Virus record (IMG/VR): IMGVR_UViG_3300035126_000394
Span: 1 to 37,700 of that record
DNA from: a virus
DNA: 37,700 nucleotides
Reading direction: 5' to 3' (one strand)
A program made the translations under genes and the position numbers. The notes beneath the pieces were generated by a model, which saw only the letters and a program-made list of their open reading frames with translations, was not told where the DNA came from and ran no database searches. Below are positions 1 to 37,700 of this stretch, in pieces. Numbering within the stretch: position 1 is the stretch's first letter; each line of letters begins with the position of its first letter.

Positions 1-357
1 TTTGGATATGTAGCGGCGAGTGAGGAATGCACCATAATTCACGCTTACTAACTGTTCCAGTGGATCAATGAATACAAACTCCATACCATCATGCTGGAAG
101 TAGGAACCTGCATAGTTATCTATTGATGGCTTCTTCCTACCTGTATCTCCCTGCAAGGATACTAGCTTTTGCAGGAGTACTTGATTGGTACTGATGCAGC
201 GAGTGATCCCTTTCTTCTTACATGGGATCAGTATCTCGCTTAATGTAGTAATCGGTTCTAGTACTGGTATGATTGAAGCAGTACCTACTACGCTTTTAAG
301 GCGAGGCAGGTATGCTTTATCTCTGATAGTACCTAGAAAGAGAATACGATGGCTCAT
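1..357 (-). CDS. Partial left-edge gene, N-terminal 119 residues; possibly a DNA polymerase
   Basis: The minus strand stays open from an ATG to the left edge, so only the N-terminus is visible. The ATG overlaps the TAA of a 13-codon mini-ORF that itself starts inside the stop of the preceding gene, so translation may be coupled; no strong ribosome-binding site is seen. The protein starts MSHRILFLGTIRDKAYLPRL and later has a basic CKKKGITRC stretch and a GRKKPSIDNYAGSYF segment. From memory, similar N-termini occur on phage DNA polymerases, and a polymerase would suit the end of this replication arm. No catalytic motif lies inside the window, so this is a weak inference. What is firm is a long leftward coding frame. 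Confidence 0.6.
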   Translation of the reverse strand, partial: MSHRILFLGTIRDKAYLPRLKSVVGTASIIPVLEPITTLSEILIPCKKKGITRCISTNQVLLQKLVSLQGDTGRKKPSIDNYAGSYFQHDGMEFVFIDPLEQLVSVNYGAFLTRRYISK

Positions 358-394
358 TACTTTTGTTCCAGTTCGTCGACGTACTGTGCTGAGA

Positions 395-646
395 TCATAG
401 CACCAACTCCTTCTGTACTGGATTTGCGTAATCACCTGGCACCACAGTAAAGACACCAGTCTTAAGACTTACTGCGAAGAAGTCCCCACGATTAACTACT
501 TCCCAGATAGTGGTGCTATTGAATAGCCGCTTGGAGGGAACCATACGCAGGTACAGTTCATCCTTGTATTGGAATGGTACGCTAGGTAATGCATAGGTAG
601 GTGCCTTCTTAGCTACTACCTTCTTAGGCTTACTGGTTGCGCTCAT
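395..646 (-). CDS. Small phage protein, 83 aa, unknown function
   Basis: The ATG has a GGAG ribosome-binding site eight bases upstream and lies inside the end of the preceding gene (17-base overlap), typical of a tight phage operon. The N-terminus is Lys/Ala-rich (SKPKKVVAKKAPTY), which could bind nucleic acid or simply be flexible. The rest reads as a small beta-rich domain (LYLRMVP, TIWEVVN, FFAVSLKTGVFTVVPG). No known family is recognised. The position next to genes of DNA metabolism suggests an early accessory protein, but this is inference only. Confidence 0.75.
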   Translation of the reverse strand: MSATSKPKKVVAKKAPTYALPSVPFQYKDELYLRMVPSKRLFNSTTIWEVVNRGDFFAVSLKTGVFTVVPGDYANPVQKELVL

Positions 647-1007
647 ATTCTTGCTCCTCGGCAGTAGTCATCATATCGGATTCATACCTGTACAGCATCG
701 CATCTGCTACTTCCTGTGCGCTACAGAGAGCAGGATTACCTTGCCACTTAGCATATGCTCTTTCCCTACGTTCAGAAGGATCATCCAGTCCTAGCTTCTG
801 TTCAATGCTTTGCTTCTCTGCTGCTGTATATGCAGGCGAGGTGATACCTTCCTCAGCTTTGAATGCTAGGAGTTTCAGCTGGGACGCTAGGTTATCGCTC
901 ATCTTCGCAGTAGCTTCCCTTGTATCAGTACGAAGCAATGCTACTAGGTAATGTATCTGTGGAAGTGAGAGAGCTATGCGGTATTTGGAATCTTTAAGTG
1001 ATGACAT
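630..1007 (-). CDS. Early-arm phage protein, 125 aa, unknown function
   Basis: The ATG is preceded by a GGAA ribosome-binding site. The protein is mostly charged and helical, with no membrane segment or signal peptide. The C-terminal third (ERRERAYAKW, then a run of acidic residues) is strongly charged. No catalytic motif or known family is recognised. It follows a 91-base gap containing a 9-bp hairpin and overlaps the next gene by 17 bases, so it heads a sub-block of small leftward genes and may be expressed differently from the genes upstream of the hairpin. Confidence 0.75.
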   Translation of the reverse strand: MSSLKDSKYRIALSLPQIHYLVALLRTDTREATAKMSDNLASQLKLLAFKAEEGITSPAYTAAEKQSIEQKLGLDDPSERRERAYAKWQGNPALCSAQEVADAMLYRYESDMMTTAEEQEYERNQ

Positions 1008-1049
1008 GACATGAGGTTCCTTTCTGGTGTGATGTTACAGTTGTTTCTA

Positions 1050-1082
1050 TTGCACCCTACATCTTATGAACGCAGGGTGCAA
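1050..1082. other. Intergenic hairpin, 9-bp perfect stem
   Basis: TTGCACCCT (1050-1058) pairs with AGGGTGCAA (1074-1082) around a 15-base loop, between the stop of the 142-aa gene and the start of the 125-aa gene. Neither strand has a U-tract after the stem, so it is not a canonical intrinsic terminator. In the leftward transcript it could be an RNA-processing or 3'-stabilising structure. Confidence 0.6.
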
Positions 1083-1098
1083 AGGGAACAGCTAGAAC

Positions 1099-1527
1099 TT
1101 ACGCCAGGATCTTCACCAGATCAGTGTAGCTCTGGGTCTTATCCTTGTTCTGCCGCACCTTGGAAACAATGGTAACTTCCATACCATTGGAAGCTTCAGT
1201 GATCTCACGGATGTTACCACCACCAAAGAGGCCAGCCAGTTGCTTCAGTACTACCTTCAGCTTACCCTGAGAGAACTCATTGTCAAGCATGAAAAGAACG
1301 GAGCCTTCAGCACCAGCAGCCAGAGGAGTATCTTCAGTGGGGTTGCTCAGTTCCACCGTTTCAACTGCTTTCATTCCCAGTTCCAGAGAAGGATGCTTGT
1401 TCACTTCCTTCTTCTCCCACTGGATGATTACCTTGTGAGTGCCAGCAGGGTAAGTACCGAACTCAGGCATATCAGCCAGATCGTCCAGGGATGCGTCCAG
1501 CAGGGAGTCCATATTGATTTCGCTCAT
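1099..1527 (-). CDS. Putative ssDNA-binding protein partner of the Sak4 ATPase, 142 aa
   Basis: The ATG follows an AGAAGA ribosome-binding site. The N-terminus is acidic (about residues 1-25, SLLDASLDDLADMPEF). It is followed by an apparently beta-rich core (GTHKVIIQWEKKEV, AEGSVLFMLDN, NGMEVTIVSKVRQ) compatible with an OB-like fold. The core is glycine-bearing around FGGGN. Phage Sak4 recombinases are often encoded next to an SSB, and a Sak4-like gene lies two genes upstream, so an ssDNA-binding role is reasonable. I see no diagnostic SSB motif, and an unusual terminal acidic tail would be at the N- rather than the C-terminus. Function is inferred from size, fold impression and context. Confidence 0.45.
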   Translation of the reverse strand: MSEINMDSLLDASLDDLADMPEFGTYPAGTHKVIIQWEKKEVNKHPSLELGMKAVETVELSNPTEDTPLAAGAEGSVLFMLDNEFSQGKLKVVLKQLAGLFGGGNIREITEASNGMEVTIVSKVRQNKDKTQSYTDLVKILA

Positions 1528-1591
1528 GATATATCTTCTTTCTGTATAGATGTATTGCAGTTATGTATCGAAGGGATTACAAGGGTACAGG

Positions 1592-1885
1592 TTATCTTAC
1601 AATTCCTAGCAGCCTGTCTGCCACTAACTTTGTATAACCGACAATGTCATGCCAGCTATCGTGATAGTTAGGATCACCGTTTAGGATACGGCCAACCTTG
1701 TGGGCTACCATCTCCAAACATTCTTTCTGATCTGCATCAAGTTTATCCCAGTTGGTGGAATGCCTCATTGCGATCTTGATGTTCTGTGTTACAAGTGCAT
1801 GGCCAATGAAGCTACCATAGCGGCTGCCACGTTCATCGAGAGTAGCTTCGATGCTTACTTCTGGTTCTGTGGGATTATTTGGCAT
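1592..1885 (-). CDS. DUF6378-like phage protein, 97 aa
   Basis: The ATG at 1885 is chosen because an AAGGA site sits at proper distance; a TTG three codons upstream would be too close to it. The sequence pattern is very close to what I know as DUF6378: ERGSRYGSF near residue 20, a Trp/Leu helix, then CLEMVAHKVGRILNGDP and SWHDIVGYTKLVADRL at the C-terminus. This family is common in phages and prophages. Its conserved acidic and His residues on helices resemble the MazG/HisE all-alpha NTP pyrophosphatase group, but its activity is not established to my knowledge. The start overlaps the end of the upstream ATPase gene by 11 bases, so the two are probably co-translated. Confidence 0.8.
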   Translation of the reverse strand: MPNNPTEPEVSIEATLDERGSRYGSFIGHALVTQNIKIAMRHSTNWDKLDADQKECLEMVAHKVGRILNGDPNYHDSWHDIVGYTKLVADRLLGIVR

Positions 1886-2729
1886 TGCTGACAAGTCCTT
1901 TCAGATTAGCTAGTGCGGTCATTGCGGGAGTATTGGGTACAGCAGGTGCTTCCTTACGGAGAAAGATATCCAGAAGCGTGGGATCTACCTTATCTTCCAG
2001 ACATATATCCATTCTACTTCCAGACATTACATTGTTCGCGTATGTAGTCTTGGATGCGAAGTTATGCTTCTTGTTCTTGAGTTCACAGTACACCACATGA
2101 TCGAAGTACTTAGCAGTATTGCGGCTGAACTGAGTAGTACCACAGACAGGGAATAGCTTAGCCTTTCCATCTTCTTGTTGGCTTTCTACCACATGGGTAA
2201 TACATACTATATTGAACTTAGCTTGCTGGATTTGGGATAAGAACTTATCCAGTAGCTGCCCTTGATTACGGTAGTCAGACCACTCAGGTTTGTATAGTTC
2301 TTCCTGAGTCTTAGTGAGATGGTTCATCGCACTGTTGCTGAGTTGGGTAAGGCTATCTACCACTACAATGGCATCATTTGGCAGATCATTCAAGCAGACT
2401 GAGGAGAATGCAGCTTCTGCCTTCTTACACATCTGGCATGATACCTTACCATGAGCTTCGCATATCTCAGTCTTGACACCAGTTATTACCTTAAGCATGG
2501 TTTCAATGGCAATCGGGAACACTTTGGTATCAGGTATGGAGAGCAACTCAATGCGTTCCTGCTGTACCTGCGGCAGTTTCAGTAGCGTTTCATATCCATT
2601 CTCCAGATCAAAGAAGATGAGGTTGAAGTCACTGGATAGCGCAGCAGCTAGCTGAGTCTTACCAGATTTAGGTTCTCCATAGACTAGAACTCTGCTAGTC
2701 TTGGAGTGATGCTTGTCTGTGAGTTTCAT
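1875..2729 (-). CDS. Sak4/RecA-like AAA ATPase, phage recombinase, 284 aa
   Basis: This is a RecA-fold ATPase of the phage AAA_24/Sak4 type. The Walker A motif GEPKSGKT is at residues 18-25 and the Walker B strand IVVVD at 121-125, followed by SLTQLS. A later strand, KFNIVCITHVVE, fits the sensor position. Sak4 proteins are minimal Rad51/RecA homologues that anneal single strands and act with an SSB in phage recombination. An insert before Walker B carries C90, H93, C98 and C101 in a C-x2-H-x4-C-x2-C arrangement plus C112, which could bind zinc. The start overlaps the upstream gene's stop (ATGA), and the DUF6378 gene starts inside its own end. Family assignment is good; the substrate is inferred. 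Confidence 0.8.
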   Translation of the reverse strand: MKLTDKHHSKTSRVLVYGEPKSGKTQLAAALSSDFNLIFFDLENGYETLLKLPQVQQERIELLSIPDTKVFPIAIETMLKVITGVKTEICEAHGKVSCQMCKKAEAAFSSVCLNDLPNDAIVVVDSLTQLSNSAMNHLTKTQEELYKPEWSDYRNQGQLLDKFLSQIQQAKFNIVCITHVVESQQEDGKAKLFPVCGTTQFSRNTAKYFDHVVYCELKNKKHNFASKTTYANNVMSGSRMDICLEDKVDPTLLDIFLRKEAPAVPNTPAMTALANLKGLVSNAK

Positions 2730-3025
2730 ACCGGCACATCCTTGGGCTTGATCACAGCAAGGATCACAAGATTGATATCCAGGGTATCCACCACTTGTTC
2801 ATATACCTTGATGGATACCTGCTTAACTACTGTGCGCTTAGGAGGATAGGAATATGTATCTCTTGCATACATGCCATCTGCTTGAAGGTTGAAACGCTTC
2901 CTATCATCGAAGTCAAGAGCCTCATATTCCTGTGCGGATATGAACTCTCTACCATCCTGGCAGTATGCACCTTGTTCATCGCTGCATACTGTCTTTGTTT
3001 CTTCGATTGTGATTGTGTAGCTCAT
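2726..3025 (-). CDS. Phage protein of unknown function, 99 aa
   Basis: The ATG has an AAGGA site at a longish distance. The protein has a short N-terminal beta region (SYTITIEETKTV), two cysteines (positions 14 and 22), an acidic EYEALDFDDRKRF helix, and a C-terminal strand-rich part (QVVDTLDINLVILAVI) ending in KPKDVPV. No family is recognised. It sits between the RecB-like nuclease and the Sak4-like ATPase and overlaps the latter by four bases, so it may be an accessory factor of the recombination set. Confidence 0.7.
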   Translation of the reverse strand: MSYTITIEETKTVCSDEQGAYCQDGREFISAQEYEALDFDDRKRFNLQADGMYARDTYSYPPKRTVVKQVSIKVYEQVVDTLDINLVILAVIKPKDVPV

Positions 3026-3031
3026 GATATA

Positions 3032-3958
3032 TTATTCCTTTGAGAGTTGCGCTTGAATGAGTTCTTGAATTGTCACCTTCACTTGGTACTTCCTCTTGTT
3101 ATCCTTCAGGATTTTCTTAGCTCCACCAAAGGTGAGTGGTTCAGCTAAGGTTTCTGTGGCAAGAGTACATAGATTCATATACTCACACTCACGATAAAAG
3201 CTATAACATGATTCACCATGCATAGGATACACACCGATACCTTCATACAGCTGTAGCTTCTGCTTCTCAAGCAGTAGTTCCTGTATCCACAGTGCGCGCT
3301 GGAGGTAGCTCTTATGGAATGGAAGCTGCTCATACTCCATCTCTTTTGTTTTATACACCAGATAGAGGACTTTGTACGCACTAAGGGAAGGAAAGAGATG
3401 ATCTAATACAACAGAATATCCAATTGCTTGGGAGGAATTCTTGTATGTGGCAGCATTCAGCTTGGCAGAGGTGGTCTTTACTTCCAGTACCATTACCTCA
3501 CCAGTCACTCTGTGAGAGAGCACAGCATCTACGAATCCTCTGAACAGGAAGCGATCACCTAGATCTACAGTGAAGCCAAGTTCTACTGCTGGCTTGCCTT
3601 CATGGATTACCAGCTCATAATCTTTCAGGTATCCATTCTCCCTGTGAAGGAATGCAAACTTCTGTACTGCTGCTATAGCTAGCCAGAAACTCTTTACCTG
3701 TTTCGTGTTGAATGCAAGCAGGTGCGGTTCCCACATGAGGAAGCAGTTCCAGATGATCTGTTTCAGTGGCTTACCTTCAAATACTTCCTGTATCCCTAGT
3801 CCTACTAGGTGACCGAATGCGAAGGTGATGGAGGAATCATAGTCCTCCTCTTGGTCTGGCCTAGTACCTAGCTTATATAGCTGGTACTTGCGTGGGCAGC
3901 TATGGAGAGTGAGGTTGGAGGAATAGGATAGCTGTTTCACCCTGAGATCAATGGGCAT
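3032..3958 (-). CDS. PD-(D/E)XK nuclease, Cas4/RecB type with Cys4 cluster, 308 aa
   Basis: All core motifs of the Cas4/RecB-like exonuclease family are visible: H50, the GFVDAV motif with D144, VLEVKTTS with E159 and K161, and QAIGY with Q177 and Y181. Cysteines at C21 (SCPRKYQ) and C251, C258, C264 near the C-terminus match the split four-Cys pattern that holds a 4Fe-4S cluster in Cas4 and AddB. The family degrades or resects DNA ends, giving single strands for a recombinase such as the downstream Sak4-like protein. The ATG at 3958 is preferred over the GTG one codon upstream because GGAGG lies seven bases before it. The start overlaps the upstream stop (TGATG). Confidence 0.85.
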   Translation of the reverse strand: MPIDLRVKQLSYSSNLTLHSCPRKYQLYKLGTRPDQEEDYDSSITFAFGHLVGLGIQEVFEGKPLKQIIWNCFLMWEPHLLAFNTKQVKSFWLAIAAVQKFAFLHRENGYLKDYELVIHEGKPAVELGFTVDLGDRFLFRGFVDAVLSHRVTGEVMVLEVKTTSAKLNAATYKNSSQAIGYSVVLDHLFPSLSAYKVLYLVYKTKEMEYEQLPFHKSYLQRALWIQELLLEKQKLQLYEGIGVYPMHGESCYSFYRECEYMNLCTLATETLAEPLTFGGAKKILKDNKRKYQVKVTIQELIQAQLSKE

Positions 3959-4302
3959 CACAGATCCTCCGCTTTCAATGCACCAAGTCTAGCCTTGAGA
4001 GCAGGAGTTACTCCCTTGGTACTGATGGCTGTAGCAATTGCTGAAGGAGGAGGTACATACACTGGCAATACATACAGCTCATACCATGCCCCAGATGCAC
4101 CACACATAGCATTAAACGAACGTAGCTCCTGCAAGCATTCACACTTGAGAGATTTGATTGGTATCCCTGTTACTAGGTTATGAGTAGCAGAGAAGATATT
4201 GGAAGGGTGATGGCATCTCCAGTTATCTGAGGAATCTAGGCGAATCCTATTACCAAGCAGATGCTTGCAGTTGCAGCAGAACTTGAGTTCGCAAGTATCC
4301 AT
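3958..4302 (-). CDS. Cysteine-rich probable zinc-binding protein, 114 aa
   Basis: The N-terminal half is crowded with potential metal ligands: C4, C9, C10, C12 (FCCNCKHL), C30-H31-H32 (WRCHHPS), C54 and C56, then C67. The pattern of CxxC followed by a CxHP element, then LVTG and KxCECxxxR, recurs in small phage zinc-ribbon-like proteins of unknown function. The C-terminal half is Pro/Ala-rich and probably unstructured. Its TAA-side neighbours overlap at both ends (TAATG upstream, TGATG downstream), so it is translated together with the nuclease. A structural or nucleic-acid-binding role is inference. Confidence 0.7.
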   Translation of the reverse strand: MDTCELKFCCNCKHLLGNRIRLDSSDNWRCHHPSNIFSATHNLVTGIPIKSLKCECLQELRSFNAMCGASGAWYELYVLPVYVPPPSAIATAISTKGVTPALKARLGALKAEDL

Positions 4303-4496
4303 TATTCCTGGCCCTCCAAGAATCCTGCTATATCTCCTTCACAGATGGGACAAGTAGCTTCATCGGAAGCTTTCTCAATCCTCTTGCACAGTTCCTCAAT
4401 TACAGGAGAGAATTCCCTGCTATCTGTGAGCTGGCGCAGTAGTTCTGCGTTTGATAGTCCAGCATACTGAGTGATGGTAGCCATATCAAATATCAT
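4302..4496 (-). CDS. Small protein with CPIC zinc-knuckle motif, 64 aa
   Basis: The protein has a single CPIC motif near residue 49 after a helical stretch (SNAELLRQLTDSREFSP, VIEELCKRIEKA). One CxxC alone could form half of a zinc site in a dimer. The start is uncertain: ATG at 4496 lies inside the upstream gene, whereas ATG at 4484 (MATITQYAG) sits just after the upstream stop. Neither has a strong ribosome-binding site, suggesting translational coupling. Its stop overlaps the start of the cysteine-rich neighbour. Function unknown. Confidence 0.65.
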   Translation of the reverse strand: MIFDMATITQYAGLSNAELLRQLTDSREFSPVIEELCKRIEKASDEATCPICEGDIAGFLEGQE

Positions 4497-4752
4497 CCAT
4501 GCTGATCTTCTTCAGCGTCTTGCCACCTTTAGTACCAGTGGTCATGGTAGTCATGATCTCTATCTTAGTCTGTGCTTCCAGACCGCTTACCAGGATACCA
4601 ATTTCATCCTCGCTTAGTAGAGTTACTTGGGCAGGATCAGTCTTAAGTGTCTTGTGGATTTCAGCAAGGAGAATAGGTAAGGTAGGATGTGCAGCTAAGA
4701 GAGCAGCTTGCACCTGTGATACTTTTTCCTGTAGTTGCTCAAGGGTATTCAT
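4486..4752 (-). CDS. Small helical phage protein, 88 aa, unknown function
   Basis: The N-terminal half (LEQLQEKVSQVQAALLAAH) has heptad-like spacing and may form a short coiled coil. The C-terminus is Thr/Met/Lys-rich (MTTMTTGTKGGKTLKKISMDDI). There is no cysteine, signal peptide or membrane segment. The ATG overlaps the stop of the upstream gene (ATGA), placing it in a chain of coupled small genes. No family is recognised. Confidence 0.65.
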   Translation of the reverse strand: MNTLEQLQEKVSQVQAALLAAHPTLPILLAEIHKTLKTDPAQVTLLSEDEIGILVSGLEAQTKIEIMTTMTTGTKGGKTLKKISMDDI

Positions 4753-5009
4753 GGCTTGGCTTTTGCCTTTCTGTGAGCTTGTATAGCTTTGATGTTCCTG
4801 ATGGCTTGACTGATATGCTTCAGGACATAGTACAGTTCCCCATCTACCATGTCATAGGTTCCATAGATAGACAGATTGCTTAGGTTTCCCTTAGCACCAA
4901 TGAGTTGGAACAGGGCATAGTTCTCCTTAGAAGCTAGCCGCTGTCTTTCATTCTGAGGCCTACCAACTTTGGTAGTTTTCTTCTTACCGTATAGGCCATA
5001 GGTATTCAC
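4749..5009 (-). CDS. Small basic phage protein, 86 aa, GTG start
   Basis: The GTG start overlaps the preceding TGA (GTGA), so re-initiation by ribosomes finishing the upstream gene is likely. The protein is strongly basic at both ends (GLYGKKKTTKVGRPQNERQR and HRKAKAKP). The middle is helical (GELYYVLKHISQAIRNIKAI). The KVGRP-like segment resembles a minor-groove AT-hook core, so DNA binding is possible, but this is only a motif impression. Function unknown. Confidence 0.65.
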   Translation of the reverse strand: MNTYGLYGKKKTTKVGRPQNERQRLASKENYALFQLIGAKGNLSNLSIYGTYDMVDGELYYVLKHISQAIRNIKAIQAHRKAKAKP

Positions 5010-5254
5010 GGCAGCAGTCCCTTCTTATCAGCTATCCACCGCTGTATTACTACATGATCCGGATGAATCTCAGATACCTGGCTAATAGGTATCCATACCT
5101 GTACCTGTTCTATGTTCTCATAGGAATCCAGGTACTCAGGTATGATGCAGATAGCCTTACCAGATTCTCCCTTGTTCTTGCAAGGAATTGATACGCTATC
5201 CTTCAGTGAATTCCCAGCGAATGCTTCTTTCAATGGATTAAAATGTGTGTTCAT
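5006..5254 (-). CDS. Small phage protein with WIPxSQV...WLxxKKG-type C-terminus, 82 aa
   Basis: The C-terminal half (VQVWIPISQVSEI, then VVIQRWIADKKGLLP) matches a recurrent small beta-rich phage domain that I know from many phages and mobile elements without an assigned activity. The N-terminal part has two cysteines (IPCKNKGESGKAICIIP). The start overlaps the upstream stop by ATGA and its own stop overlaps the next GTG, so it is the second member of a coupled chain. Function unknown. Confidence 0.7.
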   Translation of the reverse strand: MNTHFNPLKEAFAGNSLKDSVSIPCKNKGESGKAICIIPEYLDSYENIEQVQVWIPISQVSEIHPDHVVIQRWIADKKGLLP

Positions 5255-5502
5255 AGCTCGCTTAGTCCTATGGATATATGTAATGTGATGGATAGAAAAG
5301 AACCTTTGGATTCAAAGTGCAGTCTTGCTTTCTTGTGATCCTCTGCTATCAGGAAGGAGAATGCAATGTCTTGGTTTCTCCGCTTCTTTACTGCTTTTAT
5401 AATGCGAGGATGTAGAGCTGGTGGTGCAGCTAGTCTGCACTTTCCTTTTTCTTTCAGCTCATTCCAGATAGGTAAGTATCTGGATTTAATTGGAGTAGCC
5501 AT
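5251..5502 (-). CDS. Small basic phage protein, 83 aa, starts at a terminator U-tract
   Basis: The first half is basic (IKSRYLPIWNELKEKGKCRL, then IIKAVKKRRNQD) and the second half has hydrophobic strands (IAFSFLIAED, SFLSITLHISI). No family is recognised. The ATG comes directly after the U-rich tail of a predicted terminator hairpin and no ribosome-binding site precedes it, so its expression should depend on readthrough and perhaps on hairpin folding. It begins the chain of overlapping small genes that runs down to the nuclease. Confidence 0.65.
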   Translation of the reverse strand: MATPIKSRYLPIWNELKEKGKCRLAAPPALHPRIIKAVKKRRNQDIAFSFLIAEDHKKARLHFESKGSFLSITLHISIGLSEL

Positions 5503-5537
5503 AAGAAAAGCAGCTATGCTTTGCAGAACATAGCTGC
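5503..5537 (-). terminator. Intrinsic terminator/attenuator after the 211-aa gene
   Basis: In the leftward transcript GCAGCTATG pairs with CATAGCTGC (9 bp, 5510-5518 with 5529-5537; 10-base loop) and is followed at once by UUUUCUU. The U-tract runs into the ATG of the next gene. This should end much of the transcription of the upstream 211-aa gene and lower expression of the small genes beyond it. Confidence 0.75.
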
Positions 5538-5560
5538 CAGTCTTATTGCAACTGCAAGTA

Positions 5561-6196
5561 TTACAGGTTGTTCAGCAGAGCAGTTTCATCAGCAGCGAGA
5601 AGCGTGTCCGCTTTCTCAGAGAGGAACTTCACAGCATCAGCGTATTCCTCAGCATTGGGGCTGTTGGAAACGTAGATAGCCAGCTGTTCTTTGAGCTTGG
5701 AAACAACAGCCTTGTTGCTCTTGACTGCTTGGAACTTATTAAGGAACAACTTGACTGCATTACCAACTTGTTCAGCAGTCTTGCCAGTAACAGCAGGCAT
5801 GACAAGAATGTAATCCTTGCCGAATGCTTCCCAGACTTCCTTGGCAATACCACGGCCACGCTTCTCAGCTTCAGGCATATTGGCAATGAATTCCCAGAAG
5901 CACTGCTCCATTGGGAAGTCTTTGTCAGTCATGGTTTCATTGTCATTCAGGAGGGAGCGAGCCTGAGCTGCAACAATATCAGCAGCAGCAGCCAGCAACA
6001 GTTCCAGTCCTTTGCCACCAGTTTCCAGAATCTTCACCAGTCCTTCAACAGAAGGAGTAGGAAGCTTCAGTTCAACTGTTTCACGCTTGTTACCAAGATC
6101 ATCCTTCTTGAAATGGAATTTTGTATCACGAAGATCAACAGTGTTGTCGAAATTAGCAACCACTTCAGTTTGACCAACATTGGTAGTGTCATTCAT
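5561..6196 (-). CDS. Probably abundant early phage protein, 211 aa, unknown function
   Basis: There is a good AGGAGAT ribosome-binding site before the ATG and a terminator directly after the gene. Its codons look more host-adapted than those of the neighbours (many AAC, TTC, CTG and GAA). Together these suggest high expression. The protein is soluble and mainly helical: an N-terminal beta or flexible part to about residue 50, then Ala-rich helices (ELLLAAAADIVAAQARSLL) and a lysine-rich C-terminal region (LFLNKFQAVKSNKAVVSKLKEQ). No catalytic motif is recognised. A structural or DNA-covering role in early infection is possible but unproven. Confidence 0.75.
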   Translation of the reverse strand: MNDTTNVGQTEVVANFDNTVDLRDTKFHFKKDDLGNKRETVELKLPTPSVEGLVKILETGGKGLELLLAAAADIVAAQARSLLNDNETMTDKDFPMEQCFWEFIANMPEAEKRGRGIAKEVWEAFGKDYILVMPAVTGKTAEQVGNAVKLFLNKFQAVKSNKAVVSKLKEQLAIYVSNSPNAEEYADAVKFLSEKADTLLAADETALLNNL

Positions 6197-6262
6197 TTTT
6201 GAATCTCCTAGGATTGGATGTGAAAGATTTTATACTGATCTTTCCTCAACAGTTTCCATATC

Positions 6263-6775
6263 TTATCCGATGGCGGGGTCTTTGTCAATGCCCTTTGGTT
6301 TTAGATAGCAAGGAAGTGTAGAAATAACACAAGCCCTGTTCTCCACTTGCTCTTGCTGCGTACTCCACTTACAATTCTCTTTGTTATATCCTTTATCATT
6401 ATCCTTTCTATCAAGAGATAATCCTGCTGGCCTACTCCCCATATCAGCATAGAAATTAAGGAAGTCCATTCTCCACTCTTGGCACACTAAGATTCCTCTA
6501 CCTCCATATCTGTGATACTGTGGGTAGTTACTGTTGTAGCATCTATTGTGCATGTTCATCCAGGCTTTGTATTCTGCTGGATAATTAAGTTCATCCTGGC
6601 ACTTCCCACAGGATTTTGCTCTTTTCAAGTGGTTAGTTCCTATTACTCTTGTTTTACCACACCTGCACTGAACTTTCCACTGAGAGTATTTCTCCTTAGT
6701 TTCTGGATAGTATTTCTCTAACACAGTTAGCCTTCCAAATACTTTACCTGTTAGCTGCTTTGCTGGGTATGGCAT
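6263..6775 (-). CDS. Free-standing HNH homing endonuclease, 170 aa (copy 1)
   Basis: The start is the internal ATG with AAAGGAG seven bases upstream, not the longer frame beginning 14 codons earlier. The protein starts with the GKVFGRLTVLE element of phage HNH enzymes, followed by a zinc-ribbon-like set of cysteines (C37, C39, C56, C59). Then come the HNH region MHNRCY (H76), YGGRGILVC, FYADMG and LDRKDNDKGYNKENCKW. Such enzymes nick or cut a target site in related phages and spread their own gene. It sits between two unrelated genes with an 11-bp hairpin just before its ribosome-binding site, a layout typical of invading free-standing homing genes. A related copy is encoded at 8876-9376. Confidence 0.88.
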   Translation of the reverse strand: MPYPAKQLTGKVFGRLTVLEKYYPETKEKYSQWKVQCRCGKTRVIGTNHLKRAKSCGKCQDELNYPAEYKAWMNMHNRCYNSNYPQYHRYGGRGILVCQEWRMDFLNFYADMGSRPAGLSLDRKDNDKGYNKENCKWSTQQEQVENRACVISTLPCYLKPKGIDKDPAIG

Positions 6776-6789
6776 TATGTTCTCCTTTA

Positions 6790-6826
6790 TGGAAGTATGT
6801 ATGCTATAGAAGGACACATACTTCCA
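6790..6826. other. 11-bp stem hairpin before HNH copy 1
   Basis: TGGAAGTATGT (6790-6800) pairs perfectly with ACATACTTCCA (6816-6826) around a 15-base loop. In the leftward transcript it lies between the helicase stop codon and the HNH ribosome-binding site. No U-tract follows, so it is not a standard terminator. It could control endonuclease translation or be part of the insertion. Confidence 0.7.
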
Positions 6827-6835
6827 CTAGGAGGG

Positions 6836-8533
6836 TCATTGAGAGAGTAAGGATTGCTTCTTCTCAATAGCGCCTTTGAAGAACTCAGCTTTCTCAGCTA
6901 GAGTATTACCTTTTATTCTCTGGTTCAGGATACCCTTAGTGAATGTATCTGGCTCACAGATTACATAGAGTTCTTCTCTTGCTCTGGTAACACCAGTATA
7001 GAGAAGTTCTCTCTGTATCATGGTAGCATGGCTCTGGTGTAGAAGTAGGAATACCTTTCTCCATTCGCTGCCTTGAGATTTATGAACAGTAAGTGCATAG
7101 CTCAGTAACAGGTTATTGATACCTGCTGCTGAATCTACCTTTACTTCCTGGTCGGTTTCCAAGATTCTAAGGGTGAGTACATGGGAAGCTTGGCGTACTC
7201 TTTCCTCTCCATCTTCACCTACATTAGCAGCCATTGCATCTAGTATATCATCAATGGTTCTATGTGCTTCTTCATTTGACAGGTGATGAGTATGTTCTCC
7301 AGGAGTACCTGAATCATATCCCCAGTAATCCAAGGTGGTAGATGCAGGCAGGTAGTTAGCACCAGAGTAGATACCATTCAGAGAGATGCCTACAATCTCA
7401 GCATCTTCCCGTTCATATAGTACCTTATCTCCTACACTGAAGTAGTGCTTATTGAAGCCAGCAATTACTTCATGAGTCACTCTCTGCTGAGTGCGAGCTA
7501 GATGATTAGCTATATGCTTGTTCAGTTCAATGGTTCCACAAGCCTTGTTGAATGGGATCAGTATCATATCCTCCTCTGGATCATAGGCCTTAGTATCCAG
7601 TGCTTTCTTGAAGAATCCTGCAAGAGTTACTAATGCATTGTCTGCATTGATACGCTTCTTCCAAGGATGGATAGTTAGTTTCTGATCTACCTTGAATTCA
7701 GGTGAGGTATATTCCTCCAATGGAATTGGATTTCCACTGAGGATTCTGTGAGCAAGCCTAATAATAGGAGATTCCAATGCTTGCCTATAGACTTGTGTAA
7801 GTTCGATACAGGGAAGTTCAAGCATCTTGTAGCCAAGAATTGCGCTACCAAATACAGGGGGTAATTGCTGAATATCACCAATGAAAATGAACTGTACATT
7901 CTGGAGTGATGGAAGGGCATTTAGTATCTCCTGAAAGAGTTCCACGCTTACCATACTGCTTTCGTCAATTACTATGGTACGTATGGAGGAACTGAGTGGA
8001 TTGAAGGAATTCCTGGTGGCTTCAAAGCGCATGGTTTTCCTGTACTCACCAGCTACTTCATCGAATACTTCATAATATACTGGCTGGTATTCCAGTAGCT
8101 TATGGATGGTAATACAGTTCCCTTTTAGATCAATAGGCATAGCCTTTCGCAAGTTACCTACAGCTCTGCGAGTAAAGGAACATAGTACAATTCCTGGTGT
8201 TCCTTCTGGTAGGTACTTATGACCTGAAGTCATGAATGGTATAGTACCAGATTGGATTAGAGAAGTAATAGCTCCTCTGGTACAAGTGGTTTTACCAGTA
8301 CCTGCTGCACCTACCAATATTGCAGATTTCCTGGTGGTAGCAAGAGTAATGAACTCCTGCTGTTCCTTGTTATAGGTAATACCTTCCCCATGCATACCTA
8401 CTGTTGCAGGAGTTCCTACTGTTGCAATTGCTGCTGCAATTGGTGTAGGTGTAGCACTTACTACAGTTGGAGGAACCTGAGCTAATGCAGCTCTTTCCTT
8501 TGCTTTCCTTAGAAGCTCTTGTAATGCGCTCAT
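6836..8533 (-). CDS. RecD-like superfamily 1B DNA helicase, 565 aa
   Basis: The start is the ATG at 8533, with GGAG nine bases upstream, right after the preceding stop. The helicase motifs appear in order: Walker A GAAGTGKT (75-82), Walker B VIDESS (188-193), motif III GDIQQLPP (219-226), motif IV QVYRQ (247-251). Near the C-terminus are ALTVHKSQGSEW (motif V) and YTGVTRAREELYV (motif VI). The HKSQG/TRAR signature places it with RecD/Dda type 5'-3' helicases. The N-terminal 50 residues are Ala/Pro/Val-rich and probably a linker. It likely unwinds DNA in phage replication or recombination with the Cas4-like nuclease and Sak4-like ATPase. HNH genes lie on both sides of this gene and its small neighbour. 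Confidence 0.92.
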   Translation of the reverse strand: MSALQELLRKAKERAALAQVPPTVVSATPTPIAAAIATVGTPATVGMHGEGITYNKEQQEFITLATTRKSAILVGAAGTGKTTCTRGAITSLIQSGTIPFMTSGHKYLPEGTPGIVLCSFTRRAVGNLRKAMPIDLKGNCITIHKLLEYQPVYYEVFDEVAGEYRKTMRFEATRNSFNPLSSSIRTIVIDESSMVSVELFQEILNALPSLQNVQFIFIGDIQQLPPVFGSAILGYKMLELPCIELTQVYRQALESPIIRLAHRILSGNPIPLEEYTSPEFKVDQKLTIHPWKKRINADNALVTLAGFFKKALDTKAYDPEEDMILIPFNKACGTIELNKHIANHLARTQQRVTHEVIAGFNKHYFSVGDKVLYEREDAEIVGISLNGIYSGANYLPASTTLDYWGYDSGTPGEHTHHLSNEEAHRTIDDILDAMAANVGEDGEERVRQASHVLTLRILETDQEVKVDSAAGINNLLLSYALTVHKSQGSEWRKVFLLLHQSHATMIQRELLYTGVTRAREELYVICEPDTFTKGILNQRIKGNTLAEKAEFFKGAIEKKQSLLSQ

Positions 8534-8535
8534 GA

Positions 8536-8874
8536 TTAGTACTCCAGTTTGTTTGCTTGGGAGATATAGCAATAGGCAGGTAGATCATACTCTGGCATTG
8601 CCTTGCGAAAGGATACAGAGAACTGCTCATTAGGGTGAGCTATTACATATCCTCTGGTACAGTTCTTTGCATATACTACTACATAAGATGTACCACCTCT
8701 CCAGATCAGACCATCTATGGTCTTATTGATTAGGTACTTACCTTCCCAGAACAGAAGATAGTATTGCTCCATTGCATCTCTGTAATGAGTGATTTCTTGG
8801 GAATTCTGCATCAGCCAAGATATGATCTTAGGAGATACACCGTATTTACGGTATGCTACAATTGAAGCAGCCAT
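8536..8874 (-). CDS. Phage protein of unknown function, 112 aa
   Basis: The real start is most likely the ATG at 8874, preceded by AAGGAGATA. The longer frame, starting 40 codons upstream, would lie inside the HNH gene. The N-terminus (MAASIVAYRKYGVSPKIISWL) could be a helix-turn-helix-like pair of helices. The middle and C-terminus are rich in aromatic residues (QYYLLFWEGKYLI, TSYVVVYAKN, YCYISQ). No family is recognised. The upstream ribosome-binding site lies inside the 3' end of the HNH gene, which suggests the endonuclease gene preserved or supplied this site when it inserted. Confidence 0.65.
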   Translation of the reverse strand: MAASIVAYRKYGVSPKIISWLMQNSQEITHYRDAMEQYYLLFWEGKYLINKTIDGLIWRGGTSYVVVYAKNCTRGYVIAHPNEQFSVSFRKAMPEYDLPAYCYISQANKLEY

Positions 8875-8875
8875 G

Positions 8876-9376
8876 TTATATATCTCCTTCAGGTGTAAGA
8901 CGATTTTTCTTGTGCATGAATTTTGCACGATTCTTGTTCTGTACAACTCTGGTACTCCACCTACAATTCTCTGGCGAGTAGCCTTTTTCCCCATCTAATC
9001 TATCCAAAGAATAGTCTCCGTCTGGTTTATTTCCCATGTCATCATAGAAGTTAAGGAAATCTTCTTTCCATCTTTGGCATACTTCTATTCCTCTGCCTCC
9101 ATAGTTTGGATAGCTGATGTTTGTAGGACAGTAACACCTAGAATGCATGGCTTCATACGCTTTGTATTCATGTGGGTAGTTTAAATAATCCTTACAATCT
9201 CCGCATGTTCTGGTGGGCCTGTGGGCTGTAGTAAGTCTGTATGCAAGTTTTGTACAGGTATTCCCACACCTGCATTTGCATATCCATTCAGCTTGTACTT
9301 CTCCTCTGCTTACTACAGTTAGCCTGCCAAATACTTTTCCTGTTAAATCTTGTGTCTTACCTTTTGTTCTTCCCAT
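8876..9376 (-). CDS. Free-standing HNH homing endonuclease, 166 aa (copy 2)
   Basis: The ATG has a clear AGGAGA site. The order of elements matches copy 1: GKVFGRLTVV near residue 14, cysteines C33/C35/C37 and C58/C61 as a possible zinc ribbon, MHSRCY (H78), NYGGRGIEVC, FYDDMGN, and SLDRLDGEKGYSPENCRW. The C-terminal STRVVQNKNR resembles the DNA-binding tail of these enzymes. The two copies are clearly homologous but far from identical, so they probably arrived separately or diverged long ago. The gene sits between the 342-aa gene and the 112-aa gene, and a palindrome overlaps the stop of the upstream gene. Confidence 0.88.
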   Translation of the reverse strand: MGRTKGKTQDLTGKVFGRLTVVSRGEVQAEWICKCRCGNTCTKLAYRLTTAHRPTRTCGDCKDYLNYPHEYKAYEAMHSRCYCPTNISYPNYGGRGIEVCQRWKEDFLNFYDDMGNKPDGDYSLDRLDGEKGYSPENCRWSTRVVQNKNRAKFMHKKNRLTPEGDI

Positions 9377-9403
9377 GATAGTTCTCCTAGTGAGTGATTG
9401 GAA

Positions 9404-9419
9404 TAATATACTTATATTA
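9404..9419. repeat. AT-rich palindrome at the 342-aa gene stop, before HNH copy 2
   Basis: TAATATA and TATATTA form a 7-bp inverted repeat with a 2-base centre, overlapping the stop codon of the 342-aa gene. It lies just upstream of HNH copy 2. It could be a weak hairpin, an AT-rich regulatory site or part of the insertion junction. Confidence 0.45.
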
Positions 9420-10440
9420 CGTCATTTTCACTAGAAGGGGCTTTTACCTGAGTTCTATAGCGTTCAGCAGTATCCCATTTCATCTTAGCTCTCAGGAAAG
9501 CAAAGGAAGTAGGATAGTCCTGCTTCTTTGGCAGTTCCTTTGGTGCAGTATCAATTAGAAGCTGAATTGCTGCATCTTCTATATTGCTATCTGCATCTAG
9601 GATACGGAAGCCAGGATTTTCAGCAGATAGATTCATGCTGAAATCAAGACCTAGGAAATTCTTCTGCCTGTCTTTTCCTTCCCTTAGTGTAGAGAATAGA
9701 TGGAAGCTGAAGATACTACCTGCTTCAATGTATTCCTCACAGTGTTCCAGTAGCTCAGATAGATCAGCTTCTGGAATAGCCATGATACTTTCAGAGGAAT
9801 AGCATCTCTTTATGATTTCCTTCCAGTAATCACAGCAGGTAGTATTCTCCCCATTCATTGGAGAGCGCATTCTGAATAGTGGAAACTTACCTGCTTCAGA
9901 TGCCCAAGTAGCAAGCATACCTGCATACTTGGATGGGTTAATTGATGGATTCTTTATCAGCTTCTCAAGTGCGCTTTCTCTGCGAGATAGCTTGCTTCTA
10001 GCTTCTTCATCTTTAAGACCAGAGAGGAAATCCTGGTACTGTGTTTCCCAGATTTGAATCCAGTACTTTACATTGTCCAGTGTTCTAGTCTGCTGAGATA
10101 TTACAAACTGAGGAAGTGCAAATGATGGATGCTTGATAGCATTGATGCGACCTACCATACCTGCTAATCCTTGCATATTGTTCTGGATCAAGGAAGCAGT
10201 CTGATTGGTTCTCAGTACTGGGCAACTCCATCTTACTAGCTCAGTAGAATGCAGGAAAGCTAGGAACAGAAGATAGTTATCTGTATCTGTTAGTTCTCCA
10301 GATGCCCACTTAGGAAGTAGGGAGAACAGTTTCTTTTGTGGAATAGAAAAGACTGGATGTACTTCACCAGTTCCTTGTAGGTAGCTTGGTATATGCTCTA
10401 CCTGATATTCTAAGCCTGAATAGGCGCATAGGATTTTCAT
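9412..10440 (-). CDS. Phage early-arm protein of unknown function, 342 aa
   Basis: The ATG has an AAGGA site. The protein is soluble, mostly helical and rich in aromatic residues. The first 20 residues (MKILCAYSGLEYQVEH) look like a short beta domain with a cysteine. A neighbouring Cys pair appears at about residue 206 (NTTCCDYW). Charged helices follow (LSELLEHCEEYIEAGSIFSF). There is no Walker motif, nuclease motif or zinc finger that I can identify. Size and place between a DUF6011-like protein and the helicase suggest a replication factor, for example a loader or primase accessory, but nothing in the sequence proves this. Confidence 0.75.
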   Translation of the reverse strand: MKILCAYSGLEYQVEHIPSYLQGTGEVHPVFSIPQKKLFSLLPKWASGELTDTDNYLLFLAFLHSTELVRWSCPVLRTNQTASLIQNNMQGLAGMVGRINAIKHPSFALPQFVISQQTRTLDNVKYWIQIWETQYQDFLSGLKDEEARSKLSRRESALEKLIKNPSINPSKYAGMLATWASEAGKFPLFRMRSPMNGENTTCCDYWKEIIKRCYSSESIMAIPEADLSELLEHCEEYIEAGSIFSFHLFSTLREGKDRQKNFLGLDFSMNLSAENPGFRILDADSNIEDAAIQLLIDTAPKELPKKQDYPTSFAFLRAKMKWDTAERYRTQVKAPSSENDVI

Positions 10441-10452
10441 TACATTGGTTCC

Positions 10453-10887
10453 TTATAAGATAGAATCAATTACAATTGGTGCTTCTATTGGTGCAGCTTC
10501 CCATGGTAATCCATAGTTATCTGCACAGATTGGGCCATATCCATTATATACAGATATGGCATTGGTAAGTTCCTGCTTACAGAAGCAGCAATGGTTATAC
10601 TTCTGGCCATTGATCTTTGCACTTGCAGTAGGTAGTATGCAGAATTGGAGTATCTCTTGCTTGATAGCTTCCATAGATACTGGATACCAATATACCTTAC
10701 CTATATCCAGTATTTTACCTTGATACACTCCATCTACCTTAAGACCAATGTAATCCTTCTTAGCTAGGAATATCTGGACTTTTGATCCATCAGTAGTTAC
10801 CATCCTGATAGACGGATATTTGATATGCTTGGATGCTTTACGCAGTAATCCAAACAATTCATTGAATGTATTCTGATCGTAGGCCAT
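10453..10887 (-). CDS. DUF6011-like zinc-binding phage protein, 144 aa
   Basis: A strong GGAGGTGA ribosome-binding site precedes the ATG, and the start overlaps the stop of the small upstream gene (TAATG). The C-terminal part carries HCCFCKQELTNAISVYNGYG followed by PICADNYG, the pattern of a small treble-clef-like zinc domain known as DUF6011 (paired CxxC and a GxGPxC element). The N-terminal 90 residues form a separate region with basic strands (SKVQIFLAKKDYIGLKVDG). DUF6011 domains are frequent in phage and plasmid proteins. DNA binding is a fair guess, but the activity is unknown. Confidence 0.7.
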   Translation of the reverse strand: MAYDQNTFNELFGLLRKASKHIKYPSIRMVTTDGSKVQIFLAKKDYIGLKVDGVYQGKILDIGKVYWYPVSMEAIKQEILQFCILPTASAKINGQKYNHCCFCKQELTNAISVYNGYGPICADNYGLPWEAAPIEAPIVIDSIL

Positions 10888-11051
10888 TATAGCTCACCTC
10901 CCATCAGAAGCATCTGCATTATTGGTTCAATTGGAAGGATGATATCGCTATCATATGCCATATCGAATGTATGGCAGTAGAATATGAGATCAAGCTGACC
11001 TATGGTATTGCTATAGGTTTGCATACTTCTGGTTTTAGCTCTGATTACCAT
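10887..11051 (-). CDS. Small phage protein, 54 aa
   Basis: This frame has a good AGGAG site before its ATG and its TAA overlaps the ATG of the DUF6011-like gene, so both ends look like a true gene in the operon. It fills an otherwise empty 250-base gap. The protein (MVIRAKTRSMQTYSNTIGQL start, MQMLLMGGEL end) has no known motif. The GGAGGTGAGC that encodes its last residues also serves as the ribosome-binding site of the next gene, so it may act partly as a translational coupler. Confidence 0.6.
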   Translation of the reverse strand: MVIRAKTRSMQTYSNTIGQLDLIFYCHTFDMAYDSDIILPIEPIMQMLLMGGEL

Positions 11052-11136
11052 TTTAATTCTCCTAATAGATTCTACTACTGGAAATGCGAAGAGGCCAGAA
11101 CTACCTTGGCAGGTAATCCTGGCAGTTCCTTGCTAC

Positions 11137-11445
11137 TTAATGGTATTGCTTACTGGTTCTGGTGCGCTCAGTATGTGCAATACATACCTTACAGGTAGAT
11201 GCTTGCCCACATGGTTCTACCTGAATGCTATCCTTGTAGATACTCCACTTGTGAGCCAAGCGTACAATCAATGGCCGCTCCAGTTGTGGTTCTGGTGCAT
11301 CCAGTTCCTCCACAACAAAAAAGCTCTTACCAGATTTGGTAAATACCTTGAGAGTTTCAAACATAGTACCCTTGTAATCCTGTTGTATGGATACATGGGT
11401 ACGATGTACGATTGGATCAGATATGAGCTTTGCATTGGTGTTCAT
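11137..11445 (-). CDS. Phage protein with C-terminal CxxC, 102 aa
   Basis: The ATG has an AAAGGA site. The first part is strand-rich (HVSIQQDYKGTMFETLKVF, SFFVVEELDAP), and the C-terminus has three cysteines (EPCGQASTCKVC) that could form a metal site, followed by basic residues. No family is recognised. It lies second in the leftward operon, right after the SprT-like gene. Confidence 0.65.
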   Translation of the reverse strand: MNTNAKLISDPIVHRTHVSIQQDYKGTMFETLKVFTKSGKSFFVVEELDAPEPQLERPLIVRLAHKWSIYKDSIQVEPCGQASTCKVCIAHTERTRTSKQYH

Positions 11446-11459
11446 AGCTTCTATTCCTT

Positions 11460-11891
11460 TTACAATATACCTGCAATTGAGAGAGAACTACTCTTTGCTG
11501 CCTTACTTGCTGCTTTTGCTTCTACTACATCCATGTAATGATAGGTATCACCTACATATCCTAGCCTTCTCATTACATACCTAAATTCTGGGCCATGTAC
11601 TTGTGGTGCATTTGGGAAGATACGGAACTGTACTATATGAGCTAACTCATGTACTAGTAGCTCTGTAAATACTTCCATACCTGCGGTAAGTACAAAGGTA
11701 AGGTTATACTCTACTCTGCTATCTACCTTAGATTTCCAGGCATACCCTGCTACTCTTGATTTCCTGGTGGTAACCATGATTCTTGGTGCTGTACCAATGG
11801 AAGGATACATATCCACAATGAGCGACCAATAAGCAGCTACTAGTTTATGTATCTCTATCTCTGCTTGCATTGCTGTCATTGCTTGGTTCAT
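11460..11891 (-). CDS. SprT-like zinc metalloprotein, 143 aa
   Basis: The motif VHELAHIVQF (HELAH at residues 81-85) followed by QVHGPEFRYVMRRLG with H99 is the signature of the SprT/SPRTN domain, where the two histidines of HExxH and a later histidine bind zinc. Cellular SPRTN proteins degrade proteins crosslinked to DNA. Phage SprT-like proteins are common but little studied. The C-terminal zinc ribbon of longer SprT proteins is absent. It is the first gene after the main leftward promoter, with an AAAGGA ribosome-binding site and a leader of roughly 80 bases, so it should be made early. The family is clear; protease activity is inferred. Confidence 0.85.
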   Translation of the reverse strand: MNQAMTAMQAEIEIHKLVAAYWSLIVDMYPSIGTAPRIMVTTRKSRVAGYAWKSKVDSRVEYNLTFVLTAGMEVFTELLVHELAHIVQFRIFPNAPQVHGPEFRYVMRRLGYVGDTYHYMDVVEAKAASKAAKSSSLSIAGIL

Positions 11892-11945
11892 TTTCTTTTC
11901 CTTTGCAAATAGAATCTAACTAAAGAATGCGGGCATTGGTTTGGG

Positions 11946-11974
11946 AACCATATAACCAATTCGCCAATCGCCCC
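11946..11974 (+). repeat. Left copy of CCAAT-iteron inverted repeat
   Basis: These 29 bases match the reverse complement of 12212-12240 at 25 positions, counted by eye; the inner 22 match at 20. It contains degenerate copies of TAACCAAT, and its right end lies within a few bases of the -10 of the leftward promoter. Confidence 0.75.
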
Positions 11975-11976
11975 TT

Positions 11977-12005
11977 ATTGTCCCATATCCGCCTATGCGT
12001 GTCAA
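11977..12005 (-). promoter_or_regulatory. Leftward sigma70-type promoter for the main early operon
   Basis: On the minus strand TTGACA (perfect -35) is followed after 17 bases by GACAAT (4 of 6 matches to the -10 consensus). TGTCCC (11979-11984) and GGGACA (12009-12014) form a 6-bp inverted repeat around the promoter, overlapping the -10, a plausible repressor arrangement. Transcription would begin near 11970 and reach the SprT-like gene first. Confidence 0.65.
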
Positions 12006-12211
12006 GAGGGGACATATTACCGCTATTACATAACCTGGTGCTATCTACCATGCTATACCTGAGATACTACTGGGGAACCCCTATAGTTCTTAGCACAGTA
12101 GAGGGGGTAATTAAAAATTGGAATATGAAAGATATACCCTATTACTATCTATAGCTATACACTGCTGATACTAATAGGACACCTTCGGGGAAGGGGGAAA
12201 GTACATGGGAG

Positions 12212-12240
12212 GGGGCGATTGGTTAATTGGTTAATTGGTT
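12212..12240 (-). repeat. Right copy of CCAAT-iteron inverted repeat, three 8-bp units
   Basis: ATTGGTTA is tandemly repeated three times at an 8-bp period (the last unit ends TTT). The reverse complement corresponds to the left copy with 25 of 29 matches. It sits between the terminator of the 226-aa gene and the next leftward promoter. Candidate binding site of a phage initiator or repressor. Confidence 0.75.
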
Positions 12241-12296
12241 TTCTGGCTCTGTGGCGCTAAAGCCAATTTTCAGATGTTTCAAGATGCTTATAAAGC

Positions 12297-12328
12297 AAAA
12301 AAGCCCACTCCCATTTCTGAGAGTGGGC
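12297..12328 (-). terminator. Strong intrinsic terminator of the 226-aa gene
   Basis: Read leftward, GCCCACTC pairs with GAGTGGGC (8 bp, 10-base loop) and is followed by six U residues. It lies right after the stop codon of the 226-aa gene, making that gene its own transcription unit. Confidence 0.92.
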
Positions 12329-12342
12329 CAAACCTGCGAATA

Positions 12343-13023
12343 TCAGAGAGCGTTGGCGATCTCAACAGTCCTTTCTGATGCCTTCAAGAGCCTTGCCGCG
12401 ATCTTCTCCGTCATAGGCTCTTCATTCACCTCAGAATCCTCAGGAATCAATGCCAGAGCCTTAGTAAGCTGATTACATTCTGCCTCAGGCAGAGATACAT
12501 CAGAGATCGCAAGACGCTGAAATGATGCCTTGAATCCTTCCAGAATCTTCGCATGAGTGCCTTCCGGCAGTCCTTTCGCGGTCAATGCAGCCACAACAAG
12601 AGCAGAGATAGAGGCATCGAACCATGCGGCGATAGATTCCTTGCTGATGCGCGTAGCAGCCTCTTGTACTTGCATGGCATTCAGCAGGCTATCCACACCA
12701 ATTACCACGCTATCCACAGCAAGACCGGACTTGTTAGCAGCAGATGCCAACTTGCTTTGCAGAGCAGCCACCTGCGCCCTGATCCATGCGTTACCAGTGG
12801 CATTGTTATAGATCACAGTCAGCAGGGAATCAGAAATACAGGGGACTTGGATACAGGAATCGGACTTCCCCTTCTTGCCATCAGTGCGGGAGATCGGCAG
12901 CAGGTTATAACCTATCAGTTCAGATGCATCTTTGGCCTTGAGAATGGGATACAGAGTAGTCCCATCAGGTTGAATAGATGCAATCAAGGTTGCGCCAATG
13001 GGGGAGGTGTAAGTAGTATTCAT
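12343..13023 (-). CDS. Monocistronic early protein, 226 aa, unknown function
   Basis: The ATG has an AAAGGA site at a longish distance. The gene is alone between the divergent control region and a strong terminator, and its codons are richer in C/G at third positions than those of the leftward operon, which suggests high and separate expression. The protein is soluble. A beta-like N-terminal region (to about residue 75) precedes a long Ala/Ser-rich helical part (WIRAQVAALQSKLASAAN, ISALVVAALTAKG), and the end is acidic then helical (EVNEEPMTEKIAARLLKA). No family is recognised. An early regulator, a host-takeover protein or a DNA-binding factor are all possible; there is no direct evidence for any. 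Confidence 0.75.
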   Translation of the reverse strand: MNTTYTSPIGATLIASIQPDGTTLYPILKAKDASELIGYNLLPISRTDGKKGKSDSCIQVPCISDSLLTVIYNNATGNAWIRAQVAALQSKLASAANKSGLAVDSVVIGVDSLLNAMQVQEAATRISKESIAAWFDASISALVVAALTAKGLPEGTHAKILEGFKASFQRLAISDVSLPEAECNQLTKALALIPEDSEVNEEPMTEKIAARLLKASERTVEIANAL

Positions 13024-13068
13024 GGCAGTAGTTCCTTTATAGAGTCAGCAGATGGATGCACGAGTGGC

Positions 13069-13088
13069 GTACCGTGGGATCACGGTAC
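13069..13088. repeat. 8-bp inverted repeat near the 226-aa gene leader
   Basis: GTACCGTG and CACGGTAC flank a GGAT tetraloop. In the leftward leader RNA it would be a stable hairpin; on DNA it could be an operator. Confidence 0.65.
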
Positions 13089-13155
13089 TAGTATATAAGC
13101 AGGAACCATGCCAGATTCTACCAATCTCCAGATCAAGCCCCGCCTAATGCCGGGA

Positions 13156-13175
13156 ATATTAGCATCGGCTAATAT
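13156..13175. repeat. 8-bp inverted repeat (operator-like)
   Basis: ATATTAGC and GCTAATAT flank ATCG. The second arm lies just before the 20-bp-phased direct repeats, suggesting part of one regulatory cluster. Confidence 0.6.
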
Positions 13176-13186
13176 GTCAGAATTTG

Positions 13187-13237
13187 GACACAAGTGTTAG
13201 ATTCCTGACATAAGTGTCCATTATCTGACTCATGTAT
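13187..13237 (+). repeat. Direct repeats at 20-bp spacing
   Basis: GACACAAGTGT (13187) and GACATAAGTGT (13207) differ at one base and start 20 bp apart. GACTCATGTAT (13227) is a weaker third copy in the same phase. Twenty bases is about two DNA turns, so all copies face the same side of the helix, as expected for cooperative repressor or activator binding. They overlap a possible leftward -10. Confidence 0.65.
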
Positions 13238-13247
13238 AAGACCTGAA

Positions 13248-13273
13248 CTATCCTTCATATACATGAAGGATAG
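13248..13273. repeat. 11-bp perfect inverted repeat
   Basis: CTATCCTTCAT and ATGAAGGATAG flank a 4-base centre. Pairing can continue outward with one bulge (CCTG with CAGG). It could be an operator or a transcript hairpin. Confidence 0.7.
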
Positions 13274-13284
13274 TACCAGGATGA

Positions 13285-13301
13285 ATGAGAATCATTCTCA
13301 T
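13285..13301. promoter_or_regulatory. Fur-box-like 17-bp palindrome
   Basis: ATGAGAATCATTCTCAT is a perfect palindrome around one central base. Its core TGAGAAT-C-ATTCTCA has the 7-1-7 layout of the bacterial Fur consensus TGATAAT-N-ATTATCA with one symmetric change in each arm. The match is seen directly; iron-dependent binding is inference. Confidence 0.5.
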
Positions 13302-13457
13302 GTGGCAGATGGCAGGGGGATAGTAGCCCTTTTGAGTTCCCTGCGCGCGAGTATCCTATGCAACCATATCCATTTTACTAAACTTTTTCAAAACACATAA
13401 GGTACTAGTAGATAGTAAGAAAGACCCCACCGCCTCTCAGGTACTACCTTATATATA

Positions 13458-14030
13458 ATGCAAAGCATGAACTCACCTCTCGATACTCCCGCCCTAGTTG
13501 TATCCATCTTAGAAGATAGAGCTGCCTCCCTATTGGGAAGTGGCTTACCTCCTGCTACTGTTGCAGCTTCATTAGGTTGCAGCGAATCATATCTTAGTCA
13601 GCTTCTTAGTACTGATACTTTCGCGGCGCGAGTTGCATCGCTTCGTTTTGAAGCACTTGCTAAGCATAATGAGAGAGATAGCAGCTATGACCAGCTAGAA
13701 GATGATTTGCTGGTGCGGCTGAAAGATTGCTTACCTCTGATGCATAAGCCGATGGAGATACTAAAGGCAATTCAGATCATCAATCAGGCCAAGCGCAGAG
13801 GAACTAGTACTCCTGAAGCAATACTGGAGAAGCGAGAGGTAGTATCTCTGCTGATGCCAGTACAAATTATCAATCGCTTTACTACCAACATACAGAATCA
13901 AGTCATCCAAGCAGGTTCCCAAGAGCTACTGACTATCCAATCAGGGACGTTAGCGGCGCAAATGAAGGAGAGAAAGAATGATGGCTCCGGCCTCCCAAGA
14001 GTTACAGAAAGAATTGCAAATGCTGGATAA
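13458..14030 (+). CDS. Probable terminase small subunit, 190 aa
   Basis: This is the first gene of the rightward operon, directly before the large terminase. Residues about 25-60 hold a helix-turn-helix-like stretch (GLPPATVAASLGCSESYLSQ, then LLSTDTF), as used by small terminase subunits to recognise phage DNA. The following part is helical (YDQLEDDLLVRLKDCLPLM) and the C-terminus has strands (IQNQVIQAG) suited to ring contacts. The ATG at 13458 or the one three codons later could start translation; neither has a clear ribosome-binding site. The assignment rests on position, size and the HTH. Confidence 0.75.
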   Translation: MQSMNSPLDTPALVVSILEDRAASLLGSGLPPATVAASLGCSESYLSQLLSTDTFAARVASLRFEALAKHNERDSSYDQLEDDLLVRLKDCLPLMHKPMEILKAIQIINQAKRRGTSTPEAILEKREVVSLLMPVQIINRFTTNIQNQVIQAGSQELLTIQSGTLAAQMKERKNDGSGLPRVTERIANAG

Positions 14031-14157
14031 GAAAGCCCAGTTGCTTGCTGCCAATAAGAAGGCTGCGCAAGCAATTCTGCTCGCCATCTCACTTCAGCTT
14101 GGTACCTCTGTAACTTCCACCTCCTCGCGCGCGCCAAAAGATGATAACTCCAGGTAG
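13978..14157 (+). CDS. Small overlapping ORF between terminase genes, 59 aa
   Basis: A strong AAGGAG site with good spacing precedes ATG-ATG inside the end of the small terminase gene, and the frame runs 17 bases into the large terminase gene. The protein is a short helix-rich chain (ELQKELQMLDKKAQLLAA, then KKAAQAILLAISLQLG) with heptad-like hydrophobic spacing and a polar Ser/Thr tail. It may simply couple translation of the large terminase, which lacks its own good ribosome-binding site, or be an extra packaging factor. Confidence 0.6.
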   Translation: MMAPASQELQKELQMLDKKAQLLAANKKAAQAILLAISLQLGTSVTSTSSRAPKDDNSR

Positions 14158-15691
14158 TAGCATAGAAGAATCGCTTGGATTCTCAGAGAAAGGTGAGATA
14201 CCTCCTGCATTAGCTCCAATGGTACAGGAGGTATCATTCCATTCAGAGGAAGTTTCTTCCTTAAGCCGCGAATCGCTAGATTTCCTCGCCGCGCTCGCAA
14301 TGCCACTCATATATGAGTACCGTTTTCCTCCAGTTTTCCTTGCTGTATGGTCTTGGCTACGTGAATACATACATAAGCAGAGAGATTTCAGCCAGCTTGC
14401 GCTAGGATTACCTCGCGGCTTTGGGAAAACAGCTCTGATGAAGCTGTTCCTGCTATATGTAATCCTCTTTACTGATCGCAAGTTCATACTTGTACTCGCT
14501 GAGAACCAATCTAAGGCAAATAATATCGTTGCTGACGTATGTGATATGCTCTCGGAGGATAATATCCGCCGCGCCTTTGGAGATTACCGCATTGGACTGG
14601 AAACAGATCGCTTAGATCTGAAGAAATTTGGCTTCAGAGGTAGAAATATCATCCTAATGGCAGGTACAATTGAATCTATCCGTGGTATTACCCTCAAGAA
14701 TGAGCGCCCAGATGTAATGCTCTTTGATGACATACAATCTCGCGTATGCGCGGAATCTCAGGTACAATCTGAAACACTAGAACGTGAGATGGTAGGTACT
14801 GCGATGAAGGCGAAAAGCCCGCGCGGCTGCTTATTTCTCTTTGTTGGTAATATGTACCCCACCAAACACAGCATCTTACGCCATCTGAAGCAGAATCCTA
14901 ACTGGGTAAAATTCATTGCAGGTGGTATCCTTGCTGATGGCACATCTCTCTGGGAAGAACTACAACCGATACAGCAACTGTGGAGGGAATATGAAAACGA
15001 TCTGGCAATGGGGCGGCCCGAGATTTTCTATGCAGAAGTTCTTAACGATGAGAACGCTGCGTCTAATAATCTCGTTGATCTTTCTACCCTACCTAATCTA
15101 CCATATGTGGAAGGGGATATTCCTGCTGGGAATTACATTATTATTGATCCTAGTACTGGTAAGATTAATTCCGATGCCGTAGCAATTGGGTACTTTGAAG
15201 TATTTGAAGGGTATCCAGTACTGAGAGAACTGCGCAATGAGAGGCTTTCCCCTGGAGATACTATCAGTACTGCGCTAGAGATGGCATTGCGCCATAATTG
15301 CCGCCTCATCTGTATAGAAGCTGTGGCATTCCAAGCTACCCTTGGGTACTGGTTCCGATTCATCTGTGAGCAACGTGGTATATATGGTATTGAAGCTGTG
15401 GAAGTATATCCAGGCGGATACAGTAAGAACTCCCGCATCCTCTCCATGTTTAAGCAGATGAAAGCTGGTGAAATCTTCGTAGCTCCTGAGTGCAAGGGAG
15501 AGGTATTCATGCAGATCTCTCAATGGAACCCCTTGAAACGTGATAACGTAGATGACATACTTGACCTACTAGCTTACGCATCCAAAGTACTGGAGATGTA
15601 TGGAGAGTTTGTAGCTTCCTCCTGCCTGTGGGTACAGCAAGATGGAGATGCAATTGAGGTACTTGGAGCAGAAAGCACTTGTTCCTTTTAA
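14141..15691 (+). CDS. terL: Terminase large subunit, 516 aa
   Basis: The ATPase half shows Walker A GLPRGFGKT (89-97) and Walker B VMLFDDI (192-198), with a TxxS-like coupling region (FVGNMYPT) after it. The nuclease half shows the RNase H-like acidic residues: D336 in YIIIDPSTGK, E393 in ICIEAVAF, and the D471/D472 pair in DNVDDILDLLAYA. The protein drives DNA into the capsid through the portal and cuts the concatemer. The length is normal for the family. Its start overlaps the 59-aa ORF, suggesting translational coupling. Confidence 0.95.
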   Translation: MITPGSSIEESLGFSEKGEIPPALAPMVQEVSFHSEEVSSLSRESLDFLAALAMPLIYEYRFPPVFLAVWSWLREYIHKQRDFSQLALGLPRGFGKTALMKLFLLYVILFTDRKFILVLAENQSKANNIVADVCDMLSEDNIRRAFGDYRIGLETDRLDLKKFGFRGRNIILMAGTIESIRGITLKNERPDVMLFDDIQSRVCAESQVQSETLEREMVGTAMKAKSPRGCLFLFVGNMYPTKHSILRHLKQNPNWVKFIAGGILADGTSLWEELQPIQQLWREYENDLAMGRPEIFYAEVLNDENAASNNLVDLSTLPNLPYVEGDIPAGNYIIIDPSTGKINSDAVAIGYFEVFEGYPVLRELRNERLSPGDTISTALEMALRHNCRLICIEAVAFQATLGYWFRFICEQRGIYGIEAVEVYPGGYSKNSRILSMFKQMKAGEIFVAPECKGEVFMQISQWNPLKRDNVDDILDLLAYASKVLEMYGEFVASSCLWVQQDGDAIEVLGAESTCSF

Positions 15692-15707
15692 CAGCGAAGG
15701 ATATGAA

Positions 15708-16040
15708 ATGCCTGGTGGTTATACAGCAGAAGATGTAGCAAGATTCCTTAAAGCATCACAGGAAAAGAAACTATCCACTAAGGATAGAAAGTTCATCAAT
15801 TCCTTCAAGATGTCTCCTGAGGAATACCTTGCAGATGAGGTGAATACTATATCTCCTGCTTCCAGAGCTGAACTGGAACAAGCTATTGCATCAGCTAAGA
15901 CTCCTGCCATCAAAGATATACTACTGGGAGAGAAAGCGAACGTAGCAGTTCTTACCAGAAAACATGCACCTTCTCTGGTAGATGACCAGATAGATACGAA
16001 TGCAGTGATGGGCTTTATCAATGAACTTCTCTCTAAGTAA
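15708..16040 (+). CDS. Head-region phage protein, 110 aa
   Basis: The ATG at 15708 is chosen because it follows the terminase stop and has an AAGGAT site; a longer frame starting 22 codons upstream would overlap the terminase gene. The protein is charged and helical (YTAEDVARFLKASQEKKLS, MSPEEYLADEV). A final helix (TNAVMGFINELLSK) ends it. No family is recognised. Its place between the large terminase and the portal suggests a packaging or head-assembly accessory. Confidence 0.7.
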   Translation: MPGGYTAEDVARFLKASQEKKLSTKDRKFINSFKMSPEEYLADEVNTISPASRAELEQAIASAKTPAIKDILLGEKANVAVLTRKHAPSLVDDQIDTNAVMGFINELLSK

Positions 16041-16061
16041 TATAACAGGATAGGAAAACAA

Positions 16062-18119
16062 ATGGCTACTCCCAGCACTCCAATGATTCTTCCCCGCCGT
16101 TCCCAAGAAGCTCTCTTGGAATACTCCCATTCCTGCTACCGTGTACTTGCTTCCAATTGGAATATACGGGAGCGTATGAGAGATATTGATCTCCTGTATA
16201 TGAGGGAGACGGATCAGACTGCGGAGCACCAGCGCGCGAAAGTAAATAACAGGCTGGGGGATAGCACTCGCTACCAGAACATTGTTGTGCCAATTGTGAT
16301 GCCAGCAGTAGAGGCAGCGGTCACGTATCAAGCCTCAGTCTTTCTGACCGGTACTCCCATCTTTGGTGTTGTAAGCAATCCATCCAATATGGATGCAGCA
16401 ATGCAGATGGAAACTGTGATTGATGACCAGAGCACCAGAGGCGGCTGGACACGGGAGTTTCTCAAGTTCTTCCGCAATGGATTTAAGTATAACCTGTGTG
16501 CGCTGGAAGTTAACTGGGCGCGCAGAGTAACTGCTGCATTCGAAACCGATCTCTCATTTTCTCTTACACAGGCGCGTCCTAAAGAGGTAATCTGGGAAGG
16601 TAATACTATCCGTAACATGGATATGTACAATGTCATTTTCGATTCCCGTGTAGCCCCCTGTGATATGCACACTAAGGGAGAGTTCAGCGGCTACACAGAA
16701 GTAATGAGCCGTATCGCTCTTAAGCAGTTCATTCAGGAACTCCCAGATAAGCTAGTGGATAATATCATCCCAGCATTTGAATCTGGCCTTGGCTTCTCAG
16801 GTATCTCAGAAACTGGCAGCCATGCATCCTATTACATACCCTCTCTGAATCCTGAAGCGCTGCTGGAAAAGAACTCACGCAATACCACCAACTGGCTTGC
16901 ATGGGCAGATCTGGCAGGAGCTGATCAGAAGATTAAGTACAAGGATATGTATGAAGTTACTACCTTGTATGCACGCATCCTTCCTAGCGATTTCGGCCTG
17001 CGTGTTCCTGCTCCTAATACTCCTCAAGTATGGAAGTTCATTTATGTGAATCATCAGGTGCTGCTGTATGCAGAACGCCAGACTAACGCACATGGTATGC
17101 TTCCGATGCTATTCTCCCAGCCCCTAGAAGATGGCCTGGAATACCAGACCAAACCACTAGCTCAGAATGTAGCACCAATTCAATCCATTACCAGTGCGAT
17201 GTGGAACAGTGTTATTGCTGCTCGCCGCCGCGCCATTTCCGATCGTGGAATATATGATCCTTCCAGAATTACTGAGGCTCACATCAATAACCCGAATCCT
17301 GCTGCCAAGATTCCTGTTCGCCCCGCTGCCTATGGTAAGCCGATGCAGGATGCTTATTACCCTATCCCATTCCGTGATGACCAGTCTGGTATTCTGATGC
17401 AAGAAACTCAGACATTGGTGCAGATGGGTAATATGATTACTGGACAGAATCAAGTACGCCAGGGACAGTTCGTGAAGGGGAATAAGACTCTCCATGAATT
17501 TGAATCTGTGATGAGCAACGCAAATGGCAGGGATCAGGTTACTTCCATCCTTCTTGAGGCCCAGCTGTTTACCCCATTGAAGGAGATACTGAAGCTCAAT
17601 ATCCTTCAGTACCAAGGTGGAGTATCTCTGTTCAATCGTACCAGCGAGCAGGAAGTTACCATTGATCCAGTTCAGCTTCGCAAGGCAGTACTGGAATTCA
17701 AGATATCTGATGGTCTTACTCCCTCAGACAAGCTGATCAATGCAGATGTATTGCAAACAGCAATGCAGGTAATTGGCTCTACTCCTAGTATTGCTGCTGG
17801 CTACAATCTAGCTCCAATGTTCTCATACTTCATTAAAACTCAAGGGGGTAAGATTACTGAGTTCGAGAAGTCTCCTGAGCAACTTGCTTATGAGCAGGCA
17901 GTGGGAGCTTGGCAACAATCCATGCAGATGGTAGCAGAAGGTCTTAAAGGTATGGAACCTGAGCAAATGCAAGCTGCAATGAAACAGATGCCACCTCAGC
18001 CGATGCCTGAGCAGTACGGATACAAGCCAGCACAGCAAGGTATTTCCCCAGTTTACAAGCAGCCGGAAGTGAAATCGAACATCAACAACATCACCAACAA
18101 CATCACCAACAATGAGTAA
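16062..18119 (+). CDS. Portal protein, 685 aa
   Basis: The gene follows the terminase, and the length and composition suit a podovirus portal (T7 536 aa, P22 725 aa). An early QNIVVPIVMPAVEAAVTYQA segment resembles the N-terminal wing of portals, and a long mixed alpha/beta stem follows. The C-terminal quarter is Gln/Met/Pro-rich (MEPEQMQAAMKQMPPQPMP) and ends in an Asn/Ile repeat (NINNITNNITNN), perhaps a flexible tail inside the head. An AGGA site precedes the ATG. The dodecameric portal is the DNA channel and the site of head-tail joining. The assignment rests on order, size and overall sequence character. Confidence 0.85.
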   Translation: MATPSTPMILPRRSQEALLEYSHSCYRVLASNWNIRERMRDIDLLYMRETDQTAEHQRAKVNNRLGDSTRYQNIVVPIVMPAVEAAVTYQASVFLTGTPIFGVVSNPSNMDAAMQMETVIDDQSTRGGWTREFLKFFRNGFKYNLCALEVNWARRVTAAFETDLSFSLTQARPKEVIWEGNTIRNMDMYNVIFDSRVAPCDMHTKGEFSGYTEVMSRIALKQFIQELPDKLVDNIIPAFESGLGFSGISETGSHASYYIPSLNPEALLEKNSRNTTNWLAWADLAGADQKIKYKDMYEVTTLYARILPSDFGLRVPAPNTPQVWKFIYVNHQVLLYAERQTNAHGMLPMLFSQPLEDGLEYQTKPLAQNVAPIQSITSAMWNSVIAARRRAISDRGIYDPSRITEAHINNPNPAAKIPVRPAAYGKPMQDAYYPIPFRDDQSGILMQETQTLVQMGNMITGQNQVRQGQFVKGNKTLHEFESVMSNANGRDQVTSILLEAQLFTPLKEILKLNILQYQGGVSLFNRTSEQEVTIDPVQLRKAVLEFKISDGLTPSDKLINADVLQTAMQVIGSTPSIAAGYNLAPMFSYFIKTQGGKITEFEKSPEQLAYEQAVGAWQQSMQMVAEGLKGMEPEQMQAAMKQMPPQPMPEQYGYKPAQQGISPVYKQPEVKSNINNITNNITNNE

Positions 18120-18132
18120 CCAAAAGGAAACA

Positions 18133-18396
18133 ATGATGGACAATCCATTCCAAGCAATAGATCTCTCTGCCAGAGATGAAGCAAATGGGCAGATACTGAA
18201 TAGCCTACAAAAGGCTGTGCTGCAGAACCAGCGGGCAGCAATAGCAACTCAGAAGATCAATCTGGTCTTTACTCCCAATGATGTGCTTTCCTACACACAG
18301 CAGGAAGCATTTCTGAAAGGACAACTGGATCTGATTGAGTATCTACTGGATGCATCACTTGCATCTGAAGAAGCAGCAGCAACCCCGCAAGACTAA
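18133..18396 (+). CDS. Small head-region protein, 87 aa
   Basis: The preferred start is the ATG at 18133, with AAAGGAAA before it; a start seven codons upstream overlaps the portal stop. The protein is helical (ARDEANGQILNSLQKAVLQN, then RAAIATQKIN) and ends in an acidic helix (LIEYLLDASLASEEAA). No family is recognised. It lies between portal and scaffold, where phages often encode small morphogenesis factors. Confidence 0.7.
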   Translation: MMDNPFQAIDLSARDEANGQILNSLQKAVLQNQRAAIATQKINLVFTPNDVLSYTQQEAFLKGQLDLIEYLLDASLASEEAAATPQD

Positions 18397-18412
18397 CCTA
18401 AAGGAAATCAAA

Positions 18413-19177
18413 ATGAGTATCTCACAAAGTATTATGGCAATGTTCGGTGGTTCTGCTGCCCCTGTAGCTGGCGCTCCTGCTCCTGCTGGCCAACCTACTC
18501 CTCCAGGAAATATCCCAGCTGGTGCAGCTGCTACTGGCGCAGCTCCCAATGGTACAGCTCCCAATGGAACTATTCCTCCTGGTGCTCCTGCCCCTGACCC
18601 AAATGCGACCCCGCTCGATGCATTTAGCGAGCTGTGGAAAAATGATCCCAATGCAGCAGCGCCTGGGAATACCAGTGTATTTGGTGAAGTTGATCCCAAG
18701 AAGTTCATGGAAGCTGCTGGTAAGGTAGATTTCGCAAAGTCCATTACTCCTGCTACTTTGCAAGCAATCCAAGCAGGCGGAGAGGATGGCATCAAAGCCT
18801 TCGCAGCAGCAATGAACTCAGTAGCACAAAACGTATATGCTCAGGCATCTTTCGCTTCCACCAAGATTACTGAGCAAGCAATGCAAAAGCAACGGGAAGC
18901 GTTCATAGCAGAAATCCCCCAGCATATTCGCTCCTCTACTGCTTCAGAAAGTCTCAGGGCTGAAAACCCAATCTTTTCTCACCCTGCAGCTGCTCCTATT
19001 CTTGGTGCAGTACAAAACCAACTAGCAGTTAAATTTCCACAAGCCTCTGCTGCTGAACTTACAGCAATGGCTAAGACCTATCTGGAACAATTTGCTACTG
19101 GTATCTCCCCGCCCAAAGCTCCTGCGGCAGATTCCAAGAAAGCAAATGAAACTGACTGGTCGAACTTTCTGAACTAA
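18413..19177 (+). CDS. Capsid scaffolding protein, 254 aa
   Basis: The ATG at 18413 has an AAAGGA site; the longer frame starts in the preceding gene. Residues about 10-60 are Ala/Pro/Gly-rich with two short PNGT repeats, clearly disordered. The rest is helical (KFMEAAGKVDFAKSI, KAFAAAMNSVAQNVYAQ, LTAMAKTYLEQF). A soluble, charged helical protein of this size directly between portal and capsid genes is the typical scaffold that guides procapsid assembly and then leaves. No protease domain is visible. Confidence 0.75.
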   Translation: MSISQSIMAMFGGSAAPVAGAPAPAGQPTPPGNIPAGAAATGAAPNGTAPNGTIPPGAPAPDPNATPLDAFSELWKNDPNAAAPGNTSVFGEVDPKKFMEAAGKVDFAKSITPATLQAIQAGGEDGIKAFAAAMNSVAQNVYAQASFASTKITEQAMQKQREAFIAEIPQHIRSSTASESLRAENPIFSHPAAAPILGAVQNQLAVKFPQASAAELTAMAKTYLEQFATGISPPKAPAADSKKANETDWSNFLN

Positions 19178-19200
19178 CCTTTTCTTTCTAGGAGAATCAT

Positions 19201-19599
19201 ATGTTCGTACGTGCTTGTGTCAAACAGAGCGGACTTGAGCGTCCTGCTCGTACTGGGGATGGCATCATGGCCAATGTCCTCATCAATAGCTACGCGACTG
19301 ATGCCATCTTGACAGTTACGATTCCGCAAGTAATGGGTGGCGTGCTGCAAGTTACTGGCCTCACTGCTGGCCGTGTTTTCACCACTCCTACTGCTGCTGA
19401 TCTGCTGGCTGCAATGGCGGATATGGATATCGGAGATACCTACATGTTCAAGGTCTCTGTTACTACCGCGTTCGCAATCACGTGGGGTGCTGGCGCTGGT
19501 GTTACTCTCGCCGGTCGCGCTACCACTCCTGCCAGTTCCAGTACTGACATTGTGATCGAGAAACTTTCGGCCACCACTGTCAAGTGGACTGTCCTCTAA
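19201..19599 (+). CDS. Probable capsid decoration protein, 132 aa
   Basis: A strong AGGAG site precedes the ATG. The protein is beta-rich and full of Thr, Ala, Gly and Val (DAILTVTIPQVMGGVLQVTG, FAITWGAGAGVTLAG), with an ending (DIVIEKLSATTVKWTVL) like those of head-surface or fibre-like domains. It lies between scaffold and major capsid protein, the usual place of a head decoration gene, and shares the capsid gene's GC-richer codon usage. The role is inferred. Confidence 0.65.
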   Translation: MFVRACVKQSGLERPARTGDGIMANVLINSYATDAILTVTIPQVMGGVLQVTGLTAGRVFTTPTAADLLAAMADMDIGDTYMFKVSVTTAFAITWGAGAGVTLAGRATTPASSSTDIVIEKLSATTVKWTVL

Positions 19600-19626
19600 T
19601 CCCTCACATAAGAAAGGAAAACTGAC

Positions 19627-20838
19627 ATGGCCGTCTTTACTGGTATGTTCAACACGAGTAACTTCACTACCGATCTGGCGAAGAAATCTTTCGCAGGTAT
19701 GATTACTCGCCTGATGCCGAATGGTTCTGCTCCGCTGTTCGGCCTTACTTCCATGCTCTCCAGCGAAACTGCTGTTGCTACCGAGCATGGTTTCTTCACC
19801 AAGACCATGGTATTCCCTGAAGTTCAACTGAATGGTGCTATCGGTGATGGCACTACGCAGTTGTTCACGGTGGATTCGAATACCAACATGTTGCCAGGTA
19901 TGATCCTCCGTGTGAATACCACGGGTGAGAATGTTCTGGTGAATTCCATCCCCTCCAGCACTACCATTCACGTTACTCGTGGCGTTGGTACGGTTTCTGC
20001 GGCTGCAATCGCAGATGACGTGAAGTTGTTCCAAGTTGGTAACGCATTCGAGGAAGGTTCTGATCGCCCTGGCGCTCTGAACGTAACTCCGGTGCGTATT
20101 ACCAATCTGACGCAGATCTTCCGTGATGCTTGGGCACTCACTGATTCGGCTCGTGCTACGCAGGTCATCGCTGGCAACGATACGGTTAGCGAGAACAAGC
20201 AGGATTGCGCTGCGTTCCACGCAACCAGCATCGAGAAGTCGCTGTTCTTCGGGCAGAAGTCGCAGGGTACTCGCAATGGTAAGCCGTTCCGTACCATGGA
20301 TGGTTTCATCTCCATTGTTAGCAACCTGACGTACTACCCGTCCAGCTATGCTGCTGTCAACGTTACTACCGCAGGTGGCACCACCACCTATACCCAACTG
20401 GAAGCTGCACTTGATCCTGTTTTCAATCAGGCAACTGATCCGAAAGTAGCGAACGAGCGTATCCTCTTCGTTGGCGGTACTGCCAAACTGGTGCTGAATA
20501 ACATCGGCCGCCTGAATGGTACTTACCAGCTGGTAGATGGTCAGACTTCGTGGGGCCTGCAATTCTCCACCTTCAAGACTGCTCGCGGTACTTTCCGCGT
20601 GATTGAGCATCCTCTGCTTAATACCAACAGCACCTGGAGCAAGATGGCAATGGCTGTGGATCTGTCCACTTTCAATGTCGCATACCTCGGAGATCGCAAG
20701 ACGAAGAACGAGGAATACGGTGCTGATGAAGGACAAGATGCTGTCGGCGGTTCGCTCACTACGGAACTGACCTGCCTCATCAAGAATCCTCCTGCCAACG
20801 CCATCATCTACAACCTCACTGCTGGCGCAGCTGGCTAA
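19627..20838 (+). CDS. Major capsid protein, SU10/DUF5309 type, 403 aa
   Basis: The central EEGSDRPGALNVTPVRITNL and DAWALTDSARAT segments, with SLFFGQKSQGT, match the SU10-type major capsid family (HK97 fold). About 400 residues is normal. It assembles as hexamers and pentamers into the head shell around the scaffold. A GAAAGGAAAA stretch upstream serves as ribosome-binding site. Codon use is clearly GC-richer than in most flanking genes (many CTG, ACC, AAC, CGT), as expected for the most abundant virion protein, and a terminator follows within 25 bases. Confidence 0.92.
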   Translation: MAVFTGMFNTSNFTTDLAKKSFAGMITRLMPNGSAPLFGLTSMLSSETAVATEHGFFTKTMVFPEVQLNGAIGDGTTQLFTVDSNTNMLPGMILRVNTTGENVLVNSIPSSTTIHVTRGVGTVSAAAIADDVKLFQVGNAFEEGSDRPGALNVTPVRITNLTQIFRDAWALTDSARATQVIAGNDTVSENKQDCAAFHATSIEKSLFFGQKSQGTRNGKPFRTMDGFISIVSNLTYYPSSYAAVNVTTAGGTTTYTQLEAALDPVFNQATDPKVANERILFVGGTAKLVLNNIGRLNGTYQLVDGQTSWGLQFSTFKTARGTFRVIEHPLLNTNSTWSKMAMAVDLSTFNVAYLGDRKTKNEEYGADEGQDAVGGSLTTELTCLIKNPPANAIIYNLTAGAAG

Positions 20839-20859
20839 TAGTTCCCCTCGCAGTACCTT

Positions 20860-20893
20860 TCCCCTGAGCCTAAAAACTCAGGGGACTTTTCTC
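20860..20893 (+). terminator. Intrinsic terminator after the major capsid gene
   Basis: CCCCTGAG (20861-20868) pairs with CTCAGGGG (20877-20884), with one more A-T pair at the base, and a CTTTTCTCT tract follows. It would reduce transcription past the capsid gene and raise capsid output relative to tail genes. Confidence 0.88.
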
Positions 20894-20922
20894 TCCCAGT
20901 TTCACTCCCTAAAGGAACCATC

Positions 20923-21330
20923 ATGGATACGCAAATACAAATGCAACAAGCAGCAGAAGAAGTAGTACATCTCTTTAATAGCAATCTCCCCTCTGTTCGC
21001 TACATCTTCAAGAGTGGCGAAGCTGCTGTATTTGTCAATGGTGTATACACCACCAATGATCCTGAGAAAATTGCAGAGCTGACCACTGAATGCAAGCGTG
21101 GCCACCCCAATCTTTTTATTGATCAGAAACGTGTTACAGTATCTATGGATGAACTGAATCCGATGGCTGTTCTGCGCAAGAAGATTCGTGAAGAGCTTCT
21201 GGCAGAGCAGGCAGCTGCACGTGACATGGGTAATAGCATTGCTAAACCAGGAACTGGGCAGGTAAATACTGCCGGTATTGCTGGCATTGCTGCTTCCTCC
21301 ATCAAGGTAGCTTCTGCTGCCTCCAAGTAA
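20923..21330 (+). CDS. Virion-region protein, 135 aa, unknown function
   Basis: An AAAGGA site precedes the ATG. A first region of about 65 residues is mixed (SVRYIFKSGEAAVFVNGVYT, then DPEKIAELTTECKRG), which is reminiscent of small head-tail proteins. A helix (LRKKIREELLAEQAAARDM) and a Gly/Ala-rich C-terminal tail follow. It is the first gene after the capsid terminator, before the adaptor. No family is recognised. Confidence 0.7.
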   Translation: MDTQIQMQQAAEEVVHLFNSNLPSVRYIFKSGEAAVFVNGVYTTNDPEKIAELTTECKRGHPNLFIDQKRVTVSMDELNPMAVLRKKIREELLAEQAAARDMGNSIAKPGTGQVNTAGIAGIAASSIKVASAASK

Positions 21331-21354
21331 CTAGGTGCAAAGGGACTTTCAGAG

Positions 21355-21945
21355 ATGGCAACACTTACCGAACTAATTGCTGATGTGTATGTAGCTACCA
21401 ACCGTCCGGATCTGGTAGCTGATACCTTGCTTGCCGTGAAGAAAGCCACTCTGAAAGCCCATCACTCAGACTTCTTTCCTAAGGATGCCTTTGAAACTGG
21501 TATACAGTGGGCAACTCCTGCTTTCCTCCAGTCTCTGGAATATAGAACTCTTGTTCCTCGCTGGAGAGCACCAAAGTTCCTTAGGAAATATGATTCTACT
21601 GGTGATACCCCTGGAGATTTCTTTACCTTTCTCACTCCTGAACAAACATTGGATTCCTATAGTGTGCAGAAGGAAGATATCTGCTATGTTGCAGGGGAAC
21701 TGATTGAAATAAAGAGTAGCACAGAAGATCAGTATATGCTTCTTGGTTGCTATCGCCATCCAGATATCACAGAAGCTACTTTCTCTTCTTGGATAGCGCT
21801 AGATCATCCCTATCTGATTGTGTATGAAGCAGCCGCTACAGTATTGAAAACGATTGGAAAAGCTGAAGAGGCGACTGCTATGAAGCAAGAGGTTGCTGAA
21901 CAGTATGCTACACTTAAGATGGAATTGGCTCTAATAGGAGAATAA
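21355..21945 (+). CDS. Head-tail adaptor, T7 gp11-like in size and place, 196 aa
   Basis: The length equals that of T7 gp11 (tail tubular protein A, 196 aa). The pattern fits this adaptor group: N-terminal helices (TELIADVYVATNRPD, TLLAVKKATLKAHHSDFF), a beta middle with aromatic residues, and C-terminal helices (YLIVYEAAATVLKTIGKAEE, then AEQYATLKMEL). Such proteins form a ring under the portal and hold the tail nozzle. The order is also as in T7. No direct identity could be checked. Confidence 0.75.
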   Translation: MATLTELIADVYVATNRPDLVADTLLAVKKATLKAHHSDFFPKDAFETGIQWATPAFLQSLEYRTLVPRWRAPKFLRKYDSTGDTPGDFFTFLTPEQTLDSYSVQKEDICYVAGELIEIKSSTEDQYMLLGCYRHPDITEATFSSWIALDHPYLIVYEAAATVLKTIGKAEEATAMKQEVAEQYATLKMELALIGE

Positions 21946-21947
21946 GC

Positions 21948-23282
21948 ATGGCTGATGCAAGTATCTGGCAACCTGGTAGTGATGTTCCTCTTGTAAATTC
22001 AGAAAATAGTGCAGTATTTCAGGCGTTCGTAGCTACTGCTGCCCAGACTGTTTTCGCTCTCACTGAGTTTACATATTCACTTGGAACAAATTCTCTGCAA
22101 GTATTTGTGAATGGGGTAGCGCAAATCCCAGTACGAGATTTCACTGAGACTTCTAGCACTTCTTTCACTCTTACTTTTGCAGCAGATGTAAATGATGACG
22201 TAGTAGCTTGGGGATTGGTAGGCTCTACTAATACAGATGCTGCTGCTATCTCTGCTACTAATGCTGCAGCAAGTGCTGCTGCCGCTTCTGTTTCTGCCGC
22301 TTCTGCCTTAGCGTCCGAAGTATCTGCAACTGCTAGTGAAAGTTCAGCCACTTCCAGTGCTAGTGCAGCTAGTGCAAGTGCAGCAAGCGCAGCTGCTTCT
22401 TACGATTCTTTTGATGACAGATATCTAGGGGCTAAGGCAGTAGCCCCCACGCTGGATAATGATGGAAATGCCTTAGTAACTGGCGCTTTATATTGGGATA
22501 CTGCTGTTACTAGGATGTTTGCTTGGACAGGTACTGCGTGGTCATCTAGTTCCAGTTTAGATGGAACGGTAGCAGGTAATCTTAATTTCACTGGAGTTGG
22601 CAACCGCATCACAGGCGACTTCAGCAACGCTACCGCATCAAGTCGTGTGATGTTCCAAACCAGCACCGCGTCAAGCGCAACTGTTATTGGAGCGATTCCA
22701 AGTGTGGGCGGTACGCAATCTAACCTTAGTTTATACAACACCAGCACCCCAACTGCGGCAGGACTATTCAACTTCAAAATAAATGCGACTGAAAGCCGTA
22801 TAGAAACAACGCATGCAGGAGCATCTTACCTACCAATGACGTTTTTCACCGGCGGGCTGGAGGCGATGCGGATTGATACGAGTGGGAATCTTACATTCCC
22901 TATTGGTAGCGTCCTTCTAACAGGTTCTGCTTCGGTTGGTCTAGGCTACGGCACAGGCGCAGGCGGCACGGTTACGCAGGCTACGAGTAAAGCAACCGCT
23001 GTCACGCTAAATAAGCCGACTGGTCAGATAACGCTGGATACTGCAACGCTAAACGCAGGAGCAACTGTATCTTTCTTGGTGAATAGCTCCACAGTGGGAA
23101 TTACTGTAAATGACATGGCAGTAGTGAGTATGTATGGCGGGTCTGGCACTGCTGGCGCGTACAGCTTCTCTAGTGAATGCCAAACCAATGCTATCAGAAT
23201 AACGATACGGAACAACTCAGCATCAAACCTAAGTGAAGGCTTCCTAATCAACTTCGCAATCATCAAAGGCGCGACATCATGA
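21948..23282 (+). CDS. Tail fibre protein with Ala/Ser coiled linker, 444 aa
   Basis: An AGGAG site precedes the ATG. The N-terminal domain (about 1-100; TVFALTEFTYSLGTNSLQVF, then VNGVAQ) is a common virion-attachment domain. Residues about 100-150 are an Ala/Ser repeat typical of trimeric fibre linkers. The C-terminal domain, from about residue 325 (GLGYGTGAGGTVTQATSKAT, then LNKPTGQITLD), is a widely shared fibre or tail-spike tip domain. From about base 22590 the codons are richer in CG dinucleotides (ACG, GCG, CGC) than in the N-terminal half, which suggests that the tip was acquired by recombination. It probably binds the host surface. Confidence 0.82.
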   Translation: MADASIWQPGSDVPLVNSENSAVFQAFVATAAQTVFALTEFTYSLGTNSLQVFVNGVAQIPVRDFTETSSTSFTLTFAADVNDDVVAWGLVGSTNTDAAAISATNAAASAAAASVSAASALASEVSATASESSATSSASAASASAASAAASYDSFDDRYLGAKAVAPTLDNDGNALVTGALYWDTAVTRMFAWTGTAWSSSSSLDGTVAGNLNFTGVGNRITGDFSNATASSRVMFQTSTASSATVIGAIPSVGGTQSNLSLYNTSTPTAAGLFNFKINATESRIETTHAGASYLPMTFFTGGLEAMRIDTSGNLTFPIGSVLLTGSASVGLGYGTGAGGTVTQATSKATAVTLNKPTGQITLDTATLNAGATVSFLVNSSTVGITVNDMAVVSMYGGSGTAGAYSFSSECQTNAIRITIRNNSASNLSEGFLINFAIIKGATS

Positions 23283-23827
23283 TCAAACTAAAACAAATCA
23301 TCCATGACGCAATTACCAACAGCGTCGAAGCTACTTGGGTGGATAGAACCATCGCCCCTGATACGGTAGTCCCCGAAGAACTGCTGCCGGATACCACAGA
23401 CGCCGAAGGCAATATCACTCTCGGCAAAGTCATTCCAGCGCACATAGTCCCCGGCGCGGTTACGGAAGTACAAATCCGCTGCCACTCCTACTCTGACAGG
23501 CAGATGCAACTACTCCGCGACCATGCAGCTATTGCAGGGACACCGCTGACAGACTACGAAGCCTTGATAGCACTGGTTGAGTCGAATATTCAGCCTATCC
23601 CGCCGCCGACACCAGAGCAAGTTGCTGAAACCGCGAGGCAGGTAGCACTGGAGGATGCCAAGACTGCCGCCAAGACTGACAACGTAGTGCAGTACCTGCG
23701 CGACCACACTCCGGCAGAAGTCGAAGCCTATGTGCAGGCGCAAGTGACCGACCTCGCCAGTGCCAAAGTACTGATGAAAAAGTTTGCCATGGTGCTGTGC
23801 GTTCTGGCGAAGCAGAATCTAAGGTAA
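23279..23827 (+). CDS. Fibre-cassette accessory protein, 182 aa
   Basis: The start overlaps the fibre stop (ATGA) and the base composition matches the foreign-looking part of the fibre gene, so the two probably moved together. The N-terminal half is beta-like with prolines (IAPDTVVPEELLPDTTD, IPAHIVPGAVTEVQIR). The C-terminal half is helical (TPEQVAETARQVALEDAKT, then HTPAEVEAYVQAQ), ending with a hydrophobic cysteine-bearing helix (KKFAMVLCVLAKQNL). Fibre genes often carry an assembly chaperone directly downstream, and that is the most likely role, but no known chaperone motif is recognised. Confidence 0.7.
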   Translation: MIKLKQIIHDAITNSVEATWVDRTIAPDTVVPEELLPDTTDAEGNITLGKVIPAHIVPGAVTEVQIRCHSYSDRQMQLLRDHAAIAGTPLTDYEALIALVESNIQPIPPPTPEQVAETARQVALEDAKTAAKTDNVVQYLRDHTPAEVEAYVQAQVTDLASAKVLMKKFAMVLCVLAKQNLR

Positions 23828-23873
23828 TTTAATATAAAAGTTTTTACCTTAACGCATCCACTACCATTCAGTC

Positions 23874-23978
23874 ATGACAACACCTCAAGACCTTGTCGCC
23901 GACCCTGTACCCAATCCACGCATCGCACAGATTAAAAGACTAGTAGTTTCTAGTCTCTTTTTCCATCTTCTCCTATAA
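23874..23978 (+). pseudogene. Likely truncated remnant at the fibre-cassette edge, 34 codons
   Basis: A short frame begins MTTPQDLVADPVPNPRIAQI with the GC-rich composition of the fibre cassette. It then runs straight into an AT-rich terminator and ends within it. No ribosome-binding site is clear. The change of composition in mid-frame, near 23930, suggests that the first 19 codons are left from a gene cut off when the cassette joined this genome. An expressed small peptide is the alternative. Confidence 0.45.
23937..23962 (+). terminator. Intrinsic terminator after the fibre cassette
   Basis: AGACTAG (23937-23943) pairs with CTAGTCT (23950-23956) around a TAGTTT loop and is followed by CTTTTT. 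It lies in the 163-base gap after the cassette and before the next virion gene. Confidence 0.75.
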
Positions 23979-23990
23979 AGGATTCCTTCC

Positions 23991-24305
23991 ATGGTTACAA
24001 AAGTAAAAGGTTCAGTATTTGATGAACCTACCATTCCAACTCCTCCTGATTTCCTCTCAGGATCTGGAGCTTCAAGTGGGGCTACTCTTGCAGCAGGCTC
24101 TACCACTACCAGAACTATCACAGTCACTGGAGCTGTACTAGGCGACTACGCTACTGCTTCCTTCAGTGTGGATATGGGAGCACTCTCCATCTCCGCTAAT
24201 ATCACAGCAGCTAATACTGCAACTGTTGTAATCGCCAATAACACTTCCGGAGGTATCACATTCTCCGCTGGCACTGTTTACGTATCTGCACAGCAAAGGC
24301 TCTAA
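23991..24305 (+). CDS. Small beta-rich virion protein, 104 aa
   Basis: An AAAGGA site precedes the ATG. The protein is Thr/Ala/Gly/Ser-rich, with repeated strand patterns (TRTITVTGAVLGDYATASF, ISANITAANTATVVIANNT, ITFSAGTVYVSAQ). Small phage head or tail surface proteins often look like this, with the VTGA-GD-N-TG pattern. The fibre cassette lies upstream and the propeller-like tail protein downstream. A decorating or spacer role is inferred. Confidence 0.7.
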   Translation: MVTKVKGSVFDEPTIPTPPDFLSGSGASSGATLAAGSTTTRTITVTGAVLGDYATASFSVDMGALSISANITAANTATVVIANNTSGGITFSAGTVYVSAQQRL

Positions 24306-24307
24306 TC

Positions 24308-25870
24308 ATGGCTGATGTAACCTACAGAGTAAATCTGAAAGCTTCCTCTATCCCACTTCTCTCTGAGTCTCATGGCAGGACTGTGATAGTAAAGGGGCAA
24401 GATCAGAACTATGTTCCTGGGATGACTGAGAAAAGCACTCTTACAGATGCTGAGAAAGATCTGGGAGTGCCGCAGGTTTACTATGCGCATAATGTGATGC
24501 CCAATGGGACTGGCTACCAATCAGTTGGCTTCACTAAGTTCACCAATGATGCAGAACTACCGGGTGATCTGGACTTTGATTCTACCGTTATTCTCCTAGA
24601 TGGAGCCGGTAATGCAGCAGAAGCTGCAATCAGCGACGATGGTGACTTCTTTGTACTCACCGCGCTATCTGGCAAGTGGCAGGTTCCCGCAGTAGGTTGT
24701 CCTACACCTGCAAATCTAGCAGGGCGCCGCATGACTGTTGCCTTTGTCTCAGGTGTGACTTACATATACTTCTCCAACTACGGTTGCTATGTATATGATT
24801 TCGCAACTGATACCATGACTGCAACCACTCTTACTGGACTTACAGCTGCTGATATCCTAGGGGTATCAGGTGCATTTGGGTATCTCCTTGCATATAGCGA
24901 GGATGCTATTGTATGGTCATCCACTCTGGATGCCACTGATTTCGTACCCTCTCTTGTTACTGGAGCAGGCGGCGGACAGGTAGAAAGCGCTCGTGGCAAG
25001 CTAGTTACCATTGAGCCTGTATATGGTGCGCTGATTGTATTCACCGATAGTAATGCGGTGGCTGCACAGTACTCAGGTAACTCCAGATACCCATTCAACT
25101 TTGTTCCTGTAAGCGGAGCAGGAGGACTTACTGATCCTACCTTTGTGACACAGGACTCAGGTGCTGGCTCGCTGTACGCGTATACTACTTCTGGGCTGCA
25201 ATCCATTACTGCTAAGGCAGCTACTACTGTATATCCTGAGCTTACAGATTTCCTCTCTGGCTATTACTTCGAAGATTTCGATGAGAATTTGAATGAATTC
25301 AGTACCACCATCTATCCTACTGTGGTGCAGAAGCGCCTTGCGTACATTGCAGATCGCTACCTTGTGATCTCCTATGGTACTCCCACTGGACTTACACATG
25401 CGATAGTACTGGATACGGCGCTGAAACAGTTTGGTAAGCTGAAGATTCCTCATACAGATTGCTTTGAATTCCAGCTATACGATCAAGATGTGATTGAGGT
25501 GCCTAAGAAGTCAATTGCATTCTTGCAAACCAATGGCACTGTGTATCTTCTGAACTTCGATCTCGCATCCACTGACAGAGATGGAGTGATGCTACTTGGT
25601 AAGTACCAGTATGTGCGCTCCAGACTACTTACCCTTGAAGGAGTGGAGGTAGAGAATGTGGATGCAGCTGCTACCTTCACTCTCCATGATATTCCTACTA
25701 TAGATGGTAAGACATTTATTACTCCAATCGCCGGATACCTAGCTTCTACTGCAGCTAAGAGTAGGAACTATAGATTCCATAACACTGCTATGAACCACTC
25801 GATTCTTTGCAAGGGAACATTCAATCTACATAGTATGCTCCTTACCTTTGATGTGCATGGGGGGAGATAG
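24308..25870 (+). CDS. Tail nozzle-like propeller protein, 520 aa
   Basis: The protein is almost wholly beta-strand. About seven strand clusters of 45-60 residues recur (for example FFVLTALSGKWQVPAVG, VTYIYFSNYGCYVYDFATD, ALIVFTDSNAVAAQY, RYLVISYGTPTGLTHAIVL, KKSIAFLQTNGTVYLLNFD), as in beta-propeller tail proteins such as P22 gp10. Its position after the adaptor corresponds to T7 gp12 or P22 gp10, which form the tail tube or nozzle below the adaptor. The ribosome-binding site is a weak AAAGG. The fold and role are inferred from pattern and order. Confidence 0.7.
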   Translation: MADVTYRVNLKASSIPLLSESHGRTVIVKGQDQNYVPGMTEKSTLTDAEKDLGVPQVYYAHNVMPNGTGYQSVGFTKFTNDAELPGDLDFDSTVILLDGAGNAAEAAISDDGDFFVLTALSGKWQVPAVGCPTPANLAGRRMTVAFVSGVTYIYFSNYGCYVYDFATDTMTATTLTGLTAADILGVSGAFGYLLAYSEDAIVWSSTLDATDFVPSLVTGAGGGQVESARGKLVTIEPVYGALIVFTDSNAVAAQYSGNSRYPFNFVPVSGAGGLTDPTFVTQDSGAGSLYAYTTSGLQSITAKAATTVYPELTDFLSGYYFEDFDENLNEFSTTIYPTVVQKRLAYIADRYLVISYGTPTGLTHAIVLDTALKQFGKLKIPHTDCFEFQLYDQDVIEVPKKSIAFLQTNGTVYLLNFDLASTDRDGVMLLGKYQYVRSRLLTLEGVEVENVDAAATFTLHDIPTIDGKTFITPIAGYLASTAAKSRNYRFHNTAMNHSILCKGTFNLHSMLLTFDVHGGR

Positions 25871-25875
25871 AGCTA

Positions 25876-26400
25876 ATGAGTACTCAAGCATTTTCCTTTA
25901 ACATAGGACTTCCAGAAACTCCATTAGTTGAGAATCTGGAACTGTATTTTGAACTACTGAAAGTATACAATGCACTTAGGAGTGTGGCTTCTCAGCTAGA
26001 CTTTGTTACTGGGTCTCTTACTCCACCAGAAGCTAATTGGGATGAGCTTGGAGTTGCCAATGCCACACATTCCAAGCCTAAGTTCTATATGCCAGCATAT
26101 GAAGCACTTTCATATGGTAACACCATTGAGATCTTTGATGCTGGTTCTGGAGTAGGGAAAGCTAAGAAAGGTACTTCCGGTTTGGTGGTAGGCTTCTGCT
26201 CAGCTGCGAATGGAACTGCCATAAACGATACCACTGAAGTTACTATCTTTGGTATGTACCCTGCATTCAGTGCAGGCACTCTTACTCCAGGAGTTTTCTA
26301 TGGACAAAGTGGAACTGCTGGTGTACTTGGAGCTGGCTTCACTCAGAAGCTAGGCTTCGCACTTTCCGATACTCTTCTCTATTTCCTTCCTCAGCTATAA
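25876..26400 (+). CDS. Tail-region beta-rich protein, 174 aa
   Basis: A GGGAGA site precedes the ATG. The N-terminal part is helical (NLELYFELLKVYNALRSVAS). The C-terminal part is strand-rich and Gly/Thr-rich (GTSGLVVGFCSAANGTAI, SAGTLTPGVFYGQSGTAGVL), like the short carbohydrate-binding or knob domains of minor virion proteins. No family is recognised. It lies between the tail nozzle protein and the lysis genes. Confidence 0.7.
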   Translation: MSTQAFSFNIGLPETPLVENLELYFELLKVYNALRSVASQLDFVTGSLTPPEANWDELGVANATHSKPKFYMPAYEALSYGNTIEIFDAGSGVGKAKKGTSGLVVGFCSAANGTAINDTTEVTIFGMYPAFSAGTLTPGVFYGQSGTAGVLGAGFTQKLGFALSDTLLYFLPQL

Positions 26401-26403
26401 GCT

Positions 26404-26880
26404 ATGAGTACTCCTCCCAGTGATTACTTCTCAATCGAGGAAACAGTTGTTTCTCAGAGGGCAGAAGAACTAGGAATCCAAAATGTACCTACCGAATTGG
26501 TGGCTAGAACTATCATCCAGACTGCTAGGTACATGGATAATATCAGACGATTTCTTGGCTTTCCTATTCATGTTAATTCTTGGTATCGCTCTCCTGATCT
26601 GTGTATTGCGATAGGATCGAAAGCAACTAGCCAGCATACTAAAGGGGAAGCGGTAGATTGGACTTGCCCTGGATATGGTACCCCTGAAAAGATAGCATCT
26701 ATACTGGCTAAGAACATAAAAGGATTGCATATAGATCAGTTGATTCTGGAGCATGGTTGGATACACACCAGCTTTGCTATAAGCCCTCCTAGGGTAAGTA
26801 GGTATGAAGTATTATCATTGCTACATTCTGGTGGATACTCCACTGGCCTTACAGACATACATGGAAAGGCAATTACGTGA
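26404..26880 (+). CDS. Endolysin, peptidase M15 type, 158 aa
   Basis: The zinc site of M15/VanY-like peptidases is visible: H78 and D85 in SQHTKGEAVDW, and H121 in GWIHTSF, with E116 of QLILEHGW as the catalytic acid. The SWYRSPDLCIAIGSKA segment precedes it, as in this family. The enzyme cuts peptide bridges in peptidoglycan. No signal peptide is seen, so export probably depends on the holin. The ATG lacks a strong ribosome-binding site and its stop overlaps the next gene's GTG, so translation is coupled. Some M15 domains are virion-borne, but this lysis context favours an endolysin. Confidence 0.9.
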   Translation: MSTPPSDYFSIEETVVSQRAEELGIQNVPTELVARTIIQTARYMDNIRRFLGFPIHVNSWYRSPDLCIAIGSKATSQHTKGEAVDWTCPGYGTPEKIASILAKNIKGLHIDQLILEHGWIHTSFAISPPRVSRYEVLSLLHSGGYSTGLTDIHGKAIT

Positions 26881-27161
26881 ACTCTCCAATCAAGATGCCC
26901 TGCGCTAATCCAGAAGTTTCATGCAGTCATGCAGAGGAAGCAGCCGGACTTGCTGTGAAGCAGATGTTTGCTATCCTGGGTGTGAATATAGATGAACCCA
27001 AGGAAGTGGAAGAATTCAGGGAGAACCTTCGCTTTGGTGCATCCATGCGGAGGGCTTCAGACAGAGGATTGCTAGGAGTAGTGGGACTAATATTTGCTGG
27101 AATGGCTGCTGCTACTTGGGTAGGTATTACCGCCATCATATCCAAAGCTGGAGGACACTAA
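26877..27161 (+). CDS. One-TM lysis-cassette protein, 94 aa, GTG start
   Basis: The GTG overlaps the endolysin stop (GTGA) and has a GGAAAGG site. The first half is soluble and acidic (SCSHAEEAAGLAVKQMF, then DEPKEVEEFRENLRFGAS). One hydrophobic segment (GVVGLIFAGMAAATWVGITA, about residues 66-86) spans the membrane. This resembles the DUF6127-like group, often next to holins. The role may be pinholin, antiholin or holin regulator; none is proved. An ATG six codons downstream is an alternative start. Confidence 0.7.
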   Translation: MNSPIKMPCANPEVSCSHAEEAAGLAVKQMFAILGVNIDEPKEVEEFRENLRFGASMRRASDRGLLGVVGLIFAGMAAATWVGITAIISKAGGH

Positions 27162-27162
27162 G

Positions 27163-27582
27163 ATGCTAGGTTGGGATGTAGTACTTGCTGCAGGAATGCA
27201 GATAGTAAACAAGCTGATTCCTGATCCTGCTGCCAGAGCTGCCGCAGAACTTGAGATCTTCAAGATGAAGCAGAACGGAGAGTTTCGTGTGATCGAAGCT
27301 CAGTTGCAGGAAATGCAGGAAGTAACTAAGAGAGCTTCCGCTGACATGGCATCTGATTCATGGCTCTCAAAGAACATTCGGCCATTGATTATGGTGTATT
27401 TCCTTACCCTCATTTCTCTCATGGCATTCGGACTGGTGCAGCGCATAGATGATGCTTTCCTTTCAATGGTAAGGAGCTTTACAGAATTCGGTTTGATGTT
27501 CTATTTTGGTGGAAGAACCCTTGAGAAGGTGACTTCTATTATTGCAGATAAAATTCCTACTTCCTCTAAAGGAGACAAGTAA
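27163..27582 (+). CDS. Holin, 3TM family of the gene-transfer-agent type, 139 aa
   Basis: The sequence matches the pattern of the GTA_holin_3TM family: IPDPAARAAAELEI near residue 20, a charged helical linker (KQNGEFRVIEAQLQEMQEV), then DSWLSKNIRPLIMVYFLTLI and a second hydrophobic segment (FLSMVRSFTEFGLMFYFGGR). These hydrophobic regions and the N-terminal amphipathic helix could give two or three membrane passes. It would permeabilise the inner membrane and release the M15 endolysin. A GGAGG site precedes the ATG, and its stop overlaps the next ATG (TAATG). Confidence 0.8.
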   Translation: MLGWDVVLAAGMQIVNKLIPDPAARAAAELEIFKMKQNGEFRVIEAQLQEMQEVTKRASADMASDSWLSKNIRPLIMVYFLTLISLMAFGLVQRIDDAFLSMVRSFTEFGLMFYFGGRTLEKVTSIIADKIPTSSKGDK

Positions 27583-28787
27583 TGACTACTCCGCTTTCCA
27601 GTAATATTGATTCTCTTACTTCTCTCCTTGGTCTTTTTACTGGGAAGAAAACCTCAGTAACTACCTCTGGTGGCAGCAGCTCTGAACAAACCATTGTGTC
27701 TGAGGAAGGAATCAAGAATCTGATTCGTTCCCTCATGGAAGGTACCTCTGGGCTTGCTGCTGTATCCAGTGGACAGAAAGCACCTGGTATGTATAACAGT
27801 ACTACCAGGCAGCTGATGACCAATGATCTGCTGGCACGAGTGGGCGGGCAGGCAGCAGAGCGCAGCGCGGTGAAGGTTACTAACAAGGATCCAATCATCC
27901 AAACTACTAAGGTGACTGCTCCTATTGATTCCAAGACTGGGCTCTTGGCTGGAGCTGCTTTGCTGCTTGGGAGTAAGAAAGCTAGGAAAGGATTGCTGGA
28001 TGGCCTTGACCTAGATGATCTGCTTTCCATGGGCATTCCTCTGGAGTCTGGTAATGCATCTTCTGGTAATGCAGCAGCAGGAGCACAGAACAATGATCCT
28101 TGGAACTCCAGAGGCTCTTTTCCTACTGCATTTGATAATTCAATTGATAACAATGCTATACCTAGCTTTGTTTCAAACCTTAATTTCAGTCCTATGAGTA
28201 GTGATATGTCTGCTGCTGCATTCACTCCTTTTGCCTCAGTGCTTCCTGCAGAACAACTGCCTCCGGCTCCTGTTCTTGAGCCAATGCCGGAACCTGTAGT
28301 TACTCCTACTCCTGAGCCAGTGGTAACTCCTACTCCTGAGCCAGTGGTAACTCCTCCTACAGTAGAGGCGGTTCCAGATGTGGTGCAACCTCCTGCTCCG
28401 GTAACTCCCCCAGTAGTAGCGGCACCTCCTGCTCCTCCTTCCTTGGATCAGTTCATTAAGCCTAGTAAGAGCAATGGATCGTATCCTGGAGGTTCTAGTG
28501 GATATGAGGCTGACGTAGCCAGGCTTATCACTGCTTTGAATACATACAACTCTACCTATGGGGCTACCTACAAAGTAGTTAGTCCCAATGGGTACAGTGT
28601 TACAGGAATTACTGGCGGTGCTGTTCCTGTTCCTGTTCCTACTTCTACGGGAGGAGGTACATTTACTTTTCTCGGATACAATCCAACAGTAGATAACTTG
28701 TTCCAAGGGAACCCAGGGGCTCCTGGAAGTAGCGGAGGCAACCTTTCTGTAGACAACACTTTCGGCGGTTTCGGCCCAATATTCTAA
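27582..28787 (+). CDS. Internal virion protein, Pro-rich, 401 aa (gp14-like position)
   Basis: An AGGAG site precedes the ATG. The N-terminal 130 residues are mixed, with one hydrophobic stretch (TGLLAGAALLLGSKKARKG). The middle, about residues 225-290, is Pro/Val/Glu-rich with an exact 8-residue repeat TPTPEPVV encoded by a 24-bp tandem duplication. The C-terminus is Gly/Asn/Thr-rich and probably beta. Its place right before two large proteins matches T7 gp14, the smallest of the internal core proteins ejected into the host, and a hydrophobic segment would suit membrane crossing. No homology is claimed. Confidence 0.6.
   Translation: MTTPLSSNIDSLTSLLGLFTGKKTSVTTSGGSSSEQTIVSEEGIKNLIRSLMEGTSGLAAVSSGQKAPGMYNSTTRQLMTNDLLARVGGQAAERSAVKVTNKDPIIQTTKVTAPIDSKTGLLAGAALLLGSKKARKGLLDGLDLDDLLSMGIPLESGNASSGNAAAGAQNNDPWNSRGSFPTAFDNSIDNNAIPSFVSNLNFSPMSSDMSAAAFTPFASVLPAEQLPPAPVLEPMPEPVVTPTPEPVVTPTPEPVVTPPTVEAVPDVVQPPAPVTPPVVAAPPAPPSLDQFIKPSKSNGSYPGGSSGYEADVARLITALNTYNSTYGATYKVVSPNGYSVTGITGGAVPVPVPTSTGGGTFTFLGYNPTVDNLFQGNPGAPGSSGGNLSVDNTFGGFGPIF
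28302..28349 (+). repeat. 24-bp tandem duplication coding TPTPEPVV
   Basis: Two identical 24-base copies lie head to tail, with a third degenerate copy upstream (EPMPEPVV) and a partial copy downstream. The reading frame is kept. It probably arises by slippage or unequal recombination and lengthens a Pro-rich linker. Confidence 0.85.
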
Positions 28788-28825
28788 GCCTGGTGTAGCA
28801 ATACCAACCTAATAGGAGCATTACC

Positions 28826-30529
28826 ATGGCAGATAGCACCAGTCTCGTAGACCAACTGGAACAGCAGCAAGCTGAGTTCCGTAAGAATGCCCAAGATATG
28901 CAGCAGCTATTCTTTGGCGTGGGGCAGAATGCTGCTCAGAAAGCTGCACTGGAAGCGAAGTCAGGTGAGAATGTAAACGGGAGATTTGAAACTCCTGAAT
29001 CCTTTGCAGTAAGGGCACAGGCTGATCTGGAAGCCCAGCTAGAGAAGAAGAGTTTTGCTGCCACTCTGGATCATGCAGCACTCTCCTATGAGCTGGCAAT
29101 GCAGACCAGAGATACTGTGCGTACGCAGATGACACAAGCTGCTAAGATCCAAGAGGATAAATCTGTTTCTCTCTTCGAAGATCCTGCCTCTGCTATCATC
29201 AACGCATTCACCCTGCCCTGGGATATGCAGGAACTGGAAGGTACGAATACCAGATTGGCTCTTCTAACTGATGCCAAGGCTAAGCTGGATACCACAGTTC
29301 AGCAACACGCACAGAGTACAGATGCATTGAAGCAATCACTCACCGCTGCTACAAATCTGGAACTAGTGACTGCTCTAGGAACTAGGCAGAAGATCCGTGA
29401 GATTGATGCCACCAATGCAGCTCTCATGAGTGATGCGCAGGGTATTGAAGCAGTAGCTCGCATGGATGCAATGGGTACTAACGCAGCAGTACGGGTACTG
29501 GAAGTACAGAATGCTGAAGAATCTAGGAAGCTCACCAGAGAAAGACTTGACGCTGAAAAAGAGATGAGAGATGAGCGCCTGAAGAAGATGAAAGAGAATG
29601 AAGCTGCACTTACTGCTGGAATTACAGCTGTGAATGATGGCCGTCGCAGAGATGGCTTACCTCCTCTAGATAGAACTCAGATTCTATTCGGACTTAATCA
29701 GCCTAAAGGATCTAAGGCTGGAGAACAGTTTGGTAACTGGCTTGATCGCGGTGTAATGCTATCCAGCGGTACAGTACCCTTTGATGGAGAGAATGCATTG
29801 GAGCGAGCTGCCTACCGGAACTCAGTAGGTATGCGGCCTAAGAATAGCAGGCAGGAATCTCTGATGCAGCTAGATATTGATGCTGTAGCTGCTGCCAGTA
29901 AGAACAGCAAGGATAAGAATGTCATTGCCACTGAAGCCGATAAGATGGTCAGGGCTAAGATGAATGACTGGAAGTCTAACATAGTTCCTGGGGATACTTC
30001 CAATCCTTTCCAGCCTCCCTCATATGATGCCATTATAGATATGGGGCTATCTGGTATGAAGGCATATCCAGTACTTGCTACTCTGCTTACAGATGCGAAT
30101 AAGAATAATCCGATTGACCAGCAACAGGTGTTTGATACATTGCTTGCAGCAGTAATCAAGCGTGATATCACTGGGAATGATGCAGCTGTTCTCATGGCTA
30201 CCATGTACGGGAAAACCATGCTGGCTGTGAATCTGCAATCTGATGCACAGAAGCTTACTGGCGAACCGCTTAAACAGTGGAATGCAAAGATAGATACAGT
30301 AGGTAATGCGCTAGGAGGTAAGTACACAGTTGCACGTTTCCTGCCTATGGGTAAGGCAATTGCAAATCTTACTGACCCTGTAATAGTACAGAACCTTATC
30401 CAGCGAGCTGTAGTCATGCAGTTAGGGGCTGCAATTAACTGGAATAGTGAGTACCCTGATACTCCAAATGGAGGTGGTTTCTATCCTCCCCTTTTCAAAT
30501 CTGGTGTAGTCGCGCCAAAATTGAGGTAA
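28826..30529 (+). CDS. Internal virion protein, coiled-coil, 567 aa (gp15-like position)
   Basis: An AGGAG site precedes the ATG. The first 260 residues are highly helical and charged (LVDQLEQQQAEFRKNAQDM, ESRKLTRERLDAEKEMRDER, then LKKMKENEAALTAG) with clear heptad-like spacing. The later half is globular and helical. The C-terminus is Gly/Pro-rich (SEYPDTPNGGGFYPP). There is no signal peptide. By position and composition it corresponds to T7 gp15, which forms a tube with gp14 and gp16 in the cell envelope during DNA ejection. Unproved by sequence. Confidence 0.65.
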   Translation: MADSTSLVDQLEQQQAEFRKNAQDMQQLFFGVGQNAAQKAALEAKSGENVNGRFETPESFAVRAQADLEAQLEKKSFAATLDHAALSYELAMQTRDTVRTQMTQAAKIQEDKSVSLFEDPASAIINAFTLPWDMQELEGTNTRLALLTDAKAKLDTTVQQHAQSTDALKQSLTAATNLELVTALGTRQKIREIDATNAALMSDAQGIEAVARMDAMGTNAAVRVLEVQNAEESRKLTRERLDAEKEMRDERLKKMKENEAALTAGITAVNDGRRRDGLPPLDRTQILFGLNQPKGSKAGEQFGNWLDRGVMLSSGTVPFDGENALERAAYRNSVGMRPKNSRQESLMQLDIDAVAAASKNSKDKNVIATEADKMVRAKMNDWKSNIVPGDTSNPFQPPSYDAIIDMGLSGMKAYPVLATLLTDANKNNPIDQQQVFDTLLAAVIKRDITGNDAAVLMATMYGKTMLAVNLQSDAQKLTGEPLKQWNAKIDTVGNALGGKYTVARFLPMGKAIANLTDPVIVQNLIQRAVVMQLGAAINWNSEYPDTPNGGGFYPPLFKSGVVAPKLR

Positions 30530-30535
30530 TATATA

Positions 30536-33500
30536 ATGAGTGATGAATACAGCAACATCCCTTCCCATCTTATCGCTGCAAGCAATCATACCATCCTGAA
30601 TGGTGGGAATACTTCTATCTTCGAGGATGCAGCAGATATCGCTACCAAGTTCATACCTACAGCCATAGCATCTGGTGTTAATGAAATCTATAACATCGTT
30701 CCTACTGTGGCGAATTACTTTGGTGCAAAGATGGAGACTTCTGATCTTCGCAAGCGCTTGGTGGAACTGGATAATGACTATGCCAGATACTACGATGATC
30801 ACAAGTTGGGAGTTGATACTGCTGGATTCATCCTTGGTATGTTTGCTCCTGGAATGGGGGGAGTTAAGGTATTAAATGCAGGCCAGCTGATGCTGAGGGA
30901 AAGTGCAATCGGTGTTAATATGGGCCGCGGTATGGGAGTTCTTGCTCCCAATCGTGATCTACATCTAGCGGATGCAGTATCTGCTATTCGCAGTAGCGGT
31001 AATGTATTCTCCCTAGGTGAGGCGAATACTGTAAAGGCACTTGCTGCTGGTTTTGGCCAAGCTGTATATGAGGGAGCTGCTTGGGAAGTGATGGTTGCAG
31101 CTACCATGAATAACTCTCCTATCCTAGATGATATGAGCGTGAAGGATCTGTTCTGGAACGGTGTGCATGGAGCTGGTGTATTCGGTGCTCTTGGCGGTGT
31201 ATTGCAAGGGGTAGGTACTGGCTGGAGAGTTGCTGCTGCTGGTAGGGTTGCTGAGAAAGAATTGGCTCCCTATGGTATTACTGCAATGCCAGGCCCAGCT
31301 CAGAGTCCTTCTGATAAGATACTCTTTAAGGCTGAGCAGCTTCAGGCACTTCCTCCTTTGCCTGAAGGTGGTCTGGCAATCCGTGCTGGAGTAATGAGAG
31401 GAAAGACTCAGGACTTGCTTACCAGAGAGATACAAGAAGAATTTGGTAAGCTCACTGGTGGCGATACTGCCATTGCCAAGGCTATGTTCGATCACTTTAA
31501 GACCACAAGACTAGAGGAGAATGTAGGTAATCTGCTGGATACTATCTCCCTCGGTCGAGTAAATAAGGTGACTGCCGCTGACTCAGCATATACTCAGGCG
31601 ATGAAGCGAGTGATAGCAGATCCTCTGGGGGTACATTCTGCTGAGGACATGGCAATACTGAACAATACCACTGTGAGCTGGATTAAGCTGCATGGGGATC
31701 AGATGGGTACTATCTTCCATGATCGCCCGAAGGTACTGAATCTGGCTGATAACCTAGCTCCAGGTGAACAGATCGTAGTTACTCCTGCAGGTGTGAAAGC
31801 AGGGAAGGCCACATATTCCTTCAGTAATAACCCGAATAGAGGATACAATATCCTTGGTGTGGATCACAGGACTACCGAAGCTAGGTACTTCTGGGCTGAG
31901 AAACTTCCTGCTTGGGTACAGGGGGAGGAAGTATCTGTTCACGCACTTGATCTACCTCTCCTTGAGAAAGCTGTGCGAGATGGTATCACTGGAGTAAAGG
32001 TGATTCCTGAGAGTGGTAAGATCGCTGAGGCTACCTCATACACCAGAGAGGAACTTGCCACATATCTGAAGGCACAGAAGAAAGATACCGCTACCCGCAT
32101 TGCCAAGAACAGTGAAGCAGTAATGTCCGCTGAAACTAAGGTGGATAAGCTGAAAAGTTACTTCGGCATTAACTTCAATGTGATTGAAGATCCAGTGGGA
32201 GGATACGCTGGATGGTTCATGCGGAAGGGTACTACCTACACTGATGACCTTGGTAATACTCATCCCATCAAAGCGGATGCCATTACCATTGAGAAGCAAT
32301 TTCTTGAAAGCAATTCCCTGAAGCGTATCATGAGTACCTTGAAACATGAGGAAGGTCATTCCATGTTCCAAGGTATCCTAGACTCCAAGGGAGTTGCTCT
32401 TGAGAACCTGGGACAGATATGGCCTTCCTTGATAGGGGAGCTGCAGAATCTATCTAGGGCACGTAGGCCAGAGCTGTGGAAATCCAAGGATAAGACACAG
32501 GAAGCCTATCGTAATAGCGCACATGAACTGTTCGCTGATGCTTTCGCTTGGGCATCTACTCACCCTGAAGTACTGGCTAAGAATCCAGCATTCAATGATT
32601 TCGCTGGGCATCTGGTACGTCCTGTTCCTCCTGAGATTCTTCAGGCTATTTCTACCAGAGCAACTAAGGCCACAACGGAAGAGATTGCTAAGATTGTAAA
32701 TGTGCATCCGGAAATACTGAATGACATTGAGCGCCCGATGGGATGGGATGCTCGCGCACTTGCTAGGCATGACTATGCTTCACGCGGGGTAGATGCAGGC
32801 ACTCGCCGATCCGAAGCCCTGCTGGATCCTCTGCTTGCTCCTAGCTATGCAAAGATGGTTTCCAAGACTCAGCGTACCATGATGGACGGTAATGAGCTGC
32901 AAGGACTTGCGGCAGTATCTCAGCGCGCCAAGCTACATGATGAGAGAGTACATAGGACTGCCACTGAATTAACAGGTGTTGAGTTCCCCAGGATTCCAGA
33001 CCAAGCAATTCTTACAGGGAATGCTGGCCCAGGTATTGCTTCCTTCACTGGTGGTGCCAATGGTACTCTCCAGCAGATCATGGAATTTGTAGGACAGCAA
33101 GTTAAGAATCTGAAAACCAAAGAAGTTGGAGAGATGTATGAGTTCATGGCTGCTCCGCTTCAGAAACTCTCCAATGATCTTGATGGAGCTATTGAGTTCT
33201 CAGTTCTAAATGAGAAGATGCGCTCGCTACCACAACGCTATGTGTGGGATGCAGAGAAGCAAGGATTAGCTTATCGCTTCTCCAGCGAGGAAGGATCTGC
33301 TGCTAGGGCCAGAGAAGTAGCTGAGCTTGCTCAAAGAGAAGTACCTGAGTTCGTAAGCGTGCAAAGTGCCAGTGCTGCTGAAGCAATTCAAGCGCATATG
33401 GAGAGAGCTGTTCGCTACTCACAGGCGAAGATCAAGATGCGTGCTGATGAAGGATACCAGCACAAGGTAGATCCTGATACCTTCTATCCTATTCCTAGGA

Positions 33501-35839
33501 ACTCAAAGGATACTCCTTACTTCGCATTTGTAATTGATGATAGCGCAACTGCTACAGGTCATAGCAGTATGATCTATGCTCCTACATCTAAGGATCTGGA
33601 AGTATTGATTCAGAAGATCCAATCTGATGCGGTAGCGAATAGCAAGCACCTGAAGGTACTCACCAAGGGAGATTCTGAGGCGTACTTCAAGTCTCAGGGT
33701 ACTTATGAATTCGAACGCTCCCTGAATGATAACTACATCAATACTGAGATGCGCCGGATGGGTGTGAGTGCTTCGCTGCATATGCCACTTACTGATCCCA
33801 AGAAGATTGTGGATAACCTGCTTCAGTGGCATACTGATCGCTCGAATAGTCTGATACGGGATGCGGCCGCACATAACTACTCCCGCCAATTCGATGCCAT
33901 TATGACTCAGGCTGAGACTGGATTGCTGGCAGCTAAGAGCAAGCAAGGGTATGTATCTTCCCTCGCCTATGCTGAGAACGCAGTTAACAATCCTGCTTCC
34001 AATCTGATTAAGCTGGCGCTAGATGTGCAGAAGCGAGAAGAGTACCCAATCTGGAACTCAGTGAATAAGATGCTGGATCACCAAGTATCTAAGTACTGGG
34101 GCAAAGTATCTGAGGCAATGGATAAGGTTACAACTCCTGAGCATCTGGATGCTGTAGGTGAGGCACTTAAGAAAACTGGGTATGCTGGAGTATTGCCTGA
34201 TGCAGAACTGTATCGGGCTATGAATGCTGGTACTCCTAGCGGTACTCTTACCAAGTTTGTAGGTAGAGCTAATGCACTCATCAGTACATTCGCACTTCGC
34301 TTAGATCCTCTGAATGCAATCAATAATACCATTGGGGGCGCAGTACTTCTTGGGAGTGAAACCCAAAGCATACTGAAAGCTATACGTACTGGGAATGCTG
34401 AGGCTGCTGGAGAGCTGGCACAGCTGATGAAGATTGCAGTTCCTGGTTCCAAGGATGCAATTGATTCCCCTACCAAGTTGATCGCTAATGCAATCAGTAG
34501 GTACCATAACAATCCTGAGCTTCTCGCATACTATAAAAAGAATGGATTCATCTCCTCAATTACCCAGCAGTACAATCAGGTGATTGATGATATTGGCCGC
34601 TCCCTTGCAGGTGATGCAGATGTAGGTACAGCTTTGGCTAGGATGAATAAGTATGCAGAGGTAGGTGAGAAGCTCACTGGTAATAGGATGGCTGAGGAAT
34701 TCAATCGTTTCATTGCAGCAGATGTGATGAAGCAGATCACTGATGTAGCTGTGAAGCATGGCATCATTGATGAAAGAACTTCTCTGGCTTATATCAATAC
34801 CTTTGTGAATAGAACCCAAGGTAACTATGTTGCTAGCCAGCGGCCGCTCATGTTCCAAGGCCCAGTTGGTCAAGCCATTGGACTCTTCCAAACATACCAG
34901 TTCAATCTGATACAGCAACTACTGCGTCATGTAGGAGAAGGTCAGGCTAAGACTGCTACCATTATGATGGGACTGCAAGGTTCTATCTATGGTATGAATG
35001 GATTGCCTGCATTCAATGCAATCAATACCCATCTGATTGGTAATGCCCCAGGTAATACTACCCACACTGATGCAATCCAAGCTACCTACAGTGCAGCAGG
35101 TAAGGTGGCAGGAGATTGGCTGATGTATGGAGGACTCTCAAATGCAATGGGACTATTCCATCCTGATCTGAAGGTGAATATGTATTCCCGCGGCGATGTG
35201 AATCCACGGAATATTACCATCGTTCCTACTGATCCTGCATCTGTACCAATTGTGCAGGCAGCTACTCGCTTGTATCAGCAGGTAGCAGAAGGCATGGGTA
35301 AGGTAGCAGCTGGCGCTCCTGTATGGCAGACATTCCTGAGAGGGCTGGAACAGAACGGAGTTTCAAGACCTCTTGCTGGCTTGGCTCAGGTACTTGAGGC
35401 TGGTACTGTAGGAGATGGTAAGGTAACTGCCCTGAATCAGAAAGGGAACATTACCATGTCCCATGATCTGCTGAGTCTTGCTTCTCTTACCAGACTTGCT
35501 GGTGGTAAGCCACTGGATGAAGCACTGGTGAATGATGCCATGTTCAGAATCAATACCTATCAGGCGAAAGATGCGAAGCGCAGGGCTGAACTGGGAGAGA
35601 GCATTAAGATCTCTGTACTTGGAGGTAAGGAACTGAGTGAGGAACAGGTAACTGATTTCACAGCTAAGTACATTAAGAGCGGTGGAAAGCAGGAGAACTT
35701 TGCTCAGTTCATGGCTAAGCAATACCAGAATGTGAATACTTCCCAAGCTAACCAACTGAGAAGTCATCTATCCTCATCTTATGCTACACATCTACAGCGT
35801 ATTGGGGGTGGGTATGAATTGGAGGATCTATCCAAATGA
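30536..35839 (+). CDS. Giant internal virion protein with zincin-like domain, 1767 aa
   Basis: This is the largest gene in the window and sits where T7 gp16 (1318 aa) would be. A metalloprotease signature is clear: HEEGH at residues 604-608 in a long helix (LKRIMSTLKHEEGHSMF), and a downstream AHELFADAFAW helix (H663, E664) about 60 residues later, as in gluzincin-type sites where the later Glu is the third ligand. Nothing like the transglycosylase domain of T7 gp16 was seen. The rest is Ala-rich, helical and soluble with several coiled-coil-like stretches. A GAGG site precedes the ATG. It may cut peptidoglycan or host envelope proteins during DNA entry, or be a non-catalytic fold. Confidence 0.75.
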   Translation: MSDEYSNIPSHLIAASNHTILNGGNTSIFEDAADIATKFIPTAIASGVNEIYNIVPTVANYFGAKMETSDLRKRLVELDNDYARYYDDHKLGVDTAGFILGMFAPGMGGVKVLNAGQLMLRESAIGVNMGRGMGVLAPNRDLHLADAVSAIRSSGNVFSLGEANTVKALAAGFGQAVYEGAAWEVMVAATMNNSPILDDMSVKDLFWNGVHGAGVFGALGGVLQGVGTGWRVAAAGRVAEKELAPYGITAMPGPAQSPSDKILFKAEQLQALPPLPEGGLAIRAGVMRGKTQDLLTREIQEEFGKLTGGDTAIAKAMFDHFKTTRLEENVGNLLDTISLGRVNKVTAADSAYTQAMKRVIADPLGVHSAEDMAILNNTTVSWIKLHGDQMGTIFHDRPKVLNLADNLAPGEQIVVTPAGVKAGKATYSFSNNPNRGYNILGVDHRTTEARYFWAEKLPAWVQGEEVSVHALDLPLLEKAVRDGITGVKVIPESGKIAEATSYTREELATYLKAQKKDTATRIAKNSEAVMSAETKVDKLKSYFGINFNVIEDPVGGYAGWFMRKGTTYTDDLGNTHPIKADAITIEKQFLESNSLKRIMSTLKHEEGHSMFQGILDSKGVALENLGQIWPSLIGELQNLSRARRPELWKSKDKTQEAYRNSAHELFADAFAWASTHPEVLAKNPAFNDFAGHLVRPVPPEILQAISTRATKATTEEIAKIVNVHPEILNDIERPMGWDARALARHDYASRGVDAGTRRSEALLDPLLAPSYAKMVSKTQRTMMDGNELQGLAAVSQRAKLHDERVHRTATELTGVEFPRIPDQAILTGNAGPGIASFTGGANGTLQQIMEFVGQQVKNLKTKEVGEMYEFMAAPLQKLSNDLDGAIEFSVLNEKMRSLPQRYVWDAEKQGLAYRFSSEEGSAARAREVAELAQREVPEFVSVQSASAAEAIQAHMERAVRYSQAKIKMRADEGYQHKVDPDTFYPIPRNSKDTPYFAFVIDDSATATGHSSMIYAPTSKDLEVLIQKIQSDAVANSKHLKVLTKGDSEAYFKSQGTYEFERSLNDNYINTEMRRMGVSASLHMPLTDPKKIVDNLLQWHTDRSNSLIRDAAAHNYSRQFDAIMTQAETGLLAAKSKQGYVSSLAYAENAVNNPASNLIKLALDVQKREEYPIWNSVNKMLDHQVSKYWGKVSEAMDKVTTPEHLDAVGEALKKTGYAGVLPDAELYRAMNAGTPSGTLTKFVGRANALISTFALRLDPLNAINNTIGGAVLLGSETQSILKAIRTGNAEAAGELAQLMKIAVPGSKDAIDSPTKLIANAISRYHNNPELLAYYKKNGFISSITQQYNQVIDDIGRSLAGDADVGTALARMNKYAEVGEKLTGNRMAEEFNRFIAADVMKQITDVAVKHGIIDERTSLAYINTFVNRTQGNYVASQRPLMFQGPVGQAIGLFQTYQFNLIQQLLRHVGEGQAKTATIMMGLQGSIYGMNGLPAFNAINTHLIGNAPGNTTHTDAIQATYSAAGKVAGDWLMYGGLSNAMGLFHPDLKVNMYSRGDVNPRNITIVPTDPASVPIVQAATRLYQQVAEGMGKVAAGAPVWQTFLRGLEQNGVSRPLAGLAQVLEAGTVGDGKVTALNQKGNITMSHDLLSLASLTRLAGGKPLDEALVNDAMFRINTYQAKDAKRRAELGESIKISVLGGKELSEEQVTDFTAKYIKSGGKQENFAQFMAKQYQNVNTSQANQLRSHLSSSYATHLQRIGGGYELEDLSK

Positions 35840-36057
35840 GTAGCAGAGCCCCAGTATATGCTACAAGAGTTGATGTGGCATCATCCACTGTAACGTACAT
35901 CGGAAAGACCTATGCTGGTAATTCCCCCGCAGTAGCGGAATGGAGAATTCAGCGTATGACTTCAGATCCCAGTGGCTCCTTGGTTATCGAATACGCTAAT
36001 GGAAGTACCAACTACGATCAAAGTTGGAATGACCGAGCGGCCCTGAGTTATTCATGA
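35836..36057 (+). CDS. Small tail-region protein, 73 aa
   Basis: The ATG overlaps the stop of the giant gene (ATGA) and a GGAGG site lies inside that gene's end. The protein is beta-like and Thr/Ser/Tyr-rich (TRVDVASSTVTYIGKTYAGN, SGSLVIEYANGST). No family is recognised. It may be a small virion or fibre-accessory protein. Confidence 0.65.
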   Translation: MSSRAPVYATRVDVASSTVTYIGKTYAGNSPAVAEWRIQRMTSDPSGSLVIEYANGSTNYDQSWNDRAALSYS

Positions 36058-36079
36058 TTTCATATCGAAAGGAAATGTA

Positions 36080-36292
36080 ATGCATATGCCAAGTGCTGAT
36101 GAGCTGCAAGCAGCCATGGAGAGTCCAGTTGTTCCGCCAGCTTCAGCTGAGATGGAATCCAACACTGCGATTCTACTTAAAATCCTGGAAAAAGTTACAC
36201 TGATACATGCCAGCCTACCTGCTAAAGAGATGCAACAGGTGAGCACTGGCGCCACCAATAACGCTGGTTCGCAAGTTCTTGAGTTTGAATAA
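36080..36292 (+). CDS. Small helical protein, 70 aa
   Basis: An AAAGGAAA site precedes the ATG. The protein is acidic and helical (SADELQAAMESP, then AEMESNTAILLKILEKVTLI), with a heptad-like middle. It may form a small oligomer. No family is recognised. It sits between a small beta protein and a fibre-type protein. Confidence 0.65.
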   Translation: MHMPSADELQAAMESPVVPPASAEMESNTAILLKILEKVTLIHASLPAKEMQQVSTGATNNAGSQVLEFE

Positions 36293-36305
36293 CTAGGAGA
36301 TTGAT

Positions 36306-36746
36306 ATGTCCAAGAGTAATACGTTTGAAAACGATTTGCTGAAACTGATCTTCAACAATGATGACATTGCTCTCATTGGTGATGCTGCTGGTATTCAGAA
36401 CTCAGCTGCTGCTGGCTCACTCTACATCAGCTTGCATACTGCTGATCCTGGAGAAGCTGGCGATCAAGGGACAAGTGAAACTGTCTATACGAATTACCTA
36501 AGGGTAGCTGTTGCTCGCTCTGGCGCAGGATGGACTGTTGCTGGAGCTGCTGTAGCTAATGCTGCTTTGGTACAGTTCGCTCAGTGCGGTGTTACTGGTG
36601 CTACTCTTAGTCACTTCGGCGTAGGTACTGATAGCAGCGGTGCAGGTAAGCTTCTCTACAGTGGCGCACTTAGTTCTTCTCTCGCAGTATCTAGCGGCAT
36701 TCAGCCTCAGTTTGCTGCTGGCGATCTGGACGTTACGGAAGACTAA
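36306..36746 (+). CDS. Phage tail fibre-type protein, 146 aa
   Basis: An AGGAG site precedes the ATG. The sequence follows a pattern I know from many phage and prophage genes annotated as tail-fibre protein: MSKSNTFENDLLKLIFN, then LYISLHTADPGEAGDQGTSE, YTNYLRVAVARSGAGW, SHFGVGTDSSGAGKLLYSG and a final DLDVTED. The domain is a compact beta structure thought to sit at the tail or fibre tip. Its activity is unknown. Confidence 0.8.
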   Translation: MSKSNTFENDLLKLIFNNDDIALIGDAAGIQNSAAAGSLYISLHTADPGEAGDQGTSETVYTNYLRVAVARSGAGWTVAGAAVANAALVQFAQCGVTGATLSHFGVGTDSSGAGKLLYSGALSSSLAVSSGIQPQFAAGDLDVTED

Positions 36747-36749
36747 GCT

Positions 36750-37658
36750 GTGAGTGCTGGTTTCAGGAATATCAGGGAGTATGTGGATGCCTATGAGAAT
36801 GGGCAGACCTTCTTCACGATGATGCGGAAGGGGCGGCAGACTGCTGTTATGACCTCTAGTAGCGTGTGGTTTGATTGGACTACTATGGCAGGGTATCCAA
36901 CTGCCAACTTCTACGCCTCTGCTCCGCTTGTAGCTGCTGTCATGGATAATGGTATTCGCATACCTATTCCAAGTGTATCTCCGAAGTCGCAGTTCCTGAA
37001 GTCATTAGCTTTGTGTGTGGATGGGAACAGTGCTACTGCTGTTTACGGCTCCTCTCTGACACACAGGTTGCTTGACTACCTTCTTTACTACCCCTTTGTA
37101 GATGCTACTGCTGTTGACGAAGTGCAGTTGATGGACAATTCTGTAACTCTCCCTCGCTACACAGATGGGACTGGTGTGCAGATGATGCTTGTAGCTCAGA
37201 GTGCGGTAGCAGGGGGAGCAGGGATAACAGGTAGTATCACTTACATTAACCAAGACGGTGTGCAAAAGACTACACCAAACTTTGCTATTGGGGCAGCGGC
37301 CTATGCAGGGGTTCTAGTGAATACTGCAACAGCAATCTCTTTTGGTATTCCATTCGTACAGCTTGCGCTAGGAGATTCCGGGGTTCGTAGTGTAGTGTCG
37401 GCTACATTCACCGCAGATGCTGGTGGCATACTGGCTATAGTATTGGTGAAGCCGTTGTACATAGATGCTACAACAGATGCGACTAGTCGGCTTACTACAA
37501 ATACTCAAGTGTTTGGTAGCTTTGCAAAAACAGAATTCGTTATAGAGAAGCAGCCTATCAAGATCGAAGATGGTGCTTTTCTTGGCTTCATATCATGGCT
37601 GGTCAATGACAGCAGAAGTACACAACTTACAGCAGCTATCGAAACAATCTGGAACTAA
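36750..37658 (+). CDS. Tail protein of unknown function, 302 aa, GTG start
   Basis: The GTG is three bases past the upstream stop, with only a weak GGAAG site, so translational coupling is likely. The protein is beta-rich, with aromatic and Thr residues (SVWFDWTTMAGYPTANFYAS, ITGSITYINQDGVQKTTPNF, FGIPFVQLALGDSG). It is soluble and has no membrane segment. It belongs to the distal tail block by position. No family is recognised with confidence. Confidence 0.72.
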   Translation: MSAGFRNIREYVDAYENGQTFFTMMRKGRQTAVMTSSSVWFDWTTMAGYPTANFYASAPLVAAVMDNGIRIPIPSVSPKSQFLKSLALCVDGNSATAVYGSSLTHRLLDYLLYYPFVDATAVDEVQLMDNSVTLPRYTDGTGVQMMLVAQSAVAGGAGITGSITYINQDGVQKTTPNFAIGAAAYAGVLVNTATAISFGIPFVQLALGDSGVRSVVSATFTADAGGILAIVLVKPLYIDATTDATSRLTTNTQVFGSFAKTEFVIEKQPIKIEDGAFLGFISWLVNDSRSTQLTAAIETIWN

Positions 37659-37671
37659 TTAGGAGAATGTC

Positions 37672-37700
37672 ATGGGCTTCACTTCAATGGATGATCTGAT
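37672..37700 (+). CDS. Partial right-edge gene, first residues only
   Basis: An AGGAG site precedes an ATG that opens MGFTSMDDLI and then meets the window edge. The strong ribosome-binding site and operon spacing make a real gene likely. Probably another tail-region gene; nothing can be said of its function. Confidence 0.7.

What the first reader, a model, noticed from the sequence alone, without database searches (positions are those of the whole stretch)
32345..32560. Zincin-like protease site embedded in a 1767-aa ejection protein
HEEGH (604-608) followed about 55 residues later by AHELFADA has the form of a gluzincin active site. It sits in the protein that by position corresponds to the T7 gp16 group, whose known enzyme is a transglycosylase. 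A metallopeptidase instead of a glycosidase would be a different way to breach the envelope.
Basis: partly seen in the sequence, partly recalled or inferred. Interest (0 to 1): 0.6.

Follow-up and report, generated by a model that had tools for sequence, protein, structure and literature searches.

The report
Protein-cutting domain in phage injection protein
A giant protein that this short-tailed phage probably injects into its host carries a removable zinc-dependent protein-cutting domain; related phages keep it, have lost it or have mutated it dead, so it is probably an optional tool used on the host cell or on the phage's own proteins and not the means of breaching the cell wall.

Summary
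The 1767-aa ORF at 30536-35839 has HEEGH at 604-608 and HELFADAF with E664, 56 residues on. Ten sequences that carry the full intact domain, including one from Aeromonas phage P5 (about 24% identical), keep H604, E605, G607, H608, Y658, E664 and D668. Two AlphaFold models give a zincin-like layout. Nearly all their best VIA-align matches are HExxH zincins, led by the lethal-factor catalytic domain (Z 4.8-5.1, modest). So it is probably a gluzincin-type zinc peptidase domain. The domain (about residues 527-713) is an optional cassette in a family of 1600-1850-aa ejection proteins: missing from 52 of 65 relatives in the tree, probably deleted inside the intact clade (L042), and catalytically dead in one clade. 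No transglycosylase was detected in relatives with or without it, so it does not replace one visibly. Zincin domains in phage-injected proteins are a known kind (polyvalent-protein MPTases, Iyer 2017; phage N4 virion RNA polymerase), but this set shows no detectable sequence relation to N4's and passes no Pfam cut-off. Best reading: an accessory virion protease acting after ejection on a host protein, or on the ejected complex. Activity, metal, substrate and compartment are untested.

The parts
30536..35839 (+). 1767-aa protein, third of three large late genes in the T7 gp14-gp15-gp16 position; presumed ejection protein
   Evidence: same three-gene order in Aeromonas phage P5 and PaP2; C-terminus matches phrog_16165
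32123..32674 (+). zincin-like metallopeptidase domain, residues 530-713 (cassette limits about 527-713)
   Evidence: alignments A1, A5, A7; model mf6d3661336db, pLDDT 79.9, pTM 0.73; VIA-align matches to zincins; missing in relatives with flanks intact
32345..32359 (+). HEEGH 604-608: predicted zinc ligands H604 and H608, general base E605
   Evidence: invariant in 10 of 10 intact sequences except that position 606 is K in P5; H604 and E605 lost in L018, L027 and L028
32507..32509 (+). Y658, conserved Tyr 6 residues before E664, candidate transition-state stabiliser
   Evidence: 10 of 10 intact sequences, Arg in the dead ones; the role is inferred from gluzincins
32525..32539 (+). E664-x-x-x-D668: predicted third zinc ligand and second-shell carboxylate (gluzincin ExxxD)
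   Evidence: invariant in 10 of 10 intact sequences; in the dead ones E664 is kept and D668 is Ser
31736..32080 (+). domain B (residues about 401-515), directly upstream of the zincin; downstream of it in phage P5
   Evidence: blastp P5 618-725 to L007 455-561, E 8e-5, against zincin P5 452-586 to window 598-728, E 1e-5
30818..30874 (+). hydrophobic segment, residues 95-113
   Evidence: hydropathy; also present at this place in relatives
31148..31204 (+). hydrophobic glycine-rich segment, residues 205-223
   Evidence: hydropathy; also present at this place in relatives
34772..35692 (+). C-terminal conserved region (residues 1413-1719), hallmark of the protein family
   Evidence: alignment A4 and scan with 183 relatives
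28826..30529 (+). 567-aa neighbour in the T7 gp15 position
   Evidence: gene order only; no family match of note
27582..28787 (+). 401-aa neighbour in the T7 gp14 position
   Evidence: gene order only; no family match

Best explanation
Residues about 527-713 are a self-contained gluzincin-type zinc metallopeptidase domain (H604, H608 and E664 bind zinc, E605 activates water, Y658 and D668 assist), carried as an optional cassette in the largest ejection protein of a podophage. It is packaged with the protein, leaves the virion with the DNA, and most likely cuts a protein substrate in the infected cell (a host protein, or less likely the ejected complex itself). It gives an advantage only on some hosts and so is repeatedly lost or inactivated. 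Shown by computation: motif, conservation, zincin-like predicted fold, cassette behaviour, dead copies, low dN/dS. Inferred: ejection, zinc, proteolysis, substrate, compartment.
For: Catalytic residues invariant in 10 intact sequences down to about 24% identity. Two models with the zincin layout; VIA-align rows dominated by HExxH zincins: lethal-factor catalytic domain Z 5.1, rmsd 4.4, 129 aligned; selecase, Pro-Pro endopeptidases, Ste24, SprT, ArdC. Cassette absent in 52 of 65 tree rows, with both flanks alignable in close relatives; at least 5 presence/absence changes forced by starred branches, 0 of 500 shuffles as low. L042 lacks it inside the intact clade; one dead clade loses H604, E605, Y658 and D668 together. 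In P5 the zincin lies on the other side of domain B. Window against L001, zincin omega 0.13 by NG86. Published precedent for zincin domains in phage-delivered proteins (PMC5512222).
Against: Foldseek alone gave no match at E below 0.001, and Z near 5 is modest by the tool's own guide. No profile match to a known peptidase family passes a cut-off. Dead copies stay as alike as intact ones (55%), so the domain may also have a non-catalytic role. Ejection is inferred from gene position.
Confidence: 0.55

Rival explanations
1. Self-processing protease: the domain cuts the ejection protein itself, or its neighbours, in the virion or after ejection, to release domains or free the complex.
For: Proposed for polyvalent-protein MPTases; the P1 DdrB protein is cut before packaging (PMC5512222). 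The domain sits in the middle of a 1767-aa chain between conserved parts.
Against: Most relatives keep the flanking parts without any zincin, so cleavage is not needed for the protein to work. The N4 virion RNA polymerase with its zincin domain is packaged uncut. P5 has the domain on the other side of domain B.
Confidence: 0.2
2. Envelope-breaching peptidoglycan peptidase used in place of the T7 transglycosylase.
For: Position in the T7 gp16-like gene; no transglycosylase detected in the protein.
Against: No transglycosylase in relatives that lack the zincin either, so no replacement is visible. Absence from most of the family and a dead clade. Structural neighbours are protein endopeptidases. 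No feature seen here points to peptidoglycan as substrate.
Confidence: 0.07
3. Mainly a structural or binding module with little or no catalysis, as the dead copies suggest.
For: L018, L027 and L028 keep the whole domain without H604 and E605, at 55% identity (L018 against L027), like the rest of the protein.
Against: In ten others seven active-site positions are kept while most of the domain drifts, which is the signature of catalysis or at least metal binding.
Confidence: 0.12

Closest known systems
Zincin-like MPTase domains of polyvalent proteins (Iyer et al. 2017, PMC5512222)
   Same: HExxH plus a Glu on a later helix, lethal-factor-like fold, embedded in very large phage-delivered proteins, variable position and presence
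   Different: No Pfam match even at E 10 to a polyvalent MPTase model; the host protein shows no other recognised polyvalent domain; belongs to a PaP2-p25-like ejection protein family; dead and deleted versions documented here
C1 domain of phage N4 virion RNA polymerase (residues 2124-2375, PMC12633501)
   Same: HExxH domain inside a giant ejected podophage protein, followed by over 1000 residues
   Different: No sequence or profile relation found (hhalign probability 0.6%); N4 motif HELVHA...NEFMAW against HEEGH...Y-x5-E-x-x-x-D; no polymerase here
Catalytic domain of anthrax lethal factor (family M34, ATLF)
   Same: Best structural neighbour (Z 5.1, rmsd 4.4, 129 aligned); conserved Tyr before the third-ligand Glu (from general knowledge)
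   Different: Sequence match only E 0.03 in one member, below any cut-off; phage origin; no delivery domains
T7 gp16
   Same: Third large gene of an ejection-protein trio; hydrophobic segments
   Different: No PHROGs match to it, no transglycosylase domain, 450 residues longer, carries a zincin
Aeromonas phage P5 protein UNI71185.1 (P5_0008)
   Same: Homologue over N- and C-terminal parts with an intact HEKGH...Y-x5-E-x-x-x-D domain
   Different: Zincin precedes domain B instead of following it; annotated hypothetical

Membership tests
Gluzincin-type zinc metallopeptidases | HExxH with a third-ligand Glu on a later helix | tested here: met
   HEEGH in helix 66-89 and E664 at the start of helix 133-146 of the model; invariant in 10 sequences
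Gluzincin-type zinc metallopeptidases | Zincin fold (helix, sheet, active-site helix, Glu helix) | tested here: inconclusive
   Predicted layout fits and VIA-align rows are mostly zincins, Z up to 5.1, but Foldseek has no match below 0.001 and geometry was not measured
Gluzincin-type zinc metallopeptidases | Zinc binding and peptidase activity | not testable with these tools
   needs the purified domain
MPTase domains of polyvalent proteins (Iyer 2017) | Sequence membership in a described clade or the Pfam MPTase-PolyVal model | tested here: inconclusive
   No Pfam match at E up to 10; the paper's 12 clade alignments were not at hand
MPTase domains of polyvalent proteins (Iyer 2017) | Lies in a large protein delivered by the phage | tested here: inconclusive
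   1767 aa and ejection-gene position; delivery not shown
N4 vRNAP MPTase clade | Profile similarity to N4-type domains | tested here: not met
   hhalign of 9 against 8 sequences, probability 0.6%
M34 / ATLF (lethal-factor family) | Match to the ATLF model above cut-off | tested here: not met
   one member only, E 0.03-0.05
SprT-like | Match to PF10263 above its cut-off | tested here: not met
   window domain 13.3 bits against cut-off 25.6; 5 of 10 members match weakly, best E 0.0033
T7 gp16 transglycosylase ejection proteins | Lytic transglycosylase domain | tested here: not met
   Pfam scan of the whole protein at E up to 1
Peptidoglycan peptidases | Cleavage of peptidoglycan cross-links or stem peptides | not testable with these tools
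   no sequence feature points to it; needs an assay on sacculi

The most novel reading that the evidence does not exclude
A separate lineage of virion-borne proteases, unrelated in sequence to the N4 type, that moves as a cassette in and out of one family of podophage ejection proteins and cuts a specific host protein at the moment of infection (for example a defence factor), with hosts that lack the target explaining the deletions and dead copies.
Probability: 0.3. Interest if true: 0.75.

Novelty: new variant of a known kind. Interest (0 to 1): 0.42.

Why it matters
What phage ejection proteins do beyond forming the DNA conduit is a long-standing question. Here close relatives with an intact, a dead and a missing peptidase form a natural experiment: if the domain is an injected protease with a host target, comparing such phages on one host could show that target and why it is optional.

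Tried and rejected
Transglycosylase or lysozyme in this protein, in the other large structural proteins scanned or in relatives: none detected. Close link to the N4 vRNAP zincin domain or to the rest of N4 vRNAP: none. Family membership in ATLF or SprT by sequence: below cut-offs. Direct sequence search of PDB chains: only chance matches. S-CBS3 lysozyme as a relative: E 1, no HExxH, chance. Zincin outside this protein family: no such locus recognised in viral contigs and none in genome contigs with two patterns; a genome-contig scan with the C-terminus found one intact copy on a contig binned as Coxiella (L118). Foldseek on the two-domain model: uninformative. Virion proteomics for relatives: not found in the papers read. 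Domain B gave no clear fold.

Full report
Observation. The ORF at 30536-35839 encodes 1767 residues. HEEGH is residues 604-608 and E664 lies in AHELFADAF, 56 residues after H608. HExxH is expected 0.048 times per shuffled copy of the protein, so conservation had to decide.

Conservation. Scans of viral contigs gave intact relatives L001, L003, L004, L007, L012, L076 and L104, Aeromonas phage P5 gave another, and a contig binned as Coxiella gave L118. L105 is cut at the contig end and shows only the second half. In the nine aligned first, 15 of 160 ungapped columns are invariant: L539, H604, E605, G607, H608, L615, S640, R644, W648, Y658, E664, A667, D668, F670, P677. The two zinc-ligand histidines, E605 and E664 all fall in that set (P about 5e-5). 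L118 keeps the active-site positions. Y658 and D668 are additions: a Tyr before the third ligand and an ExxxD pair are known from gluzincins (general knowledge).

Structure. AlphaFold on residues 389-735 with 6 sequences gave pLDDT 78.5, pTM 0.61; on 530-713 with 9 sequences pLDDT 79.9, pTM 0.73, with HEEGH inside helix 66-89 and E664 near the start of helix 133-146. Foldseek found nothing below E 0.001. VIA-align 2 on Foldseek's list ranks the lethal-factor catalytic domain first (Z 4.8, 121 aligned, rmsd 4.0; Z 5.1, 129 aligned, rmsd 4.4), followed by ArdC, selecase, Ste24, Pro-Pro endopeptidases, MATCAP, SprT and M1 aminopeptidases. Z values are modest; what persuades is that nearly all the rows covering this domain are zincins. 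Residue geometry could not be measured.

A cassette. The C-terminal 380 residues define a family with 183 matches in viral contigs, 80 fetched. In most, blastp aligns residues 1 to about 482 and about 713 to the end, with some 60 residues in place of the zincin. Junctions in the pairs L003/L042 and L076/L048 fall between the helix after domain B and a conserved EIAxxVNV segment. On a tree of the last 1010 residues (65 rows, quick method) the label needs at least 5 presence/absence changes on starred branches, with 0 of 500 shuffles as low. The dead copies are one clade (100) beside L007 inside the intact clade, and L042, which lacks the domain, lies beside L003 and L105. The tree is unrooted, P5 is a long branch, and L105 was labelled intact although its HExxH is not visible. 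Gain cannot be told from loss except where a loss is nested.

Dead copies. L018, L027 and L028 have RLEGH or KQEGH in place of HEEGH, Arg for Y658 and Ser for D668, but keep H608 and E664. Joint loss of H604 and of its presumed second-shell partner D668 fits the predicted site. L018 and L027 still share 55% identity in the domain, like the rest of the protein, so a second, non-catalytic role is possible.

Selection and shuffling. Window and L001 differ in the zincin with dN 0.149 and dS 1.18 (NG86; dS near saturation), purifying. In P5 the zincin (452-586) precedes domain B (618-725) instead of following it, which suggests modular movement.

Is it an ejection protein? The gene is third of three large late genes after lysis genes, and the same trio stands in P5 and PaP2. 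Relatives are annotated as structural proteins and in one record as an ejection protein. No PHROGs match to T7 gp16 appeared. Hydrophobic segments at 95-113 and 205-223 are shared across the family. In T7 gp16 the stretch between the membrane regions lies in the cytoplasm (PMC8954989), so by analogy the zincin would too. This is inference.

Mechanism. I judge most likely an accessory zinc endopeptidase that acts after ejection on a protein substrate. Self-processing is the main rival, weakened by zincin-free relatives with the same flanks and by N4 vRNAP, which is packaged uncut (PMC5512222). The envelope-breaching idea lacks support: no transglycosylase was detected in relatives with or without the zincin, so nothing appears to have been replaced, and an enzyme needed for entry would not be expected to be dead or deleted in close relatives.

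Known context. Iyer and colleagues described zincin-like MPTases as the commonest domain of phage and plasmid polyvalent proteins, including N4 vRNAP, and linked them to the lethal-factor fold (PMC5512222); a 2025 preprint reports the HExxH motif in the C1 domain of N4 vRNAP (PMC12633501). The present set shows no profile relation to the N4 type and passes no Pfam cut-off. The searches of held papers turned up no report of a zincin in this ejection protein family. Hence a new variant of a known kind.

Noticed in passing
window 11460-11891 (-): SprT-like gene (PF10263, E 3.6e-9) with HELAH: a second, separate zincin in the same phage.
   Followed up: partly
window 26404-27582 (+): M15-type endolysin and a GTA-type holin lie directly before the three large late genes, a lysis cassette inside the structural block.
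   Followed up: partly
L121, L122, L123 (PBMU01000004.1): A 119-kb contig binned as Rhodospirillaceae holds three copies of a relative 45,645 bases apart, as if a phage genome had been assembled as a concatemer.
   Followed up: no
L118 (NVSS01000025.1): A 44-kb phage-sized contig binned as a Coxiella MAG carries an intact zincin version; the host assignment is unsure.
   Followed up: partly
window 31736-32080 (+): Domain B next to the zincin is conserved with or without the cassette, has no recognised fold, and is on the other side of the zincin in phage P5.
   Followed up: partly
L109 (phage N4): One zincin-free relative (L050) matches N4 vRNAP 2849-3097 at E 0.001 among about 60 queries; probably chance, not tested further.
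   Followed up: no
window 19174-20736 (-): A 520-aa open frame runs antisense to the major capsid gene; probably a composition shadow.
   Followed up: no
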